A DNA stretch of 64,000 nucleotides from Micrococcus flavus (GTDB lineage: Bacteria; Actinomycetota; Actinomycetes; Actinomycetales; Micrococcaceae), in the NCBI RefSeq assembly GCF_014204815.1, contig NZ_JACHMC010000001.1, positions 2,232,001-2,296,000 of the forward strand, in the 5' to 3' direction. The notes beneath the pieces were generated by a model that saw only the letters and a list, made by a program, of their open reading frames with translations, was not told the DNA's origin and did not search any database. The position numbers and the translations under genes are program-made. Below are positions 1 through 64,000 of the stretch, piece by piece (the first letter of the stretch is position 1; every line of letters starts with the position of its first letter).

Positions 1-2
1 TG

Positions 3-56
3 TGCGGCGCCCTGGCCTTCGCCCTCGGCCTCGCGACCCTGCGCCTCCTCGGCTGA
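3..56 (+). CDS. C-terminal end of an unidentified membrane protein (partial)
   Basis: Only the last 17 codons are inside the window, in frame 3, ending with TGA at 54-56. The residues are hydrophobic with a final basic pair of turns (ending ATLRLLG), which would suit the last membrane segment of an integral membrane protein. Too little is present to name a family. It converges on pstB across a strong shared hairpin. Confidence 0.45.
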   Translation, partial: CGALAFALGLATLRLLG

Positions 57-71
57 CCGACTGCCTCCACC

Positions 72-118
72 ACGACGGCGACCCCCGCCCGGACGTGCCG
101 GGCGGGGGTCGCCGTCGT
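72..118. terminator. Bidirectional terminator hairpin between the partial gene and pstB
   Basis: A perfect 21-bp inverted repeat (72-92 with 98-118) around a 5-nt loop lies between two convergent genes. There is no T tract on either side, so it is a U-less GC hairpin that could end transcription from both directions. Confidence 0.8.
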
Positions 119-140
119 CGTGCGCGGTGCGCGGGACGGC

Positions 141-920
141 TCAGCCGAAGCGGCCGGAGACGTAGTCCTCGGTCTGCTGGTTCGAGGGGTTGTTGAAGAT
201 GGTGTTCGTCTCGTCGAACTCGATGAGCTTGCCGGGCTCGCCGACGCCCTGGATGTTGAAGAACGCGGTCTTGTCCGCCACGCGCGCGGCCTGCTGCATG
301 TTGTGCGTGACGATGATGACCGTGTACTCCTCCTTGAGCTCGTTGATCAGGTCCTCGACCGCGAGGGTGGAGATCGGGTCGAGGGCCGAGCAGGGCTCGT
401 CCATGAGGATCACGTTGGGCTCCACCGCGATGGAGCGGGCGATGCACAGGCGCTGCTGCTGGCCGCCGGAGAGGCCGGAGCCCGGCTTGTCGAGGCGGTC
501 CTTGACCTCGTTCCACAGGTTGGCGCCACGCAGGGACTTCTCCACGATCTCGTCCGCGCGGGCCTTGTTCAGGCGCGTGCCATTGAGCTTGTAGCCGGCC
601 AGGACGTTGTCCCGGATGGACATGGTGGGGAACGGGTTCGGCCGCTGGAAGACCATGCCGATCTGCGAGCGGACGCGGACCGGATCGACGTTGGACGCGT
701 AGATGTTCTCGCCGTCGAGCAGCAGCTCGCCCTCCACGTGGGCGCCCGGGAGCACCTCGTGCATGCGGTTGATGCTGCGCAGGAACGTGGTCTTGCCGCA
801 GCCCGAGGGGCCGATGAACGCGGTGACCGTGCGGGGGGCGATCTCGATGTTCACGCCCTCCACCGCCTTGAAGGTGCCGTAGTAGACGTCGACGTCGTTG
901 GCCTGGATGCGCTTGGACAT
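141..920 (-). CDS. pstB: Phosphate ABC transporter ATP-binding protein PstB
   Basis: A 259-aa ATPase that powers high-affinity phosphate import through the PstCA channel at the inner face of the membrane. Walker A (GPSGCGKTT, residues 37-45), the ABC signature (LSGGQQQR), Walker B ending in [10 protein letters not shown] and the switch histidine (THNMQQ) are all present. The ATG at 918-920 is preceded by GAAGGA about 12 nt upstream. Much longer open reading in this frame upstream antisenses pstA and is not coding. It is the last gene of the pstSCAB operon, about 50 nt after pstA. Expression should follow the PHO box upstream of pstS. Confidence 0.97.
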
Positions 921-970
921 GGGTGCTTCGATTCCTTCGGGAGTCTCGGGTGAGGAGGGGCCGACGTCGG

Positions 971-2155
971 TCAGCGGCCGGACTTGGGGGCGAACGACTT
1001 GGCGATCACGCGGGCCAGCAGGTTCAGCGCCATGACGATCACCACGAGGACGAGGGCGGCGGCCCATGCGCGGGCGGTGGACGGGTCCGCCGCGGTCGGC
1101 GACGTGGGCGCGACCAGCTGGCGGTAGATGAACACCGGCAGGGCGGTCATCCAGTTGTCGAACGGGTCCCAGTTCACGTTGACGGCGAAGCCCGCGGTCA
1201 CCAGGATCGGCGCGGTCTCGCCGGCCACACGGGCGATCGCCAGCGTGACGCCCGAGGCGATGCCGGAGATGGCGGTCGGCAGGACGACCTTGGTGATGGT
1301 CTGCCACTTGCGCACGCCCAGGGCGTAGGCGCCCTCGCGCAGCTCGTTGGGGACGACGCGGAGCATCTCCTCCGTGGAGCGCACGACGACCGGGATCATC
1401 AGCACCGACAGGGCGATGGCCGCGGTGAAGCCCATCTGCACGTTCTGCAGGGCCTCCGGGCGGCTGCCCATGACCTGCTCGAGGACCCACGTGACGGCGG
1501 CATAGGCGAACAGGCCGGCCACGATCGAGGGGATGCCGGTCATGACGTCCACGAAGAAGATGATGGCCCGGGAGAACCAGCCGTCCCGCCCGTACTCCAC
1601 CAGGTAGATGGAGGTCAGCATGCCGATCGGCACCGAGATGATCGTGGCGAGCAGGGTGATGACGACCGTGCCGACCAGCGCGTGGCCGAAGCCGCCGGCC
1701 AGTCCGCCCGCCGGGGTGCCGGCGTCGAGCCAGTTGGAGTCGTCGACACCGGTGACGCCCTGCATGTCGTAGGCCATCACGTGCGGGTTGTTCACCAGGG
1801 TCGGCAGGCCCGTGGCCACCACGGACCACAGCACGGACACCAGCGGGGCCAGGGCGATGAGGAAGGCCAGCCAGACGAGGTTGCGCCACAGGCCGTCGGT
1901 GGCGCGGCGCCGGTTCTCCATGGCGCGGGTGGCCACGTACATGCCGAGCACGTAGAGGATCGCGGTGATCACGAGGAACGCGGCGATCGGGAAGCCCTCG
2001 GCCAGCAGCAGGGTCAGCCCGGCGCCGATCACGGCGGCGCCGACGAGGACGGCGATCCAGACCCAGCCGGGCTTGCGCCCGCCGCTGAGGGACTCCTGGC
2101 GCCGCGGGCGGAGGTCGGTCTCGGTGGGAGGAGTGGTGGTCACAGTGCTGCTCAC
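971..2155 (-). CDS. pstA: Phosphate ABC transporter permease PstA
   Basis: One of the two membrane subunits of the high-affinity phosphate importer. At 394 aa it is longer than the usual ~280-300 aa. The extra N-terminal part holds two additional hydrophobic segments (about residues 30-75) and a third before the standard permease core. The core carries the binding-protein-dependent transport signature around [11 protein letters not shown] and G-rich helices. GTG start at 2153-2155; pstC ends one base before it, so translation is probably coupled. The extended N-terminus is also familiar from other high-GC actinobacteria, so I regard it as a lineage feature rather than a mis-called start. Confidence 0.95.
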
Positions 2156-2156
2156 G

Positions 2157-3119
2157 TCAGTTCGCCCCCGAGAATTCCTTGTGCTTGTTCACGATCGCGC
2201 GGGCGATCATGTTCACCGCGAGGGTGATGATGAAGAGCATCAGGCCCGCGGCGATCAGCTCGTTGAGGCGCATGCCGAACGCCTCCGGGAAGTTCAGCGC
2301 GATCTCCGAGGGGATCGTCTGGTTGCGCCCGGACTGGATGAGGGACCAGGAGAAGATGCCCCCGGAGAGCACCATGGTCACGGCCATCGTCTCACCCAGG
2401 GCTCGGCCGAGGCCCAGCATGATCGAGGAGATGATGCCGGCGCGCGCGAAGGGGAACACCGTCATCTTGATCATCTCCCACCGGGTGGCGCCGAGGCCCA
2501 GGGCGGCCTCCTGGTGGAGGATCGGGGTCTGCGTGAAGATCTCCCGGCACAGGGCGGTGATGATCGGCAGCACCATGACCGAGAGGACGATGCCGGAGGT
2601 GAGGAGGGTGCGGCCCGTCGTCGTCGGGGCCCCGGCGAAGAACGGGATGAACCCGAGGTGCTCGTTCAGCCAGCCGTAGATCGGGACCATCAGCGGCGCC
2701 AGCGTCAGCCAGCCCCACACGCCGTAGACCACGGAGGGGATCGCGGCGAGCAAGTCGATGATGAAGCCGACCGGCTTGGCGATCCGCGGCGGGGCGTAGT
2801 GCGAGATGAAGAGCGCCACCCCGACCGCGACGGGGGTCGCCAGGAGGAGGGCGATGATCGCGGCCATCACCGTGCCCGCCATGAGCGGCCAGACGTACTC
2901 GAACAAGCTGTCGACGGGGGAGTCCAGATCCGCACCCGGGCGGATGGCCGGGAGCGCCTCGGAGACGAGGAAGATGGCCACGAAGGCCAGGACCAGCAGG
3001 ATGACGACGGCGGAGGCGAGCGCAAGGCCGGAGAAGACGCTGTCACCGGCACTGCCGGCTCGGGAGCCGCGCAGTGGGGTGGACGACTCGCGGGCCGTCG
3101 TGGGAGCGGGTGTGGACAC
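2157..3119 (-). CDS. pstC: Phosphate ABC transporter permease PstC
   Basis: A 320-aa partner permease of PstA. Six or so membrane segments are visible, the first at about residues 33-58, and the EAA-type loop lies around QEAALGLGATRWEM. GTG start at 3117-3119 with a GAGGGAAGG ribosome-binding sequence 4 nt upstream. It follows pstS across a 130-nt gap holding two hairpins, which probably lower permease expression relative to the binding protein. Confidence 0.96.
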   Translation of the reverse strand: MSTPAPTTARESSTPLRGSRAGSAGDSVFSGLALASAVVILLVLAFVAIFLVSEALPAIRPGADLDSPVDSLFEYVWPLMAGTVMAAIIALLLATPVAVGVALFISHYAPPRIAKPVGFIIDLLAAIPSVVYGVWGWLTLAPLMVPIYGWLNEHLGFIPFFAGAPTTTGRTLLTSGIVLSVMVLPIITALCREIFTQTPILHQEAALGLGATRWEMIKMTVFPFARAGIISSIMLGLGRALGETMAVTMVLSGGIFSWSLIQSGRNQTIPSEIALNFPEAFGMRLNELIAAGLMLFIITLAVNMIARAIVNKHKEFSGAN

Positions 3120-3158
3120 GGTGCCTTCCCTCGATGTCAGGGGGGAACAGAGACGGAG

Positions 3159-3179
3159 GGCCGGTGCAGCGCACCGGCC
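3159..3179 (-). promoter_or_regulatory. Small hairpin in the pstS-pstC intergenic gap
   Basis: A 9-bp perfect stem (3159-3167 with 3171-3179) and a 3-nt loop, directly downstream on the transcript of the larger hairpin at 3183-3221. It may add to attenuation or protect the 3' end of the pstS message. Confidence 0.4.
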
Positions 3180-3182
3180 TGG

Positions 3183-3221
3183 CCTTCGGCCGCCGGGCCC
3201 AGTGGACCCGGCGGCCGAAGG
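3183..3221 (-). promoter_or_regulatory. Intercistronic attenuator-type hairpin after pstS
   Basis: A perfect 15-bp stem (3183-3197 with 3207-3221) with a 9-nt loop lies between the pstS stop and the pstC start. It has no U tract. Inside a pst operon such a structure usually allows more binding protein than permease to be made, by partial termination or by stabilising the upstream message. That role is inference. Confidence 0.55.
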
Positions 3222-3249
3222 AGCGCCGTCGCGAGGACGGCGTCAGGGG

Positions 3250-4356
3250 TCAGCCCTGGACGGAGATAGCCTCGATGCGCTCCATCGCGGCGTCGCGGGT
3301 GGCGGCGGAGATCGGCGCGTTGCCGGCCGCACCCTCAGCAGTGCTCTGGCCGTCCTCGGAGATGACGTACTCGGCGAAGGCCTTCACCTGGTCGACGGTC
3401 TCCTGATTCTGGTACTGGTTGCAGTAGATGTGGTAAGAGACCAGCACCACCGGGTACACGCCGGCCTCGGTGGTGGCGCGGTCGAGCTCGATGGAGCCGT
3501 CCTCGTTGGCCTCGGACTTCTCGACGGCGGCGGCGGCGGCCTCGGAGGAGTACGCCACGTACTCCTCGCCGACCTTCACGTCCACGGTGCCCAGGCCGTC
3601 CACGGCGGAGGCGTCGGCGTAGGTGATGGCGCCCTCGTTGGAGGAGACCAGGCCCACGACGCCGGTGGTGCCCTGCGCGGACTCGGCGGTGATGTCGGCC
3701 GGCCAGGTCTCGACCTCGTCGTAGGACCAGGCGTCGCCGGCGGCCTCGGTGAGGTAGGCGGTGAAGTTCTCGGTGGTGCCCGAGTCGTCGGAGCGGTGCA
3801 CCACGGTGATCGGGGTGTCGGGCAGCTCGACGCCCTCGTTCTGGGAGGTGATGGCCTCGTCGTTCCAGGTGGTGATCTCGCCGGTGAACACGCGCGCGAT
3901 GGTCTCGGCGTCCATCTTGATGTTCTCCTCGACGCCCGGCAGGTTGTAGGCCACGGCGATCGGGGAGATGTAGGCCGGCACGTGGAACGCGCCCTGGTCA
4001 CCGCAGACCTGCTTGGCCTGCTCGGCCTCCTCCTCGTCCATGGCGGCGTCGGAGCCGGCGAAGAAGGTGGCGCCCTGCAGGAACTTCTCGCGGCCCGCGC
4101 CGGAGCCGTCCGGGGAGTACTGCACGGTGAGGTTCGGAGCCACGGAGGACACGCCCTGGGTCCAGGCGGTCATGGCGGCCTCCTGGGAGGAGGCACCGGC
4201 GCCGACCAGGTTGCCCTGCACGTCCGAGGTCGCGCCGCCCTCGGCGGTGGAGCTCGCGCCGCCGTTGCCGCCGTTGTCGGCGGAGGAGCAGGCGGTCAGG
4301 GCGAGGGCGGCGACGGAGAGCAGAGCGGCCGAGCGGCCGAAGCGGAGAGCCTTCAC
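3250..4356 (-). CDS. pstS: Phosphate-binding lipoprotein PstS
   Basis: A 368-aa extracytoplasmic phosphate-binding lipoprotein that delivers phosphate to PstCA. The N-terminus is a lipoprotein signal: two basic residues, a hydrophobic stretch and a lipobox ending L-T-A-C (Cys23 would be lipidated). It is followed by a Ser/Gly/Asn-rich linker and a GAGASSQ ligand-loop motif; HRSDDSGTTENF is the second phosphate-contact region. I chose the GTG at 4354-4356 because AAAGAGG lies 7 nt upstream and because the in-frame ATG at 4428 would put 24 unsuitable residues before the signal peptide. First gene of the pst operon. Confidence 0.95.
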   Translation of the reverse strand: MKALRFGRSAALLSVAALALTACSSADNGGNGGASSTAEGGATSDVQGNLVGAGASSQEAAMTAWTQGVSSVAPNLTVQYSPDGSGAGREKFLQGATFFAGSDAAMDEEEAEQAKQVCGDQGAFHVPAYISPIAVAYNLPGVEENIKMDAETIARVFTGEITTWNDEAITSQNEGVELPDTPITVVHRSDDSGTTENFTAYLTEAAGDAWSYDEVETWPADITAESAQGTTGVVGLVSSNEGAITYADASAVDGLGTVDVKVGEEYVAYSSEAAAAAVEKSEANEDGSIELDRATTEAGVYPVVLVSYHIYCNQYQNQETVDQVKAFAEYVISEDGQSTAEGAAGNAPISAATRDAAMERIEAISVQG

Positions 4357-4426
4357 GAGGGTGCCTCTTTCCAAGCGGTGACGGTGGCGGCGGCATGCCG
4401 GATTCCCCGGCCGCGCCATGTACGCC

Positions 4427-4432
4427 ACGGTA
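4427..4432 (-). promoter_or_regulatory. Candidate -10 of the pstS promoter
   Basis: TACCGT on the minus strand, about 70 nt before the pstS start and 10 nt downstream of the weakest PHO-box unit. It matches the TAnnnT pattern seen before many genes in this window. Confidence 0.45.
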
Positions 4433-4441
4433 GGGGCGCCA

Positions 4442-4481
4442 CATGAATCGCGTGTCCGCCGGGGATGAACACCCGGTGAAC
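4442..4481 (-). promoter_or_regulatory. PHO box (PhoP-type direct repeats) upstream of pstS
   Basis: On the minus strand GTTCACC (4481-4475), four bases, then GTTCATC (4470-4464): two 7-nt direct repeats with an 11-bp period, the layout known for the PhoP operator of Streptomyces. A weaker third unit, ATTCATG (4448-4442), sits two further 11-bp steps downstream. This suggests activation of pstSCAB by a PhoR-PhoP system under phosphate limitation. Confidence 0.7.
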
Positions 4482-4544
4482 TGCCCCACAGGCGCAGTGT
4501 CGTGCATCACACTGCGCCGGCGGGAACGCTCTCGTGGCCCGCAG

Positions 4545-4550
4545 TAGGGT
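4545..4550 (+). promoter_or_regulatory. Leaderless-type -10 (TAGGGT) of the FUSC gene
   Basis: TAGGGT with exactly 6 nt to the ATG at 4557 and no Shine-Dalgarno sequence between; transcription would begin at or next to the start codon. Confidence 0.55.
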
Positions 4551-4556
4551 GGCCGC

Positions 4557-5726
4557 ATGACGGACCGCCACGCCACCGCCACGGGCACGCTCCCCGCGGT
4601 GGACCCGGCGGGCCGCGGCCGGCGCCTGGTGCGGTTCGCCCGGCGTCGTGCGCGCGCGGGGTGGTCGCGGGTCCGCAGCTCCGTGCCCCATGCCGCCCTG
4701 ATGGCGACCTGCGCCGTGGGCGCGTACGCCTTCGCCGAGCGGGTGCTCGGCCATGAGCAGCCCCTGTTCGCCGCCACCGCCCTGCTGATCGCGCTGGGGT
4801 TCCAGCGCGAACCCAAGCTGCGCAAGGTCGCCGAGGTGGCGGTCGGCTGCACGCTGGGCATCCTGATCGGCGACCTGATGATGGCGGGCCTCGGCCGCGG
4901 GCTGTGGCAGGCCGTCGTCGTGGTGTTCGTCTCCGTGATGGTGGCGCGGTTCCTGGACTCGGGCGCCACGTTCACCATGCAGATGTCCCTGCAGTCCGTG
5001 CTCGTGGTGCTGCTCCCCCTCGGGGACCACGGTCCGTTCGCCCGCTCGGGGGACGCGCTCGTGGGCGGTGCCCTCGCCCTGGTGGTCACGTTCCTCTCCC
5101 CCCAGGACGCCGGCCGCGGCACGGCCCGGCAGCTGCGGGGCCTGTACGAGTCCATGTCCCGCGTGCTGCGCGAGCTCTCGCAGAGCCTGCGCGAGGAGGA
5201 GTCCCGCACGGCGTGGATGGCGCTCGTGGAGTGCCGGCGGACGCAGGGCACCCTCGACGAGGTCCGCCAGGAGCTGCGCGTGAGCGCCGAGCAGGCCGCG
5301 TTCAACCCGCTGCAGCGGTCCTCCCGCGGGTTCGTGGAGACGATGTCCCGCGCGGCGGACCGGTCCGACCTGGCCGTCCGCTCGCTGCGGATCGTGGCCC
5401 GTCGCGTGGTGTCGATCCTCGACCACGGCGCGGTGGACGACGACCACCGCGAGCGCCTGGCCGCATGGTTCGACGACGCCGCGGACGCCGTCGAGATCCT
5501 GCACCGCTCCCTCGTGGAGCCCCAGGAGGAGGGCCGCCACCGGTCCCTCGGTGTGGCCCGCGACGCCCTGGGGGCGTCCGCCGCCCGCCTCGACCCGCAT
5601 CGGCTGGCCGGCGGGACCGTGCACGGCGAGGCCCTCGTGATGCTCCTGCGCCCCATGATGGTCGATCTGCTCGAGGCCACAGGGGCCTCCCACGACGAGG
5701 CCGTCTCCTACCTGCCGCGGGTCTGA
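4557..5726 (+). CDS. FUSC / aromatic acid exporter family membrane protein
   Basis: A 389-aa protein with a cluster of hydrophobic segments in its first half (about residues 40-185), two of them in the halves of a PLFAATALLIALGFQREPK region typical of the FUSC (fusaric acid resistance/aromatic acid exporter) fold. A long, charged, helix-rich cytoplasmic domain follows. Family members export or sense small aromatic compounds, but the substrate cannot be told from sequence. It is divergent from pstS, 200 nt away, and is followed by radA after 66 nt. The leaderless-type promoter supports the ATG at 4557. Confidence 0.75.
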   Translation: MTDRHATATGTLPAVDPAGRGRRLVRFARRRARAGWSRVRSSVPHAALMATCAVGAYAFAERVLGHEQPLFAATALLIALGFQREPKLRKVAEVAVGCTLGILIGDLMMAGLGRGLWQAVVVVFVSVMVARFLDSGATFTMQMSLQSVLVVLLPLGDHGPFARSGDALVGGALALVVTFLSPQDAGRGTARQLRGLYESMSRVLRELSQSLREEESRTAWMALVECRRTQGTLDEVRQELRVSAEQAAFNPLQRSSRGFVETMSRAADRSDLAVRSLRIVARRVVSILDHGAVDDDHRERLAAWFDDAADAVEILHRSLVEPQEEGRHRSLGVARDALGASAARLDPHRLAGGTVHGEALVMLLRPMMVDLLEATGASHDEAVSYLPRV

Positions 5727-5780
5727 GGCCCGCGCCGCGCGCCGTGGGCGGAACGCCGCTACCGCGTCCGCGCCCCTGCC

Positions 5781-5786
5781 TACAGT
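5781..5786 (+). promoter_or_regulatory. Leaderless-type -10 (TACAGT) of radA
   Basis: TACAGT followed by 6 nt and the radA ATG at 5793; no ribosome-binding sequence is present. Confidence 0.55.
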
Positions 5787-5792
5787 GGGCGC

Positions 5793-7199
5793 ATGGCCAC
5801 CAAGACCGCCGCGAAGCGCGCCCCCGGATACCGCTGCACCGAGTGCGGCTGGACGTCCGTGAAGTGGGTGGGCCGCTGCGGGGAGTGCCAGGCGTGGGGC
5901 ACGGTCGAGGAGGCCGGCGGGGGCTCGACGCCGGGCCGCACCCGGGCCTCCACGGTGGCCTCCCCCGCTCCGCGCATCGGGGAGGTGGACGCCACCCTGG
6001 CCTCCTTCCGCACCACGGGCGTGCGGGAGCTGGACCGGGTGCTCGGCGGCGGCCTCGTGCCCGGGGCGGTGATCCTCCTGGCCGGCGAGCCCGGCATCGG
6101 CAAGTCGACGCTCCTGCTGGACGTGGCCGCCCAGACCGCCCGCGGCGCCGGCGGCGGCGGGGAGCGGAGCGTGCTGTACCTGACGGGCGAGGAGTCCGCG
6201 GCCCAGGTGCGGTCCCGGGCGGACCGGATCGGGGCGGTGGCGGACACCCTGCGCCTGGCGGCGGAGACGGACCTCGGGCGCGCCCTGGGCCAGATCGAGC
6301 GGACCGACCCGGCGCTCGTGGTGGTGGACTCGGTGCAGACCCTGCAGTCCGCCGAGGTGGAGGGCGTCGCCGGCGGCGTCACGCAGGTGCGCGAGGTGGC
6401 CGCGAGCCTCATCCGCACCGCCAAGGAGAAGGGCATCACCACCATCCTCGTGGGCCACGTGACCAAGGACGGTGCCATCGCCGGGCCCCGCCTGCTCGAG
6501 CACCTGGTGGACGTGGTCTGCCAGTTCGAGGGGGACCGCCACTCCCGGCTGCGCCTGGTGCGGGCCGTGAAGAACCGGTTCGGCCCCACGGACGAGGTCG
6601 GCTGCTTCGATCTGCGCGAGGACGGGATCGAGTCCCTCGACGACCCCTCCGGCCTGTTCCTGTCCGGGACCAAGGACCCCGTGGAGGGCACGTGCGTGAC
6701 CGTGACCCTCGAGGGCCGCCGCCCGCTGGTGGCCGAGGTGCAGTCCCTGCTCACCCCCTCGGGGGGCGGCAGCGCCCGCCGGACGGTCTCCGGCGTGGAC
6801 GCGGCCCGCGTGAACATGCTCCTGGCCGTCCTGCAGCGCCGCGCCCGCTTCGCCCTGGCGCAGGACGACTGCTACGTGGCCACAGTGGGCGGCGTGCGCC
6901 TGGCCGAGCCGGCCTCGGACCTCGCGGTGGCGGTGGCCATCGCCTCCGCCAAGCTCGGCGCACCCGTGCCCCAGGGCATGATCGCCGTCGGCGAGCTGGG
7001 CCTGGCCGGCGAGGTGCGGCCGGTGCCGGGCGTGGGACGGCGCGTCCGGGAGGCGGCGCGGCTCGGCTTCACCCGTGCCCTCGTGCCCCGCACCCCGGAG
7101 CCTCTCGGGGAGGTGCCGGCCGGCTTCTCGGTGGCCGAGGTCGGCACCCTGGGCGAGGCCCTCGGCTCCATCCAGTCCTGGACCGGCGGACAACCCTGA
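5793..7199 (+). CDS. radA: DNA repair protein RadA
   Basis: A 468-aa RecA-like, DnaB-type branch-migration factor that helps process recombination intermediates. It has an N-terminal four-cysteine zinc finger (C15, C18, C29, C32), a RecA ATPase core with Walker A GEPGIGKST (about 98-106), the family-specific KNRFG motif (about 260-264), and a C-terminal Lon-protease-like domain. Length and order match the family. The gene converges with 7204-8127, leaving only 4 nt between stop codons. Confidence 0.96.
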   Translation: MATKTAAKRAPGYRCTECGWTSVKWVGRCGECQAWGTVEEAGGGSTPGRTRASTVASPAPRIGEVDATLASFRTTGVRELDRVLGGGLVPGAVILLAGEPGIGKSTLLLDVAAQTARGAGGGGERSVLYLTGEESAAQVRSRADRIGAVADTLRLAAETDLGRALGQIERTDPALVVVDSVQTLQSAEVEGVAGGVTQVREVAASLIRTAKEKGITTILVGHVTKDGAIAGPRLLEHLVDVVCQFEGDRHSRLRLVRAVKNRFGPTDEVGCFDLREDGIESLDDPSGLFLSGTKDPVEGTCVTVTLEGRRPLVAEVQSLLTPSGGGSARRTVSGVDAARVNMLLAVLQRRARFALAQDDCYVATVGGVRLAEPASDLAVAVAIASAKLGAPVPQGMIAVGELGLAGEVRPVPGVGRRVREAARLGFTRALVPRTPEPLGEVPAGFSVAEVGTLGEALGSIQSWTGGQP

Positions 7200-7203
7200 C
7201 CGC

Positions 7204-8127
7204 TCAGCCCCCCGTGGACGCCGGTGCCGGTGCGGCGGGGGCGGGCGTGGCGGAGGTCGTCGGCGCGCTCGGCGTCGGAGCCGCGAGGGAGGAGGCCGGG
7301 GCGGGCGTGGCCGTGCCCGGCGCCGGCGAGGTCGGCGACGCGGCACGGCTCGGTGACCCCCCGGACTCCGGGGAAGGAGCAGGGGCCGTGGCAGAGGGCG
7401 AGGGCGAGGCGGAGGGCGATGGTGCGGCGGTGGCAGAGGGCGTCGGCGAGGCGGTGGCCGGAGCCCGCTCCTCGAGGACGGTCAGCGCCACGGGCCGGGA
7501 GCTCACGTCCCCCAGGCTGACCGTGAGGGCGTAGCGCCCGGGTTCGGTGAGTCCACCCCGTCGCGTGCAGTCGGGCGAGGAGGTCCGGCCATCCCACCGG
7601 TACACCGCGCGCTGCTGGTCTCCCGGCTCGAGGGCCACCTCCTGGTGCGTGGGGTCCGCCTGGCAGACGCGCGTGCTCAGCACCTGGCCGCCCTCGGCGT
7701 CCTCGATCCGGAACTCCTGCACCGCCGTGCCCACGTCCGCACGGCACGGACGGGCCGAGAGGTTCGTGACGCCCAGGTGGAGCACCGCCTCCTGGCCGCG
7801 CAGGTACGCGTCCCGGTCCGCGGAGGCCACCACGCGCAGGTCCGTGGGAGCGCAGGCCGGCAGCGCGGCCACGTCCGCGTCGTCCTGCCCGAGGAGGCCC
7901 GAGGCGGAGGCCCGCGCCGGCGTCGGGGAGGAGACGGGGGTGGGCGCCGCGCTGGGGGACGCCTCGGCGTCGCCCCCGGCCGCGGGCAGGAGGCTGTTGA
8001 CCAGGGCGCCCAGGCCCCACCCGGCCAGGAGCAGCACCAGCGCGGCCAGCACCGCCGCCACCAGGCGGCGACGCCGGTAGACGGCCGCGGACGGGCGCTT
8101 GCGGGGCTCGTGGGATGAGGAGGGCAT
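7204..8127 (-). CDS. Membrane-anchored extracellular protein with Ser/Pro/Ala-rich tail, unknown function
   Basis: A 307-aa protein with a short basic cytoplasmic N-terminus, one membrane segment (about residues 22-45), a low-complexity Ser/Pro/Ala linker, a compact beta-rich domain of about 120 residues with paired cysteines (LPAC, PCRAD, VCQAD, PDCTRR), and an 85-residue Ala/Pro/Ser/Thr tail. The middle resembles extracellular DUF4232-like or Ig-like modules, but I cannot assign a family firmly. It is divergent from mutY by 42 nt, with a shared compact promoter region. The ATG at 8125-8127 is chosen because TACCCT lies 7 nt upstream and the next in-frame start lies within mutY. Confidence 0.7.
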   Translation of the reverse strand: MPSSSHEPRKRPSAAVYRRRRLVAAVLAALVLLLAGWGLGALVNSLLPAAGGDAEASPSAAPTPVSSPTPARASASGLLGQDDADVAALPACAPTDLRVVASADRDAYLRGQEAVLHLGVTNLSARPCRADVGTAVQEFRIEDAEGGQVLSTRVCQADPTHQEVALEPGDQQRAVYRWDGRTSSPDCTRRGGLTEPGRYALTVSLGDVSSRPVALTVLEERAPATASPTPSATAAPSPSASPSPSATAPAPSPESGGSPSRAASPTSPAPGTATPAPASSLAAPTPSAPTTSATPAPAAPAPASTGG

Positions 8128-8134
8128 GGGATCC

Positions 8135-8162
8135 AGGGTAGGCCCGGGCGCGGCTCTAGAGT
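8135..8162. promoter_or_regulatory. Compact divergent leaderless promoter pair (7204 gene / mutY)
   Basis: Minus-strand TACCCT (8140-8135) lies 7 nt before the ATG of the leftward gene. Plus-strand TAGAGT (8157-8162) lies 7 nt before the mutY ATG. The two hexamers are only 16 bp apart, so each would occupy the -35 zone of the other. Confidence 0.5.
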
Positions 8163-8169
8163 GGACGGC

Positions 8170-9084
8170 ATGCCCGCGCCCGCCGACCGTCTGACCGCAC
8201 TCCACGAGGGGATCCTGGACTGGTTCGCGGCGCACGCCCGGGACCTGCCCTGGCGGGACCCGGACTGCCCGCCGTGGGGCGTGCTCGTCTCCGAGATCAT
8301 GCTCCAGCAGACCCCCGTGGTGCGGGTGCTGCCCCGCTGGCGGGCCTGGCTCGAGCGCTGGCCGACCCCCGCCGACCTCGCCGCCGCCCCCACCGCCGAC
8401 GTGCTGACCGCATGGGACCGGCTCGGCTACCCGCGGCGGGCGCTGCGGCTGCAGGAGGCGGCCCGGGCGATCGTCGAGCGGCACGGCGGCGAGGTGCCGG
8501 CCGATCCCGCGGCGCTGCGGGCCCTGCCGGGGATCGGCGAGTACACGGCCGCCGCCGTGTCCAGCTTCGCCTTCGGCATCCCCGAGACCGTGGTGGACAC
8601 CAACGTGCGCCGCGTGCTCGCCCGCGCCCTGCGCGGCGAGGCCCTGCCCGGACGCACGCTCACGCGGGCGGAGATGGCCGCCGCCCACGCCGCGATGCCC
8701 GAGGGCGCCGACCGGGCCAACGCCTGGAACGCCGCCGTCATGGAGCTGGGCGCCCTGGTCTGCACCGCCCGCTCCCCCGCGTGCGACCGCTGCCCCGTGC
8801 GGGAGGTCTGCGCGTGGGTGGCCGCGGGCTCCCCGCCGCCGGAGGAGCGGCCCCGGGGTCAGGCCTGGGCGGGGACGGACCGGCACGTGCGCGGCGCGGT
8901 GATGGCCGCCGTGCGGGAGCACGGCCGTGTGCCGGCCGCGCAGGTGCGGGACGCCGTCGTCGCCACGGGGCGCCTCGGCGCCCACCGCCCGGAGGACGCC
9001 CAGTGGGAGCGGTGCGTGGCCGGCCTGCTCACGGACGGCCTCCTGGTCCGTCACGACGACGGCGCCCTCGCCTTCCCCGGCTGA
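8170..9084 (+). CDS. mutY: A/G-specific adenine DNA glycosylase MutY
   Basis: A 304-aa base-excision repair enzyme removing adenine mispaired with 8-oxoguanine. It shows the HhH-GPD fold with LPGIGEYTAAAV, the catalytic aspartate in VVDTNVRR, the substrate helix SEIMLQQT near the N-terminus and the four iron-sulfur cysteines (C-x6-C-x2-C-x5-C, VCTARSPACDRCPVREVC). The C-terminal MutT-like domain is replaced by a short winged-helix-like tail, as in many actinobacterial MutY proteins. ATG 8170 is preferred to the in-frame GTG at 8161 because of the TAGAGT hexamer 7 nt upstream of it. Confidence 0.93.
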   Translation: MPAPADRLTALHEGILDWFAAHARDLPWRDPDCPPWGVLVSEIMLQQTPVVRVLPRWRAWLERWPTPADLAAAPTADVLTAWDRLGYPRRALRLQEAARAIVERHGGEVPADPAALRALPGIGEYTAAAVSSFAFGIPETVVDTNVRRVLARALRGEALPGRTLTRAEMAAAHAAMPEGADRANAWNAAVMELGALVCTARSPACDRCPVREVCAWVAAGSPPPEERPRGQAWAGTDRHVRGAVMAAVREHGRVPAAQVRDAVVATGRLGAHRPEDAQWERCVAGLLTDGLLVRHDDGALAFPG

Positions 9085-9104
9085 GGCGCCCCCGGCGGGG
9101 CGCC
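9085..9104. terminator. Hairpin between convergent mutY and argA
   Basis: A perfect 8-bp GC stem (9085-9092 with 9097-9104) with a CGGC loop, immediately after the mutY stop codon. Confidence 0.5.
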
Positions 9105-9132
9105 CGGGGACCCGGGCCGGCCCGCCGTCCCT

Positions 9133-9645
9133 TCAGAGGGCGCGGATCATGCGGGTGTTGCCGAGGGTGTTGGGCTTGACCCGGGCGAGGTCGAGGAACT
9201 CGGCCACGCCCTCGTCCGTGGAGCGCAGCAGCTCGGCGTAGACCTCCGGGTCCACGGCGGACTGGTCCGCCATGACCTCGAACCCGTGGCGCCGGAAGAA
9301 CTCGACCTCGAAGGTCAGGCAGAAGACGCGGGAGACGCCCACGCGGCGGGCCCGGTCCAGCAGCTCCTCGAGCAGCAGATGCCCCACCCCACGGCCCTGG
9401 AAGCCGTCCGCCACGGCCAGGGTGCGCACCTCGGCGATGTCCTGCCACATGACGTGCAGGGCGCCGAACCCGGCCAGCCGGCCGTCCGCGTCCTCCGCCA
9501 CCACGAACTCCTGGATGGCCTCGTAGAACGCCACCGCCTCCTTCTGGAGCAGCACCCGGCGCTCCGCGAGGGGCCGCACCAGCTCGCGGATGCCGTGCAC
9601 GTCCTGCGTACGGGCCGGACGGAGGGTGATCGAGGCGGCGGGCAT
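9133..9645 (-). CDS. argA: N-acetylglutamate synthase, short actinobacterial GNAT type (ArgA)
   Basis: A 170-aa GNAT acetyltransferase. The whole sequence follows the pattern of mycobacterial Rv2747-type N-acetylglutamate synthase: LRPARTQDV at the start, YEAIQEFVVAED, GFGALHVMW, the acetyl-CoA loop (QGRGVGHLLLE), FEVEFFRRHGF, GVAEFLDLARVKPNTLGNT and a hydrophobic end. It acetylates glutamate at the first step of arginine synthesis. No other arginine genes are nearby. A leaderless-type promoter fixes the ATG at 9643-9645. Confidence 0.85.
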   Translation of the reverse strand: MPAASITLRPARTQDVHGIRELVRPLAERRVLLQKEAVAFYEAIQEFVVAEDADGRLAGFGALHVMWQDIAEVRTLAVADGFQGRGVGHLLLEELLDRARRVGVSRVFCLTFEVEFFRRHGFEVMADQSAVDPEVYAELLRSTDEGVAEFLDLARVKPNTLGNTRMIRAL

Positions 9646-9651
9646 GGCGTC

Positions 9652-9657
9652 AGTCTA
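9652..9657 (-). promoter_or_regulatory. Leaderless-type -10 (TAGACT) of argA
   Basis: TAGACT on the minus strand, 6 nt from the ATG; no Shine-Dalgarno sequence intervenes. Confidence 0.55.
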
Positions 9658-9671
9658 GGTCCCGGGAACGC

Positions 9672-9711
9672 CAGGACCCCCGCCCCGGATCTCTCCGGCG
9701 CGGGGGTCCTG
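9672..9711 (-). terminator. Terminator hairpin after the MT0933-like gene
   Basis: A 12-bp perfect outer stem (9672-9683 with 9700-9711) encloses a second smaller CCGGA/TCCGG stem. It lies downstream of the minus-strand gene at 9726 and before argA; no T tract. Confidence 0.65.
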
Positions 9712-9725
9712 CGGGACACGCGGGA

Positions 9726-9938
9726 TCAGGCCTGCTGGCCGCCCATGCTCTGGCCCTCGGCCTTGTCCTGGACGTCGCCGGCGAGGAACTTGTCCTGCGC
9801 GGCGTCGACGCCCTGGTTGACCTTGTCGCCGTGCTGGCCCAGCTTGTCGCCGTGCTGGTCCTGGGCGTCGTCCACGTGCTCGTTGATCTTGTCGGAGTGC
9901 TCGTTCGCGAGGTTCTTCATGTCGTCGAAGCCCACCAT
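9726..9938 (-). CDS. Small MT0933/Rv0909-like (antitoxin-family) protein
   Basis: A 70-aa hydrophilic, helix-forming protein starting MVGFDDMKNLA and rich in D-K and Q-H-G-D-K repeats, resembling the MT0933/Rv0909 'antitoxin' family of actinobacteria. No Rv0910-like toxin gene is adjacent, so calling it an antitoxin is not justified here. Start ATG 9936-9938 with AAGGAGG 5 nt upstream. The open frame continues upstream but lacks any ribosome-binding site. A 16-bp sequence is repeated with a 21-bp period (9820-9835 and 9841-9856), giving duplicated heptads. Confidence 0.65.
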   Translation of the reverse strand: MVGFDDMKNLANEHSDKINEHVDDAQDQHGDKLGQHGDKVNQGVDAAQDKFLAGDVQDKAEGQSMGGQQA

Positions 9939-10096
9939 GGGGTCCTCCTTCGTCTCGGGTCTGCCCCGCGGTCTCACCGCCCCGGCGGTGCCGGGACGGC
10001 CCTGCGGGCCAGGACCACTCTGAGCGGTCGCCCCCCACACTGACAGCTGAGCCGCCGCCGCGTCACCCCTCTCGGGGCGGGCGGATCCGCACACAC

Positions 10097-10131
10097 CGAG
10101 GGGCCGGACGCACACGGCGCCCGGCCCCTCG
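10097..10131 (-). terminator. Terminator hairpin after the CsbD-like gene
   Basis: A perfect 11-bp stem (10097-10107 with 10121-10131) starting 13 nt past the stop codon of the minus-strand CsbD gene; no T tract. Confidence 0.65.
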
Positions 10132-10144
10132 ATGCCACCGCAGG

Positions 10145-10345
10145 TCAGTCCCCCTTGACGGCGTTCTTGACGCCGTCGGCGGCGCCCTTGAGGGAGTCGC
10201 CCGCGTTCTGCGCGGCGTCCTTCACGCCCGCCGCGGCGGACTGGGACTTGCCCTCGGCCTCGAGGCGGGAGTCGCCGGTGGCCTCGCCGGCCTTGCCCTT
10301 CGCGTCACCCTTGAGCTTGTCGAACGTGTTGCCCATGTCTGCCAT
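10145..10345 (-). CDS. CsbD family general-stress protein
   Basis: A 66-aa protein of the CsbD family, small hydrophilic proteins induced by general stress in many bacteria; the biochemical role is unknown. The family hallmark FDKLKGDAKGKAGEATGD is at the start, followed by helix-forming Ala/Lys/Gly repeats. The ATG at 10343-10345 has AGGAGA 6 nt upstream. It lies between clpC and the MT0933-like gene, both also stress-type genes, but has its own hairpins on either side. Confidence 0.85.
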   Translation of the reverse strand: MADMGNTFDKLKGDAKGKAGEATGDSRLEAEGKSQSAAAGVKDAAQNAGDSLKGAADGVKNAVKGD

Positions 10346-10425
10346 GGTCGTCTCCTGGAGGGGTCGGGGACCCGAGGGGTCCCGGGGACGGGCACGGCGC
10401 CCGTCGATCCCGTCAGTGAACGCGC

Positions 10426-10459
10426 GAGGCGGGGGAGGGGTCAACCCCTCCCCCGCCTC
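10426..10459 (-). terminator. clpC terminator hairpin
   Basis: A perfect 15-bp purine/pyrimidine stem (10426-10440 with 10445-10459) and a TCAA tetraloop, 20 nt past the clpC stop codon. Confidence 0.75.
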
Positions 10460-10479
10460 CACGGGCACGTCGGCCCGGG

Positions 10480-13113
<2,634 letters not shown>

Positions 13114-13168
13114 GGGCACACTCCTTGCGTCGGTTCGGCTCGAGACTACGCACCGGCACAGCGCGACG

Positions 13169-13182
13169 GGCGACTGTTCGCC
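13169..13182. promoter_or_regulatory. Short inverted repeat in the clpC promoter region
   Basis: GGCGA-4-TCGCC lies 56 nt before the clpC start. A TAGTCT -10 candidate on the minus strand lies just downstream (13143-13148). It could be a regulator site (ClgR controls clp genes in related bacteria), but it does not match the ClgR consensus I know, so this is weak. Confidence 0.25.
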
Positions 13183-13252
13183 ACAGGGGGAAGCGACCCC
13201 GTCGCCCGCCGGAGGGGGGTGCGCGGGGCGCCGCGGGGGCGACGCCGGAGGG

Positions 13253-13489
13253 TCAGCGGGACGCGCCGTCGTCGTCGCGCGGGGCGTCCCCGAGGCCGCG
13301 GCGCGCGGCCCACTCCCGGGCCTCCGCCTCCTCGCGGGCGGCGCGGGCGTCGGCGCCGCTCAGCCGACGCCGCTGCGCCTCGCGCTCCCCCGCGTCCGCG
13401 CGCAGGAGCGAGCGCATCACGAGCCAGAAGATCAGGCCGAGGCCCACCGAGGGGGCCAGGACGGCGAAGTACTCCCAGAACGTCGCCAC
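13253..13489 (-). CDS. Small single-span membrane protein, unknown function
   Basis: A 78-aa protein with one N-terminal membrane segment (about residues 6-28, [17 protein letters not shown]) and a charged, Arg/Ala/Glu-rich cytoplasmic coil ([10 protein letters not shown] and following). The GTG start at 13487-13489 lies 3 nt after the lysS stop codon, so it is translated from the lysS message. Many actinobacteria have lsr2 between lysS and clpC; this protein occupies that place but shows no similarity to Lsr2. Function not recognised. Confidence 0.7.
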
Positions 13490-13492
13490 GGC

Positions 13493-15010
13493 TCAGGCCT
13501 CCGGCTTGAGCAGGGGGAAGAGGATGGTCTCGCGGATGCCGGCGTCCGTGAAGAGCATCACCAGGCGGTCGATGCCCAGGCCGATGCCGCCCATGGGCGG
13601 GGCGCCGTACTCCAGCGCGCGGAGGAAGTCCTCGTCGAGCTGCATGGCCTCGTCGTCGCCGTCGGCGGCCATCCGCGACTGCGCCGTGAGGCGCTCGCGC
13701 TGGATGACGGGGTCGATCAGCTCGGAGAAGGCGGTGCCGCGCTCCATGCCGCCGATGATCAGGTCCCACGCCTCGATCACGCGGTCGTCGTCCCGGTTCG
13801 GGCGGGCCAGCGGCTGCGCGGCGGGCGGGTAGTCGTAGACGAACGTGGGGTTCATCAGGGTGGGCTCGACGATCTCGCCGAAGAGCTCGATCACGAGCTT
13901 CTCCGCGCCCCACTTCGGATCCACCGGGACGTCGTGCTCCGCGGCGATCGCGCGCAGGGTCTCCGCGTCCGTGTCCGGGGTGACCTCACGGCCCACGGCC
14001 TCGGACAGGCCGGGGTACACGGACACCCAGGCCCACTCGCCGTCGAGGTCGATGACGCCCCTGTCCGTCTCGAGGCGCCGCTCCGCGCCCACCGCGTCCG
14101 CGGCGTTGAGGATGATCTCCTGCATGCGCTCGGCCATGACGTGCATGTCCGCCCACGCCTCGTAGGACTCGAGGGTGGTGAACTCCGGGGAGTGCGTGGA
14201 GTCCACGCCCTCGTTGCGGAACACGCGGCCGATCTCGTAGACGCGCTCGATCCCACCCACGACGGCGCGCTTGAGGTACAGCTCCGTGGCGATGCGCAGC
14301 GTCATGTCCTGGTCGAACGCGTTCAGGTGCGTCTCGAACGGGCGGGCCTGGGCTCCGCCGTGGACGAGCTGCAGCATGGGCGTCTCCACCTCCACGTACC
14401 CGTGGCCCTCGAGCGTGCGGCGCACGGCGGAGGTGACCTTGGCGCGCGTGTAGACCATCCGGCGGGCCTCGTCGCGGACGATCAGGTCCGCGTAGCGCTG
14501 GCGCACGCGGGTCTCCTCGTTGAGGTCCGCGTGCAGCACGGGCAGCGGGCGCAGCGCCTTCGAGGCCATCTCCCAGGCCGAGGCCTGGACGGAGAGCTCG
14601 CCGCGGCGCGAGACGATCACGGTGCCGGTGACGGAGAGGAAGTCGCCGAGGTCCACGGCCCTCTTCCACTCGGCGAGGGACTCCTCGCCCACCTCCGCGA
14701 GGGAGACCATGACCTGCAGGCGGACGGCGTCGCCGTCGACCCCGGTCTCCTGCAGGGTGGCGAAGCACAGCTTGCCGGTGTTGCGCAGGAACACCACGCG
14801 CCCGGTCACGGAGACCTCGGGCCCGTCCTCCCAGCCGGCCTCGTGCTTCCCGTCGAACTCCGCGCGCACCTGCGCGAGGGTGTGCGTGCGGGGCACCTGG
14901 ACGGGGTAGGCCTCGCGGCCGGCGGCCAGCAGCTGCTCTCGCTTGGCGGCGCGGACGGCCTGCTGGTCGTGGTGGTCGACGGCGGCGGGGGCGGGGGTCT
15001 CGGAGGTCAC
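13493..15010 (-). CDS. lysS: Lysyl-tRNA synthetase, class II (LysS)
   Basis: A 505-aa class II synthetase charging tRNA-Lys. An OB-fold anticodon-binding domain comes first (about residues 45-150, GRVVFLRNTGKLCFATLQ), followed by the class II core with motif 2 (YEIGRVFRNEGVDSTHSPEF) and motif 3 (GIGLGIDRLVMLF). GTG start at 15008-15010; TAGACT lies 8 nt upstream. The small membrane protein gene follows after 3 nt. Confidence 0.96.
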   Translation of the reverse strand: MTSETPAPAAVDHHDQQAVRAAKREQLLAAGREAYPVQVPRTHTLAQVRAEFDGKHEAGWEDGPEVSVTGRVVFLRNTGKLCFATLQETGVDGDAVRLQVMVSLAEVGEESLAEWKRAVDLGDFLSVTGTVIVSRRGELSVQASAWEMASKALRPLPVLHADLNEETRVRQRYADLIVRDEARRMVYTRAKVTSAVRRTLEGHGYVEVETPMLQLVHGGAQARPFETHLNAFDQDMTLRIATELYLKRAVVGGIERVYEIGRVFRNEGVDSTHSPEFTTLESYEAWADMHVMAERMQEIILNAADAVGAERRLETDRGVIDLDGEWAWVSVYPGLSEAVGREVTPDTDAETLRAIAAEHDVPVDPKWGAEKLVIELFGEIVEPTLMNPTFVYDYPPAAQPLARPNRDDDRVIEAWDLIIGGMERGTAFSELIDPVIQRERLTAQSRMAADGDDEAMQLDEDFLRALEYGAPPMGGIGLGIDRLVMLFTDAGIRETILFPLLKPEA

Positions 15011-15018
15011 GGTCCCCG

Positions 15019-15024
15019 AGTCTA
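15019..15024 (-). promoter_or_regulatory. Leaderless-type -10 (TAGACT) of lysS
   Basis: TAGACT on the minus strand with 8 nt to the GTG start; no ribosome-binding sequence between. Confidence 0.45.
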
Positions 15025-15038
15025 CCGAGGCGCGCTCC

Positions 15039-16028
15039 TCAGCCCTCGCGGACCGCGGGGTTCACGAGCGCCGGGATCTCCCCGCCGGTGGCCATGCCGA
15101 TCGCGTTGCGCGCGGTGAGCTCGGCCATCGCGGCGCGGGTGCCCTCGGTCGCGGAGCCCAGGTGCGGCAGCAGCATCACGTTGGACAGCTCCGCGAGGCC
15201 CTCGGCCATCGCGGGCTCGTCCTCGTAGACGTCGAAGCCGGCGCCGCCCAGCCGGCCCTCGCGCAGGGCCGTGACGAGGGCGGCCTCGTCCACCACGGGG
15301 CCGCGGGCGGTGTTGACGATGACGGCGTCGTCCTTCATCCGGGCGATCACGTCCGCGTCCACGAGGTGGCGGGTGTCCTCGGTGAGCGGCACGTGGAGCG
15401 AGAGGTAGTCCGCCTGCTCCACCATCTCCTCCCACGTGACCTGACGGACGCGGCCGGCGAGGTCGCCGAGCTCCTCGTCCGAGACCTCGCGGTGGGCGGG
15501 CGGGCGCGGGGCGAAGACCACCTCCATGCCGAAGGCCAGCGCCCGCTCGGCCACGGCACGGCCGATCCGCCCGAACCCGGCCACGCCCAGGACGGCGCCC
15601 CGGACGTCCTTGCCCACCAACAGGTCCCAGGACCAGCCCTCGAACCGGCCCTCGCGCATCATCCGCTCGCCCTCCACGGCACGGCGGGCCACGCCGAGCA
15701 GCAGGAGCATCGCGATGTCCGCGGTGGCGTCCGTCAGCACGTCCGGGGTGTTGCCCACGGCGATGCCGGCCCGCGTGGCCGCCTCCACGTCCACGTTGTT
15801 GTAACCGACGGCGTAGTTCGCGATGCCCCGGATCCTCGCGCCGGCGAGCACCTCGGCGGTGAACTTCTGGTCCAGCGCGGAGACGACGACGTCGTAGTCG
15901 CCCGAGGCCACGAGGTCCGCGAGCGCGTCGCCGCCGCCGACGTCCTCGCCGCTCACCACCTCGCCGGCCCGGCGGAGCAGCTCCATGCCGTTCTCGGCGA
16001 TGGGGGTCATCATCAGGAAGCGGGGCAC
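15039..16028 (-). CDS. D-2-hydroxyacid dehydrogenase (glyoxylate/hydroxypyruvate reductase type)
   Basis: A 329-aa NAD(P)-dependent dehydrogenase. It has an N-terminal catalytic lobe with ANYAVGYNNVDVEAA, a Rossmann lobe with GVAGFGRIGRAVAERA, the catalytic arginine region NTARGPVVDE, the glutamate in YEDEP, and the histidine in LLPHLGSAT. The pattern is closest to glyoxylate reductase/hydroxypyruvate reductase; the exact substrate is not settled. The GTG at 16026-16028 is preferred because GAGAGGA lies 7 nt upstream. The gene is divergent from the MFS gene, and the operator at 16119-16151 lies in the shared gap. Confidence 0.88.
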   Translation of the reverse strand: MPRFLMMTPIAENGMELLRRAGEVVSGEDVGGGDALADLVASGDYDVVVSALDQKFTAEVLAGARIRGIANYAVGYNNVDVEAATRAGIAVGNTPDVLTDATADIAMLLLLGVARRAVEGERMMREGRFEGWSWDLLVGKDVRGAVLGVAGFGRIGRAVAERALAFGMEVVFAPRPPAHREVSDEELGDLAGRVRQVTWEEMVEQADYLSLHVPLTEDTRHLVDADVIARMKDDAVIVNTARGPVVDEAALVTALREGRLGGAGFDVYEDEPAMAEGLAELSNVMLLPHLGSATEGTRAAMAELTARNAIGMATGGEIPALVNPAVREG

Positions 16029-16118
16029 GGTGCGGTCCTCTCGGTCGGGGGTGGATCGGTCCTCGGTGATCAACGTAACCCCCCTGGGCGGCATCGGATC
16101 GGAGGGGAGAGGAGTATG

Positions 16119-16151
16119 GTTGACCAAAATCAACCGTTGATGAGAGTCAAC
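16119..16151. promoter_or_regulatory. Tandem palindromic operator (MarR-type) over the MFS promoter
   Basis: Two copies of GTTGA-6-TCAAC (16119-16134 and 16136-16151) are separated by a single C. A TTGACC -35 (16120-16125) and a GAGAGT -10 (16142-16147, 16-bp spacer) fall inside them. A repressor bound here would block the MFS-marR promoter. The MarR protein encoded downstream is the natural candidate. Confidence 0.7.
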
Positions 16152-16177
16152 CACTGGCTCCGGTCGACGACCAGCGT

Positions 16178-18094
16178 GTGGCCGCCACCGCGCCCGCCCC
16201 TCCTGCACCCGAGGACACCATGCCGCCCCCCGCCCCCGCCGCGCCCGCCGCGGCCCTCTCACTCGACTGGGCCGAGGCCGACGCCGCCCGGCACCGCGCC
16301 GTGCTGCGGGCCCTGACCGGCCTGCTGCTCGGCATGTTCGTCTCGATGATCGCCAACACGGTGGTCTCCACCTCCATGCCGGTCATCATCAGCGACATCG
16401 GCGGCGATCAGAACGCCTACACCTGGGTCGTCACGGCGGCGCTGCTGGCCACCGCGATCTCGACGCCCGTCTGGGGCAAGCTCGCCGACCTCGTGGACCG
16501 CAAGGTCCTCTTCCAGCTCGCCCTCGTGATCTTCGTGAGCGCCTCCGCGGCGGCCGGCTTCACCGACGACCCGACGTTCCTCATCGCGTGCCGCGCCGTG
16601 CAGGGCCTCGGCGGCGGCGGCCTGGCCGCCCTCAGCCAGGTCATCATGGCGGACATCATCAGCCCCCGGGAGCGCGGCCGCTACATGGGCCTGTTCGGCG
16701 CCGTCATGGCCGTCGCCACCGTGGGCGGCCCGCTCGCCGGCGGCCTCATCACGGATGCGTGGGGATGGCGCTGGAACTTCTTCGTGGCCGTGCCCTTCGC
16801 GGTCGTCGCGCTGATCATGGTCCAGCGCACGCTCCACCTGCCGCCGCGCGAGCCGCGCAAGGTCTCGATCGACTACGTCGGCATCGTGCTGCTGGCGGCC
16901 GCCACCGCACTGCTGCTCATCTGGGTCACCAATGCGGGCCACCAGTTCGAGTGGGCCAGCGCCACCACCGCGTGGATGATGGGCGGCGCCGTGCTCGCCG
17001 CGGTGCTCTTCGTGGTGACCGAGCTCAGGGTGTCCGAGCCGCTCATCCCGCTCACGCTCTTCCAGGACCGCACGTTCACCCTGGCCACCATCGCGTCGAT
17101 CGCCACGGGCCTCGCGATGTTCGGCGCGTCCGTCTACCTCGCCCAGTACATGCAGCTCGCACGCGGCGCCTCCCCGACGCAGGCCGGTCTCATGACCATC
17201 CCCATGATCGCGGGCCTGCTCCTCTCCTCCACCGTGGTGGGCGGCATCATCACCCGCACCGGGGTGTGGAAGCGATGGCTCATCCTCGGCGCGGTCCTGC
17301 TGATCGCCGGGTCCGCCCTGCTGGGCACGCTCCACTACGACACCCCGTTCTGGCTGGTGTCCGTCCACATGTTCCTGCTCGGCGCGGGCGTGGGCATGAC
17401 CATGCAGAACCTCGTGCTCGTGGTCCAGAACACCACGGACCCCCGCCAGATGGGCGTCGCCAGCTCCGGCGTGACCTTCTTCCGCTCCCTCGGCGGCAGC
17501 ATCGGCGTCGCGGTGATGGGCGCCGTGGTGGCGAACGTGGTGCCCCGACAGATCGAGGAGCGTCGCGCGGACATCGGGGCCGCCGTGCAGGGTCTCGGCC
17601 CCGTGGGCGCCGAGTGGGCTCGACGCCTCCAGGCAGGCGGCCTGCCGCGCGTCGCCGAGATGCCCGAGGCCCTGCGCGTGATCTTCGAGGACGTCTACGC
17701 CACCGGCATCTCCCAGGCGTTCCTCGTGGGCGTGCCGCTGGCCGTGGTCGCGCTCGTCGCCATCCTGTTCCTCCCCGACATCCCGCTGGGGCGCATGACC
17801 ACGTCCGAGCGCATCGACGCCTCCCGCGCGGACCTCGCCACCCACGGCGCCGCGGACGCGATGCAGGAGGTGACCGCCGCGGGCTCCCCCGCACCCGCCC
17901 GGGAGCGGGACGTGCAGGTCCCGGCGCAGCCGGCTCCGGCGGCGGTCCCTGTGCGGACCTCCTCCGCGATCCGGATGCGTCCGATTCCCGGCCGCCCGAC
18001 CTGGCTCCGGGTCGGCGCCTCCCTGAGCGCCGCCGTCCTCGCCGCCGGGGTGGTGCACGGTCTCGCCGCTGCGGGGCGGTCCCGCCGTGGCTGA
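16178..18094 (+). CDS. MFS multidrug exporter, DHA2 (14-TMS, EmrB/QacA) family
   Basis: A 638-aa proton-driven exporter. About fourteen hydrophobic segments run from residue ~48 to ~540; motif A is present (GKLADLVDRK) and the first helix carries FVSMIANTVVSTSMPVI, typical of DHA2 drug:H+ antiporters. A cytoplasmic Ala/Pro-rich tail of nearly 100 residues follows, ending in an extra hydrophobic patch. The start is uncertain: GTG 16178 gives a Pro/Ala-rich leader, while ATG 16220 is the next option and has no better ribosome-binding site. Its 3' end overlaps the marR gene by 8 nt, so both are probably co-expressed and autoregulated through the upstream operator. Confidence 0.88.
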   Translation: MAATAPAPPAPEDTMPPPAPAAPAAALSLDWAEADAARHRAVLRALTGLLLGMFVSMIANTVVSTSMPVIISDIGGDQNAYTWVVTAALLATAISTPVWGKLADLVDRKVLFQLALVIFVSASAAAGFTDDPTFLIACRAVQGLGGGGLAALSQVIMADIISPRERGRYMGLFGAVMAVATVGGPLAGGLITDAWGWRWNFFVAVPFAVVALIMVQRTLHLPPREPRKVSIDYVGIVLLAAATALLLIWVTNAGHQFEWASATTAWMMGGAVLAAVLFVVTELRVSEPLIPLTLFQDRTFTLATIASIATGLAMFGASVYLAQYMQLARGASPTQAGLMTIPMIAGLLLSSTVVGGIITRTGVWKRWLILGAVLLIAGSALLGTLHYDTPFWLVSVHMFLLGAGVGMTMQNLVLVVQNTTDPRQMGVASSGVTFFRSLGGSIGVAVMGAVVANVVPRQIEERRADIGAAVQGLGPVGAEWARRLQAGGLPRVAEMPEALRVIFEDVYATGISQAFLVGVPLAVVALVAILFLPDIPLGRMTTSERIDASRADLATHGAADAMQEVTAAGSPAPARERDVQVPAQPAPAAVPVRTSSAIRMRPIPGRPTWLRVGASLSAAVLAAGVVHGLAAAGRSRRG

Positions 18095-18578
18095 GCCGAC
18101 TCCGCACACCGAGCCCACGGACGAGCTGGCGGCGGCGGCCGGGGAGCTCGAGGACGCCTTCGGACGGCTGATGGTCCACCACCGCCGCACGGTGCAGCGC
18201 CAGGCCGAGGCCGTGAGCCCGGGTCTCCCGCCGGCCGCCATGAAGGCGTTCCTGACCGTCTGCCGCCAGGGGCGGACGACCCCCTCGGCCCTGGCGGACC
18301 ACCTCCTGATGGACCGCGGCCAGGTCTCGCGCACGGTGGGCGAACTGGAGGGGCTGGGCCTGGTGAGCCGCTCCCCCGATCCCGAGGACCGGCGTCAGAC
18401 CCTGGTCACGCCCACCGAGGAGGGCCTCGCCCGGCTCGACCGGGCGCGCGGCGGCGCCCCCGGAGAGGAACTGCGCCGCGCGCTCGCCGGCTGGGAGCCG
18501 GACGAGGTGCGCATGCTCGCCACCCTGCTGCACCGGTTCGTGGCGGGCTGGGGGGACGAGCCGCCGGTCACCAGATGA
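18087..18578 (+). CDS. MarR family transcriptional regulator
   Basis: A 163-aa winged-helix regulator. The recognition-helix region reads TTPSALADHLLMDRGQVSRTVGEL and the wing SPDPEDRRQTLVTPT, both classic MarR features. It overlaps the end of the exporter gene by 8 nt (GTG start 18087) and most likely represses the pair by binding the double palindrome at 16119-16151, releasing it on binding a drug-like ligand. Its last 11 nt overlap the convergent M13 peptidase gene. Confidence 0.9.
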   Translation: MAEPTPHTEPTDELAAAAGELEDAFGRLMVHHRRTVQRQAEAVSPGLPPAAMKAFLTVCRQGRTTPSALADHLLMDRGQVSRTVGELEGLGLVSRSPDPEDRRQTLVTPTEEGLARLDRARGGAPGEELRRALAGWEPDEVRMLATLLHRFVAGWGDEPPVTR

Positions 18579-20565
18579 GGACGCGCTCCTCCGGCGCCAG
18601 CCACATGCCGTCCCCCTCCCGGGTGCCGTACGCCGCGTGGAAGGCGTCCAGGTTCCTGGCCACCTGGTTGCAGCGGAACTCGTTGGGCGAGTGCGGGTCC
18701 GAGGCGATCCGGGTGACCATGGCCTCCGGGCGCGTCAGCTGCCGCCACACGGCGGCCCACGCGGCGAAGAACTGGCGGTCCCCCGCCGCCTCGTCGTCGC
18801 CCGGCGTGCCCTGCTCCTCGCGCCAGATCTCCAGGGCGCGGTACGCGATGCCCAGCCCGCCGAGGTCGCCGATGTTCTCCCCGAGGGTGAACTCCCCGTT
18901 CACGCTGCGGTCCGGCGCCTCCGCGGGGGACAGCGCGGAGTACTGCGCCACCAGCCGGCCCGTGCGCTCCGCGAATGCCTGCCGGTCCTCGTCCGTCCAC
19001 CAGTCGGCCAGCCGGCCCGAGCCGTCGTAGCGCGCCCCCTGGTCGTCGAACCCGTGGCCGATCTCATGGCCGATCACGGCGCCGATGCCGCCGAGGTTCG
19101 AGGCCATCGAGCGCTCCGGGTCGAAGAACGGCGGCTGGAGGATGGCCGCCGGGAAGACGATCGCGTTCTCCAGGGGCGAGTAGTAGGCGTTCACGGTCTG
19201 CGGCGTCATGTGCCACTCGTCCGGGTCCGGGCCCTGCTCGATCTTCGCCAGGTCCCGGTCCCACTCGAAGCGGGCGACGGCGCGCGCGTTCTCCACGAGC
19301 TCCCCGGGGGTCACCTCGAGGGCGGAGTAGTCCCGCCAGGCCTTCGGGTGGCCCACCATGGGCCGGAACATGGCGAGCTTCTCCAGCGCGCGCTGGCGCG
19401 TCTCCTCGCCCATCCAGTCCAGGGACTCGATGGAGCGCCGGTACGCCTCCAGCAGGAGGCTCACCAGCTCGTCCATGGCCTCCCGGTGCCCCTGCGGGAA
19501 GTGCCGCTCCACATAGAGCCGGCCCACGTCCTCGCCCACGCCGCCGTTGACCATGGCCACGCCGCGCTTCCACCGCGGGCGGACCTGCTCCGTCCCGGCC
19601 AGCCGCCGCCCGTAGAAGGAGAAGTTCTCCTGCACGAACGCGTCCGGCAGGAAGGAGGAGCGCGAGCGCACCACCTGCAGCGCCAGCCACGCCCGCCAGT
19701 CCGCCAGGTCCGCGGCGGACGGGCCGGCCAGCAGCGCCTGCACCCCCTCGAGGAACTCCGGCTGCCACACCACCACCTCGTCCGCGCGGGAGCCGCCGGC
19801 CCCGATGCCCTCGAGCCACGCGGGGGCCAGGGGGAACAGGGCGAGCAGCTGGTCGCGCGAGAGCAGGTTGTAGCGGGCCACGGCGTCGCGCGAGCGCACC
19901 ACGTCCCAGTGCGCGGCGGCGATCCGCGTCTCGAGGGCCACCACCCGCTCGCCCAGGGCCACGGCCCCCGCCTTGTCCCCGCCGATCCCGGCCAGGGCGA
20001 GCACGGCCCCCACGTGCGCGGTGTACTGGGCCAGGATGTCCGCGTACGACTCCTCCCGGTAGTAGGACTCGTCCGGCAGGCCGAGGCCGCCCTGCAGCAG
20101 GTGCAGCAGCATGCGGGAGGGGTCGCCGGCGTCGTTCAGCGCGCCCCCGTTGACCAGGCCGGACACGCCCACGCGCTGGAGCTCGCCGCTCAGGCGCAGC
20201 AGCTCCTCGGGGGAGGCGACGGCGGCCACCGCGTCCAGCTCGGCGCGGATGGGCTCCAGGCCCCGGGCCTCCACCGTCTCCTCGTCCATGAAGGAGGCGT
20301 AGAGCGCCGCGATCCGCCGCCGGGCCGCTCCGCCCTCGTCCTCGACGCCGTCCGGCTGCGCGGGGGTGCGGCCGCCGTCCGTCTCCCGGACGGCGTCCTC
20401 GGCGATCCGGCGCACCGCGAGCTCCGCGGCGTCGCGCAGCTCGAGGAACGCCCCGAAGGCGCCCTGGTCCGCGGGGATCTCGTGGGTGTCCAGCCACTCC
20501 GCGTTGACGTGGCGGTAGAGGTCCTCGCGCGGCGAGGGGGTGGCGGTCTCGGTGGTGGCGGTCAT
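18568..20565 (-). CDS. M13 family zinc metallopeptidase (neprilysin/PepO type)
   Basis: A 665-aa endopeptidase, the usual length for bacterial PepO-like M13 enzymes. It has the substrate-binding motif NAYYSP, the zinc site HEIGHGFDD (about residues 498-506), the third ligand in ENIGDLGG about 60 residues later, and the conserved end ...VLIW. No signal peptide is seen, so it is probably intracellular and acts on short peptides. ATG 20563-20565 with GGAAGGA 6 nt upstream; earlier in-frame residues lack a ribosome-binding site. Convergent with marR, with an 11-bp overlap of coding ends. Confidence 0.94.
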   Translation of the reverse strand: MTATTETATPSPREDLYRHVNAEWLDTHEIPADQGAFGAFLELRDAAELAVRRIAEDAVRETDGGRTPAQPDGVEDEGGAARRRIAALYASFMDEETVEARGLEPIRAELDAVAAVASPEELLRLSGELQRVGVSGLVNGGALNDAGDPSRMLLHLLQGGLGLPDESYYREESYADILAQYTAHVGAVLALAGIGGDKAGAVALGERVVALETRIAAAHWDVVRSRDAVARYNLLSRDQLLALFPLAPAWLEGIGAGGSRADEVVVWQPEFLEGVQALLAGPSAADLADWRAWLALQVVRSRSSFLPDAFVQENFSFYGRRLAGTEQVRPRWKRGVAMVNGGVGEDVGRLYVERHFPQGHREAMDELVSLLLEAYRRSIESLDWMGEETRQRALEKLAMFRPMVGHPKAWRDYSALEVTPGELVENARAVARFEWDRDLAKIEQGPDPDEWHMTPQTVNAYYSPLENAIVFPAAILQPPFFDPERSMASNLGGIGAVIGHEIGHGFDDQGARYDGSGRLADWWTDEDRQAFAERTGRLVAQYSALSPAEAPDRSVNGEFTLGENIGDLGGLGIAYRALEIWREEQGTPGDDEAAGDRQFFAAWAAVWRQLTRPEAMVTRIASDPHSPNEFRCNQVARNLDAFHAAYGTREGDGMWLAPEERVLIW

Positions 20566-20697
20566 GGGACGTCCTTCCGGTGGCGCCGCGCGCGCCCCGC
20601 GGGGCCGCACGCGACGGCGGTCACGTGGTCTCCGTGCGCACTCTAGCCCCGCCGGACGGACCGCGGCCCGGATGTCGGAGCGCCCCGCGGCACGGAC

Positions 20698-20736
20698 GAC
20701 GCCGGGCGCGCACCCGTGGGGTGCGCGCCCGGCGTC
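20698..20736. terminator. Long hairpin between the SRPBCC and M13 genes
   Basis: A perfect 18-bp stem (20698-20715 with 20719-20736) and a 3-nt loop, 44 nt after the stop codon of the minus-strand SRPBCC gene; no T tract. Confidence 0.75.
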
Positions 20737-20779
20737 GGCGATCCTCCGGTGGACCGGGAGGATCAGGCGGCGGGCCCGA

Positions 20780-21262
20780 TCAGGCGACCGCGGAGGCCAG
20801 GTTGGCCAGCGACTGCTCCATCTGCTCCTCGGAGATCAGGGGGAACAGGTTCTTCTTCAGCAGCTCCGGGTCCTCGACCTTGGACCAGTCGTAGGTGAGG
20901 GTGACCACGGTGGAGTCGGAGCCGTCCGACTCGAGGGTGTACAGCCACTCCCAGCCCTTGGGCTCGGTGCCGGCCGGCGCGGTCTGCCAGCCGACCATCT
21001 TGTTCTCGTCGTAGGCGTTGACGTGGTTGTCCGTCTGGTAGTCGCCGCCCATGTGCTCGGCGTGCATGTTCATGGTGAACACGTCGCCGACCTTCTGGAT
21101 GCGCTGGCCCTTCTCGTCCGCGCGGACCATGTCTGAGCCGTCCAGCCGGGCATGGTTGGCCGGCAGGGTCAGGAAGTCGAAGACGTCCTTCGCCGAGGCG
21201 TCGATCGTGCGGGTCACGGACTGCTTCTTCTCGCCCTGGGGCGTCGTGTTCATCTCGCTCAT
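20780..21262 (-). CDS. SRPBCC (START/polyketide cyclase-like) family protein
   Basis: A 160-aa protein with the helix-grip pattern of SRPBCC domains: SVTRTIDASAKDVFDFLTLPANHARLDGS at the front, then alternating strands and a long C-terminal helix (residues ~135-157). Such proteins bind small hydrophobic ligands; the ligand is unknown. Two ATGs (MSEM) are close together. The first, at 21262, fits the TACGGT hexamer 6 nt upstream. Stand-alone unit with its own promoter and terminator. Confidence 0.8.
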   Translation of the reverse strand: MSEMNTTPQGEKKQSVTRTIDASAKDVFDFLTLPANHARLDGSDMVRADEKGQRIQKVGDVFTMNMHAEHMGGDYQTDNHVNAYDENKMVGWQTAPAGTEPKGWEWLYTLESDGSDSTVVTLTYDWSKVEDPELLKKNLFPLISEEQMEQSLANLASAVA

Positions 21263-21268
21263 GGGCGC

Positions 21269-21274
21269 ACCGTA
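21269..21274 (-). promoter_or_regulatory. Leaderless-type -10 (TACGGT) of the SRPBCC gene
   Basis: TACGGT on the minus strand exactly 6 nt from the ATG, with no ribosome-binding sequence. Confidence 0.5.
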
Positions 21275-21333
21275 CCCAGGCCGCGGGGTCCGGCGGCAAG
21301 GGCTCGCCCGCGCCGCGGGACGCGAGCGGGGAC

Positions 21334-22008
21334 TCAGTCCGGGACGTCCCGGCCGCGGCGGTAGGCCGAGACCGAGGGGTCCCCGGCCAGGTGGAACCGC
21401 CACGGGAAGCGCACGGAGCCGCCCTCCCCCGACACCCCGACGCGCGGGCCGCGCACCACGGACGCGCGGGCGGCGTCGTGGTCCGCGGCGGGAGGGGCGA
21501 GGAGGAACCGGGCGGACACGCCCGGAGGGACCGGCACCGGCTCGGTCGGCGGCGTGGCCACGATCTCCACGGGCAGGTGGCCCATGTCCAGGGCGATGCC
21601 CAGGCCCTGGCCCAGGTTGCCCGGCCCGGAGAGCAGTCGCGCCCCGGTGTCCCGGCCCCGGCGGGCGACGGCGACCTCCCGGCCCGCGAGCACCTCGCCA
21701 GCGCGCAGCAGGACGCCGCCGGCCTGCCCCTGCGGGTGTCCCACGAGGTTCAGGCACCGGTGGATGCCGTAGTTCAGGTACACATAGGTGCGGCGCGCGG
21801 GACCGAACAGCGCGGAGTTGCGCTCGGTGCGGCCGCGGAAGGAGTGCGCCCCGGGGTCCTCGCCCGCGTTCCCGTAGGCCTCCGTCTCCGTCAGGCGCAC
21901 CGTCACGGCGCCGTCCGCCGCGACCACGGTGAGACGGCAGCCCAGCAGGCCCTCGGCCAGCGCGGTGGACGGGCCGTCGAAGAGGGCGGAGAGCTCCTCG
22001 GGGCTCAC
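21334..22008 (-). CDS. DNA-3-methyladenine glycosylase (AAG/MPG family)
   Basis: A 224-aa monofunctional glycosylase excising alkylated purines. Conserved parts are LLGCRLT, the [17 protein letters not shown] segment with the catalytic glutamate and histidine, [29 protein letters not shown] and [14 protein letters not shown]. The GTG start overlaps the panC stop as GTGA (22005-22008), so the two genes are translationally coupled although their functions are unrelated. A longer open frame upstream overlaps panC and has no support. Confidence 0.92.
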
Positions 22009-23018
22009 GGGGCGCCCACGGCCGGCGGGAGCACCATGTTGTCGATCAGGCGGACCGGGGGGACGTGGGCGGCCACGAGGGCGAGCGCCTCCCGGCGCAG
22101 GGGCTGGCACAGCAGCTCGGGGCCGAGTTCCTCGAGCGTCGCCCGGTCCACCACCACGAGGTGGTCCAGGGTCACGCCCGGCTCGTCCTCCACCATCCGG
22201 CGGGCCTCCTGCACGTCCAGCATCTCACCGGCCTCTGCGGCGTCCCGCAGGCGCCGCAGAGCGCGGCTCAGCACGAGCGCGTGCCCGAGGCCCGCCGCGT
22301 CCAGGCGCGTGTTGCGGCTCGAGAGCGCCAGCCCCTCCGGGGAGCGGACGATCGGCACGGCGCGCACGTCCACGTCCACGTCCAGGTCGTGGGCCAGCCG
22401 CCGCAGGATCGCCAGCTGCTGGGCGTCCTTCTGCCCGAAGTAGGACCGCAGCGCCGGGACGGCCGGTCGCACGATGTTCCACAGCTTGGCCACCACGGTG
22501 ACCACGCCGTCGAAGTGCCCGGGTCGGGACGCGCCCTCCAGGACCTCGCCCATGCGGCCGGCGGAGACGGTGACGATCGGGGCGTCCGGGTGGCCCGGGT
22601 ACATCTCCTGCACCTCCGGGGCGAACACCACGTCCGCGCCGGCCGCGGCCAGCAGGTCCAGGTCCGCCTCCAGGGTGCGCGGGTAGTGCTCCAGGTCCGC
22701 GGGGTCGCCGAACTGCAGCGGGTTCACGAAGATGCTGACGGCCACCACGTCGTTCTCCTGGCGGGCCTGGCGCACCAGGGCGGCGTGGCCGCCGTGGAGT
22801 GCGCCCATGGTGGGCACCAGGCCCACGGTGACGGGGCCGTCGTCGTGCCCCTCCGCGGCGGCGGACAGCTCGCGCAGGGCCGCGCGCGTCTCCGCCACCG
22901 TGCGGGTGAGGCGGGGGCGGCGGGCGCCGGAGACCGGCGCGGGGAGCGCGTCCTCCAGGGTCAGGCCGGTGCCGGACGGGACGGGGCGGGGATCGGGGAC
23001 GCGGTCGAGGGGAGTCAC
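22005..23018 (-). CDS. panC: Pantoate--beta-alanine ligase (PanC)
   Basis: A 337-aa enzyme joining pantoate and beta-alanine with ATP to make pantothenate. It carries [18 protein letters not shown] (the HxGH nucleotide motif), [17 protein letters not shown] and the signature [13 protein letters not shown]. The first ~40 residues are an extra, proline-rich stretch beyond the usual start, but the TAGACT hexamer 6 nt from the GTG at 23018 supports this longer form. panD and coaX are not adjacent. Confidence 0.94.
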
Positions 23019-23024
23019 CGTCCG

Positions 23025-23030
23025 AGTCTA
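23025..23030 (-). promoter_or_regulatory. Leaderless-type -10 (TAGACT) of panC
   Basis: TAGACT on the minus strand, 6 nt from the GTG start; identical hexamer and spacing to argA and the lipid kinase gene. Confidence 0.55.
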
Positions 23031-23063
23031 GGCAGGCGACCGCCGGCCCGGTCCCGGACATGA

Positions 23064-23103
23064 CGACGCCGCCCGCCCTCCGGAGGGAGGACGGGCGGCG
23101 TCG
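23064..23103 (-). terminator. Terminator hairpin after the DUF3618 gene
   Basis: An 18-bp stem with one mismatch (23064-23081 with 23086-23103) and a 4-nt loop, just past the DUF3618 stop codon; no T tract. Confidence 0.75.
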
Positions 23104-23116
23104 GGCGGTGCGGGGA

Positions 23117-23791
23117 TCAGGCGTTCTTCGCCGTGCCCTTGACCTGCTGGGCGGCGTCCTGGGACTCCGACTTCAGCTCCTGGGCCTTGTCCTGGCCCTC
23201 GGACTTGAGGTTCTGCGCGGACTCGGCGGCGGAGTCCTTGAGGGAGGCGGCGGCCTCGCGGGCCTCCGGCTCGACCTGCTCGCGGATCTCCTGGGCCACC
23301 TGGGTGGCCTGCTGCTTGGCCTTGTCCAGGAGCGGGGCGGCCTCGTCCTTGGCGCGGCGGGCCGCCTGCTGCTCCACGTCGGAGGACGGGATCAGCGAGC
23401 CGAGGAGCCAGCCGGCGCCGAGGGCGATCAGGCCCGCGGCGAGCGGGTTGCCGGCCGTGCGGCCGCGCAGCTGGGCCGGGGCCTGCTGGACGGCGTGCTG
23501 GGCGTCGTCGGCCCACTCGGACACGGCGTCGCCGGCCTGCTGGGCGTAGCCCCGGGCCTGGTCGGCGGCGTGCTTGGCCTTGTCCGCACCGGACGGGCCA
23601 CGGTGGTGCTCGGGGGAGCCCATGATGTTCTCCTTGACGGAGATGAAGCCCTCACGGACGCGATCCGTCTGGCGGCTCACGGCCTTGGTGGGGCTGACCT
23701 TCTCCGCCAGGGCGTCGACGTCCTGGCCGAGCTGGTGGCGGGTGCGCTCGATCTCAGCGCGGATCTCGTCGGGGTTGTTGCTCTGGGTCAT
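23117..23791 (-). CDS. DUF3618 domain protein with amphipathic repeats
   Basis: A 224-aa protein. The N-terminal DUF3618 motif is clear (EIRAEIERTRHQLGQDVDAL). Ala/Gln-rich helices follow, then one membrane segment (about residues 115-133, NPLAAGLIALGAGWLLGSL), and then a long 11-residue-type amphipathic helical repeat (KDSAAESAQNLKSEGQDKAQ and relatives) to the end. The repeats recall apolipoprotein/LEA-like membrane-surface helices. ATG 23789-23791 overlaps the stop of the Holin-X gene (ATGA) and has AAGGAGA upstream. Function unknown; probably an envelope or membrane-stress factor together with its two neighbours. Confidence 0.8.
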   Translation of the reverse strand: MTQSNNPDEIRAEIERTRHQLGQDVDALAEKVSPTKAVSRQTDRVREGFISVKENIMGSPEHHRGPSGADKAKHAADQARGYAQQAGDAVSEWADDAQHAVQQAPAQLRGRTAGNPLAAGLIALGAGWLLGSLIPSSDVEQQAARRAKDEAAPLLDKAKQQATQVAQEIREQVEPEAREAAASLKDSAAESAQNLKSEGQDKAQELKSESQDAAQQVKGTAKNA

Positions 23792-24282
23792 CGCGTCTCC
23801 TTCGCGGGGTTCAGGGTCCCGGGGATCTCCTGAACCGTCTCCTGGGTCTGCGGCAGACCCTTGATCTTCTCCATGTTCTTCTTGCCCTGCAGGGCCAGCA
23901 CGGCGGCGACGACGCCCCACAGTACGGCCACGATCAGGGCGGCCCAGCCGAGGGGCATGAGCGCGCCGAGGGCGTACATGAGCGCCAGCGACAGGAACAT
24001 CAGCAGGAAGAACCCGCCGACGGCGGCGCCGGCGAACATGCCCGCGCCCTTGCCCGCCTTCTTGGCGGAGTCCGTGGCCTCGGCCTTGGCCAGGGCGATC
24101 TCCTGGCTCATCAGCGTGGACAGGTTCTGGGAGAACGAGGCGAACATGTCGCCGATGGACTCGTTCTCCGCCCGGACCTCAGCCTGCGTGGGGGCGGGGG
24201 TGTGGGCCCCCGAGCCGGGGGTCACGACCCCGTCCACGGTGTGCCGCGGTGCGCCCGCGGTGGGCTCGTACGGCGTGCTCAT
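23788..24282 (-). CDS. Actinobacterial Holin-X (phage holin family) membrane protein
   Basis: A 164-aa protein with a soluble N-terminal part, the conserved amphipathic helix (SFSQNLSTLMSQEIALAKAE), and two adjacent membrane segments (about residues 82-104 and 108-130), followed by a short basic tail. This is the PF07332-type 'Holin-X' arrangement. Despite the name, members are chromosomal and not tied to phages. It is in the middle of a three-gene unit, overlapping both neighbours by 4 nt. Confidence 0.85.
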   Translation of the reverse strand: MSTPYEPTAGAPRHTVDGVVTPGSGAHTPAPTQAEVRAENESIGDMFASFSQNLSTLMSQEIALAKAEATDSAKKAGKGAGMFAGAAVGGFFLLMFLSLALMYALGALMPLGWAALIVAVLWGVVAAVLALQGKKNMEKIKGLPQTQETVQEIPGTLNPAKETR

Positions 24283-25094
24283 GCGCGACCGCCCTGGCGG
24301 GTCTGGTCGAAGGGCTCGTCCACGGCGCGGCCCGTCACGGGGTCGATCGTGGGGACCGGCTCGGTGCCGTAGGGCAGGCCGCCGGCCTGGCCGGCCGGGC
24401 GCGGGGCGTCGTCGCCGGTGTGCGCCGGGATCTGCGAGTCGATGTGGTGCGGGGCCACGTCCGACTGCACACCCTGGGGCTCCAGCCCACGCCGCGGGGA
24501 GCGCTGGACGGCGGTGCGGCGCACGTCCGCAGCGGAGTCCTGGTCCGCGTCGCGCAGGCCGCGGGTCATGCGGCCGGCCACGAGGCCCACGCCGAGGGCG
24601 AGGGCGAGGAAGGTGCCGGGCTTGCGGGCCGCGAAGCCGCGCACGTCGTCCAGGAGATCCGCCGGGCTGGCGGTCTCGAGGCGCTGCGTGAGGGCCTCGG
24701 CGCGGTCGGCCACGGCCGAGACGGCCTGGCGGACGGCGTCGGACTGGGGCTGCTCGCCCGAGACCAGGCGGTGCAGGTCGTCCGTGTAGGAGCGGATCTG
24801 GCCGGCCACGCGCTCCTGCTGGGTCACGGCCTGCTCGCCGACCTGGTCCTGGACTGTGCCGGCGAGGGACTTGGCCTGCTGGACGGCCTCGTCCTTGAGC
24901 TGGCCGACCTCCTGCTGGGCGGTCTGGCCGAGGTCCTTGGCGTGGGCCTTGGCGTCCTGGGCCACCTGCTGGGCCTGGTTCTGGGCCTCGTCCTTGGCGG
25001 CCTGGGCCTTCTGCTTGGCCTGGGAGTCCTGGCCGTCCTGGTGCGGCGCGTGGGCGCCGTGGTTCTGGGCGTTGCCTGAGCGGTTCTTCGCCAT
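24279..25094 (-). CDS. Coiled-coil membrane-associated protein, first gene of the Holin-X operon
   Basis: A 271-aa protein. The first ~100 residues are a Gln/Ala/Lys-rich amphipathic helix (QAAKDEAQNQAQQVAQDAK), then a helical bundle (EALTQRLETASPADLLDDVRG), then FAARKPGTFLALALGVGLVAG as a single membrane-spanning or inserting segment (~residues 160-182), then a polar tail. No enzymatic motif is seen. ATG 25092-25094 has AAAGG 6 nt upstream. It belongs with the Holin-X and DUF3618 genes by 4-nt overlaps. Similar trios occur in actinobacteria; their role is unknown. Confidence 0.72.
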   Translation of the reverse strand: MAKNRSGNAQNHGAHAPHQDGQDSQAKQKAQAAKDEAQNQAQQVAQDAKAHAKDLGQTAQQEVGQLKDEAVQQAKSLAGTVQDQVGEQAVTQQERVAGQIRSYTDDLHRLVSGEQPQSDAVRQAVSAVADRAEALTQRLETASPADLLDDVRGFAARKPGTFLALALGVGLVAGRMTRGLRDADQDSAADVRRTAVQRSPRRGLEPQGVQSDVAPHHIDSQIPAHTGDDAPRPAGQAGGLPYGTEPVPTIDPVTGRAVDEPFDQTRQGGRA

Positions 25095-25267
25095 GGTCTG
25101 CCTTTCGTGGTCGATGTCCCGGTCCCGCGGATGTCTACTGATGAGACCGGACTCGGTAGGGATCAAGGTAGAGGCCCGGCCCACGCAGGGGAAGGGCCGA
25201 CCTGCGGTGTCTTCGATCCGCTCCCACAGGGTGGGACCCGCCGCCCCCCACGGGGCCCGGCGGTCGC

Positions 25268-25288
25268 GGGCCGGCGTCGGACCGGCCC
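25268..25288 (-). terminator. Hairpin after the GDPD remnant
   Basis: A perfect 7-bp GC stem (25268-25274 with 25282-25288), 9 nt past the stop codon of the glycerophosphodiesterase remnant. Confidence 0.4.
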
Positions 25289-25296
25289 GGACGGCG

Positions 25297-26259
25297 TCAG
25301 CGGGCGGCGGCGGTCCGACGGCGGACGGCGAGCAGGGCGCCGGCGCCCAGCGCGGCCGCGCCGGCCAGGCCCCATGCGGGGGCGTCGCCGGTCTCGACCT
25401 TCTCCGGGACCTCGTGCCCCTCGGTGGGTGCGGGGGCGTCGTCGTCCTCGCCGACAGCCTCGTCCTGGTCGGCGAGCCACGCGTCGCGCGCGGCGACGCC
25501 GACGTCCGGGAAGTCGGTGAAGAAGCCGTCCACGCCGACGTCGAGGTGGGCCGTGATGAAGCCGGCCAGGTCGCCGTGGGCGTGCTCGTCCGCCGACGAG
25601 CGGAAGTCCACCGGGAGAGAGCCGTTCTCGGCGCGGAAGGTGTAGGGGACCACCTCGAGGCCCGCCGCGTGGGCCGTCTCCACCAGGCCGGTCTCCTCGC
25701 CCAGCGTGCCGTCCTCCTGGAGGCCGATCACCAGGCGGGCCTCCGGGCCGTACACGTCCACGCCCTCGGCGGCGGTCGCGGCGACGCCGGCGGGGGTCAT
25801 GTCGTACGCGTAGTCGTGGACCTCGTCCCCGGCGGCGACGGCGTCGTACCCCGCGCCCTCGTACCAGAGCAGGAACGCGGTGTCCGCCTCGAGGCCGAGG
25901 CGCCGGTTCAGGTCGGAGAGGCTGCCCAGCTCGAAGGACTGCACGGTGGCGCGGCCGTCGGGACGGTTCAGTCCGTGCGCGGTGAGGGCCTCGACGACGC
26001 CCTCCTCCTGGGACAGGCCGATGCCGTCGAAGTAGGTGGGGTGCTTGATCTCGGCGAGGGTGAAGTCCTCGGTGAACCAGCCGGTCTGCTCGACGCCGTC
26101 CGCGACCTCGGTGGTCCTGCGGTCCGCGAACTCGGGACGCTCGGCCACGTCGGTGGCGCCGTCGATCAGGTTCTCGTGGCGGTCGACCAGCACGCCGTCC
26201 TTGGTGGAGACCAGGTCCGGCTCGATCACGTCGGGACGCTCCGCCTGCTCGATCGCGGC
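25297..26259 (-). pseudogene. 5'-truncated glycerophosphodiester phosphodiesterase
   Basis: The protein matches a glycerophosphodiesterase from the AIEQ...DVIEPDLVSTKDGVLVDRHEN region onward (metal-binding Glu/Asp and the second catalytic His), through TAFLLWYEG and GVDGFFTDFPDV, to a C-terminal membrane anchor (AWGLAGAAALGAGALLAV, then RRR). What is missing is the N-terminus: no signal peptide, no HRG motif with the first catalytic histidine, and no PE[HN]T segment. Homology begins about 11 nt before (in the reading direction just after) the S9 peptidase stop codon, and there is no start codon with a ribosome-binding site near the break. It is most likely a dead remnant left by a deletion that joined it to the peptidase gene. 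Confidence 0.72.
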
Positions 26260-26269
26260 GGGGGCGGGC

Positions 26270-28441
26270 TCAGCCCTGGGGCGCGCTGAGCCCCAGGACG
26301 GCCGGGAGCCCGGGCGCGTCCTCCCCGAGGACGTGCTCGGCGAGGAAGCCGAGGACCACCTCGTACCAGAGGCGCGCATGCTGCGGAGCGAGGATCCAGT
26401 GGTTCTCGTGCGGGTAGTAGAGGAACCGGTGCACGGTGGAGCCGTCCTCCGCGGCCGGCAGGCCGGACTTCGCGAGCAGCTCGGTCCACAGGCGCAGGCC
26501 CTCGCCGATCGGCACGCGGTAGTCCTTGTCCCCGTGGATCACGAGCATGGGGGTGACGATGTCCTCCACGAACCGGTGCGGCGAGTTCGCGAGCATCATC
26601 TCCTCGCTCATCTCCCGGCCCCAGTAGAAGGCGGCGTCCGTGGTCGGGCCGAAGCCGTCCAGCGCCCACAGGGAGGCGTGCGTGACGATCGCCCGGAACC
26701 GGTCCGTGTGGCCGGCCACCCAGTTGGCCATGTAGCCGCCGAAGGACCCGCCCATGGCGGCCGTGCGGGAGGAGTCGACGTCGTCGCGGGCCTCGGCCGC
26801 GTCCGTGAGGGCCAGGATGTCCGTGTACGGCTCCGCTCCCCAGCGGCCCCAGCCGCGCTGGATGACGTCCCGGCCGTAGCCGGTGGACAGCGCCGGGTCC
26901 GGCAGGACGACGGCGTAGCCGCGCGCGGCCATGATCCACGGGCACCAGCGCCACGACCACGCGTTCCACGAGCCCAGCGGCCCGCCGTGGATCCACAGCA
27001 GCAGCGGGTGGCCGGCGTCGGGCGCCTCGCCCTCGGGGAGCACCAGCCAGCCGGCGACGCGCGTGCCGTCCTCGGCGCGGGTCTCGATGCGCTCGAGCAC
27101 ACCCGGGATCCGAGGGCGCTCGGCCGGATTCGGCAGGGGCTCGGCGCGGCCGGTGGCCAGGTCGATCCGCGCGACCTCCGGCGGGAACAGCCAGGAGGAG
27201 CGCACGCCGTACAGCGTGGTCCCGTCCGGGGACACCACGACGTCGGCCCACGCCTCCGCCTCCGCCGTCACCCGGGTGACCTCACCGGTGTCCGCGTCGA
27301 TCCGGAAGACCGGGGCGGCGCCGTCCTCGTCCGCGAGCGCGATCACCGCGGAGTCGTCCGGCAGCCACGCCACGGCGTGGCCCCAGCGGTCCCAGTCGTG
27401 GGCCAGCGGGGTCAGCTCGCCCGTGGCGGTGTCCATCAAGTGCAGGCGCGGGTCCGGGGCGTCCGTGGGCGTGGTGTGCGGGGAGCGGACGACGACGGCG
27501 CGGGTGCCGTCGTGGCTGATGGGCCCGACGCCGAGGTCCACGCCGGGCTCCTCCGCGAGGACGGTCTGCTCCCCGGTGGCCAGGTCCACGCGGGCGATCC
27601 ACTCGCGCAGGTCGCCCCGCGCGGTGGCGCGGGAGGCGCCGACGAGCGCGAAGGAGCCGTCCGGGGCCACCTGCACGTCCACCCCGAACGCGTGGGAGCG
27701 CTCGAAGCCCGTGAGGTGGCGCAGGTGCTGCTCGGGGTCGCCCGGCAGCGCACCGGCGCGGGTCGGGGTGGCGGAGGAGACGGCCTCCGCGGCGGGGGCG
27801 CCGTCGTCGTCCTGGCCGTTCTCCGCGGCGGCGTCCGGGTCCGGGCCGTCTGCGAGGACGAAGAGCTCGGGGGCGGCGGGGCCGAGGTCGTGGTCCCAGT
27901 AGCGCACGGGGTAGCCGGAGTGCAGGATGGCGTCCACGCCGGCGTCCGTGCGGGTCTTCGCCAGGGCCGCGTGCTCGGCCTCCGTGCGGGCCCCGCGCAG
28001 GCGGGGCGCACCGAGGACCACGGCGTCCGCGGCCGCGGCGCAGTGGATCGAGCTGATCCCGAACGGACGGGACAGGACCGCGCGGGCCTCGCCGCGCTCG
28101 GGCAGCGCCCAGAGGGTGGAGGTCTTCTCCTCCCCGCCGGGCGCGGGGCGCATGGAGGTGAAGTACAGGGTGCCGTCCGCGGCGAACGCGGCGCCGGCCT
28201 CCCCCTCGAGGCCGCGCGTGAGGCGCCGGGCCGGGCGCTCGCCCGCGGGGTCCACCTCCCACAGGGCGGTGACGTGGCCGGTGGCGTCGTCCTTGAGGGT
28301 GGCCACGGTGGTGACCAGGCGCGCGCCGTCCGGGCTGAGGGTGAGGCCGGAGACGCGCGGCAGGGCGGTGAAGTCCGCGAGGTCGGAGAAGGGGTGGTCC
28401 GAGGGGGTGCCGTCAGTGGAGGTGCCGTCGGGGAGGGTCAT
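26270..28441 (-). CDS. S9 family (acylaminoacyl-peptidase-like) serine peptidase
   Basis: A 723-aa two-domain oligopeptidase. The first ~420 residues form a beta-propeller of WD40-like strands (LTLSPDGARLV and others). The C-terminal alpha/beta hydrolase has WIHGGPLGSWNAWSWRW, the nucleophile elbow GGSFGGYMANW, the aspartate in VIHGDKDYRVP and the histidine in YYPHENHWI. It cleaves short, often N-acylated peptides in the cytosol. ATG 28439-28441, with TAGGAA 8 nt upstream. Its stop codon lies within the junction with the truncated GDPD gene. Confidence 0.94.
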   Translation of the reverse strand: MTLPDGTSTDGTPSDHPFSDLADFTALPRVSGLTLSPDGARLVTTVATLKDDATGHVTALWEVDPAGERPARRLTRGLEGEAGAAFAADGTLYFTSMRPAPGGEEKTSTLWALPERGEARAVLSRPFGISSIHCAAAADAVVLGAPRLRGARTEAEHAALAKTRTDAGVDAILHSGYPVRYWDHDLGPAAPELFVLADGPDPDAAAENGQDDDGAPAAEAVSSATPTRAGALPGDPEQHLRHLTGFERSHAFGVDVQVAPDGSFALVGASRATARGDLREWIARVDLATGEQTVLAEEPGVDLGVGPISHDGTRAVVVRSPHTTPTDAPDPRLHLMDTATGELTPLAHDWDRWGHAVAWLPDDSAVIALADEDGAAPVFRIDADTGEVTRVTAEAEAWADVVVSPDGTTLYGVRSSWLFPPEVARIDLATGRAEPLPNPAERPRIPGVLERIETRAEDGTRVAGWLVLPEGEAPDAGHPLLLWIHGGPLGSWNAWSWRWCPWIMAARGYAVVLPDPALSTGYGRDVIQRGWGRWGAEPYTDILALTDAAEARDDVDSSRTAAMGGSFGGYMANWVAGHTDRFRAIVTHASLWALDGFGPTTDAAFYWGREMSEEMMLANSPHRFVEDIVTPMLVIHGDKDYRVPIGEGLRLWTELLAKSGLPAAEDGSTVHRFLYYPHENHWILAPQHARLWYEVVLGFLAEHVLGEDAPGLPAVLGLSAPQG

Positions 28442-28660
28442 GGGGATCGTTCCTACCCTGCGGTGTGACGTGGGTCAATGGCCCGGCCCGCTGAGGTGCA
28501 GCATGCACCGTCGTCCCACCGGCGGCCCAGGAAGGTCCGTGGGACGCACCCGGGCAGCCACCACCGTCTGGGCACTACCGATGCCTGCTGGGCCGACGAA
28601 GGTCCCAGACCGGGAACGCGCCGCACCGCTCGCCCCTTGGCCGGATCCTTCAGAAGCCGG

Positions 28661-28694
28661 GGCGGACACGCATGTCCCGCTGGGGGTGTCCGCC
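28661..28694 (-). terminator. Hairpin overlapping the end of the lower-GC orphan gene
   Basis: A 9-bp perfect stem (28661-28669 with 28686-28694) touching the TAG stop codon. The rest of 28442-28660 shows no gene I can support. Confidence 0.4.
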
Positions 28695-29116
28695 TACTTG
28701 AGCGCGGCGTCCATCTCGTCGTAGAGCGCATCAAGATCCCGCTCGATCGACGCCCAGTGCGCCTTCTTCTTGTCCTTCGAGACGTCGAGCTGCAGCCGCT
28801 CGGCGAGAGCCTGACCTCGGCGATGCCACTCCTTGGCCTGCACGGCTTCCTCGGGGAGAAGATCGGTCCGTCCCACACGTTTGGCCGCCGTGTCGGTGAC
28901 GGACGTGATGCGACGGTTCAGGCCTGCGCGCCGCCCGACAGCGGGGAGTGTGACGTCGCCGTCCATGGAGCGCTGAAGGAGGTCTCCAGCCTTCGCGATC
29001 ACCACCGGAGCCGCAGCAGCAGCGGCCTTCTTCGCATGGGGGGCCAACTTCACTGCGACCTGGACCGCCGGATGGGCATCCTTGGTAACCGCGGTCTTCT
29101 TAGGGCTGGAGCTCAT
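28694..29116 (-). CDS. Lower-GC orphan gene, unknown function
   Basis: A 140-aa basic protein: a Lys-rich start, Ala-rich helix (KKAAAAAAPVVIAKAGD), VGRRAGLNRRITSVTDTAAK, and a charged helical end (HWASIERDLDALYDEMDAALK). No family recognised. It is unlike its neighbours: GC is about 63-68% in the lines I counted, it is the only complete gene here ending in TAG, and its -10 (TATAAC, 7 nt from the ATG) is the most AT-rich in the window. These point to recent acquisition. The antisense 220-codon open frame is not supported. Confidence 0.65.
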   Translation of the reverse strand: MSSSPKKTAVTKDAHPAVQVAVKLAPHAKKAAAAAAPVVIAKAGDLLQRSMDGDVTLPAVGRRAGLNRRITSVTDTAAKRVGRTDLLPEEAVQAKEWHRRGQALAERLQLDVSKDKKKAHWASIERDLDALYDEMDAALK

Positions 29117-29123
29117 GAGCGTG

Positions 29124-29129
29124 GTTATA
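29124..29129 (-). promoter_or_regulatory. Leaderless-type -10 (TATAAC) of the orphan gene
   Basis: TATAAC on the minus strand, 7 nt from the ATG at 29116; close to the classical TATAAT. Confidence 0.5.
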
Positions 29130-29159
29130 CCGGAGGGTAAGAACTGTGAGCAATAGCAC

Positions 29160-29615
29160 TCAGCCCTCGGCGGATCCCGTTCCGAAGCCGTCGGCGGCGC
29201 GCTGCGCCCGGACCTCCTGCAGCTGGTCGCCGAGGGCGTCCACGTACCCCGGCATCCAGCCGGCCTCGTCCGCGTTCCAGCGCGCGCCGACCTCCGAGAG
29301 CGGGAAGACCACCGCGTCGGAGAGGGGATCGCGCAGGCCGAGGTCCGTGCCGTCGTCGTCCGTCACGCTGACCCACGCCAGGCCGTGGCGCGCGCCGAGG
29401 TGCTCCCCCAGGAGCACCGCGGCCACCTCCAGCAGCACCCCGAGCTCGTCGGGGTCCACATCCTCGGACCGCGAGCGCGCGATCAGCCGTCCGTGCCAGC
29501 CGTCCACCTGGTCCAGGTCCAGGTGGTCCACGCCCTCCTGCGCCGCATAGGCGCGGCGGACGTCCACCCACTGCTGCTCGGGCTCGGTCAGGGGGCTGAT
29601 CTGCTGCTGGCTCAT
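29160..29615 (-). CDS. DUF3806 domain protein
   Basis: A 151-aa soluble protein with the look of DUF3806: a helical N-terminal half (EPEQQWVDVRRAYAAQ), VLLEVAAVLLGEHLGARHGLAWVSV, then beta strands (DLGLRDPLSDAVVFPLSEVGARW) and a short helix. No catalytic motif; function unknown. The ATG at 29613-29615 has TGGAAT 7 nt upstream and no usefully spaced ribosome-binding site. It is divergent from the phosphatase gene with only 39 nt between start codons. Confidence 0.65.
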   Translation of the reverse strand: MSQQQISPLTEPEQQWVDVRRAYAAQEGVDHLDLDQVDGWHGRLIARSRSEDVDPDELGVLLEVAAVLLGEHLGARHGLAWVSVTDDDGTDLGLRDPLSDAVVFPLSEVGARWNADEAGWMPGYVDALGDQLQEVRAQRAADGFGTGSAEG

Positions 29616-29622
29616 GCCTCCG

Positions 29623-29648
29623 ATTCCATCACGGGCGCCTGACACACT
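29623..29648. promoter_or_regulatory. Compact divergent promoter pair (DUF3806 / LMW phosphatase)
   Basis: Minus-strand TGGAAT (29628-29623) is 7 nt from the DUF3806 ATG. Plus-strand CACACT (29643-29648) is 6 nt from the phosphatase ATG. The hexamers are weaker matches than elsewhere and only 14 bp apart. Confidence 0.35.
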
Positions 29649-29654
29649 GGGTGC

Positions 29655-30131
29655 ATGCGCATCATGACCGTCTGCCTCGGGAACATCTGCCGCTCGCCCG
29701 CCGCCGAGGCGGTGCTCCGCCGGAAGCTGGCCGAGGCCGGGCTCGACGACGTCGAGGTCACCTCCGCGGGCACCGCGGACTACCACGTGGGCGAGCGGCC
29801 CCACGAGCTCACCCGCGCCGTGGGCACGGACCTGGGCTACGAGTTCACCACCGTGGGCGCGCAGTTCCGCCCCGAGGACCTGGACGAGCAGGACCTGATC
29901 CTCGTGATGGACGAGTCCAACCTCGCCGACGTGCGCGCCCTCGTGGCGGACCCCGAGGTCGACGCGAAGGTGCGGATGTTCGGGGAGTTCGCCTCGGACG
30001 TCGAGAGCGCCGGCGTGCGCGAGGTCCCGGACCCATGGGGGAACCCGCGGCCGGTGTTCGAGGAGATGTACCGGCAGATCGAGGACGCGGCCGACGGCGT
30101 CGTCGCCGCGGTCCGCGACGGGCGCGTCTGA
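29655..30131 (+). CDS. Low-molecular-weight protein-tyrosine phosphatase
   Basis: A 158-aa phosphatase with the P-loop CLGNICRSP at residues 7-15 (catalytic Cys7 and Arg13) and the general-acid aspartate in VPDPWG near residue 127. It dephosphorylates phosphotyrosine or phosphoarginine on proteins; the partner is unknown. Only 23 nt separate it from the fructosamine kinase gene, so they form one transcription unit. Confidence 0.92.
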   Translation: MRIMTVCLGNICRSPAAEAVLRRKLAEAGLDDVEVTSAGTADYHVGERPHELTRAVGTDLGYEFTTVGAQFRPEDLDEQDLILVMDESNLADVRALVADPEVDAKVRMFGEFASDVESAGVREVPDPWGNPRPVFEEMYRQIEDAADGVVAAVRDGRV

Positions 30132-30154
30132 GTCGGACCGGGCGGAGAGCTGCT

Positions 30155-31027
30155 GTGGCGGACACGGGGGCCACGGGGCGGCGCGTGCGCGACGACGGCA
30201 CGCCCGTCTTCACGAAGACCGGCGGCGCGTTCCCGGGGATGGCGCGCTTCGAGGCCGCGGGTCTGCGGGCGCTGGCCGCGGCGGGCGCGCGGGTGCCGGA
30301 CGTGCTCGCGGTCGAGGAGGGGCGTGACGCCCGGACCCAGCGCCTCGAGATCGCCTGGATCGAGGGCGGTGGGCGGAGGACACCGCGCACGGAGGAGGCC
30401 TTCGGGCGGGAGCTGGCCGCGCTGCACGCCGGGTCGCGCCGGGCTCCCGGGGAGACGGACCTGTTCGGCGCCCACGACGGGGACCCGGAGGGCTTCCTCG
30501 GCGCCGCGCGGATCGACCTCACCCCCTGCGCGAGCTGGGCGGAGTCCTGGGTCGTGCGGCGGATCGTGCCGCTGGCGGCGCAGACCGTCGACGGCGGCAC
30601 GGCGCCGCCCCGCGTGCGGGACCTCGCCGAGCGGCTCGCGGAGCTGATCGACGGGTTCGGGCCGGACTCCCCGGCCACGCACCCGGGCGCGGCGGTGCTG
30701 GGACCGGCCGAGTCGTCGTCGTTGGTGCACGGGGACCTGTGGGCGGGCAACCGGATGCTCGACGCCGAGGGGCGCAGCTGGCTGATCGACCCGAGCGCGC
30801 AGCGGGCTCATCGCGAGGTGGACCTGGCGATGATGCGGCTGTTCGGCGGGTTCGGGCCGGGGGCGTTCGCGGCATACGACGAGGCGTTCCCCCTGGCCGA
30901 CGGCTGGGAGGACCGGGTGCCGGTGTACCAGGCGGTGCCACTGCTGGTGCACGCCGTGCTCTTCGGCGGCGGCTACGGGCGCGAGGCCGAGGCGGCGCTG
31001 GAGCACGCTGTGCGGCTGGCGGGCTGA
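30155..31027 (+). CDS. Fructosamine kinase family protein
   Basis: A 290-aa kinase of the FN3K/APH fold. It starts with FTKTGGAFPGMARFEAAGLRAL (lysine of the ATP site and adjoining glutamate). The catalytic loop is LVHGDLWAGN and the metal aspartate lies in SWLIDPSAQRAHREVDLAM. These enzymes phosphorylate ketoamine-sugar adducts on proteins so that glycation is reversed. GTG 30155 is chosen because GGAGAG lies 5 nt upstream and the frame before it overlaps the phosphatase gene. Confidence 0.9.
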   Translation: MADTGATGRRVRDDGTPVFTKTGGAFPGMARFEAAGLRALAAAGARVPDVLAVEEGRDARTQRLEIAWIEGGGRRTPRTEEAFGRELAALHAGSRRAPGETDLFGAHDGDPEGFLGAARIDLTPCASWAESWVVRRIVPLAAQTVDGGTAPPRVRDLAERLAELIDGFGPDSPATHPGAAVLGPAESSSLVHGDLWAGNRMLDAEGRSWLIDPSAQRAHREVDLAMMRLFGGFGPGAFAAYDEAFPLADGWEDRVPVYQAVPLLVHAVLFGGGYGREAEAALEHAVRLAG

Positions 31028-31056
31028 GGACGTCACCGACGACGGCCCGCCCCCGG

Positions 31057-31127
31057 GAATCCACTGCGGTTCTGACCCTTCTCAAGGCATGGAGATCGTC
31101 CACAAGGGTCAGAACTGCAGTGGATTC
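31057..31127. repeat. 71-nt palindromic element between fructosamine kinase and DUF2520 genes
   Basis: Two 24-nt arms (31057-31080 and 31104-31127) are complementary except for one position and enclose 23 nt. It lies between convergent genes and may serve as a terminator, but it is longer and less GC-rich than the other hairpins here, and similar in size (not sequence) to the palindromes at 39981 and 41167. Confidence 0.7.
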
Positions 31128-31146
31128 GGGCGGGGTGGGGTGGAGG

Positions 31147-32082
31147 TCAGTCCTCGGTGAGCACGTCCCGGATGCGGGCCGCCGCGTCCGGCTTCAGCGC
31201 GCCGCGGCGCTCGGCCCGGTCCGCGGTGGCCCGGGCGAGGACCTCCCACACGTCCAGGACGTCGCGTGGCATGCCGCCGGCCACGAGCTCGCGCAGCGTC
31301 TCCCGGTGTCCGTGCACGGTCTCCACGTCCCCGCGGGCCACGGGACCGGTGAGGGCGCCGTCGCCGTCGGTGAGCGCGTTCTCGAGCGAGGCCTGCATCA
31401 GCGGCCGCAGCACACGGTCCGTGTCCGGCACCCCGATCTCCGCCAGCAGCTGCCGCGCCTGCGCAGTGACCGTCACCAGGTGGTTCGAGCCGTGCGAGAG
31501 GGCCGCGTGGTAGGTGGCGCGGTCCGCCTCCTTGATGACCACGGGGTCCCCGCCCATCTCCACGACGAGCGCCTGCGCCACCGGCAGCACCACCGGGTCC
31601 GCGGTCACGCCGAACACGCAGTCCTGCAGCCGGGCGAGGTCCAGGCTCAGCCCCGTGAACGTCATGGCCGGGTGGATCGCCAGGGGGATCGCCCCGTGCG
31701 CGCGCACCGGGTCCATCGCCCGCACGCCGTGCCGCCCGGAGGTGTGCACCAGCAGGTGCCCGGTCTGGACGTGGCCGGCCGCGGCGAGCCCCGCCACGAG
31801 CTCGGGCAGGACGTCGTCCGGGACGGCGAACAGCACCATCTCGGACCGGCGCAGGATCTCCGGGATCTCCAGCACCGGCACCTCCGGCAGCAGCGCCTCG
31901 GCGCGCGTGCGGGAGGCCTCCGAGACGGCGTGCACGCCCGTCACCGTGTGCCCCGCGTTCCGCAGGGCCGCGCCCAGGACCGCGCCCACGCGGCCCGCGC
32001 CGATGACGCCGACGCCCAGCCGCCCCGGCCGGCTCGCCGGGTCCTGGCCGGCCAGCTCCGGACTCATGTCCCTGCGGCTCAC
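31147..32082 (-). CDS. DUF2520 / Rossmann-like dehydrogenase-type protein
   Basis: A 311-aa protein with an N-terminal NAD(P)-binding fold (GVGVIGAGRVGAVLGAAL, about residues 21-38) and a C-terminal helical DUF2520 domain (ALSHGSNHLVTVTAQA). This is the conserved actinobacterial protein normally found between the folate cluster and panC. Its reaction is unknown; relatives resemble ketopantoate or F420-type reductases. The GTG at 32080-32082 overlaps the previous stop as GTGA; ATG 32067 is the alternative. It is the last gene of the large minus-strand operon, so it is next to the palindrome rather than to panC. Confidence 0.85.
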   Translation of the reverse strand: MSRRDMSPELAGQDPASRPGRLGVGVIGAGRVGAVLGAALRNAGHTVTGVHAVSEASRTRAEALLPEVPVLEIPEILRRSEMVLFAVPDDVLPELVAGLAAAGHVQTGHLLVHTSGRHGVRAMDPVRAHGAIPLAIHPAMTFTGLSLDLARLQDCVFGVTADPVVLPVAQALVVEMGGDPVVIKEADRATYHAALSHGSNHLVTVTAQARQLLAEIGVPDTDRVLRPLMQASLENALTDGDGALTGPVARGDVETVHGHRETLRELVAGGMPRDVLDVWEVLARATADRAERRGALKPDAAARIRDVLTED

Positions 32083-33938
32083 GCCCGTTCCTCTCGTCCG
32101 TCCGCCACGCGTCCCGGTGCCTCGCCCGACCCCTCCGCGCCCACCACGACGCCGGCCGCGGCCATCTCCCGGCGCCCCACCTCGGTCTGGGCGACCTCGG
32201 CGGTGCGCCGCTCGAAGCGCTCCAGCTCCTCCGGCAGCATCCACCGGTTGCGATCGGCCAGACGGCGGGACACCGCCGCGTGCCGCGACTCCACCTCGAA
32301 CAGCTCCTCCAGCACGCCGCGGTCCAGGTCGTCGATCCTCGCCATGCCGCCGGCCACGTTCACCGTCAGGGAGGCGACGTCCAGGCGCCGCTGCACCGGC
32401 CCCTGGGTGAGCCGCACGTCCTGCACCCGCTCGTGCTGCAGGGCCTGGAAGGAGCGGCGCAGCCGCCCACGGCGTACCACCAGAAGCGTCCGGGTGAGGG
32501 TGAAGCCGTGCCGGCGCCACGTGAGCAGGTTGAACCACCAGCGCGCCCGGCGGGGGATGTGGGTGAACCCGTGCGTCCCGCCGGAGCCGGTCATGGCCGC
32601 GTGCATGAGGCCCGCCGGGGTGAGGCCGGGGCCGTCCGGACCGTCCGCGGCCCGCGGGTCGCCGTCGATGCCGGCGTCCGGGGCCACCACCTCGAGCACG
32701 CGGAGCACGTCCTCCCACGGCCCGACGGGCAGGGCGACGTCCCGGTCCTTCACGGCCCCCTCGAGGCCGTACCCGGCCACGGACACCTTGACCTTGTGCC
32801 AGCCGAAGGGCCGCCACGCCAGCGGCTGGATCACGTGGATCCCCTGGACGCGCCCCGGCGGGATGGTCTGGGACGTGGTCTCGGTCAGGCCATAGCGCAG
32901 GCGCAGCCCGTCCTCGGAGGTGCGCACCGTGAAGCCCCACCCCTTGTTCAGCCCGGACCACACCGCACCGGCCAGGGAGAACGCCGCCGGCAGCCCGGAG
33001 GCCAGCAGCAGCCCGAGACCGCCGGCCTGCCCCGCCTCGGTCGCCTCCCCGGGCAGGACCTCGGAGATCCCCATGACCACGGCGATCAGCACCGCGAACA
33101 CCGCCACGGTGCCCAGGACCACGTCTGAGAGCAGCACCGCCCCCACCAGTCGGCCGGGGGGCACCCGCAGCATCACGGTGCCCTCGTCCTGGGGGTCGGC
33201 CAGCAGCCCGCGGACGCGGACCCGAGCCGGGTGGGCGGGGGCGGGAGGGAACGGGGCCTCGCCCGACGCCGGCGCCTGTCCGCTCGGGGGCGCGGCACCG
33301 TCGGCCCCCACCACGCGCTCGGGCGCGCGGGCGGGCCCCACGAGCGCCCCGGAGGCGCGGTCGAGGATCTCGCGGCGGACCTCGGCCGCGTGCGCCTTGC
33401 GGAGGTAGGCCAGCTCGAGCGCGGAGTCGCCGCCGCCGTCGGCGGCCTCGACCTTCACGGCGGCCAGCCCGAGCACGCGGGCCAGCAGGGGGTACTGCAG
33501 GTCCACGGCCTGCAGGCGGTCGTACTTCATCTGCCGCCGGGAGCGGAACAGCCAGCCCTGCTTGAGCTCGATCTCCTCCTCGCCCACCCGGAACCGGGTG
33601 AACCACCAGGAGAAGAAGAAGGCCAGGCACAGCAGCAGCAGCGCCCCGAGGAGGATCCCGCCGCCGATCAGCAACGCACGCACCTCGAGCGGCTCCCCGG
33701 CGGCGTCGCCGCCCCCCAGCAGGGAGCCGATCAGTCGCTCTCCCGTGTCCCGCAGCGCCACGAACAGGAACACGGCCACCAGGCTCCACCCCTTGATCCA
33801 GGGCGAGGCGGGATGCACGCGGACCCAGCCGGCGTCGTCGGCGCCCGGGGTGAGGGCGGCGGGCACGGTGTCGGCGTCGTGGGCGACGGCGGGGGCGTCG
33901 GTGCGGGGAGCCTGCGGATCCGGGGCGGCGGCGCTCAC
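32079..33938 (-). CDS. PH domain (bPH2/YdbT-like) membrane protein, large subunit type
   Basis: A 619-aa membrane protein with pairs of hydrophobic segments (about residues 50-115 and again ~290-350) each followed by a bacterial PH-like domain (the YDRLQAVDLQYPLLARVLG type, then GRVQGIHVIQPLAWRPFG, then QALQHERVQDVRLTQGPVQ). This is three tandem bPH2 domains, as in YdbT. Role unknown; in Bacillus the YdbS-YdbT pair has been linked to resistance to amylocyclicin-type bacteriocins. GTG start overlaps the stop of the smaller PH gene (GTGA). Confidence 0.85.
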   Translation of the reverse strand: MSAAAPDPQAPRTDAPAVAHDADTVPAALTPGADDAGWVRVHPASPWIKGWSLVAVFLFVALRDTGERLIGSLLGGGDAAGEPLEVRALLIGGGILLGALLLLCLAFFFSWWFTRFRVGEEEIELKQGWLFRSRRQMKYDRLQAVDLQYPLLARVLGLAAVKVEAADGGGDSALELAYLRKAHAAEVRREILDRASGALVGPARAPERVVGADGAAPPSGQAPASGEAPFPPAPAHPARVRVRGLLADPQDEGTVMLRVPPGRLVGAVLLSDVVLGTVAVFAVLIAVVMGISEVLPGEATEAGQAGGLGLLLASGLPAAFSLAGAVWSGLNKGWGFTVRTSEDGLRLRYGLTETTSQTIPPGRVQGIHVIQPLAWRPFGWHKVKVSVAGYGLEGAVKDRDVALPVGPWEDVLRVLEVVAPDAGIDGDPRAADGPDGPGLTPAGLMHAAMTGSGGTHGFTHIPRRARWWFNLLTWRRHGFTLTRTLLVVRRGRLRRSFQALQHERVQDVRLTQGPVQRRLDVASLTVNVAGGMARIDDLDRGVLEELFEVESRHAAVSRRLADRNRWMLPEELERFERRTAEVAQTEVGRREMAAAGVVVGAEGSGEAPGRVADGREERA

Positions 33939-34438
33939 AGGCCCGCCAGCCGGGCCTGGCCGCGGGCCATGAGGACCTCGCGGAGGCGGTCGCAGGTCTC
34001 CCGGGTCAGGCCCTCCATCTCGAGGTCGTCGCCGCCGGCGGTCTTGAGGGTGAGGGTCTGCAGGCCCTGGCTGCGCAGCAGCGGCCCGTCCTCCACGTCC
34101 ACGTACTGCAGCCGGCCGTACGGGACGGCCTTCACGGAGCGGACCAGGATGCCCTCGCGCCACAGGACGTCGTCCTCGCGCTCGGCGAAGCCGAGGGCAC
34201 GCACGCGGCGCGGCACCAGCACGACGTCCACGAGCAGCCACACGAGGGCGATCGCGGGCAGCCCCCACGCGACCCAGGCCCACAGCTCGGACCACACGCC
34301 GGTCAGCTTCAGCACGAGCGGCACGGACAGCACCGCCAGCCAGATCAGCCCGCCGATCACGGCACCGATCAGCTTCACGCGCGTCAGCTTCGGGGACACG
34401 GGGGTGAACTCCACCCCGCGCAGGTCAATCCCGGGCAC
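33935..34438 (-). CDS. PH domain (bPH2/YdbS-like) membrane protein, small
   Basis: A 167-aa protein with two membrane segments (about residues 22-68) followed by one bPH2 domain (SVKAVPYGRLQYVDVEDGPLL). It is the YdbS-like partner of the next gene. The start is a choice: AAGGAGG lies 8 nt before GTG 34438 but only 2 nt before ATG 34444, so I prefer the GTG. It overlaps the end of the DUF3180 gene by 14 nt. Confidence 0.82.
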   Translation of the reverse strand: MPGIDLRGVEFTPVSPKLTRVKLIGAVIGGLIWLAVLSVPLVLKLTGVWSELWAWVAWGLPAIALVWLLVDVVLVPRRVRALGFAEREDDVLWREGILVRSVKAVPYGRLQYVDVEDGPLLRSQGLQTLTLKTAGGDDLEMEGLTRETCDRLREVLMARGQARLAGL

Positions 34439-34961
34439 GGGCATACCCTCCTTCGGCCTCGGGGCGGCGGCCGTTCCGTCCACCCGCGGTCCTCCCATCC
34501 TGGCCCGGACCGGCGTCCTCGCCATCCTCCCCAGGGGGGATCCTGCACCACCGCTCGACGACGACGCCCACCACCAGCAGCGCCGCACCCCCGAGGACGA
34601 GCAGTCCCGCGTCCAGCACCGCGGGGGCTTCGAGACCCGCCCGGCCGGCGACCTCGAGGCCCGCGCCCACGTGCCAGCCGGCCAGCGCCGCGCCCGTCAG
34701 GCCGGAGGCCTGGCCGAGCACGAGGGTCCGGGCCGCGGCGATGGGGTCCATCCGACCGGCCAGCGGGCGCTCCCGGTCCCGGCGGACGCGCAGGCCCAGC
34801 ACGAGGCAGAGCACGCCCACGGCCGCCACCGTCACCAGCCCCGCGAGGTCCATGACCGGCGCCGGCAGCCCCAGCGCGGGCGAGGCCAGGGCGCACAGCC
34901 ACCCGAGCACGGCGGCCGCCGCGGCCAGCAGCGGCGTCCGCCAGGAGAGCAGCGTGATCAT
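34425..34961 (-). CDS. DUF3180 family membrane protein
   Basis: A 178-aa protein with four hydrophobic segments (the first LLAAAAAVLGWLCALA, then VTVAAVGVLCLVLGL, a third around ARTLVLGQASGLTG, and a last near LVLGGAALLVVGVVV) and a polar Gly/Arg tail. It is the DUF3180 protein that typically follows folK in actinobacteria; function unknown. Overlaps folK as ATGA. Confidence 0.82.
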   Translation of the reverse strand: MITLLSWRTPLLAAAAAVLGWLCALASPALGLPAPVMDLAGLVTVAAVGVLCLVLGLRVRRDRERPLAGRMDPIAAARTLVLGQASGLTGAALAGWHVGAGLEVAGRAGLEAPAVLDAGLLVLGGAALLVVGVVVERWCRIPPGEDGEDAGPGQDGRTAGGRNGRRPEAEGGYARARD

Positions 34962-35698
34962 GTCCGGTCCGTCCAGGGCCGGGCGCTCGCGACGCCGCCC
35001 TCGAGGCCGTCGACAGGCACGCCGACCTCGGGCGCGCCGTCGTCGGACCCCCCGGCGGGCGCGGACGTCCCGGGCGCGGGGGGCGGGGGGAGGACCCGGT
35101 CGGCGTCGTGCAGGCGGGCCCGGCGCGGTGGCTCGCGTCGCACCCCGTCCGCGTGCGCGGCGCGCGCGGCGAGCTCCGCGACGGGCTCGCCGGCCAGGTG
35201 CGCGTCCGCGTCCAGCCACAGCCACGGCAGCAGCACGAACGCCCGCTCGGCGGCCCGGGGGTGGGGCAGCGTGAGGTCGGGGTGGTCGCTGACCAGATCC
35301 CCGTGGACGATCAGGTCCACGTCCAGCGTGCGCGCGCCCCAGCGGACGGTCCGACGCCGGTGGCGGTCCTGCTCCAGCCGGTGCGCCACGCCCAGCAGCT
35401 CCCACGGGGACAGGACCGTGCGGATCCGCACCACCTGGTTCAGGTAGTCCGGCTGCCCGGTCGGACCGCCCACCGGCGCGGTGAGGGCCCGCGGCGAGGC
35501 GCGGACCTCCTCGATCCCCGGGGTCACGGTCAGCACGGCGACGGCGTGGTCCAGCGTCTCGGACCGGTCCCCCAGGTTCGCCCCGAGGGCGAGCACGGCG
35601 GTGACGGGGGCCTCCGGGCGGGCGGCGAGCTCTGGCGTCGGCGCGGGGCCCTCGGCGGGGTGGGCGTGGGGGGCGGGATCGTGGTCCGGGGTGCTCAT
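34958..35698 (-). CDS. folK: 2-amino-4-hydroxy-6-hydroxymethyldihydropteridine diphosphokinase (FolK)
   Basis: A 246-aa pyrophosphokinase activating the pterin for dihydropteroate synthase. LALGANLGDR opens the domain at about residue 36, QPDYLNQVV and RWGARTLDVDLIVHGD are the substrate motifs, and PHPRAAERAFVLLPW is the ATP-binding signature. A ~30-residue Pro/His-rich leader and a ~50-residue tail flank the ~160-aa core. 4-nt overlaps with folB and the DUF3180 gene. Confidence 0.95.
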   Translation of the reverse strand: MSTPDHDPAPHAHPAEGPAPTPELAARPEAPVTAVLALGANLGDRSETLDHAVAVLTVTPGIEEVRASPRALTAPVGGPTGQPDYLNQVVRIRTVLSPWELLGVAHRLEQDRHRRRTVRWGARTLDVDLIVHGDLVSDHPDLTLPHPRAAERAFVLLPWLWLDADAHLAGEPVAELAARAAHADGVRREPPRRARLHDADRVLPPPPAPGTSAPAGGSDDGAPEVGVPVDGLEGGVASARPWTDRT

Positions 35699-36069
35699 GC
35701 GTCCTCCCTCCGGCGGACCACCGTGACGGACACGTCCGCGAAGTCGTGCGGGATGGGCGCCTGCGGCTTGTGCACCGTGACCTCGACGGCGGAGGCGAGC
35801 GCCTGCTCGGCGAGGACGGCCTCGGCGATCCGCACCGCGAGCGTCTCGATGAGGTCGAACGGCTCCCCCGTGACCAGTCGCACCACGGTGTCGGCCACCT
35901 CGGCGTAGTTCGCCGTGCGGGCGAGGTCGTCCGTGGCGGCCGCCGGGCCGGCGTCGAGGGTGAGGACCACGTCCGTGGCGAACGGCTGACCGTCCCGCTT
36001 CTCGTGCTCGAACACGCCGTGGCGGCCCACGGCGGTGAGCCCCGTCAACCGGATGAGATCCCCGCTCAT
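35695..36069 (-). CDS. folB: Dihydroneopterin aldolase (FolB)
   Basis: A 124-aa aldolase cutting dihydroneopterin in folate synthesis. LTAVGRHGVFEHEKRDGQPF carries the substrate-binding region near the start; NYAEVADTVVRLVTGEPFDLIETL contains the conserved tyrosine and glutamate, and VTVHKPQAPIPHDFADVSV the catalytic lysine. ATG 36067-36069 overlaps the folP stop (ATGA). Confidence 0.95.
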   Translation of the reverse strand: MSGDLIRLTGLTAVGRHGVFEHEKRDGQPFATDVVLTLDAGPAAATDDLARTANYAEVADTVVRLVTGEPFDLIETLAVRIAEAVLAEQALASAVEVTVHKPQAPIPHDFADVSVTVVRRREDA

Positions 36070-36935
36070 GCGTCCCCTCCCCCGGTCGCGCCCGCGGCCG
36101 GACCGCGCCAGGCGGCCCCGGCGCGGACGGCGTCGGCGCTGGAGCGGACGTCGTGCACGCGCACGCCCCACACCCCGTGCGCGGCGGAGAGGGCCGAGAT
36201 CGCCGCGGTGGCGTGGTCCCGCTCGGCCGGGGCGGGGGCCTCGCCGTCCGGACCGGCCAGCAGCGCGCCGAGGAACCGCTTGCGGGAGGCCGCGACCAGC
36301 ACGGGGAAGCCCAGGGCCTGGATCCGGTCCAGCCCGCGCAGCAGCTCCCAGTTCTGCTCGCCGGCCTTGGCGAAGCCCAGCCCCGGGTCGAGGATGATCT
36401 GCTCCGGCCGCACCCCGGCCGCCAGGAACCGGTCCACCACCTGCTGCAGCTCCCGCACCACGTCCGTGACGGTGTCCTGGTAGTCGGTCAGCGCGTCCAT
36501 GGTCTGCGGGTTGCCGCGGTTGTGCATCACGATGCACGGCGCGCCCGTCTCAGCGAGCAGCGCGGGCATGTCCGGCTCGTGGACCAGCCCGGAGACGTCG
36601 TTGACGATCACCGGGCCCACCGCGAGCGCCGCGCGGGCCGTGGCCGTGTGCATGGTGTCCACGGAGACCACGGCGCCCTCGGCCAGCAGCGCCTCGACCA
36701 CCGGCAGGATGCGGCCCTGCTCCTCCTCGGGGGACACGGCGCGGGCGCCCGGGCGCGTGGACTCGCCGCCGACGTCGATCACCTCCGCGCCCTCGGCCAG
36801 CATCCGGCGGCCGTGGGCGATCGCCGCCTCCACCGTGGCGTGCGCGCCCCCGTCCGAGAACGAGTCCGGCGTGACGTTCAGGATGCCTATGACCAGGGTG
36901 CGGTCAGGGGTCTGGTCCAGGGGCTGCGGCAGCAC
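36066..36935 (-). CDS. folP: Dihydropteroate synthase (FolP)
   Basis: A 289-aa TIM-barrel enzyme joining the pterin pyrophosphate to p-aminobenzoate, the sulfonamide target. GILNVTPDSFSDGG, EVIDVGGESTRPGA and the NDVSG motif are present, as are DPGLGFAKAGEQN and VAASRKRFLG. GTG start 36933-36935 with GAGGAGG 7 nt upstream. It follows folE by 24 nt. Confidence 0.96.
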   Translation of the reverse strand: MLPQPLDQTPDRTLVIGILNVTPDSFSDGGAHATVEAAIAHGRRMLAEGAEVIDVGGESTRPGARAVSPEEEQGRILPVVEALLAEGAVVSVDTMHTATARAALAVGPVIVNDVSGLVHEPDMPALLAETGAPCIVMHNRGNPQTMDALTDYQDTVTDVVRELQQVVDRFLAAGVRPEQIILDPGLGFAKAGEQNWELLRGLDRIQALGFPVLVAASRKRFLGALLAGPDGEAPAPAERDHATAAISALSAAHGVWGVRVHDVRSSADAVRAGAAWRGPAAGATGGGDA

Positions 36936-36959
36936 GGGCGGTCCTCCTCGGAACGGTGG

Positions 36960-37598
36960 TCAGGAGTGCATGATGAGGCTCATGGCCTCGGCGCGCGTCG
37001 AGGGATCCCGCAGCTGGCCGCGCACGGCGGAGGTGACGGTCTTGGCACCGGGCTTGCGGACGCCCCGCATGGCCATGCACATGTGCTCGGCCTGGACGAC
37101 GACGATCGCGCCCTTCGCGGCCAGGTGCTCCATGAGCGCCTCCACCACCTGCGTGGTCAGCCGCTCCTGCACCTGCGGCCGCCGGGCGTACAGCTCCACC
37201 AGGCGGGCGAGCTTGGACAGGCCCGTGACCCGGCCCTCGGTGGAGGGGATGTAGCCGATGTGCGCCTGCCCGTGGAACGGGACCAGGTGGTGCTCGCACA
37301 TCGAGTAGAAGGGGATGTCCTTCACCAGCACGAGCTCCTCGTGTGCGATGTCGAACGTGGTCCCGAGGACCTGGGCCGGCTCCTGGTGCAGGCCGGCGAA
37401 GAACTCGGCGTAGGCCTTGGCCACCCGCTGCGGGGTGTCCCGCAGGCCCTCGCGGTCCGGGTCCTCCCCGATCGCCGCGAGCATCTCCCGCACCGCGGCC
37501 TCGATGCGCGGCCGGTCCACCGTGTCCGTCACCGGGTCGAAGGTGCCGGGCACGCCCCGGGGCTGCGGGGCGTCGTCGTCCTGGAGGTGCTCCGTCAT
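36960..37598 (-). CDS. folE: GTP cyclohydrolase I (FolE)
   Basis: A 212-aa enzyme turning GTP into dihydroneopterin triphosphate, the first committed step to folate. [14 protein letters not shown]-like N-terminal residues (here [14 protein letters not shown]), then the zinc and active-site region [21 protein letters not shown], the second cysteine in [11 protein letters not shown], and a usual C-terminal end. ATG overlaps the ftsH stop as ATGA. Confidence 0.97.
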
Positions 37599-39700
37599 GC
37601 CGTGCCCCCGCCCCCGCGATAGTCCGGGCCCGGCGTCGGGCTGTGCTGCCCGGGGAGCTCCCCGGGGCCGCCCGCGGTGCCGCCCGCGCCGCCGATCGAG
37701 ACGGGCGGGGCGCCCTCGGGCGCGTCCGGCACGGTGGTGGAGCCGACGCCCACCGACTCCGGCTCCTCGCCCTCAAGGCGGCTCGCACGCTCCTTCGGGG
37801 AGAGCACCGGCGGGACGTCGTGGGGGCGGCGGTCGTCCGCGGCGAGCCACAGGGGCCGCTCGGGGCGCTTGCGCACGTCCTGGAAGATCTCCGCGATCTG
37901 CTCCTGCGTCAGCGTCTCCTTCTCGAGGAGCTCGTAGGCCAGCCGGTCCAGGATGTCCCGGTTCTCGGTCAGCACCCAGTGGGCGTCCGCGTGCGCGGCG
38001 TCCAGCAGGTCCCGGACCTCGGCGTCCACGAGGTACGCCAGCTCCTCGGAGTACTCCCGGGCGGCGCCGCCGCCCCCGCCGCCGAGGAACGGCTCGGTGT
38101 TGCCGCCGCCGAGCTTGACCGCGCCCACCTTGGCGCTCATGCCGTACTCGGTGACCATCTTGCGGGCCGTCTCCGTGGCCTTCTGGATGTCGTTCGCCGC
38201 TCCGGTGGAGGGGTCCTGGAACACGACCTCCTCGGCCACGCGCCCGCCCATCGCGTAGGCCAGCTGGTCCAGCAGCTCGTTGCGGGTGACCGAGTACTTG
38301 TCGTTCTCGGGGACCACCATCGTGTAGCCCAGCGCGCGGCCGCGCGGGAGGATCGTGATCTTGGTGACCGGCGCCGAATGGCGCAGGCCCGCGGCGACGA
38401 GCGCGTGCCCGCCCTCGTGGTACGCGGTGACCTTGCGCTCGTGCTCGTTCATCAGGCGGGTGCGCTTCTGCGGGCCCGCCATGACGCGGTCGATCGCCTC
38501 GTCCAGCGCGGCGTTGTCGATCACGTTGTTGTGCGAGCGGGCCGTGAGCAGCGCGGCCTCGTTGATCACGTTGGCCAGGTCCGCGCCCGTGTAGCCGGGG
38601 GTGCGCTTGGCCAGGGAGCGCAGGTCGACGTCGAGCGCGATCGGCTTGCCCTGCGCGTGCACCTCGAGGATCTTGGCGCGGCCGTCCAGGTCCGGGGCCT
38701 CCACGGGGATCTGCCGGTCGAAGCGGCCGGGGCGCAGCAAGGCCGGGTCGAGGACGTCCGGGCGGTTGGTCGCGGCGATCATGATGACGTTGGTGGAGGC
38801 GTCGAAGCCGTCCATCTCCACGAGCATCTGGTTCAGGGTCTGCTCGCGCTCGTCGTTGCCGCCGCCGATGCCCGCGCCGCGGGAGCGGCCGACGGCGTCG
38901 ATCTCGTCCACGAACACGATGGCCGGCGCGTTGTTCTTGGCCTGCTCGAAGAGGTCGCGCACGCGCGAGGCGCCGACGCCCACGAACATCTCCACGAAGT
39001 CCGAGCCGGAGATCGAGTAGAAGGGCACGCCCGCCTCGCCGGCCACCGCCTTGGCGAGCAGGGTCTTGCCTGTGCCGGGCGGGCCGTACAGCAGGACGCC
39101 CTTGGGGATCTTCGCGCCCACCGCGTGGAAGCGGTCCGGCTGGGTGAGGAAGTCCTTGATCTCGTGGAGCTCCTCCACGGCCTCGTCCGCCCCCGCGACG
39201 TCCTTGAACAGCACGTCCGGGTTGTCCTTCTGGATGAGCTTGGCCCGCGACTTGCCGAACTGCATGACCTTGCCGCCGCCGCCCTGCATGCGGGACATCA
39301 GGAACCAGAACAGCAGGGCGATCAGGAGGAACGGGATCATGAAGCCCAGCAGGGACAGGAACCAGTTGCTCCGCACGGGCTCGTCCTGGTAGCCGTCCAG
39401 CGCGGACTCGTCCACGGCGCGCACCACGTCCTGGGCGCGGGCCGCGGAGTACTGGAAGTACACGTCCTTGCCGAGGTCCCGGCCGTCCTGGGAGTAGGGC
39501 TCGCGCAGGGTCAGGTCCACGCGCTGGTCGCCGTCGACGACGCGCGCCTGGGCCGCCTTGCCGTCCTCCAGCAGGGACATGCCCACGTTGGTGTCCACCA
39601 TGCCGCGACCGCCCTGGGCGGTGGCCAGGGGGATCACGAAGCCCAGCACCAGGAGCCCGAGCAGGATCCAGATGTAGGGCTTGTTGAAGATCTTCTTCAC
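37595..39700 (-). CDS. ftsH: ATP-dependent zinc metalloprotease FtsH
   Basis: A 701-aa membrane protease. There are two membrane segments (residues ~8-26 and ~108-128) with a short external domain between, an AAA+ domain with Walker A GPPGTGKT (~205-212) and [11 protein letters not shown], and the peptidase motif HEGGHALV (~426-433). The last ~60 residues are Gly/Pro-rich. GTG 39698-39700 with AGGAGA 9 nt upstream; everything in frame before it is noncoding. First gene of the folate-PH-DUF2520 operon, with a candidate TACCGT -10 at 39815-39820. Confidence 0.96.
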
Positions 39701-40105
39701 GTGCGTGTGTCTCCTGGTCTGCCGCGAGAGGGGACGGGCTCCCCGGGACGGTCGGGGGTCCTCGGCCCCGCCGCGGACGGTCGTGGGCGCACCCCTCCCG
39801 AGGGTCACTGCCCCACGGTACCGGCCCGGGCCGGGAGCGCCCCGGGTGTTCGCGCCAGGTGGACAGTGGGAGTGGGCGGGGCTCGGCGCGATGTCGAAGG
39901 CGGCCGTCCGCCCCGGGACGACGGCGGCCGACCTCTGCCCCCTGCGCCCCCCTCTCATCGGCCCCTCGCACCCACCCGCCTCGAGTGTCGGTCCCGGACC
40001 GCTTTCCAGCCCGCTCGCCACCCCGGAAGCGGACCTGCATCGACACTCGACAGCGTGCTGTGGACGGCCGGCACCGCCGCGCCCGTAACGCGCGAGGGTG
40101 GTGTC
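39701..40105. other. 405-nt gap between ftsH and the AbiEi/DUF559-like gene
   Basis: The ftsH side holds its ribosome-binding site and a TACCGT -10 candidate (minus strand, 39820-39815), implying a leader of about 110 nt. The other side holds the 70-nt palindrome at 39981-40050 and a GAGGGT hexamer (40094-40099) 6 nt from the ATG at 40106. I see no gene in 39830-39980. Confidence 0.5.
39981..40050. repeat. Left palindromic element flanking the AbiEi/DUF559-like gene
   Basis: Arms 39981-40007 and 40025-40050 pair imperfectly around a 17-nt centre. The outer ten bases of each arm (TCGAGTGTCG and its complement) are identical to those of the element at 41167-41236, and the centres are related too, so the two are copies of one element in the same orientation. 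Confidence 0.75.
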
Positions 40106-41122
40106 ATGCCCCGAGCGCCCCGCCCCCTGCCCGCCGCCCTCCCTCCGGGGCCCTTCACGGTGGAGCAGGCCCGGGCCGTCGGCGTCGATGCGGCCCGACT
40201 TCGGCGGGCGGATCTGGAACGGGTCCGCCCCGGCGTGCACCGCCGTCGTCCGGACGAGCCTGCCGAGGCGCCGGCCCGTCCACCGGCACCATCCCCGGGC
40301 CCCGGGATGCATCCCCTGGATCGGCTCGCAGCCGAGGAGGCGCTTCGCCTGGCCGCGCTCGCCCTGCGATTCGAGGACGCGACGGCATCCGGCCTCACCG
40401 CAGCGCGAGCTGCGGGCCTGTGGCTGCCGGCCCGGCTCCGAGAGGACCGACGTCTGCAGCTGACCCGCCCGCCCGGTGCGAGTGTCCTCGCCGAGGACGG
40501 AGTCGTGACGCGCCGCGCGCACCTCGCCCCGGCCGACGTCGTCCGCTGTCCATCCGGCCCACCCCGCACCTCGCCCGCGCGCACATGGCGGGATCTCGCC
40601 GGGACGCTCACGCGCGACGAGCTCGTGGTGCTCGGCGACTGGCTCGTGCGCTCCTCGGGCCCCGGTCGCACCCGAGGCCTGTGCGCCGTGGAGGAGCTCC
40701 GCGCCCGGGCGGCCGAGCGGGGCGGGCGGCACGCCGTCGTCGCGCGGGAGGCCGCCGTCCTGGTGCGCGACGGCGCCCACTCGCCCCCGGAGACCGAGCT
40801 GCGGCTGGCACTTCTCGCCGCGGGGCTGCCGGAGCCGGAGCTGCAGATCGAGGAGCGGGACCCGTCGTTCTCGCCCTGGCACCCGGTGACGGCGGACCTC
40901 GGGTGGCGGCGGTGGCGCGTGGTGCTGCAGTACGAGGGCGCCGGGCACGACGACCCCGCCCAGGTGAGGCGGGACACCCAGCGCGACGCCGTGTTCCTGC
41001 GCCGGGACGTGCTGACGATCCGCGCGTCGGCCTCGGACCGGTGGCAGGGCTTCGCGGGGACCGTCGAGCTGGCACGACATGCGCTGCTGCGCGCGGGATG
41101 GCGACCCGACGGGGGCGGGTGA
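40106..41122 (+). CDS. AbiEi-like/DUF559-type (endonuclease-like) protein
   Basis: A 338-aa protein with two recognisable parts. The N-terminal ~40 residues ([20 protein letters not shown], then PGVHRR) resemble the winged-helix start of type IV 'AbiEi' antitoxin-like proteins. The last ~110 residues ([59 protein letters not shown]) resemble the VSR/DUF559 nuclease-like domain common in actinobacteria, with a plausible Asp...Tyr-Glu-Gly core. No partner gene is adjacent. It is the only plus-strand gene in a 15-kb minus-strand block and sits exactly between two related palindromes, which suggests insertion as a cassette. Activity unproven. Confidence 0.68.
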
Positions 41123-41166
41123 AGGGCGGGACGTCTGTCCGCAGCGGGTGCGAGCCTGCCACTCCC

Positions 41167-41236
41167 TCGAGTGTCGATGCAGGACCGCTTCCCGGCCTGC
41201 TCAGCACCCGGGAAGCGGTCCTGCGTCGACACTCGA
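41167..41236. repeat. Right palindromic element flanking the AbiEi/DUF559-like gene
   Basis: 27-nt arms (41167-41193 and 41210-41236) pair at every position, one of them a G-T pair, around a 16-nt centre. It lies between convergent genes (AbiEi-like gene and hpt) and is homologous to the element at 39981-40050. Confidence 0.8.
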
Positions 41237-41277
41237 CGCCGGGGGCCGGGGGCCGGGGCCCGAGCCTGAGCCCGGGA

Positions 41278-41829
41278 TCAGGAGTACACGTGCGGGGCGA
41301 GGGTGCCCACGAAGTCCAGGTTGCGGTACTTCTCGGCGTAGTCGAGGCCGTAGCCCACCACGAACTCGTTGGGGATGTCCTTGCCCACGTACTTCACGTC
41401 GATCTCGACCTTCATGGCGTCCGGCTTGCGCAGCAGCGTGCAGATCTCCACCGACGCCGGGCCGCGGGTCTCGAGGTTCGCCTTGAGCCAGGACAGGGTC
41501 AGGCCGGAGTCGATGATGTCCTCCACGATCAGCACGTGGCGGCCGGTGAGGTCGGCGTCCAGGTCCTTGAGGATGCGCACCACGCCGGAGGACTTGGTGC
41601 CGGACCCGTAGGAGGAGACGGCCATGAAGTCCATCTCCACGTGCGTGTGCAGCGCGCGGGTGAGGTCCGCGACCACCATGACCGCCCCCTTGAGGACGGC
41701 CACGATCAGCAGGTCCTTGCCCTCGTAGTCGCGGTCGATCTGCGCCGCGAGATCCCGGACGGTGGCCTGGACCTCCTCCGTGCTCATGAGGACGTGGGTG
41801 AGGTCGTTCCGGACATCCTGTGCGTCCAT
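41278..41829 (-). CDS. hpt: Hypoxanthine phosphoribosyltransferase
   Basis: A 183-aa purine salvage enzyme making IMP (and GMP) from the free base and [20 protein letters not shown] begins the core, [11 protein letters not shown] is the flexible loop, [15 protein letters not shown] is the PRPP-binding motif, and [20 protein letters not shown] the base-binding end. Downstream of tilS by 51 nt, as in most actinobacteria. Confidence 0.96.
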
Positions 41830-41880
41830 GGGGTGCCGCTCCTGGGGGTCGTGCGGGTGGGGCCTGCGCCGGGGACGCGG

Positions 41881-43236
41881 TCAGCGGCCGAGGCGGCGGG
41901 GGATGAGCACCAGTCTGGCACACGGGCCCCGGCCGTCCGCCTGCCCGGAGGCCTCCGGGACGCTCGTCACATGCCGCGTGCGCGCCCGCGCGCCACCGAC
42001 GCCGGCGCCCCCCTCCCGGACGGCCAGCACGCCCCCGGCCAGCTCCACGGGACCGGCCGACCCGCCGCCCCGGTGTGCGTCCGTGACGAGCACCTCCACG
42101 GCGAGCACCCGCTCCCGCGAGAGGTCCTCCGCCCCGGCCCGGCGGGCGGCCCGCACGATCACCCGGCGCCGCACGGCCGGAGGCAGGGCGGCCAGCCCGT
42201 CCAGGTCCAGCGCCACGACGACGCCGGTCCCCTCCCCGTCCGACGCGTCCGCTCCGCGCGCGGGTCCCGACACCGGGGCCGGCTCGGGGCGCAGCAGGCG
42301 CTCGAGCTCGCGGGAGGCCCACGCGTCCAGGGCGTCGGCGTCCTCGGCGGCGAGGGCGGCCGTGCGCGCGAGGGCGGCGCGCACGCCGGGGCCGAGGCCG
42401 GCGTCGGGGTCCTCGAGGGCCGGGAGGATCCGGGTGCGGATCCGCGAGCGCAGCAGGGCGGGATCCCGGTTGTGGGGGTCCTCGAACCAGGTCAGCCCGG
42501 CCCACCGGCAGATCGCCTCGGTGTCCGCGCGGGTCAAGCCGAGCAGGGGCCGGGCCACGGGGACACCGCCCGGCAGCGTCCCCCGCGCCGGGATCCCGGC
42601 GAGCGAGCGGGTGCCGGACCCGCGCGCCAGGCCGAGGAGGACCTGCTCGGCCTGGTCGTCGGCGGTGTGGGCCGTGAGCACGAGGGCGGGGGCACTCAGG
42701 CGGGGAGGCCGGGCCGGTGCCGTTTCCCGAACGAAAGCAGTCGCGGGGGCCGCCGTTTCCCGAACGACAACGTCGGGGGTGCCCGGGGTGGCGGCGCGGG
42801 CGAGAGCCGCGCGTCGTGCGGTGCGGGCGGCGGCCTCGGGACCGTCCCCGGTGGGGACCACCGCCACGCGCGTCACCGTGACGGGCGTCAGGCCGAGTCG
42901 TCGGGCGGTGTCCGCTGCCGCCGTCGCGACCTCTGCACTGCCCTCCTGCAGCCCGTGGTCCACCACCGCGGCCCCCACGGGCCCGAGCCGCTCCCCCGCC
43001 CGGGTGTCGGTGAGCACGGCGCAGGCCACCGTCAGGGCGAGGGAGTCCGCCCCGCCGGAGAGCGCGACGAGCGCCCGGGGAGCACGGGCAGGCGCGGGGG
43101 CGGAGGCGCGGCCGGCCCCCGCCCCGACGGCCTCCTCGAGCACCGCACGGACCTCCGCGACGGCCCGGTGCAGCGGCTCGGGCCAGCGGGCGCGCGGGGG
43201 CCACGGAGCCGACGCCGGCAGACCCGGGAGCATCAC
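41881..43236 (-). CDS. tilS: tRNA(Ile)-lysidine synthase (TilS)
   Basis: A 451-aa enzyme converting the anticodon cytidine of tRNA-Ile2 to lysidine, needed to read AUA. ALVALSGGADSLAL is the PP-loop, LVLTAHTADDQAEQVLLGL and the GIPARGTL/RPLLGLTRADTEAICR segments complete the catalytic domain, then a helical domain follows. Between the PP-loop and TAHTADDQ there is an insertion of about 30 residues coded by a 33-bp repeat (42719-42767) not expected in the family. Start: GTG 43236 (MMLPG) or ATG 43233, no clear ribosome-binding site. Confidence 0.9.
   Translation of the reverse strand: MMLPGLPASAPWPPRARWPEPLHRAVAEVRAVLEEAVGAGAGRASAPAPARAPRALVALSGGADSLALTVACAVLTDTRAGERLGPVGAAVVDHGLQEGSAEVATAAADTARRLGLTPVTVTRVAVVPTGDGPEAAARTARRAALARAATPGTPDVVVRETAAPATAFVRETAPARPPRLSAPALVLTAHTADDQAEQVLLGLARGSGTRSLAGIPARGTLPGGVPVARPLLGLTRADTEAICRWAGLTWFEDPHNRDPALLRSRIRTRILPALEDPDAGLGPGVRAALARTAALAAEDADALDAWASRELERLLRPEPAPVSGPARGADASDGEGTGVVVALDLDGLAALPPAVRRRVIVRAARRAGAEDLSRERVLAVEVLVTDAHRGGGSAGPVELAGGVLAVREGGAGVGGARARTRHVTSVPEASGQADGRGPCARLVLIPRRLGR
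42719..42767. repeat. Two 16-bp copies with 33-bp period inside tilS
   Basis: The identical sequence GCCGTTTCCCGAACGA occurs at 42719-42734 and 42752-42767, period 33 bp (11 codons), giving V-V-R-E-T-A-A-P and F-V-R-E-T-A-P-A in the protein. The T/A-containing core stands out against the surrounding GC-rich sequence. Confidence 0.75.
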
Positions 43237-43249
43237 CGGAGGCGGCCCG

Positions 43250-44455
43250 TCAGGCCTCGGCGCGGATGCGTGCCACCCAGGTGTCCGGGGCGTGGATCTC
43301 CGCCTCGCTCGGCAGCAGCTCGGGGGCGTCCCACACCACGTTGAACCCGTCCATGCCGATCTCCGAGACCACCGCGTCCACGAACCGCTGACCGTCCCGG
43401 TACTGGGCCATCTTGGCGTCCATGCCCAGGATCCGGCGGATCGCCTTGTCCAGCGCGGAGCGGCGGTCCCCGCGCTCGTCGAAGCGGCGGCGGATGGTCT
43501 TCACCGAGGAGACGACGGAGGAGTCCACCGCGTCCATGACCACGTTCGCGTGCCCCTCGAGCAGGGACATCACGGCGGTCACGCGGGACAGGCGCGCCCG
43601 GTCCTCCTCGTCCTGCAGGGCCCCCAGCAACCCGAGGCTCGGCCGCGCGGCCGGTCCGTCCCGCGGGACCTCCCCGGCCACGGCCCCCTCACCCCGGCCC
43701 CGCGCGGACCCGGCCAGGGGGTTGGCGGTGGCCAGGGCGGAGCGCAGGCGCTCGGGCAGGGACTCGGCCTTGTCGAACAGGCCGCCGGTCAACCCCGTGA
43801 TCTCCGCCTGCAGGTGCTCGCGCAGCCACGGGGCGGCGGCGAACTGCACGCGGTGGGTCTGCTCGTGCAGGCAGACCCACAGGCGGAAGTCGGCGGGGTC
43901 CACGTGGATCTCCCGGCGGACCTGCACCACGTTCGGCACCACGAGCATCAGGCGCCCGCCCGCGGGGCCGGCGGGTTCGCCGTCGGGACCGGGGAGGGCG
44001 CTGAACGGGTCGTACTGACCGAGGACCTTGGAGGACAGCCACGCGAGGATCCCGCCCATCTCCAGGGCCGTGGCGCGGGTGGTCACGGGCAGCGTGGCGG
44101 CCTCGTACTCCGCGGGCCGCGTGGCCTGCAGGCGCGCGAACGTGGGGCCCAGCAGCGCGGCGAACGACTGCGTGTTGGCGCGCGACCACGTGGGCCGGTC
44201 CACCACGAGCACCTGGGAGTCGCGCAGCCCACGGGCGGCCTCGAGGCCGGTGAGCCGGTGCACGTGCGGCACGGCGGCGTCCGCGGCGGCGCGCAGGCCC
44301 TCGGCCTCCCGGCGGGCCTCCCGCGCGGTGGTGCGCGGCCCGGCGGCGGTCAGGGCCTCGGCCGTGCGGGCGGCGAACGCCCAGTCCACGGGGTGCACGA
44401 GGGGCTCCCCGGACGAGCCGGTGCGGCCGGGCGTGCGGGGCTGGTCTGCGCTCAT
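43250..44455 (-). CDS. Zinc-dependent metalloprotease (DUF2342 family)
   Basis: A 401-aa protein of the actinobacterial family annotated as zinc-dependent metalloprotease / F420-biosynthesis-associated protein. The zinc motif HEQTHRVQ lies at about residue 195, preceded by the LMLVVPNVVQVRREIHVDP segment and followed by GLTGGLFDK and EGHANVVMDAVD. The substrate is unknown. It sits in its conserved place between dacB and tilS. ATG 44453-44455; the longer frame upstream has no support. Confidence 0.87.
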   Translation of the reverse strand: MSADQPRTPGRTGSSGEPLVHPVDWAFAARTAEALTAAGPRTTAREARREAEGLRAAADAAVPHVHRLTGLEAARGLRDSQVLVVDRPTWSRANTQSFAALLGPTFARLQATRPAEYEAATLPVTTRATALEMGGILAWLSSKVLGQYDPFSALPGPDGEPAGPAGGRLMLVVPNVVQVRREIHVDPADFRLWVCLHEQTHRVQFAAAPWLREHLQAEITGLTGGLFDKAESLPERLRSALATANPLAGSARGRGEGAVAGEVPRDGPAARPSLGLLGALQDEEDRARLSRVTAVMSLLEGHANVVMDAVDSSVVSSVKTIRRRFDERGDRRSALDKAIRRILGMDAKMAQYRDGQRFVDAVVSEIGMDGFNVVWDAPELLPSEAEIHAPDTWVARIRAEA

Positions 44456-44506
44456 GCGTCCCATCCCACCACAGGGCCCGGACACGGCACCGGGCCCGGG
44501 GGCCCG

Positions 44507-45964
44507 TCAGAGGGCGGCGACGGCGGCCACGGCCTCGTCGATCGCCGCCCGGGCCGGCGCGATCTCCCAGTTGACCTCGGAGCACACGACGCTGAACGCG
44601 AGGACGCGCCCCGTCGTCGTGGTGACGGTGCCCGTGAGTGAGACGGTCTGGTCCAGGGTTCCGGTCTTGGCGGCGACGGCGTCGCGCGCCGGCGCGGCGG
44701 GGAACCGCTCCCCCAGGGTGGAGTCCTCCCCGGGGCGCGGCAGGGCATCCAGCACGAGGGCGCGGCCCAGGTCGGCGGACAGCCCCGTGACCACCCCGAC
44801 GAGCTGGGAGGCGCTCAGCCGGTTGGCCACGGCGAGCCCGGAGGCGTCGACGACGTCCATGCCCGCCGTGTCCACGCCGATCTGGGCCGCCTCGTGCTCC
44901 AGGAGCGCGGCGGCGCCCGCGTGGGTGGCCGGCAGCCCGGCGGCCGCGGCGGCGGTGTGGGCGAGGGCCTCGGCGACCTGGTTCTCGGAGTGGGCGAGCA
45001 GGTACTCCACCTGGTCGCCGACGGGCGCGGAGCGCACCTCGGCCACGGGTTCGGCGGCGCGGACCCGCTCCCGCGGCGCGTCCGTGGCCGGGATCTCCTC
45101 CCGCACGGCCACCTCCACGGCGGCCCCGTCGGCGTCCGCGAGGGCGGCCAGCTCCGCCTGGAAGGTGCGGGCGGCGGACGCGGCCGGGTCCGCCAGCCGG
45201 TCCTGTCCGGTCCCCGGCGTGGCCCGCCCGCCGTAGGTGGCCAGCGGCTGGACAGGGGCGATGTTGCCGCTCTCCACCATCCCCGTGGACCATGCCGGGT
45301 TCAGGGGGTCCGCGTCCTCGAACAGGCGCAGGTCCGTGCTCACCACCACGGGGCCGATGACGCCGCGCTCGGCCAGCCCGGCCAGGGTCCGCTCGGCGAG
45401 GGTGCGCAGGCCGGCGCGACCGTCCACGCGGGACGGGTCCGAGGCCCCGGTGCCGAGCAGGACGTCCCCGCCGCCCACCAGGACCAGCTCGGTGGTCCCG
45501 CCGCCCTCGTCGGCTGGGAGGGCCACCACGCGGGTGGGCAGGGTGGTCTCCGCGCCGAGCGTGTCCACGACGGCGGCCCCCGTCAGGATCTTCACCGCCG
45601 ACGCCGGGGCCACGGGCTCGTCCGCTGAGCGGGAGTACAGCACCCGCCCCGTGGCGAGGTCGCGGAACTCCGCGGACACCGTCCCTGGCGCCTGGGCCAG
45701 TCCCGGCTCGACCGCGGCCGCCACCTCCGCAGGGCTCGGCAGATCCCCGGGGGCCGAGGAGGAGGTCTGCGGGGTCGGCGAGGCGGGCGCCGTCGTCGTC
45801 GTCGGGGCGGCGGCCGGTGCGGAGGAGACCGCCGCGGGCGCCGGCGCCGCGACCAGACGTGGGAGCAGGAAGTCCCGGGTGAGCATCAGGAAGAGGGTCG
45901 CGACAGCCAGGGCCAGCAGGACGCAGAGGACGACGAGCGTGCGCTCGGAGCGGCGGTCGGTCAC
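44507..45964 (-). CDS. dacB: D-alanyl-D-alanine carboxypeptidase/endopeptidase (PBP4, S13)
   Basis: A 485-aa cell-wall enzyme acting outside the membrane. N-terminal anchor (residues ~13-37), Ala/Thr/Ser-rich linker, then the three penicillin-binding motifs in order: [10 protein letters not shown] (SxxK), [10 protein letters not shown] (SxN) and [11 protein letters not shown] (KTG). The large insertion between the first two motifs is typical of class-C PBP4. GTG start at 45962-45964; TAGAAC lies 6 nt upstream. Divergent from ppa. Confidence 0.93.
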
Positions 45965-46105
45965 CCCCCGGTTCTACCACGCGGCCCCGGGACCGCCCCC
46001 GACCGCGCCATCCCGGGCGTCCCGGGCGGGCGCGGCGGTAGGCTGGCCCCAGTTCCGCCGGGCGGCGCCGTCGTCCGGGACCCGTTCCTGTGTGAAGGAG
46101 AAGCC

Positions 46106-46693
46106 ATGGCGCACGACGTCACCATCGAGATCCCCGCGGGCTCCCGTGTGAAGTACGAGTTCGACCACGAGACCGGCCGCCTGCGCCTGGACCGCGTGCT
46201 GTTCACCTCGATGCAGTACCCCACGCACTACGGCTACTTCGAGAACACCCTCGGCGAGGACGGCGACCCGCTGGACGCCCTCGTGTTCCTGCCCGGCTTC
46301 GACTTGGTGCCCGGCTGCGTCGTGGAGGCCCGCCCGATCGGCGTGTTCAACATGACCGACGACGGCGGCGGCGATGCCAAGGTGCTGTGCGTTCCCGCGG
46401 ACAAGCGCTTCGACCACATCACCGAGCTCGAGCACATCGAGGAGTCCCTCAAGGCGGAGATCGAGCACTTCTTCACCCGCTACAAGGACCTCGAGCCGGG
46501 CAAGTGGGTCAAGGCCGAGGGCTGGGACGGCCGCGCGGTCGCCGAGAAGGAGCTCGAGGCCTCGATCGAGCGCTTCGACGCCGCCGGCGAGCACTCCCCC
46601 TCCGACGAGCCGCAGGGCCGCAACGTGGACACCGAGGAGGCCCAGCCGGCCACCGAGGAGGGCTCCGAGACCGACGTGCCCCAGGGCCGCTGA
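46106..46693 (+). CDS. ppa: Inorganic pyrophosphatase (Ppa)
   Basis: A 195-aa soluble, metal-dependent pyrophosphatase. [43 protein letters not shown] (the D-x-D-P-x-D signature) and [13 protein letters not shown] are all there. A 30-residue acidic tail, absent from most family members, contains PQGR twice. It has a good ribosome-binding site (AAGGAG, 5 nt) and a likely promoter TAGGCT at 46039-46044. It is thus a gene with a leader, unlike many of its neighbours. Confidence 0.96.
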
Positions 46694-46749
46694 CCCCTCA
46701 TCCCTGATCCGGCGGACGGGCCGCTGAGCTCCCTCCGCCGACCCGACCG

Positions 46750-46793
46750 ACGACGCCGGCCGCTCACCCTCCGGGGTGGGCGGCCGGCGTCGT
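46750..46793. terminator. ppa terminator hairpin
   Basis: A 20-bp stem with one G-T pair (46750-46769 with 46774-46793) and a TCCG loop; no T tract. Its tip (CTCACCC...GGGTGGG) is the same as in the katG terminator. Confidence 0.8.
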
Positions 46794-46815
46794 GTCCGGT
46801 GGGAGGATGGACGCC

Positions 46816-47454
46816 ATGTTCGTGCTCACCCTCAACCAGCGGGACACCCCCGACGCCGGCGACCGCGTGGACGCGCTGCTGCGCACCCTGCGCGACGCCG
46901 AGCCGGGCATGCCCGGGCTGCGCGACGCCCCGCTGCCGTTCGCGCGCTCGGTGGGGGACGAGGCGATCGGCGTCCTCGAAGACCCCCACGCCGCCGTCGA
47001 CGTGGCCCTGCGGGCGCTGCGGGAGCGGCGCTGGAACGTCGGGGTCGGCGTCGGGAGCGTGACGCACGCGGACGGCTCCGCCGGCCTGCCCGCCTCGGGG
47101 GACGTGCACGACGCCGGCGGGCCCGGACTCGTGGCCGCGCGCCGGGCCGTGGAGGCGGCGGCGCTGTCCACCGCGCGGATCCCGCTGGCCGTGCGGGGTC
47201 TCGACGCCGAGGCCGCGGCGGAGGCCGAGGCGGTGCTCAAGCTCGTGGGTCAGCTGGTGTGGACGCGCACCGCCGCCGAATGGGCGGTGCTGGACCTGCT
47301 CGTGCCGGGCGTGCGGGGTCAGCAGAGGCCGGCCGCGGAGGCGCTCGGGATCACCGTGCAGGCCGTGTCCCAGGCCGTGCAGCGCTCGTTCTGGAACGAG
47401 GAGCACGCGTGCCGCCCGGCCGCGGCCCGGCTGCTGGGTCTCGCGGGCGGCTGA
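46816..47454 (+). CDS. Unknown protein with C-terminal helix-turn-helix (SatD-like)
   Basis: A 212-aa protein. It starts MFVLTLNQRDTPDAGDRVDAL, contains LPFARSVGDEAIGVL and a nucleotide-cyclase-like middle part (NVGVGVGSVTHAD), and ends in a helix-turn-helix (QQRPAAEALGITVQAVSQAVQRSFW). A similar plan is found in many actinobacterial proteins of the SatD-like group with unknown role, probably DNA-binding. ATG 46816 is preferred because GAGGAT lies 7 nt upstream; ATG 46807 and GTG 46792 are in frame. Confidence 0.6.
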   Translation: MFVLTLNQRDTPDAGDRVDALLRTLRDAEPGMPGLRDAPLPFARSVGDEAIGVLEDPHAAVDVALRALRERRWNVGVGVGSVTHADGSAGLPASGDVHDAGGPGLVAARRAVEAAALSTARIPLAVRGLDAEAAAEAEAVLKLVGQLVWTRTAAEWAVLDLLVPGVRGQQRPAAEALGITVQAVSQAVQRSFWNEEHACRPAAARLLGLAGG

Positions 47455-47474
47455 CCCTCTCCCCGGCGCGCGGC

Positions 47475-48008
47475 TCAGCGCGGATCGGGCAGGGTGGCGT
47501 GCCCGGCGACCAGCTTGAGATGCCACACGGGACCGAGCCAGCGCTGGGCCGACCGGTCCGTCGCCAGGTCGGCCGCCGCGAGCACCACGCCCAGGGCGGT
47601 GCCCGCCGCGCGCCGCCGCCGCTCGGGCACGACGGCCTGCAGCACCGCCGTCGCCCCGACGACGCCGCCCCAGCGCGCGAGGGCCCGGGACCACGTCCCC
47701 TCGCCCGCCGGCGGAAGGGCGAGGCACTGCACGTGCGCGGCGGCCAGTCCGAGGCGGTCGGCGAGCGACGAGGAGCGGTAGCGCTCGCGCGTGGCCGGCA
47801 GCTGGAACGCGACCATCCCGCCGGTCACGTCCACGGCCACGGCGCCCAGCAGCAGTGCGGCACCCGGCCCGCGCCGCGTCCCGGTCTGCCGCGCCACGGC
47901 AAGCCCGGTGACGGCGGCGACGCCGAGCACCGCCGCCGACTCCGCCCGGCCCAGCGGCCCGACCAGACCGCGCCACACCCGTGCCGCCACGTCCCCCCTC
48001 TCGGTCAC
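47475..48008 (-). CDS. Small integral membrane protein, unknown function
   Basis: A 177-aa protein with about four hydrophobic segments (AAVLGVAAVTGLAVA, ALLLGAVAVDVTGGMVAF, WGGVVGATAVLQAVV, ALGVVLAAADLAT) and an amphipathic end. No family recognised. GTG 48006-48008 with GGAGGGA 8 nt upstream. It converges on the 46816 gene, with 20 nt between stop codons. Confidence 0.6.
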   Translation of the reverse strand: MTERGDVAARVWRGLVGPLGRAESAAVLGVAAVTGLAVARQTGTRRGPGAALLLGAVAVDVTGGMVAFQLPATRERYRSSSLADRLGLAAAHVQCLALPPAGEGTWSRALARWGGVVGATAVLQAVVPERRRRAAGTALGVVLAAADLATDRSAQRWLGPVWHLKLVAGHATLPDPR

Positions 48009-48127
48009 CCCGCTCGTCCCTCCGCTCGTCCGTCCGCCTGGACGCCCCGCCCCGCGCCGGATCGGATGTCCGGACCGGAGTCCCGCCCGCATCCCGGGCC
48101 GGACATCCGGTTCGTGAGGGTCGCGGC

Positions 48128-48970
48128 TCAGCGCGCCGACGGCTCCGGCACGCGCACGCCGGCGGGCCGGTCGGCCTCCGGCACGAGCGACCACAGGACG
48201 TCCGCCAGGCCGTGCTCGTCCACGCCGCCGGTGACCTCGTCCGCGGCCTCCTTGACCTCGTCCACGGCCTGGCCCATGGCGACGCCGCGGCCGGCCCAGC
48301 GGAGCATCTCCACGTCGTTGCGGCCGTCCCCCACGGCCACGGTGTCCGCGGGGTCCACGTGCAGCACGGTGCGCAGGCCCTCGAGCGCGGAGGCCTTGGT
48401 GACGCCGGCCGCCGCGATGTCCAGCCACGCCGTCCACCCCACGGAGTACGCCACGCCGGACAGGCCGATCCCCTCCACGGCGCGGCCGAACTCCTCCGCG
48501 GAGGAGTCCGTGGAGAACACCACCAGACGCACCGCGGTGGTGGACATCAACTCCTCGAAGGACACGCCCTCGGCATCCACGCCGAAGGACATGTCCTGGA
48601 ACCGCTCGGTGGAGCGGAAGGAGCCGTCCGGCAGCTCGAGGGCGTACTTGGCGGACGGCAGCCGGTCCCGCAGCTGCGCGAGCACCGAGTGGGGGTCGAA
48701 GGTGCGCAGGTCGGTGACCTCGTAGCCCTCCTCGAGCGAGGGGTCCAGGCGCAGCGTGACGCCGCCGTTGGAGCACACCATGTAGCCGGTCTCGATCCCG
48801 AGGGACTTCGCCACGGGCAGCGTGGCCCCCCGCGAGCGCCCGGTGGCGATCACCACGCGGTGCCCGGCCTCGACGACGGCGCGCACGGCCTCACGCACGG
48901 GCTCGTGCAGGTGCCCGTCGTGATCCACGATGGTTCCGTCCACGTCCAGGCACACGAGCTTCTGAGTCAT
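48128..48970 (-). CDS. Cof-type HAD-IIB family phosphatase
   Basis: A 280-aa sugar-phosphate-type phosphatase. Motif I LVCLDVDGTIVDHDG starts at residue 5; VIATGRSRG is motif II, the lysine in AAGVTKASALEGL motif III, and VAVGDGRNDVEML motif IV. The substrate is not known. The ATG at 48968-48970 has TTGGGT 7 nt upstream. Downstream of serS by about 100 nt on the same strand. Confidence 0.88.
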   Translation of the reverse strand: MTQKLVCLDVDGTIVDHDGHLHEPVREAVRAVVEAGHRVVIATGRSRGATLPVAKSLGIETGYMVCSNGGVTLRLDPSLEEGYEVTDLRTFDPHSVLAQLRDRLPSAKYALELPDGSFRSTERFQDMSFGVDAEGVSFEELMSTTAVRLVVFSTDSSAEEFGRAVEGIGLSGVAYSVGWTAWLDIAAAGVTKASALEGLRTVLHVDPADTVAVGDGRNDVEMLRWAGRGVAMGQAVDEVKEAADEVTGGVDEHGLADVLWSLVPEADRPAGVRVPEPSAR

Positions 48971-49075
48971 GGACTCCACCCAACCACACGGCCCGGACAC
49001 GTCAGCGACGCGCGGGTGAACGACGGGGGACGCCGTGCACGGCCGCGGCGGCCGCCGGCACAGGCCTCGGCACGC

Positions 49076-50359
49076 TCAGACGAGCTCGAAGCGCTCCAGC
49101 CCGCCCAGGTACGGGCGCAGCGCGGCGGGCACGGTCACGGAGCCGTCCGCGTTCTGATGGTTCTCCAGGATCGCGACGATCCAGCGCGTGGTGGCCAGCG
49201 TGCCGTTGAGGGTGGCCACGGTGCGGGTCCCGCCCTTGGAGCCGTCCTCCTTCTGCACGCGCTCGCGGATGTTCAGGCGACGGGCCTGGAACGTGGTGCA
49301 GTTGGACGTGGAGGTCAGCTCACGGTAGGTGCCCTGGGTGGGGACCCAGGCCTCGCAGTCGAACTTGCGGGCGGCGGACATGCCCAGGTCGCCGGCGGCG
49401 ATGTCGATCACGCGGTAGGGCACCTCGATGGCCGCGAGCATCCGCTCCTCCCACTCCAGCAGCCGGGCGTGCTCGGCCTCGGCCTGGTCCACGGAGCAGT
49501 AGATGAACATCTCCAGCTTGTTGAACTGGTGCACGCGGATGATGCCGCGGGTGTCCTTGCCCGCGGACCCCGCCTCACGGCGGTAGCACGTGGACCAGCC
49601 GGCGTACCGGGTGGGCTCGGCGACGTCGATGATCTCGTCCGCGTGGTACCCGGCCAGGGCCACCTCGGAGGTGCCCACGAGGTAGAGGTCGTCCCGCTCG
49701 AGGCGGTAGATCTCGTCGTCGTGCTCCACGTCGAAGCCGGTGCCCTGCATGGTCTCGGGGCGCACCAGCGTGGGCGGGATGACCGGGATGAACCCGTTCT
49801 CCAGTGCCAGGTCCAGGCCCATCTGCAGGATGGCCAGCTCGAGGCGCGCGGCCACGCCCGTGAGGAAGGAGAACCGGGCGCCGGAGACCTTCGCGCCGCG
49901 CTCCATGTCGATCCCGCCGATCAGCTCGCCGAGCTCCAGGTGGTCGCGGGGCTCGAAGCCCTCGGCCGCGAAGTCGCGCGGGGAGCCGACCTCCTTCACC
50001 ACCATGAAGTCGTCCTCGCCGCCGGCGGGGATGCCCTCGACGATCAGGTTGGGGAAGGCGCGCTGGTGGGCCAGCAGCTCGGCCTCGGCCGCGTTGGCCG
50101 CAGCCTCCGCCTCCTTCACCTGCGCGGCGAGGTCCTTCACCTCGGCCAGCAGGGCCTGCTTCTGATCGCCCTGGGCCTGAGCCACCTTCTTGCCGAAGGC
50201 CTTCTGCTCGGCGCGCAGCTCCTCGAAGCGGGAGATCGACGCGCGGCGGGAGGCGTCCGCCTCGACGATCCGGTCCACGAGGGACGCGTCGGCTCCGCGG
50301 GCCTCCTGCGAGGCGCGGTACTTCTCGGGCTGGTCCATGAGGTCCTTGACGTCGATCAC
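49076..50359 (-). CDS. serS: Seryl-tRNA synthetase (SerS)
   Basis: A 427-aa class II synthetase. The N-terminal long antiparallel coiled coil (residues ~30-100) grips the tRNA-Ser variable arm. The core has the motif-2 region [20 protein letters not shown] and the motif-3 end [22 protein letters not shown] 50357-50359 with TAGGCT 6 nt upstream. Divergent from the lipid kinase gene. Confidence 0.97.
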
Positions 50360-50365
50360 GTTCCC

Positions 50366-50419
50366 AGCCTATCCGCAGGACGGGCGGGGACTCCGGCGCG
50401 GGCGCGCGGATCCTAGACT
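50366..50419. promoter_or_regulatory. Divergent leaderless promoters (serS / lipid kinase)
   Basis: Minus-strand TAGGCT (50371-50366) is 6 nt from the serS GTG, and plus-strand TAGACT (50414-50419) is 6 nt from the kinase ATG. 42 bp lie between the hexamers, enough for two separate -35 regions. Confidence 0.55.
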
Positions 50420-50425
50420 GTCCCC

Positions 50426-51556
50426 ATGACCCCGGAGATGCTGTCCGCCCTCGTCGCACTGGTGCTGGGCGTGGTGCTGGCCGTGACCCTCGGCTTCGTG
50501 GTGGCCCGACAGGGCCGGCTGCGCCGCTCGCTCGGGCATGCCCGAGCGGACGTCCAGGCCCTCGAGGCCCGCGTGGCCACCCTCAGCGATCGGCTCACCG
50601 CGGCGGAGGGCGAGGCCCACTCGGGCCATGAGCTCGCCTTGATCTACAACCCGGTCAAGTCCGGGGTGGACGAGATCCGCGCGTACGTGGAGACCCAGGC
50701 CCGCCGGGACGGCTTCGGCGACGTCCTGGTCCTGGAGACCGAGGAGGACGACCCCGGCGTGCAGATGGCGCGGGACGCCGTCGCGGCCGGGGTGCGCCGC
50801 GTCCTCGTGGCCGGCGGCGACGGCACGGTGCGCACCGTGGCGGAGGAGCTCGCCAACACCTCCGTGGCCCTGGGGATCATCCCGCTGGGCACGGGCAACC
50901 TGCTGGCCCGCAACCTCAGCCTCCCGATCAACGACCCGGAGGAGTGCGTGCGGATCGCCCTGCACGGACACCAGCGGGTGATCGACACCGTGGACGTGCG
51001 CCTGGTCCACGAGGACGGCGAGCGCACGCGCCACACCTTCACCGTGATGGGCGGCGCCGGCTACGACGCCGACATCATGGGGGACACCCGCGACGACCTC
51101 AAGGACATGGCCGGCTGGCTGGCCTACTCCGAGGCCGGCCTGCGCCACCTGGGCGGGGAGCGCCGGGAGGTCTCCGTGGCCCTCGACGGCGGCCCCTTCC
51201 GGACCTTCCGGATGCGCTCCGTGCTGGTGGCCAACTGCGGGATGCTCACCGCCGGGATGGAGCTGCTGCCGGAGGCCAAGCTCGACGACGGCCTGCTGGA
51301 CGTGCTGATCCTCTCCCCACGCAACACGCTGGACTGGGCACGCATCGCCCTCAAGACCCTGACCCGGCACCGCAGGGATCTGGACTCGCTGCACACGAAG
51401 CAGGCCACCCGGGTGCAGGTGCGCTTCGCCGAGCCGACGCTCTCCCAGCTCGACGGCGACGCCACCGGGAGCATCACCGCCCTGGACGCCCGGGTGCAGG
51501 CGGACTCCCTGGTCGTGATGATCAAGAACGAGGAGCGGGCCTCCGTCCAGTCCTGA
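50426..51556 (+). CDS. Diacylglycerol/lipid kinase family protein
   Basis: A 376-aa kinase of the DagK/YegS fold. One N-terminal membrane segment (residues ~4-24), then YNPVKSGVDEIR, the nucleotide motif VAGGDGTVRTVAEEL, and PLGTGNLLARNL. It phosphorylates diacylglycerol or a related lipid to feed phospholipid synthesis. Converges on pheA. Confidence 0.88.
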   Translation: MTPEMLSALVALVLGVVLAVTLGFVVARQGRLRRSLGHARADVQALEARVATLSDRLTAAEGEAHSGHELALIYNPVKSGVDEIRAYVETQARRDGFGDVLVLETEEDDPGVQMARDAVAAGVRRVLVAGGDGTVRTVAEELANTSVALGIIPLGTGNLLARNLSLPINDPEECVRIALHGHQRVIDTVDVRLVHEDGERTRHTFTVMGGAGYDADIMGDTRDDLKDMAGWLAYSEAGLRHLGGERREVSVALDGGPFRTFRMRSVLVANCGMLTAGMELLPEAKLDDGLLDVLILSPRNTLDWARIALKTLTRHRRDLDSLHTKQATRVQVRFAEPTLSQLDGDATGSITALDARVQADSLVVMIKNEERASVQS

Positions 51557-51605
51557 CCCGCCGGACCGGTCCTGGCGGGGCGGCGCCCCCGCGGGGACGC
51601 CGCCC
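51557..51605. terminator. Hairpins between convergent lipid kinase and pheA genes
   Basis: Two adjacent GC-rich inverted repeats: 51557-51579 (11-bp with a G-T pair, centre GGACCGGTCC) and roughly 51578-51605 (12-bp with a bulge). They fill the whole gap between the two stop codons; no T tract. Confidence 0.5.
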
Positions 51606-51607
51606 GG

Positions 51608-52606
51608 TCAGCGGGCGAGGATCCCGCGCACCCAGTCCGCGCCGCGGCGGTAGGCCTCGTCCGTGACGTGCGGCGGCACGTGGACCGCCCGGCGCTCGGC
51701 GCGCGGGTAGGACCCCAGGAACCGGACGCCCGGGAAGCTGCGGCGCAGGGCCGCCAGGGCCGCGCCCACGCGCTCCTCGGCCAGGTGCCCCTCCAGGTCG
51801 ATCGAGAAGGAGTACCGGCCCATGCCCTCGCCCGTGGGGCGGGACTCGATGCGGGAGAGGTTGATCCCCCGCGTGGCGAACTGGTCCAGGATCTCCCGGA
51901 GGGCACCGGGGTGGTCGTGGGGCAGGGGCACGGCCACGGTGGTCTTGTCCGCGCCGGTGGGCTCCGGCAGGGGACCCGGCCGGGAGACCAGCACGAACCG
52001 CGTCACCGCGCCCGGCACGTCCTCGATCCCCTCCGCCAGCACCGGCAGTCCGGTCTGCTCGGCCACGAGCGGTGCGCAGACCGCCGCGTCGACGACGGGG
52101 GCGGCCCCGGCGTCGTCGGCGCGCTCGGCGGGCAGCAGCAGGCGGGCGCCGGCGGCCGTGGAGGAGGCGGGGGTGAACTCGGCGTCGGGCAGGTGGGCGT
52201 GCATCCAGCCGCGCACCTGGGCCCACGCGTGGGTGTGGGTGCTCACGCGGCGCACGTCCGCCAGGGCGAGTCCGGGCCGGCCCACGAGCACGAAGCTGAT
52301 GGGCACCAGGACCTCGGCGCGGATCTGCAGCTCCTCGCTGGAGCCGATGTCGTCCAGGGTGGCGGAGACGCCGCCCTCCACCGAGTTCTCGATGGGCACC
52401 ACGGCGGAGTCCACCTCGCCGGCCCGGACGGCCGCGAGCGCCGCAGGAACCGAGGAGGCGGGGACGAGGTCCGCGGCGGCGGGGTCCACGAGGCGGCGCA
52501 GCGCGGCCTCGGTGAAGGTCCCCTCCGGGCCCAGGAACGCGAGCCGGGGCCGACCCGCCGGATCGGAGCCGACGGCCCCGGAGCGCGGGGTCTCGGCAGG
52601 GGTCAC
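51608..52606 (-). CDS. pheA: Prephenate dehydratase (PheA)
   Basis: A 332-aa stand-alone prephenate dehydratase making phenylpyruvate for phenylalanine. LAFLGPEGTFTEAAL opens the domain, VVPIENSVEGGVSATLD and VSTHTHAWAQVRGW are substrate motifs, TRFVLVSR ends the catalytic part, and a C-terminal ACT domain (RGINLSRIESRPTGE, ~residues 235-310) gives allosteric control by phenylalanine. GTG 52604-52606 overlaps the rhodanese stop as GTGA. Confidence 0.95.
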   Translation of the reverse strand: MTPAETPRSGAVGSDPAGRPRLAFLGPEGTFTEAALRRLVDPAAADLVPASSVPAALAAVRAGEVDSAVVPIENSVEGGVSATLDDIGSSEELQIRAEVLVPISFVLVGRPGLALADVRRVSTHTHAWAQVRGWMHAHLPDAEFTPASSTAAGARLLLPAERADDAGAAPVVDAAVCAPLVAEQTGLPVLAEGIEDVPGAVTRFVLVSRPGPLPEPTGADKTTVAVPLPHDHPGALREILDQFATRGINLSRIESRPTGEGMGRYSFSIDLEGHLAEERVGAALAALRRSFPGVRFLGSYPRAERRAVHVPPHVTDEAYRRGADWVRGILAR

Positions 52607-52929
52607 TTGACGGTGGGCTCGGCGCCGCCGTCGGCCTCCATGGGCTTGCCGGCCTCGAGCCAGGCGCCGGAGCCGCCGGCCACGTTGATGGCCGAGTAGC
52701 CGCGGCCCACCAGGAACTCGGCGGCGCGGGCGGACCGGCCGCCGCTGCGGCAGATCACGTGGTAGTCGGTGTCCGGGTCCAGCTCGTCCAGGCGCTCCGG
52801 CAGCTCGCCGAGCGGGATGTGGACGGCGCCCGCGGCGCGGCCGAGGGCCCATTCGTCGTCCTCGCGGACGTCGAGGATGTGGGCGTCGGCGGGGACCTGG
52901 TCGACGGAGACGGTCTCGTAGATGCTCAT
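52603..52929 (-). CDS. Rhodanese-like domain protein
   Basis: A 108-aa single-domain sulfurtransferase-like protein. LDVREDDEWALGRAAGAVHIPLG is the N-terminal signature; the active-site loop reads VICRSGGRSARAAEFL with the catalytic Cys. It is translationally coupled to pheA by a 4-nt overlap; no functional link is obvious. Divergent from the amidase with only 46 nt between starts. Confidence 0.92.
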   Translation of the reverse strand: MSIYETVSVDQVPADAHILDVREDDEWALGRAAGAVHIPLGELPERLDELDPDTDYHVICRSGGRSARAAEFLVGRGYSAINVAGGSGAWLEAGKPMEADGGAEPTVK

Positions 52930-52935
52930 GCCCTC

Positions 52936-52968
52936 AGCCTACGGGCGACCCGGATGCTGGCCTACCCT
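52936..52968. promoter_or_regulatory. Compact divergent leaderless promoter pair (rhodanese / amidase)
   Basis: Minus-strand TAGGCT (52941-52936) is 6 nt from the rhodanese ATG; plus-strand TACCCT (52963-52968) is 7 nt from the amidase ATG. Only 21 bp separate the hexamers. Confidence 0.5.
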
Positions 52969-52975
52969 CGTGACC

Positions 52976-54439
52976 ATGTCCCCCACCGACCCGACGTCCC
53001 CGGCCGAGCCGGCCGCCCCGAGCACCGCGACCCGCCTCGCCCGTCTGCTGGACCGCTCCGCCGTGGCCCTGCGCGACGCCCTGGCCGCGGGGGAGCTCTC
53101 CGCGCGCGAGGTCACGCAGGCGGCCCTGGACGCCGCCGCCGCGCACGAGGACCTGGGCGCGTTCGCCCTCCTGGACGCCGAGGGCGCCCTGGCCCGCGCG
53201 GACGCCCTGGACGCCGCCCGCCGGCACCTCCACGACGACGTCCCCGCCTCCCTCCACGGCCTGCCCCTGGCCGTGAAGGACCTCACCGACGTGGCGGGGA
53301 TGCCCACGCGGCACGGCTCCGCGCTGCTGGCCGACGCGCCGCCCGCCGCGCAGGACGACCCGCTCGTGGCGCGCCTGCGCCAGGCCGGGACGGTGGTGCT
53401 GGGCAAGACCACCGTCCCGGAGTTCGGCCTGGACTCCTACTCGGAGACCCTCGTCGGGCCGCCGGCGCGCAACCCCCTCGACCCGACCCGCACCCCCGGG
53501 GGCTCCTCCGGCGGCTCGGCGGCGGCCGTGGCGGCGGGGATCCTGCCGTTCGCGCCCGGCTCGGACGGCGGCGGGTCGATCCGCATCCCCGCGGCCGCGT
53601 GCGGGCTGGTGGGACTGAAGCCGGGCCGGGGGACGGTGCCGACGGACGAGGCCGCGGACACCGTGCGCACGCTCACCGTGTCCGGGCCGCTGGCCCACAC
53701 CGTGGAGGACGCGGCCCTGCTCCTGGACGTGCTGACCCACCCGGAGGGCTTCGGCGGCCGGATGCTCGCGGACGTGCGCCGGGCCGCCGAGGCCCGCCGC
53801 GCCGGGGCTCCGCACGCCGGCGTGCGGGTCGGCCTGAGCACCGCCTCCCCGTTCCCCCCGGCGGTGGAGGTGAGCCTGGCCCGTCCCGCGCTGGCCGCCC
53901 TGACGCGCGCCGGGGCCCTGCTCGAGGCCGGCGGGCACATGGTGGAGCCGTTCAGCCCGTACTACGGGGAGCGGTACCACGAGGACTTCCGCACCGTGTG
54001 GACCTCGGGGCTGCTGCGGGCGCCGCTGCCGCCCGACGCCGAGGAGCGCGTGGGCGCGGTGGCCGCGTCCTTCCTGCGCTCGGCGCGGGCCGCCGGGCCC
54101 GAGGAGACGGCCGCCGCCGTCGAGCGCCTCGAGGGGTGGGCGGAGAACGTGCGCGCCCAGTTCGCCTCGGTGGACGTGGTGATGACGCCGGTGCTCGCCA
54201 CGGCCCCGCCCGAGGTGGGGCACTTCCTGGCCCTGCCGCCGGAGGAGAACTATGCGGCGCAGTGCGCGTTCACGCCGTACACCTCGATGGTCAACGTCCT
54301 CGGGCTGCCCGCGGTGTCCGTGCCGGTGGACCGGGACGGGGCCGGCCTGAGCTGGTCGGTGCACCTGATCGGCCGCCCGGGCGACGAGGGGCGCCTGCTC
54401 CAGCTCGCCGCCCACCTGGAGCTGCTCCTGGCCGGCTGA
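52976..54439 (+). CDS. Amidase (amidase-signature family)
   Basis: A 487-aa amide hydrolase. The Ser-Ser-Lys triad is visible: Lys in LAVKDLTDV, the first Ser in [14 protein letters not shown], the nucleophile in [16 protein letters not shown], followed by GLKPGRG. It is not GatA: no gatB or gatC is adjacent, and the closing half differs. Substrate unknown. ATG 52976 fits the TACCCT hexamer; in-frame upstream codons overlap the rhodanese gene. Confidence 0.88.
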
Positions 54440-54448
54440 CCCCCGGGG

Positions 54449-55030
54449 TCAGTACCCGGCCGAGGTGGCCGCCGCCCCGGCGAAGACCATCAGCAGGACG
54501 AGGGCCAGGATCCCGAGCACGAGGAACGCGAGGCTGAGGTAGTTCGTCACGAGGCCGGCGATGGCGAAGCCGCGGCCGCGGGGCTCGCGCTTGAGGCCCA
54601 TGTGGCCGAGGACCACGCCCACGATCGGCGGGATCACCAGGGTGAGGCCACCGAGCAGGGACAGGATGCCGATCACCATGGAGGCGATGGACAGGCCCGT
54701 GCCCGACTGGTCCGCCGGGACCTGGCCGTAGCCGCCCCCGGGGTAGGCGGGCTGCTGGCCGTAGGCGGGCTGGGCCTGGGCGTCGGCCGGGCCGGCGCCG
54801 TGGGCCGGGACGCCGGTGCCGTACGGGCCGGCGTCGGCGGTGCGGGCCGCCTGCTCGGAATAGGACGGGGCCGCGTCCCCGCCGGCCGCGACGGAGTCCG
54901 CGTACCAGGAGGTGGAGGAGCCGGTGCGCTCGGCGGCGGGCCGGTCCGGCCAGCCGCCCTCCGACGGCGTGCCGGCCTCCCGGTCGTGGGGGTGCCGGCC
55001 GTGCGGGTCCTGGTCGTGGCCGTACGCCAT
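54449..55030 (-). CDS. DUF4190 domain membrane protein with Gly/Pro/Tyr-rich N-terminus
   Basis: A 193-aa protein. The first ~110 residues are low-complexity and hydrophilic (YGQQPAYPGGGYGQVPAD and similar). The rest is the DUF4190 pattern: SIASMVIGILSLLGGLTLV, GVVLGHMGLKREPRGRG and two membrane segments (about residues 114-140 and 155-185). Function unknown. ATG 55028-55030 with AGGAGAGG upstream. Confidence 0.8.
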   Translation of the reverse strand: MAYGHDQDPHGRHPHDREAGTPSEGGWPDRPAAERTGSSTSWYADSVAAGGDAAPSYSEQAARTADAGPYGTGVPAHGAGPADAQAQPAYGQQPAYPGGGYGQVPADQSGTGLSIASMVIGILSLLGGLTLVIPPIVGVVLGHMGLKREPRGRGFAIAGLVTNYLSLAFLVLGILALVLLMVFAGAAATSAGY

Positions 55031-55132
55031 GGGGGGTTCCTCTCCTGGACGGGGGCGGCCCGGCGCGGTCTCCCGCGCGTGGACCGCGTCTGTCCCGAGT
55101 CTAGGCGCGCGTCGACGTTCCGGGCAGGCCGG

Positions 55133-57322
55133 TCAGCCCTCGGCGGAGGCCTCCTCGAGCAGGTCCCGCAGGAACCCCGCGAACCCGCCCGGGGTGCGTC
55201 CCTCCAGCCGGGAGGAGGTGTGGACGCGCACCCGGTCCGTGGCGAGCACCCGGTCCTCGCCCAGGGCGCGCACGGCCTCGGCCAGGCGGACGTCCTCGTG
55301 CTCGGCCACCGCGGCGAACCCGCCGACCCGCTCGTACAGCGCCCACGGCAGGCCGAGGTTCGCCCCGTGCACGTGGGGGTGGTCCTCCCGGTGCTCGTAG
55401 TCGGCGCGCCAGCTGCGAACCAGGCCCTGGTCCGCGTGGGCGGGCAGGTCCACGGTGCCGAGCACCATGGCCTGGCCGTCCGCGCGACGCCGCGCGGCCA
55501 GGGCCGGCTGCCCCACGAGCCAGTCGGCGGGCACGCGGGTGTCCGCGTCCGTGCAGGCCAGCCACAGCGCCGCGGCGGGCACGTCCGGGAACAGCCCCCG
55601 GGCGTGCCGGGCGGCCTCGGCGCGCGCCCGACCCACCCCGCCGGCGCCCGGGCCCAGTTCGAGCACGTGGATCCGGGGGTCGCGGGAGCGGGCGGCGCGG
55701 GCCGCCGCGAGGGTGGGGGTGTCGTCGTCCGGCACGGCCACCACCGCGGCAGCCGAACCCTGCGTGTGCTGCGCCTCCCAGTGGTCCAGGGCGGCGGAGA
55801 GCCCGGCGAGGGAGTCGGGCAGGTGCTCGGCCTCGTCTTTGGCCGGCACCACCACCACGGCGTGCGTGGCGGCCGCGGCGCGGGTGTGCACGGACAGGCG
55901 CAGGTCCGCCTCCACGTGCTCGGACAGCAGGCGCCACCGCGGGTCGGCGGCCACGCGGTCGTGCACCGCGTCCCCGTCGAGCGGCCAGCCGGTGATCGGC
56001 TGGCGCCAGTGGCACAGCAGCAGCTCCCCGCCCGGGCCCAGGGAGGCGTCGGCGGCGTCCACGAGCGCGTCGAGCTCCTCGGGCTGCAGGAAGTAGCCGA
56101 TCTCCGAGGCGACGACGAGGTCCACGGGCGCGCCGGCGTCGTCGTCCGGACCGCCGGCCGCCTCTCCGGCGGGGCCGAGGTCCGCGGGCCAGTCGGCGGG
56201 CAGGACCGCGAGGCGGACCTCCGCGTGGGGCACGTCCGCCAGGTGCGCGGCGGCGCGCTCCACGGCCACCTGGGAGGCCTCGAGGCCCACCACGCGCTCC
56301 GCGCGCTCGGCCAGCGCCGCGGTGAGCACGCCGATGGACGCGCCCGCCTCCACTACCGTCCCGTAGCGGGGCCGTGGGAGCACGGCGAGGGTGAGCGCGC
56401 GCTTGCGGGCCTCGTACGGGCTGGTCAGGTAGTGCCAGGGGTCGTCGTGCGCACGGTAGAGCCGGTCGAACACGGCGGAGGCGCGGGAGGCGTCGCCGTC
56501 GTCCACGGCGGTGCGCCGGAACGTCTCGAACCCGCGGCTGAAGTGGGCGATCATGCGCGCGGGCAGGATCGCCTCGTCGCCGGGCGCGGCCGAGAGCGGG
56601 CGCGTCTGGGAGGCGTGCGCGTCGAGCGCGGCGCGGCGGGCCTCGGCGTCGCCGGGGGCCAGGTCCAGGCGCCGGTAGCGGCGCGGGCGCAGCTCCTCGG
56701 GAGCGCCCCAGTGCCAGAACCACAGGGGGAAGGCGTACAGCTCGAGGTCGTGCTCGGCGGCCAGCGCCGCGGCCGCCGCGCCCACCGTGTCATGGTCCCC
56801 GTGGCCGTCGTCGGGGTCGTGGCTGACCAGCACGACGGCGCCGCCCGCCCCCGCCTCCGGGGCGCCCCCCGAGGGGCCGTCCCCGGCGGTGCGCTCGGCC
56901 AGGACGCGCTCGAGCGCGGCCCGGACCTCCGCGGGCCGGGCGGCGAGGTCGCCGTCGGGCAGGCCGAGGGACTCCCACGTGAGCGTGCCGGCCTCCGGAC
57001 CCAGTCCGTCCGCGAGCGCGGCCACCGCGTGGTCCATCTCGGTCCGGCGCAGACGCACGAGGTCGGCGGGGGTGTGGGTGGGCGAGTCGGGGTGGGAGGC
57101 CTCCCCGGCCGTGGCCAGGGCCACGTGCACGTCCGCCCCGCCGCGCAGGGCCGCACGGATCAGGCCGGCGGCGCCGAGGGTCTCGTCGTCCGGGTGGGCG
57201 ACGGCCACGAGCAGCGTGTCACCGGGGGCCCAGGTGCGCGGGGTCAGGGAGGGAAGGTCGGCCACGCCGGCGGCCTCCCAGGCCGCCTCGTCCGTGCCGG
57301 CGTCCCGGTGGTCGAACCTCAC
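55133..57322 (-). CDS. Three-domain fusion: PIG-L deacetylase, NodS-like methyltransferase, family 2 glycosyltransferase
   Basis: A 729-aa protein reading through three modules without interruption. (1) PIG-L/LmbE zinc deacetylase, residues ~38-230: VAVAHPDDETLGAAG and SHDPDDGHGDHDTV supply the metal ligands. (2) SAM methyltransferase, ~300-470: VVEAGASIGVLTAALAE with VVASEIGYFLQPEEL, the NodS-like type. (3) GT2-type glycosyltransferase, ~488-729: VVVPAKDEAEHLPDSL, CTDADTRVPADWL, GANLGLPWALYERVGGF, EDVRLAEAVRALG. I take GTG 57322, which overlaps the acyl-CoA dehydrogenase stop (GTGA); GTG 57325 is next to it. It would act in the cytosol on a sugar-bearing or aminosugar-bearing small molecule or lipid; product unknown. 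Confidence 0.85.
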   Translation of the reverse strand: MRFDHRDAGTDEAAWEAAGVADLPSLTPRTWAPGDTLLVAVAHPDDETLGAAGLIRAALRGGADVHVALATAGEASHPDSPTHTPADLVRLRRTEMDHAVAALADGLGPEAGTLTWESLGLPDGDLAARPAEVRAALERVLAERTAGDGPSGGAPEAGAGGAVVLVSHDPDDGHGDHDTVGAAAAALAAEHDLELYAFPLWFWHWGAPEELRPRRYRRLDLAPGDAEARRAALDAHASQTRPLSAAPGDEAILPARMIAHFSRGFETFRRTAVDDGDASRASAVFDRLYRAHDDPWHYLTSPYEARKRALTLAVLPRPRYGTVVEAGASIGVLTAALAERAERVVGLEASQVAVERAAAHLADVPHAEVRLAVLPADWPADLGPAGEAAGGPDDDAGAPVDLVVASEIGYFLQPEELDALVDAADASLGPGGELLLCHWRQPITGWPLDGDAVHDRVAADPRWRLLSEHVEADLRLSVHTRAAAATHAVVVVPAKDEAEHLPDSLAGLSAALDHWEAQHTQGSAAAVVAVPDDDTPTLAAARAARSRDPRIHVLELGPGAGGVGRARAEAARHARGLFPDVPAAALWLACTDADTRVPADWLVGQPALAARRRADGQAMVLGTVDLPAHADQGLVRSWRADYEHREDHPHVHGANLGLPWALYERVGGFAAVAEHEDVRLAEAVRALGEDRVLATDRVRVHTSSRLEGRTPGGFAGFLRDLLEEASAEG

Positions 57323-58461
57323 CACGGCTGCACCCCCGCGCGCTCGGCGGGGTCCAGGGCCAGCAGGCCCTCGGCGAGCCGGGCGTCGTCCCGGTGGCCG
57401 TGGTGCTGGCGCAGGTAGACCTGCAGATCGGCGACGGCGCGGGCGTGCGCGGCGTCCCCGGTCAGCGGGCCGGGGCCGGTGGCCTGCCCGACGACGTCCA
57501 GCACCTCGGTGCACAGCTGCGCCACGGTGCCGCGGATCCGGTCCGCCTCCACCTGGCCGTGCGCGCCGTCCAGGCGCCCGGCGTCCACGTCCTCGGCGGC
57601 GTGACCGAGCAGGGACGCCATGGCGTGCAGCAGCCGGTCTACGCGGCCCAGCGCCGCCAGGCCGACCTGGTCCGGGCCGGGCCCGCGGCCGTCCGCCGCC
57701 GCGGCGGCACGGCGCTGCACCGCGGTGCGCAGGGTGCGGGCCACGTGCACGGCACCGCCGAACCACACGGCGGCCACCCCGATGCCGCCCCACGCGAAGC
57801 CGGGGCGGCGCAGGTACCACTCGGGCTCTCCCACGGAGCGGCCGGGGACGGCGTCGAAGCGCAGCCCCACGGTGGTGATCGCGGCCAGGCCGAGGGCCGG
57901 CCACGCGGTGTCCACGGGCGTGACGCCGGGGTGGGCCAGGTCCACGAGCAGGGCGTGGCGCAGTCCGTCCTCGGCGCGGCCGGTGACCACCGCGGCCGCG
58001 CAGCGGTCGGCGAGCGAGCACCACGGCTTGGTCCCGTCCAGGAGCCAGGCGGCCCCGTCGGGGGCCGCGTCCGGGGCCGGGCGGACGGCGGGGGTGACGC
58101 CGCCGGACTCGGACGCGTACACGCCCAGCAGCCCGGCGGGGGCGGGCACACCGGCCTGGGACAGGATCGAGAGGGCGTCCAGGTGCGGCTCGAGGACGCG
58201 CGCGGCGGACAGGGACACCGCCGCGGTGGAGGCGAGCAGCTCCCACTGGCGGCGGGTGCGCCCCTCCCCGGTCAGGGGCAGGTCCAGGGCGGGGGCGCCG
58301 TCGTCGTCCCGCCCCGGGGCCCCGCGGGAGAGGAGCGCGACCATGGGCTCCACGCCGGATCCGCCCTCCGCGGCGGCGGCGAGGACGGCGGCCTCGTCGG
58401 CGTCGGGCTCGGGGGCGGAGGGGGCGGCTCCGGGGAGCAGCACGAGCGGAGTCGCGGGCAT
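57319..58461 (-). CDS. Acyl-CoA dehydrogenase family protein coupled to the triple fusion
   Basis: A 380-aa protein of the acyl-CoA dehydrogenase/flavin-dependent fold: helical N-terminus, the mid beta-domain (WLLDGTKPWCSLADRCAAAVV, then GLAAITTVGLRFDAVP), and a helical C-terminus (VAQLCTEVLDVVGQATG). The usual catalytic glutamate signature is not obvious, so the reaction is open. ATG 58459-58461 with AGAAGG 5 nt upstream. It overlaps the fusion gene by 4 nt, which makes a common pathway likely. Confidence 0.8.
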   Translation of the reverse strand: MPATPLVLLPGAAPSAPEPDADEAAVLAAAAEGGSGVEPMVALLSRGAPGRDDDGAPALDLPLTGEGRTRRQWELLASTAAVSLSAARVLEPHLDALSILSQAGVPAPAGLLGVYASESGGVTPAVRPAPDAAPDGAAWLLDGTKPWCSLADRCAAAVVTGRAEDGLRHALLVDLAHPGVTPVDTAWPALGLAAITTVGLRFDAVPGRSVGEPEWYLRRPGFAWGGIGVAAVWFGGAVHVARTLRTAVQRRAAAAADGRGPGPDQVGLAALGRVDRLLHAMASLLGHAAEDVDAGRLDGAHGQVEADRIRGTVAQLCTEVLDVVGQATGPGPLTGDAAHARAVADLQVYLRQHHGHRDDARLAEGLLALDPAERAGVQPW

Positions 58462-58597
58462 GGGCACCTTCTCTGACCGGCGGGGACGCGCCCCGGCCGG
58501 GCGCGCCGGTGGTCCACGCTAGTCAGCGCCGGGATCGGCGGGAAGGCGCGGGCGGCGGGGACGGGCCGGCCGGGCGCCGTCCGGGACGACCCGCTTT

Positions 58598-58628
58598 CTT
58601 GACAAGTTCAAGACAACTGCGCTGGGGT
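58598..58628 (+). promoter_or_regulatory. furA promoter and FurA/CatR-type operator
   Basis: -35 TTGACA (58599-58604), 18-bp spacer, -10 TGGGGT (58623-58628), then 6 nt to the furA ATG: a leaderless promoter with a good -35. The palindrome CTTGA-5-TCAAG (58598-58612) overlaps the -35, so a protein bound there would repress furA-katG. Confidence 0.65.
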
Positions 58629-58634
58629 GGGAGC

Positions 58635-59111
58635 ATGAGCATCGTCCATGCCGACCCCGCCGCCGACCGCGCGCTGCTGCGCGCCGCCGGCCTGCGGGTG
58701 ACCCGCCCCCGGGTGGCCGTGCTCTCCGCCCTGCGCTCGTGGCCCCACGCGGACGCCTCCTCCGTGCTGGCCGCGGTCCGTGCGGACCTCCCGCAGGTCT
58801 CCCACCAGGCCGTCTACGACTGCCTCCACGTGCTGACCGGCGCGGGCCTGGTGCGCTCGCTGCAGCCGGCCGGCTCCGCCGCGCGGTACGAGATCGCCGC
58901 CCACGACAACCACCACCACCTCGTGTGCCGCGGCTGCGGCACCCTGGTGGACGTGCCGTGCCGGACGGGCTCGGCCCCCTGCCTGCACGCCCCCGAGGAC
59001 CACGGGTTCCTCATCGACGAGGCCGAGGTCTACTACTGGGGCCTGTGCCCCGCGTGCCGCGACGGACAGGACGAGGCGGCCCCGCCGTCGTCGTCCGCCG
59101 CGGTCCCCTGA
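58635..59111 (+). CDS. furA: Fur family peroxide regulator (FurA/CatR type)
   Basis: A 158-aa metalloregulator. Winged-helix N-terminal part ([44 protein letters not shown]), then the dimerisation domain with [20 protein letters not shown] and the C-terminal CPAC pair of zinc cysteines. It is directly upstream of katG by 52 nt, the arrangement known from mycobacteria and Streptomyces, and probably represses both genes until peroxide oxidises it. ATG 58635 supported by the promoter spacing. Confidence 0.93.
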
Positions 59112-59163
59112 ACCTCCTCCATCCACCCGCGACCCCACCTTCCGTCCCCGAAAGGATCACGCC

Positions 59164-61521
59164 ATGAGCGCTGAAGACAAGAACCTCCCGCACGGCGAGG
59201 AGAGCACCACCGTCGGCGAGATGAACGACACGGTGGCCGTCGGCCAGCCCACGGAGCCCCGCGCGGACGCCGACGGCGGCGCCGCCCCCACCGCCGCGGC
59301 GGCCGACAACCCGCAGACCGCCGCCGAGGCGGAGGGGGGCACGTGCCCCGTGGCCCACGGCGCCCCGCTGGCCCACCCCACCTCGGGCGACGCCAATCAG
59401 CAGTGGTGGCCGAACCGCCTGAACCTGAAGATCCTCGCGAAGGACCAGCCGGTCCAGCGCCCCGAGGACGCGGGCTTCGACTACCCGGCCGCCTTCGAGA
59501 AGCTGGACCTGGCCGAGGTCAAGGCGACCATCGCCGAGGTCCTCACCACCTCCAAGGACTGGTGGCCCGCCGACTTCGGCACCTACGGCCCGTTCATGAT
59601 CCGCATGGCCTGGCACTCGGCGGGCACCTACCGCGTGGGCGACGGTCGCGGCGGCGCCGGCGAGGGCCAGCAGCGCTTCGCCCCGCTCAACTCCTGGCCG
59701 GACAACGCCTCCCTGGACAAGGCTCGCCGCCTGCTGTGGCCGGTCAAGAAGAAGTACGGCCAGTCCCTGTCCTGGGCGGACCTCATCGTCCTGGCCGGCA
59801 ACGTGGCCCACGAGACCATGGGCATGCCGACCTTCGGCTTCTCCGGCGGCCGCATCGACGCCTACGAGCCCGCGGACGACGTGTACTGGGGCCCGGAGAC
59901 CGAGTGGACCAACGGCGGCGCCGAGCGGTACAAGGGCGAGCGTGAGCTGGACAACCCGCTCGCGGCCGTCGAGATGGGCCTCATCTACGTGAACCCGGAG
60001 GGCCCCGAGGGCGAGCCGGACCCGCTGAAGTCCGCCAAGGACATCCACGAGACGTTCTCCCGCATGGGCATGAACGCGGAGGAGACCGTCGCGCTGATCG
60101 GCGGCGGCCACACCTTCGGCAAGACCCACGGCGCCGGCCCCGTGGAGGGCAACATCGGCGCCGAGCCCGAGGCCGCGGACATCGAGCAGATGGGCCTGGG
60201 CTGGAAGAACGCCTACGGCGAGGGCAAGGGCCGCGACACCATCACGTCCGGCCTCGAGGTCACCTGGACCTACCACCCCACCCGCTGGGACAACGAGTTC
60301 TTCCACATCCTCTACGCGTACGAGTGGGAGCTGATGGAGTCCCCGGCCGGCGCGAAGCAGTGGCGCCCCGTCAACGGCGGCGGCTCCGACATGGTCCCCG
60401 AGTCCGACTTCCAGGGCCGCCGCGAGCCCCGCATGCTGACCTCGGACCTCGCCCTGCGCTTCGATCCCGTGTTCGGCGAGATCTCCAAGCGCTTCAAGGA
60501 CGACTTCGCCGCGTTCCAGGACGCGTACGCCCGCGCGTGGTTCAAGCTGACCCACCGCGACATGGGCCCGATCGCCCGCCACTACGGCCCCGAGGTCCCC
60601 TCCGAGGAGCTCGTGTGGATGGACCCGGTCACCGCCCCGGAGAACGTCCCCGGCGACGCCGAGGTCCAGGCCGTCAAGGACGCGGTCGCCTCCTCCGGCC
60701 TGTCCGTGACCGAGCTCGTGAAGACCGCGTGGGCCGCGGCCTCCTCCTTCCGCTCCTCGGACAAGCGCGGCGGCGCCAACGGCGGCCGCATCCGCCTCGA
60801 GCCGCAGCGCTCGTGGGAGGTCAACGAGCCCGCCGTCATCGGCCCGGTCATCACGACGCTGGAGCAGATCGCCGAGCAGACCGGCGTGACGTTCGCCGAC
60901 ACCCTCGTGATCGCCGGCAACTGGGCCGTGGAGAAGGCCGCGGCCGACGGCGGCGTGCCGGTCTCCGTGCCCTTCACGCCGGGCCGCGGCGACGCCACCC
61001 AGGAGCAGACGGACGAGGAGTCCTTCCGCCACATGGAGCCCAAGATCGACGGCTTCCGCAACTGGGACCCGCGCCCGTCCAAGCAGTTCCCGTCCGAGTT
61101 CGCGCTCGTGGACCGCGCCAACCTGATCGGCCTCTCCGCCCCGGAGATGACGGTGCTCGTGGCCGGCCTGCGCGTGCTGGGCGCCGTGCCCGAGGGCTCG
61201 ACGGACGGCGTGTGGACCGAGAACGTGGGCGTCCTGTCCCAGGACTTCCTCACCGCGATCACGGACATCGACACGCAGTGGGAGAAGGTGGCCGAGGGCC
61301 GGTACCGCGGTGTGACCGCCGAGGGCAAGGAGCTCTTCGGCACCCGTGACGACCTCGTGTTCGGCTCCAACTCGGAGCTGCGCACCCTGTCCGAGGTGTA
61401 CGCCGCGGACGACGCCAAGGAGAAGTTCGTGCGCGACTTCGTGGCCGCCTGGGTCAAGGTCATGGACGCGGACCGCTTCGACGCGCGCCGCGCCGCGAAG
61501 GAGTCCGTGGCCCAGGGCTGA
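59164..61521 (+). CDS. katG: Catalase-peroxidase KatG
   Basis: A 785-aa bifunctional haem enzyme that removes hydrogen peroxide. By counting from the ATG, the distal triad is Arg147, Trp150, His151 ([11 protein letters not shown]), the Met-Tyr-Trp crosslink partners are Trp150, Tyr275 (LIYVNPEG) and Met301 (RMGMN), and the proximal ligand is His316 ([11 protein letters not shown]). The C-terminal second peroxidase-like domain is complete. A ~45-residue Ala/Asp/Glu-rich leader makes it longer than the usual ~740 aa. It follows furA by 52 nt; a GAAAGG ribosome-binding sequence precedes the ATG. Confidence 0.97.
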
Positions 61522-61548
61522 CGTCCTGGTCCGCTGACGTCCTGGACC

Positions 61549-61595
61549 GACGACGACGGGCGCTCACCCGGGGAGGGTGGGCGCCCGTCGTCGTC
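61549..61595 (+). terminator. katG terminator hairpin
   Basis: A 21-bp stem with one G-T pair (61549-61569 with 61575-61595) and a 5-nt loop, 27 nt past the katG stop; no T tract. 61596-61792 shows nothing I can name. Confidence 0.8.
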
Positions 61596-61792
61596 CGATG
61601 GGCGGTGGGAGGCGACCCGGGCCCGGCCTTGCCCCTGCCCCCTGTCCTGCATCCCTGCGGCGCCGTCCCCCGGACGCTTCCTGGTGAGGACACACCGTCA
61701 CACGTGCCCTGACGAGGGTCGGTGAGGGCGCGTCCTCACCAGTCGGCGCGGGGGCCGGGCCGCCATCACGACGACGACGGCGCCCGCCCCCG

Positions 61793-62233
61793 TCAGCCGC
61801 GCCGCCGGCGGAGCTCAGCGCGCCCGCCGGAATCCACCCAGCACAGCAGCCCGGCCACGGCCAGGAGCAGGCCCCCGCCGAACATCACGGTGGTGCCCAG
61901 CTCGCCGAGGTGGGAGGAGGGGCTGAGCACCGCAGCCGCGACGGCGGCCGCGTGCAGGGAGGCCAGGGCGAGCACGGCGACGGCTGCGAGGATCCGGCCG
62001 CCCCGACCGGCGGCCACGGCGTGCGCCACCACGAACCCCGCCCCCACCAGCCCGGCCACGGCGGACACCGCCAGGAGAGCGTGGACGGCTGCGGACGGCA
62101 GCGCGAACAGCAGCGGGGCGAGGAGCATCAGGAGGAACAGGACCACGGCCGGGACCGTCAGCAGCACCCCGCCGACCGCCATGCGCCGGGGCCCCGTGCC
62201 GGCGGGGCGGGGGACGGCGGCGTGGGCGGTCAT
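61793..62233 (-). CDS. Small four-span membrane protein, unknown function
   Basis: A 146-aa protein with four hydrophobic segments ([78 protein letters not shown]) and a basic tail. No family recognised. ATG 62231-62233 with GGAGGT 4 nt upstream. Divergent from pgm. Confidence 0.6.
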
Positions 62234-62413
62234 GCGGACCTCCGGGGTCGGCGGCGGGACCGGACGCCCACCGGGGAGCCAAGCATGACCGACGCCCAGT
62301 CCGATCACAAGGAACCCGAAGCCCTGGAGGCCGCCGCCGGGGAGGGCGGGGGCGCCGTCGTCGTCGGCTCACTGAACCGGCAGTTCTTCCCGCGATCATG
62401 CGGAGGTGGAAGA

Positions 62414-64000
62414 GTGTCGGGCATGAGCGAGACCACGCACATCCCCGCCGCCCAGCGACCCGGCACCCGTGCCCTGCCCGAGGACCTGATCGACGTCGTG
62501 GCCCTGCTCACGGCCTACCGCGAGGGACACCCGGACCCCTCCGACCCGGCCCAGAAGGTCGTGTTCGGCACCTCCGGCCACCGCGGCTCCGCGCTGAAGA
62601 CCTCGTTCAACGACGACCACATCGCGGCGATCACGCAGGCGGTCGTAGAGTACCGCGCGAACAAGGGCATCAAGGGCGCCGTCCTGGTGGGCAAGGACAC
62701 CCACGCGCTGTCCGGCCCTGCGCAGGACACGGCCGTGCAGGTGCTGCTCGGCAACGACGTCGAGGTGAAGGTGGACGCCCGCGACGGCTACACGCCCACC
62801 CCCGCGGTCTCCCACGCGATCCTGCACCTGAACGCCGGGCGCGAGCTGGCGCCGTCGGGCTTCGCAGTGGACGGGGACAACGCCGGCCTCGTGGACGGCC
62901 TCGTGATCACCCCGTCCCACAACCCGCCCGCGGACGGCGGCTTCAAGTACAACCCGCCCCACGGCGGCCCCGCGGACACGGACGCCACCGGCTGGATCGC
63001 CGCGCGCGCCAACGAGCTGCTCGCCGCGGGCCTGGAGGGTGTGCACCGCGTGGCCGCCGAGGACGTGGCGGGCCACCCGAAGCTGGGGACCTTCGACTTC
63101 CTGGACCGCTACGTGACCGACCTGCCGCGCGTCGTGGACCTGGACGCCATCCGGGACGCCGGCGTGCGGATCGGCGCCGACCCCATGGGCGGGGCCTCCG
63201 TGGCGTACTGGGGCGAGATCGGGCAGCGGCACGGGCTGGACCTGACCGTGGTGAACCCGGAGGTGGACCCGACCTTCGGGTTCATGACCCTGGACTGGGA
63301 CGGGAAGATCCGCATGGACTGCTCCTCCCCGAACGCCATGGCGTCCCTGATCGAGCGCATGACCCCGGACGCGAACGGCGAGGCGCCCTTCGACGTCGCC
63401 ACGGGCAACGACGCCGACGCGGACCGGCACGGGATCGTCACCCCGGACGGCGGGCTGATGAACCCCAACCACTTCCTGGCCGTGGCGATCGACTACCTCT
63501 ACCGCCACCGCGAGCAGTGGCCAGCCGACGCAGGCGTGGGCAAGACGCTCGTGTCGTCGTCGATGATCGACCGCGTGGCCGCCGACCTCGGCCGCGAGCT
63601 CGTGGAGGTCCCCGTGGGCTTCAAGTGGTTCGTGCCGGGGCTGCTCTCCGGTTCGGGCGTGTTCGGCGGCGAGGAGTCCGCGGGCGCGTCCTTCGTGCAG
63701 TTCGACGGCGGCGCGTGGTCCACGGACAAGGACGGGCTGCTGCTGTGCCTGCTGGCCGCGGAGATCCAGGCGGTGACGGGGCAGTCGCCGTCGCAGTACT
63801 ACCGCGACCTCATGGCGATGCACGGCGATCCGGCCTACGCCCGGATCGACGCCCCCGCCACGTCCGAGCAGAAGGCCGCGCTCAAGGCGCTCTCCCCCGA
63901 CGACGTCACCGCCACCGAGCTGGCCGGCGAGACCATCCTGGCCGCGCTGACCAACGCCCCGGGCAACGACGCCCCGATCGGCGGCCTCAAGGTGGTCACG
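62414..64000 (+). CDS. pgm: Phosphoglucomutase, alpha-D-glucose phosphate-specific (partial, 3' end outside)
   Basis: 529 codons lie in the window and the frame is open to its end. [19 protein letters not shown] opens the fold; the phosphoserine loop is [14 protein letters not shown] (Ser168), the metal-binding loop DADADR lies at about residues 333-338, and [12 protein letters not shown] and [10 protein letters not shown] are the sugar-binding parts. It interconverts glucose 1- and 6-phosphate. GTG 62414 is preferred because GGAGG lies 7 nt upstream; ATG 62423 is the other choice and an in-frame ATG at 62285 would add an unlikely leader. Confidence 0.93.

Follow-up and report, generated by a model that had tools for sequence, protein, structure and literature searches.

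A fused deacetylase, methyltransferase and glycosyltransferase of Micrococcus flavus and its flavoprotein partner: a possible cassette for a soluble aminosugar glycoside

The 64,000-nucleotide stretch of the Micrococcus flavus genome analysed here (the window) encodes a PIG-L deacetylase, a NodS-like methyltransferase and a GT2 glycosyltransferase on a single polypeptide chain, P0001, adjoined by a gene for a flavoprotein with the acyl-CoA dehydrogenase (ACAD) fold (Table 1). The locus may represent a cassette of four enzymes, locally fused, that makes a soluble, modified aminosugar glycoside serving as an intracellular stress protectant, a reading to which a probability of roughly 45% is given. 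The four-enzyme set is widespread; the full triple fusion is largely confined to Micrococcus and two sibling genera. Judged from the sequences, the core chemistry is most likely N-deacetylation and N-methylation of an aminosugar together with sugar transfer, because PIG-L and NodB-like deacetylases alternate in the operons and NodS is the closest named structure to the methyltransferase.

Table 1. Position of the cassette, its modules and its neighbours in the window
Feature	Position	Strand	Remarks
PIG-L / NodS-like methyltransferase / GT2 fusion (P0001)	55133..57322	-	729 aa, GTG start
PIG-L N-deacetylase module	56765..57211	-	Pfam stretch, residues 38-186; AHPDDE and HxDH metal motifs
NodS-like SAM methyltransferase module	55883..56467	-	residues 286-480
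GT2 glycosyltransferase module	55133..55876	-	residues 483-729; TDADT and ED motifs
ACAD-fold flavoprotein gene, 382 aa	57319..58467	-	GTG start; ATG at 58461 possible
Stop/start overlap GTGA, flavoprotein gene and fusion	57319..57322	-	4 nt
Palindrome CTTGACAAGTTCAAG, between cassette and fur; possible Fur-family operator	58598..58612	.	
Fur-family regulator gene, divergent neighbour	58635..59111	+	named from reading the protein sequence
katG-like catalase-peroxidase gene, neighbour outside the cassette	59164..61521	+	named from reading the sequence

The frame of the fusion runs without interruption from start to end, and the three modules that the first-pass annotation had seen in it are borne out by a Pfam domain search, profiles and motifs. 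PIG-L scores 70.8 bits against a cut-off of 28.2, and the metal-motif residues (H43, D45, D46, H174, D176 and H177) are invariant in an alignment of eight rows; the named matches of the PIG-L profile include diacetylchitobiose deacetylase, BshB, MshB and teicoplanin deacetylase. Glycos_transf_2 is matched by residues 490-604 at 29.0 bits (cut-off 23.3), with D111, D113, E195 and D196 invariant in nine aligned rows. The best Pfam model for the methyltransferase (residues 309-443) reaches 29.6 bits, just below its cut-off of 30, and the Pfam NodS model reaches 18.9 bits, below 24. The methyltransferase assignment is safe because relatives and profile matches back these scores: residues 303-478 match PDB 4isc at 1.3e-32, and a 10-row methyltransferase profile matches the NodS structure 3ofj, its best named structure, at 1.4e-27. 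NodS is also the best NCBIfam model for this enzyme in all three relatives scanned. The full-length model of P0001 has a mean pLDDT of 82.8, with stretches of low confidence at residues 148-159, 386-395, 646-648 and 710-718 and around 270-300.

Fourteen genomes (ten of genus g1, the source included, one of g2 and three of g4) align with the whole fusion in a single frame free of stops, with identities of 52-100%; in one of them, G009, the match consists of two pieces within a single frame of 1148 aa. Since related species keep the frame open, a sequencing error hiding stop codons between the modules, a concern raised with the initial description, is excluded, and the stop-free full-length relatives rule out a chance open frame as well.

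The gene upstream had been described as overlapping the fusion by 4 nt, and it does so through a GTGA shared at the fusion start. Of 23 loci in relatives with coordinates that allow the comparison, 21 have the same overlap. The ATG six bases inside the flavoprotein gene coincides with the end of the locus given earlier. The supposed coupling of the two genes is upheld by their co-occurrence: the methyltransferase has an ACAD-like gene on its own strand and no more than 3 kb away in 51/52 regions from actinobacteria and 21/22 from proteobacteria. On plasmids, all 29 records that the ACAD matches at 1e-10 fall within the 30 best records of the fusion protein, and the two matches adjoin in each when their positions are compared by eye.

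Of the 197 genomes in the window's family, 96 encode relatives of the fusion protein; the methyltransferase occurs in 76 of the 119 genomes from the genus to which Pseudomonas sp. dw_358 belongs. The cassette is plasmid-borne in Acinetobacter, Comamonas, Pandoraea and others. Most of the relatives listed carry the set as more than two proteins, so that the single-chain architecture is not the essence of the system. Most of the cassette-bearing Micrococcaceae listed have PIG-L and the methyltransferase fused; these two N-terminal modules are those of the bacterial PIG-L/methyltransferase double fusions, to which Micrococcus and its sibling genera add the GT2 module. Ten triple-fusion rows form one clade in the tree (support 100/98, with the bootstrap not settled). 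A single fusion event limited to Micrococcus and the two genera is only partly safe. A second, separate event is possible, because in G745, a genome of genus g10 that lies outside the tree, the PIG-L-methyltransferase and glycosyltransferase matches stand in one open frame of 860 aa.

Among the 52 actinobacterial regions the deacetylase is PIG-L in 31 and NodB-like in 19; none has both and two have neither. In those 19, where no PIG-L was detected, the NodB-like deacetylase stands in the operon instead, and its TFDDGP and HCxxH motifs are intact in every one. NodB is the best NCBIfam model for the one such protein scanned, that of relative L075, at 108.7 bits against the equivalog cut-off of 240; the window itself has PIG-L. 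Pfam PF01522 is matched by the NodB-like protein at 82.4 bits. Together with the modules and the NodS profile match, this alternation agrees with the N-deacetylation, N-methylation and sugar transfer proposed at the outset.

The nearest parallel is the NodC-NodB-NodS branch of Nod factor synthesis, which likewise joins a GT2 enzyme, an N-deacetylase (NodB-like here too, in some lineages) and a methyltransferase, that of the cassette having NodS as its nearest named structure. In Nod factors, mono-deacetylation comes first and N-methylation follows (PMC5080398). The cassette differs from that branch in having no membrane glycosyltransferase, no NodA in the source genome, PIG-L in most lineages seen and an additional ACAD-fold flavoprotein; in the neighbourhoods read, it lies beside trehalose, alpha-glucan and catalase genes. 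The NodS equivalog NF041650 (cut-off 300) is matched at 21.4 bits by the window and at 88.7, 62.0 and 57.0 bits by relatives L075, L012 and L010. A membrane-embedded, processive GT2 of the NodC type is not what the fusion encodes: its highest 19-residue hydropathy is 1.34, no segment of that length reaching 1.9. None of the 16 cassette proteins tested by hydropathy has a segment resembling a membrane helix.

These results bear on the glycolipid product originally envisaged. If the product were a glycolipid or a signal resembling lipochitooligosaccharides, the ACAD-like enzyme would desaturate an acyl-CoA, which would then be attached to the deacetylated, N-methylated sugar. The NodB-, NodS- and GT2-like chemistry and the fold of the flavoprotein suit such a product, but it is quite improbable given the lack of membrane-like segments, of the N-acyltransferase NodA and of a catalytic Glu at either ACAD base position (33 of 33 rows). 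NodA (PF02474) was not found in the source genome; a search of 39 genomes detected it in one, as two genes about 400 kb from the cassette. A lipochitooligosaccharide proper is ruled out by the NodA and hydropathy results.

The partner had been called an acyl-CoA dehydrogenase, and of this name the fold stands but the catalytic class probably does not. The AlphaFold model shows the full ACAD fold (pLDDT 91.6), but both Pfam ACAD matches are below their gathering cut-offs (28.6 of 33.3 and 17.9 of 22.4); relative L075 exceeds the cut-off for the N-terminal ACAD domain (25.5 of 22.9). Position 355 is occupied by H in 25 rows, S in five, D in two and Q in one, and the alternative position 227 by G in 28 and D in five; the two, checked against MCAD E376 and the IVD-type position, are those that we take to correspond to the ACAD base, from a profile alignment extended by the ACAD motif. 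A canonical acyl-CoA dehydrogenase is rejected on the missing base, although the fold scores tie with those of dehydrogenases and do not separate the monooxygenase and dehydrogenase classes.

The three top Foldseek matches are DszC, DszC again and a nitrososynthase, and the model suggests that the protein resembles these flavoproteins as much as it does dehydrogenases. DszC is also its top profile match among PDB sequences. The invariant C150-S151 aligns with C162-S163 of DszC and an invariant His, counted on the alignment, with H97; the profile alignment ends before the C-terminal His region, in which the catalytic His of DszC lies. The aromatic sulfur compounds on which DszC and TdsC act are unlike the substrates considered for the cassette. 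The flavoprotein might nevertheless act on sulfur or another small molecule in the manner of SfnB or DszC, with the sugar enzymes producing a conjugate unrelated to it, a view that draws on the DszC profile match and on SfnB as the most frequent NCBIfam match (20/33 rows; DszC 5). Those matches are far below equivalog cut-offs where shown, and the tight linkage to aminosugar enzymes makes this arrangement unlikely. The sugar N-oxygenases and nitrososynthases KijD3, ORF36 (3mxl) and DnmZ use the ACAD fold on aminosugars and are among the best fold matches, at about 20% identity. Their substrates are dTDP-sugars, in antibiotic clusters.

The soluble glycoside would be made as follows. The GT2 module would move an N-acetylhexosamine, probably GlcNAc, onto a small acceptor; PIG-L, or the NodB-like deacetylase in other lineages, would then strip the acetyl group, and the freed amine would be N-methylated by the NodS-like module. 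The flavoprotein would act last, in an oxidation probably other than the dehydrogenation of an acyl-CoA and possibly a flavin-dependent amine oxygenation, by analogy with KijD3, ORF36 and DnmZ. The product probably protects the cell from within, alongside trehalose and catalases, in a response to desiccation, osmotic or oxidative stress. A bolder version, which is unlikely, is that many non-symbiotic bacteria combine Nod-factor-like chemistry (GT2, an interchangeable PIG-L or NodB deacetylase and a NodS-like N-methyltransferase) and an ACAD-fold N-oxygenase in a stress cassette for a new class of soluble protectants. These would be N-methylated, possibly N-hydroxylated or nitrone glucosamine glycosides, perhaps with trehalose or a different compatible solute as scaffold, that act as both osmolyte and radical scavenger; Nod factor synthesis may have drawn on such enzymes.

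A redox cofactor of the mycothiol or bacillithiol type, or a thiol analogue, would arise if the glycosyltransferase and PIG-L made a glucosaminyl scaffold that is decorated further. MshB and BshB, which make such scaffolds, are alike in PIG-L family, metal motif and glucosaminyl-conjugate substrates, and the neighbourhood of catalase and fur would fit; their partners differ, however, and the equivalog scores are far below the cut-offs (MshB 17.9/224, Mca 24.6/277, BshB2 18.6/195, BshB1 15.9/182.5 bits), on which membership in these pathways is rejected. MshA and BshA belong to a glycosyltransferase class other than GT2, unlike the enzyme here. A product of this type is improbable. It is very unlikely that the cassette modifies an amino sugar of the cell wall or capsule, in peptidoglycan or teichuronic acid. 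Wall GlcNAc is a substrate of PIG-L and NodB-like deacetylases in other systems and Micrococcus possesses a teichuronic acid, but the proteins tested by hydropathy have no strongly hydrophobic segment, and the cassette is common to Gram-negative and Gram-positive lineages, beside enzymes of trehalose synthesis.

The first-pass annotation had further supposed a compact, uncharacterised pathway for a modified glycolipid or aminosugar; the glycolipid is not supported. Although the set is widespread and keeps company with trehalose and catalase genes, no published account of it was found in the open PMC text, whose coverage leaves out most subscription journals. Identifying the product would add a new stress metabolite and reveal a biochemical cousin of the Nod factor pathway, and the single-chain form of Micrococcus is a convenient enzyme source for reconstitution.

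Dried Curtobacterium is reported to induce an unspecified acyl-CoA dehydrogenase and glycosyltransferases, which may or may not be those of the cassette (PMC12029717), and DtpC/KatE are desiccation factors (PMC13232832); the main text of the latter paper contains none of the terms acyl-CoA, PIG-L, glycosyltransferase or methyltransferase. Trehalose, alpha-glucan and catalase genes are the neighbours of the cassette elsewhere. Of the ten annotated plasmid regions, six have trehalose or GlgE genes and five have catalase; three of the ten come from Acinetobacter plasmids that closely resemble one another. Of 96 proteins near Pseudomonas cassettes, 19 belong to the alpha-amylase family, as against at most 1 of 139 in control regions, and in two Comamonas plasmids the cassette sits between otsA and otsB.

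The association of the flavoprotein, an ACAD-fold (acyl-CoA-dehydrogenase-fold) protein encoded upstream of the fusion, with the rest of the cassette was followed in three sets of relatives. The 53 actinobacterial regions have two sources, a search for relatives and a sample of 296 genomes across the phylum, 118 of which match at 1e-3, many of them solely via other PIG-L proteins; the window and one second-copy region were left out. The NodS-like methyltransferase (MT) is present in 52 of the 53, and 51 of these 52 have an ACAD-like gene no more than 3 kb away and co-oriented with the MT, the one miss being at a contig end; the glycosyltransferase (GT) is present in 48. The same adjacency is seen in the shorter loci of G005, G009 and G018, three relatives outside the 53 large regions. 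The 22 proteobacterial regions comprise 20 of the 76 positive genomes in the genus of Pseudomonas sp. dw_358 (119 genomes) and two from a class-wide sample (3/185 positive, counting the centre genome); they contain ACAD in 21, PIG-L in 21 and GT in 13. The flavoprotein matches 29 plasmid records at 1e-10, all among the 30 best for the fusion protein, and the two matches adjoin in every one; the thirtieth, from Paraburkholderia, has MT and GT only. The coupling to this gene, called an acyl-CoA dehydrogenase in the first-pass annotation, is thus upheld, and the flavoprotein is a dedicated partner of the cassette. One locus, L112 (G151), carries an ACAD-like gene and PIG-L with no detected MT or GT.

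Features of the locus, in window positions
Feature	Position	Strand	Basis or remark
ACAD-fold protein gene, 382 aa	57319-58467	minus	AlphaFold model
Fusion gene PIG-L/MT/GT2, 729 aa	55133-57322	minus	open frame and Pfam
Palindrome between cassette and Fur-family gene	58598-58612		conserved
Fur-family gene and katG	58635-61521		divergent from cassette

The window belongs to a Micrococcus-like genome of 2.55 Mb, the nearest named match being Micrococcus lacusdianchii (92% identity). The fusion frame is real. When the fusion was compared with 197 sampled genomes of its family, 96 matched at 1e-15, and in 14 of these the whole query aligns in one stop-free frame (10 in g1, the genus of the window genome, one in g2 and three in g4; one genome gives two match pieces within one frame), which bears out the open three-module frame noted earlier. 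The likewise noted 4-nt overlap also holds: GTGA is common to the end of the flavoprotein gene and the start of the fusion gene, and the overlap is kept in 21 of the 23 relatives' loci assessable from coordinates. Most other matches listed have PIG-L and MT in one match and GT separately. The ten triple fusions included in the MT tree form one clade (support 100/98). A separate, independent triple fusion may exist in genus g10 (G745:C23:44570-46753), where the PIG-L-MT and GT matches lie inside one 860-aa open frame.

Pfam places PIG-L at residues 38-186 and GT2 at 490-604, both above the cut-off, and the MT domain slightly below it. For the window fusion by itself, the NodS model is narrowly outscored by two Erm models, and all three stay far below cut-off. 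Once the relatives are included, the middle module is assigned with certainty as an MT: the best structure matches of the ten-row profile are 4isc, named simply as a methyltransferase, and next NodS (3ofj, 1.4e-27). The AlphaFold models have pLDDT values of 91.6 (flavoprotein) and 82.8 (full fusion). The 16 cassette proteins tested all lack a segment of membrane-like hydropathy; such a segment is present in two control proteins from the window.

The deacetylase is of two kinds. Of 52 actinobacterial regions, 31 have PIG-L only, 19 NodB-like only, none both and two neither; one of these last two regions sits at a contig end and starts partway through the flavoprotein gene. In the 19 NodB-like regions (18 in family f34, one in f25) PIG-L is not detected, and no more than 3 kb from the MT, on its strand, stands a polysaccharide deacetylase gene whose product keeps TFDDGP and HCxxH in every case. 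The one scanned gives PF01522 at 82.4 bits and, in NCBIfam, NodB as the best model (108.7 bits against a cut-off of 240). A ferredoxin-reductase-like gene stands beside 17 of the 19. That one gene set draws its deacetylase from either of two unrelated families argues for N-deacetylation as a true pathway step; the alternation may be a single event, because the sample is close to one family. Besides a full operon, G185 has a second NodB-like and NodS-like pair (L095, C22), in which the flavoprotein was not detected.

In the pathway proposed as most likely, GT2 would put HexNAc onto a soluble acceptor, the PIG-L or NodB-like enzyme would then deacetylate it, the NodS-like enzyme would N-methylate the deacetylated sugar and the flavoprotein would oxidize the product, which would play its part in a stress programme. 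Deacetylation and amine methylation have fair support; the acceptor, the oxidation and the physiological role we infer. In Nod factors, according to PMC5080398, mono-deacetylation comes first and N-methylation after. The enzyme families are each already known; no description of the set was found in open PMC text, where most subscription papers are missing, and we rate the cassette as akin to Nod-like aminosugar tailoring, not as categorically new. Another Micrococcus has two NodA-family matches above the Pfam cut-off (G002:C1:731155-731682 and 701638-702147), about 400 kb from its cassette.

In Micrococcus, the cassette and a Fur-family gene are transcribed divergently, and katG follows the Fur-family gene in some of the genomes. 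A TTTCTTGAC block is common to all 11 rows of the intergenic alignment, some of which represent the same species, and six rows have a perfect CTTGA-N5-TCAAG palindrome. The box presumably resembles those at actinobacterial furA promoters, and this side of the locus may link the cassette with the sensing of peroxide or iron.

In ten Pseudomonas regions, the alpha-amylase family accounts for 19 and 4-alpha-glucanotransferases for 7 of 96 neighbouring ORFs (at least 100 aa, chosen by codon make-up); in ten regions taken from these genomes as controls each accounts for at most 1 of 139, since neither is among the 25 listed. Downstream of the cassette, five Pseudomonas regions (L134, L136, L138, L141, L145) have an additional PIG-L gene together with a gene of the endonuclease/exonuclease/phosphatase family. 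Ten annotated plasmid regions, three of them from closely alike Acinetobacter plasmids and two from Comamonas, include trehalose or GlgE genes in six and catalase in five. Both Comamonas plasmids have the order otsA-cassette-otsB in one orientation, the cassette overlapping otsA by 4 nt. An 'iron-containing redox enzyme' gene is found upstream of the cassette in Acinetobacter plasmids (L013:4117-5523, L166:4115-5521, L167:4117-5523; PF14518 in L013); its product is reminiscent of DtpC, described in PMC13232832 as a haem-oxygenase-like diiron desiccation factor. Nineteen Acinetobacter entries of the plasmid collection carry the cassette, and 18 of the 29 plasmid records with the flavoprotein were typed as mobilizable and three as conjugative.
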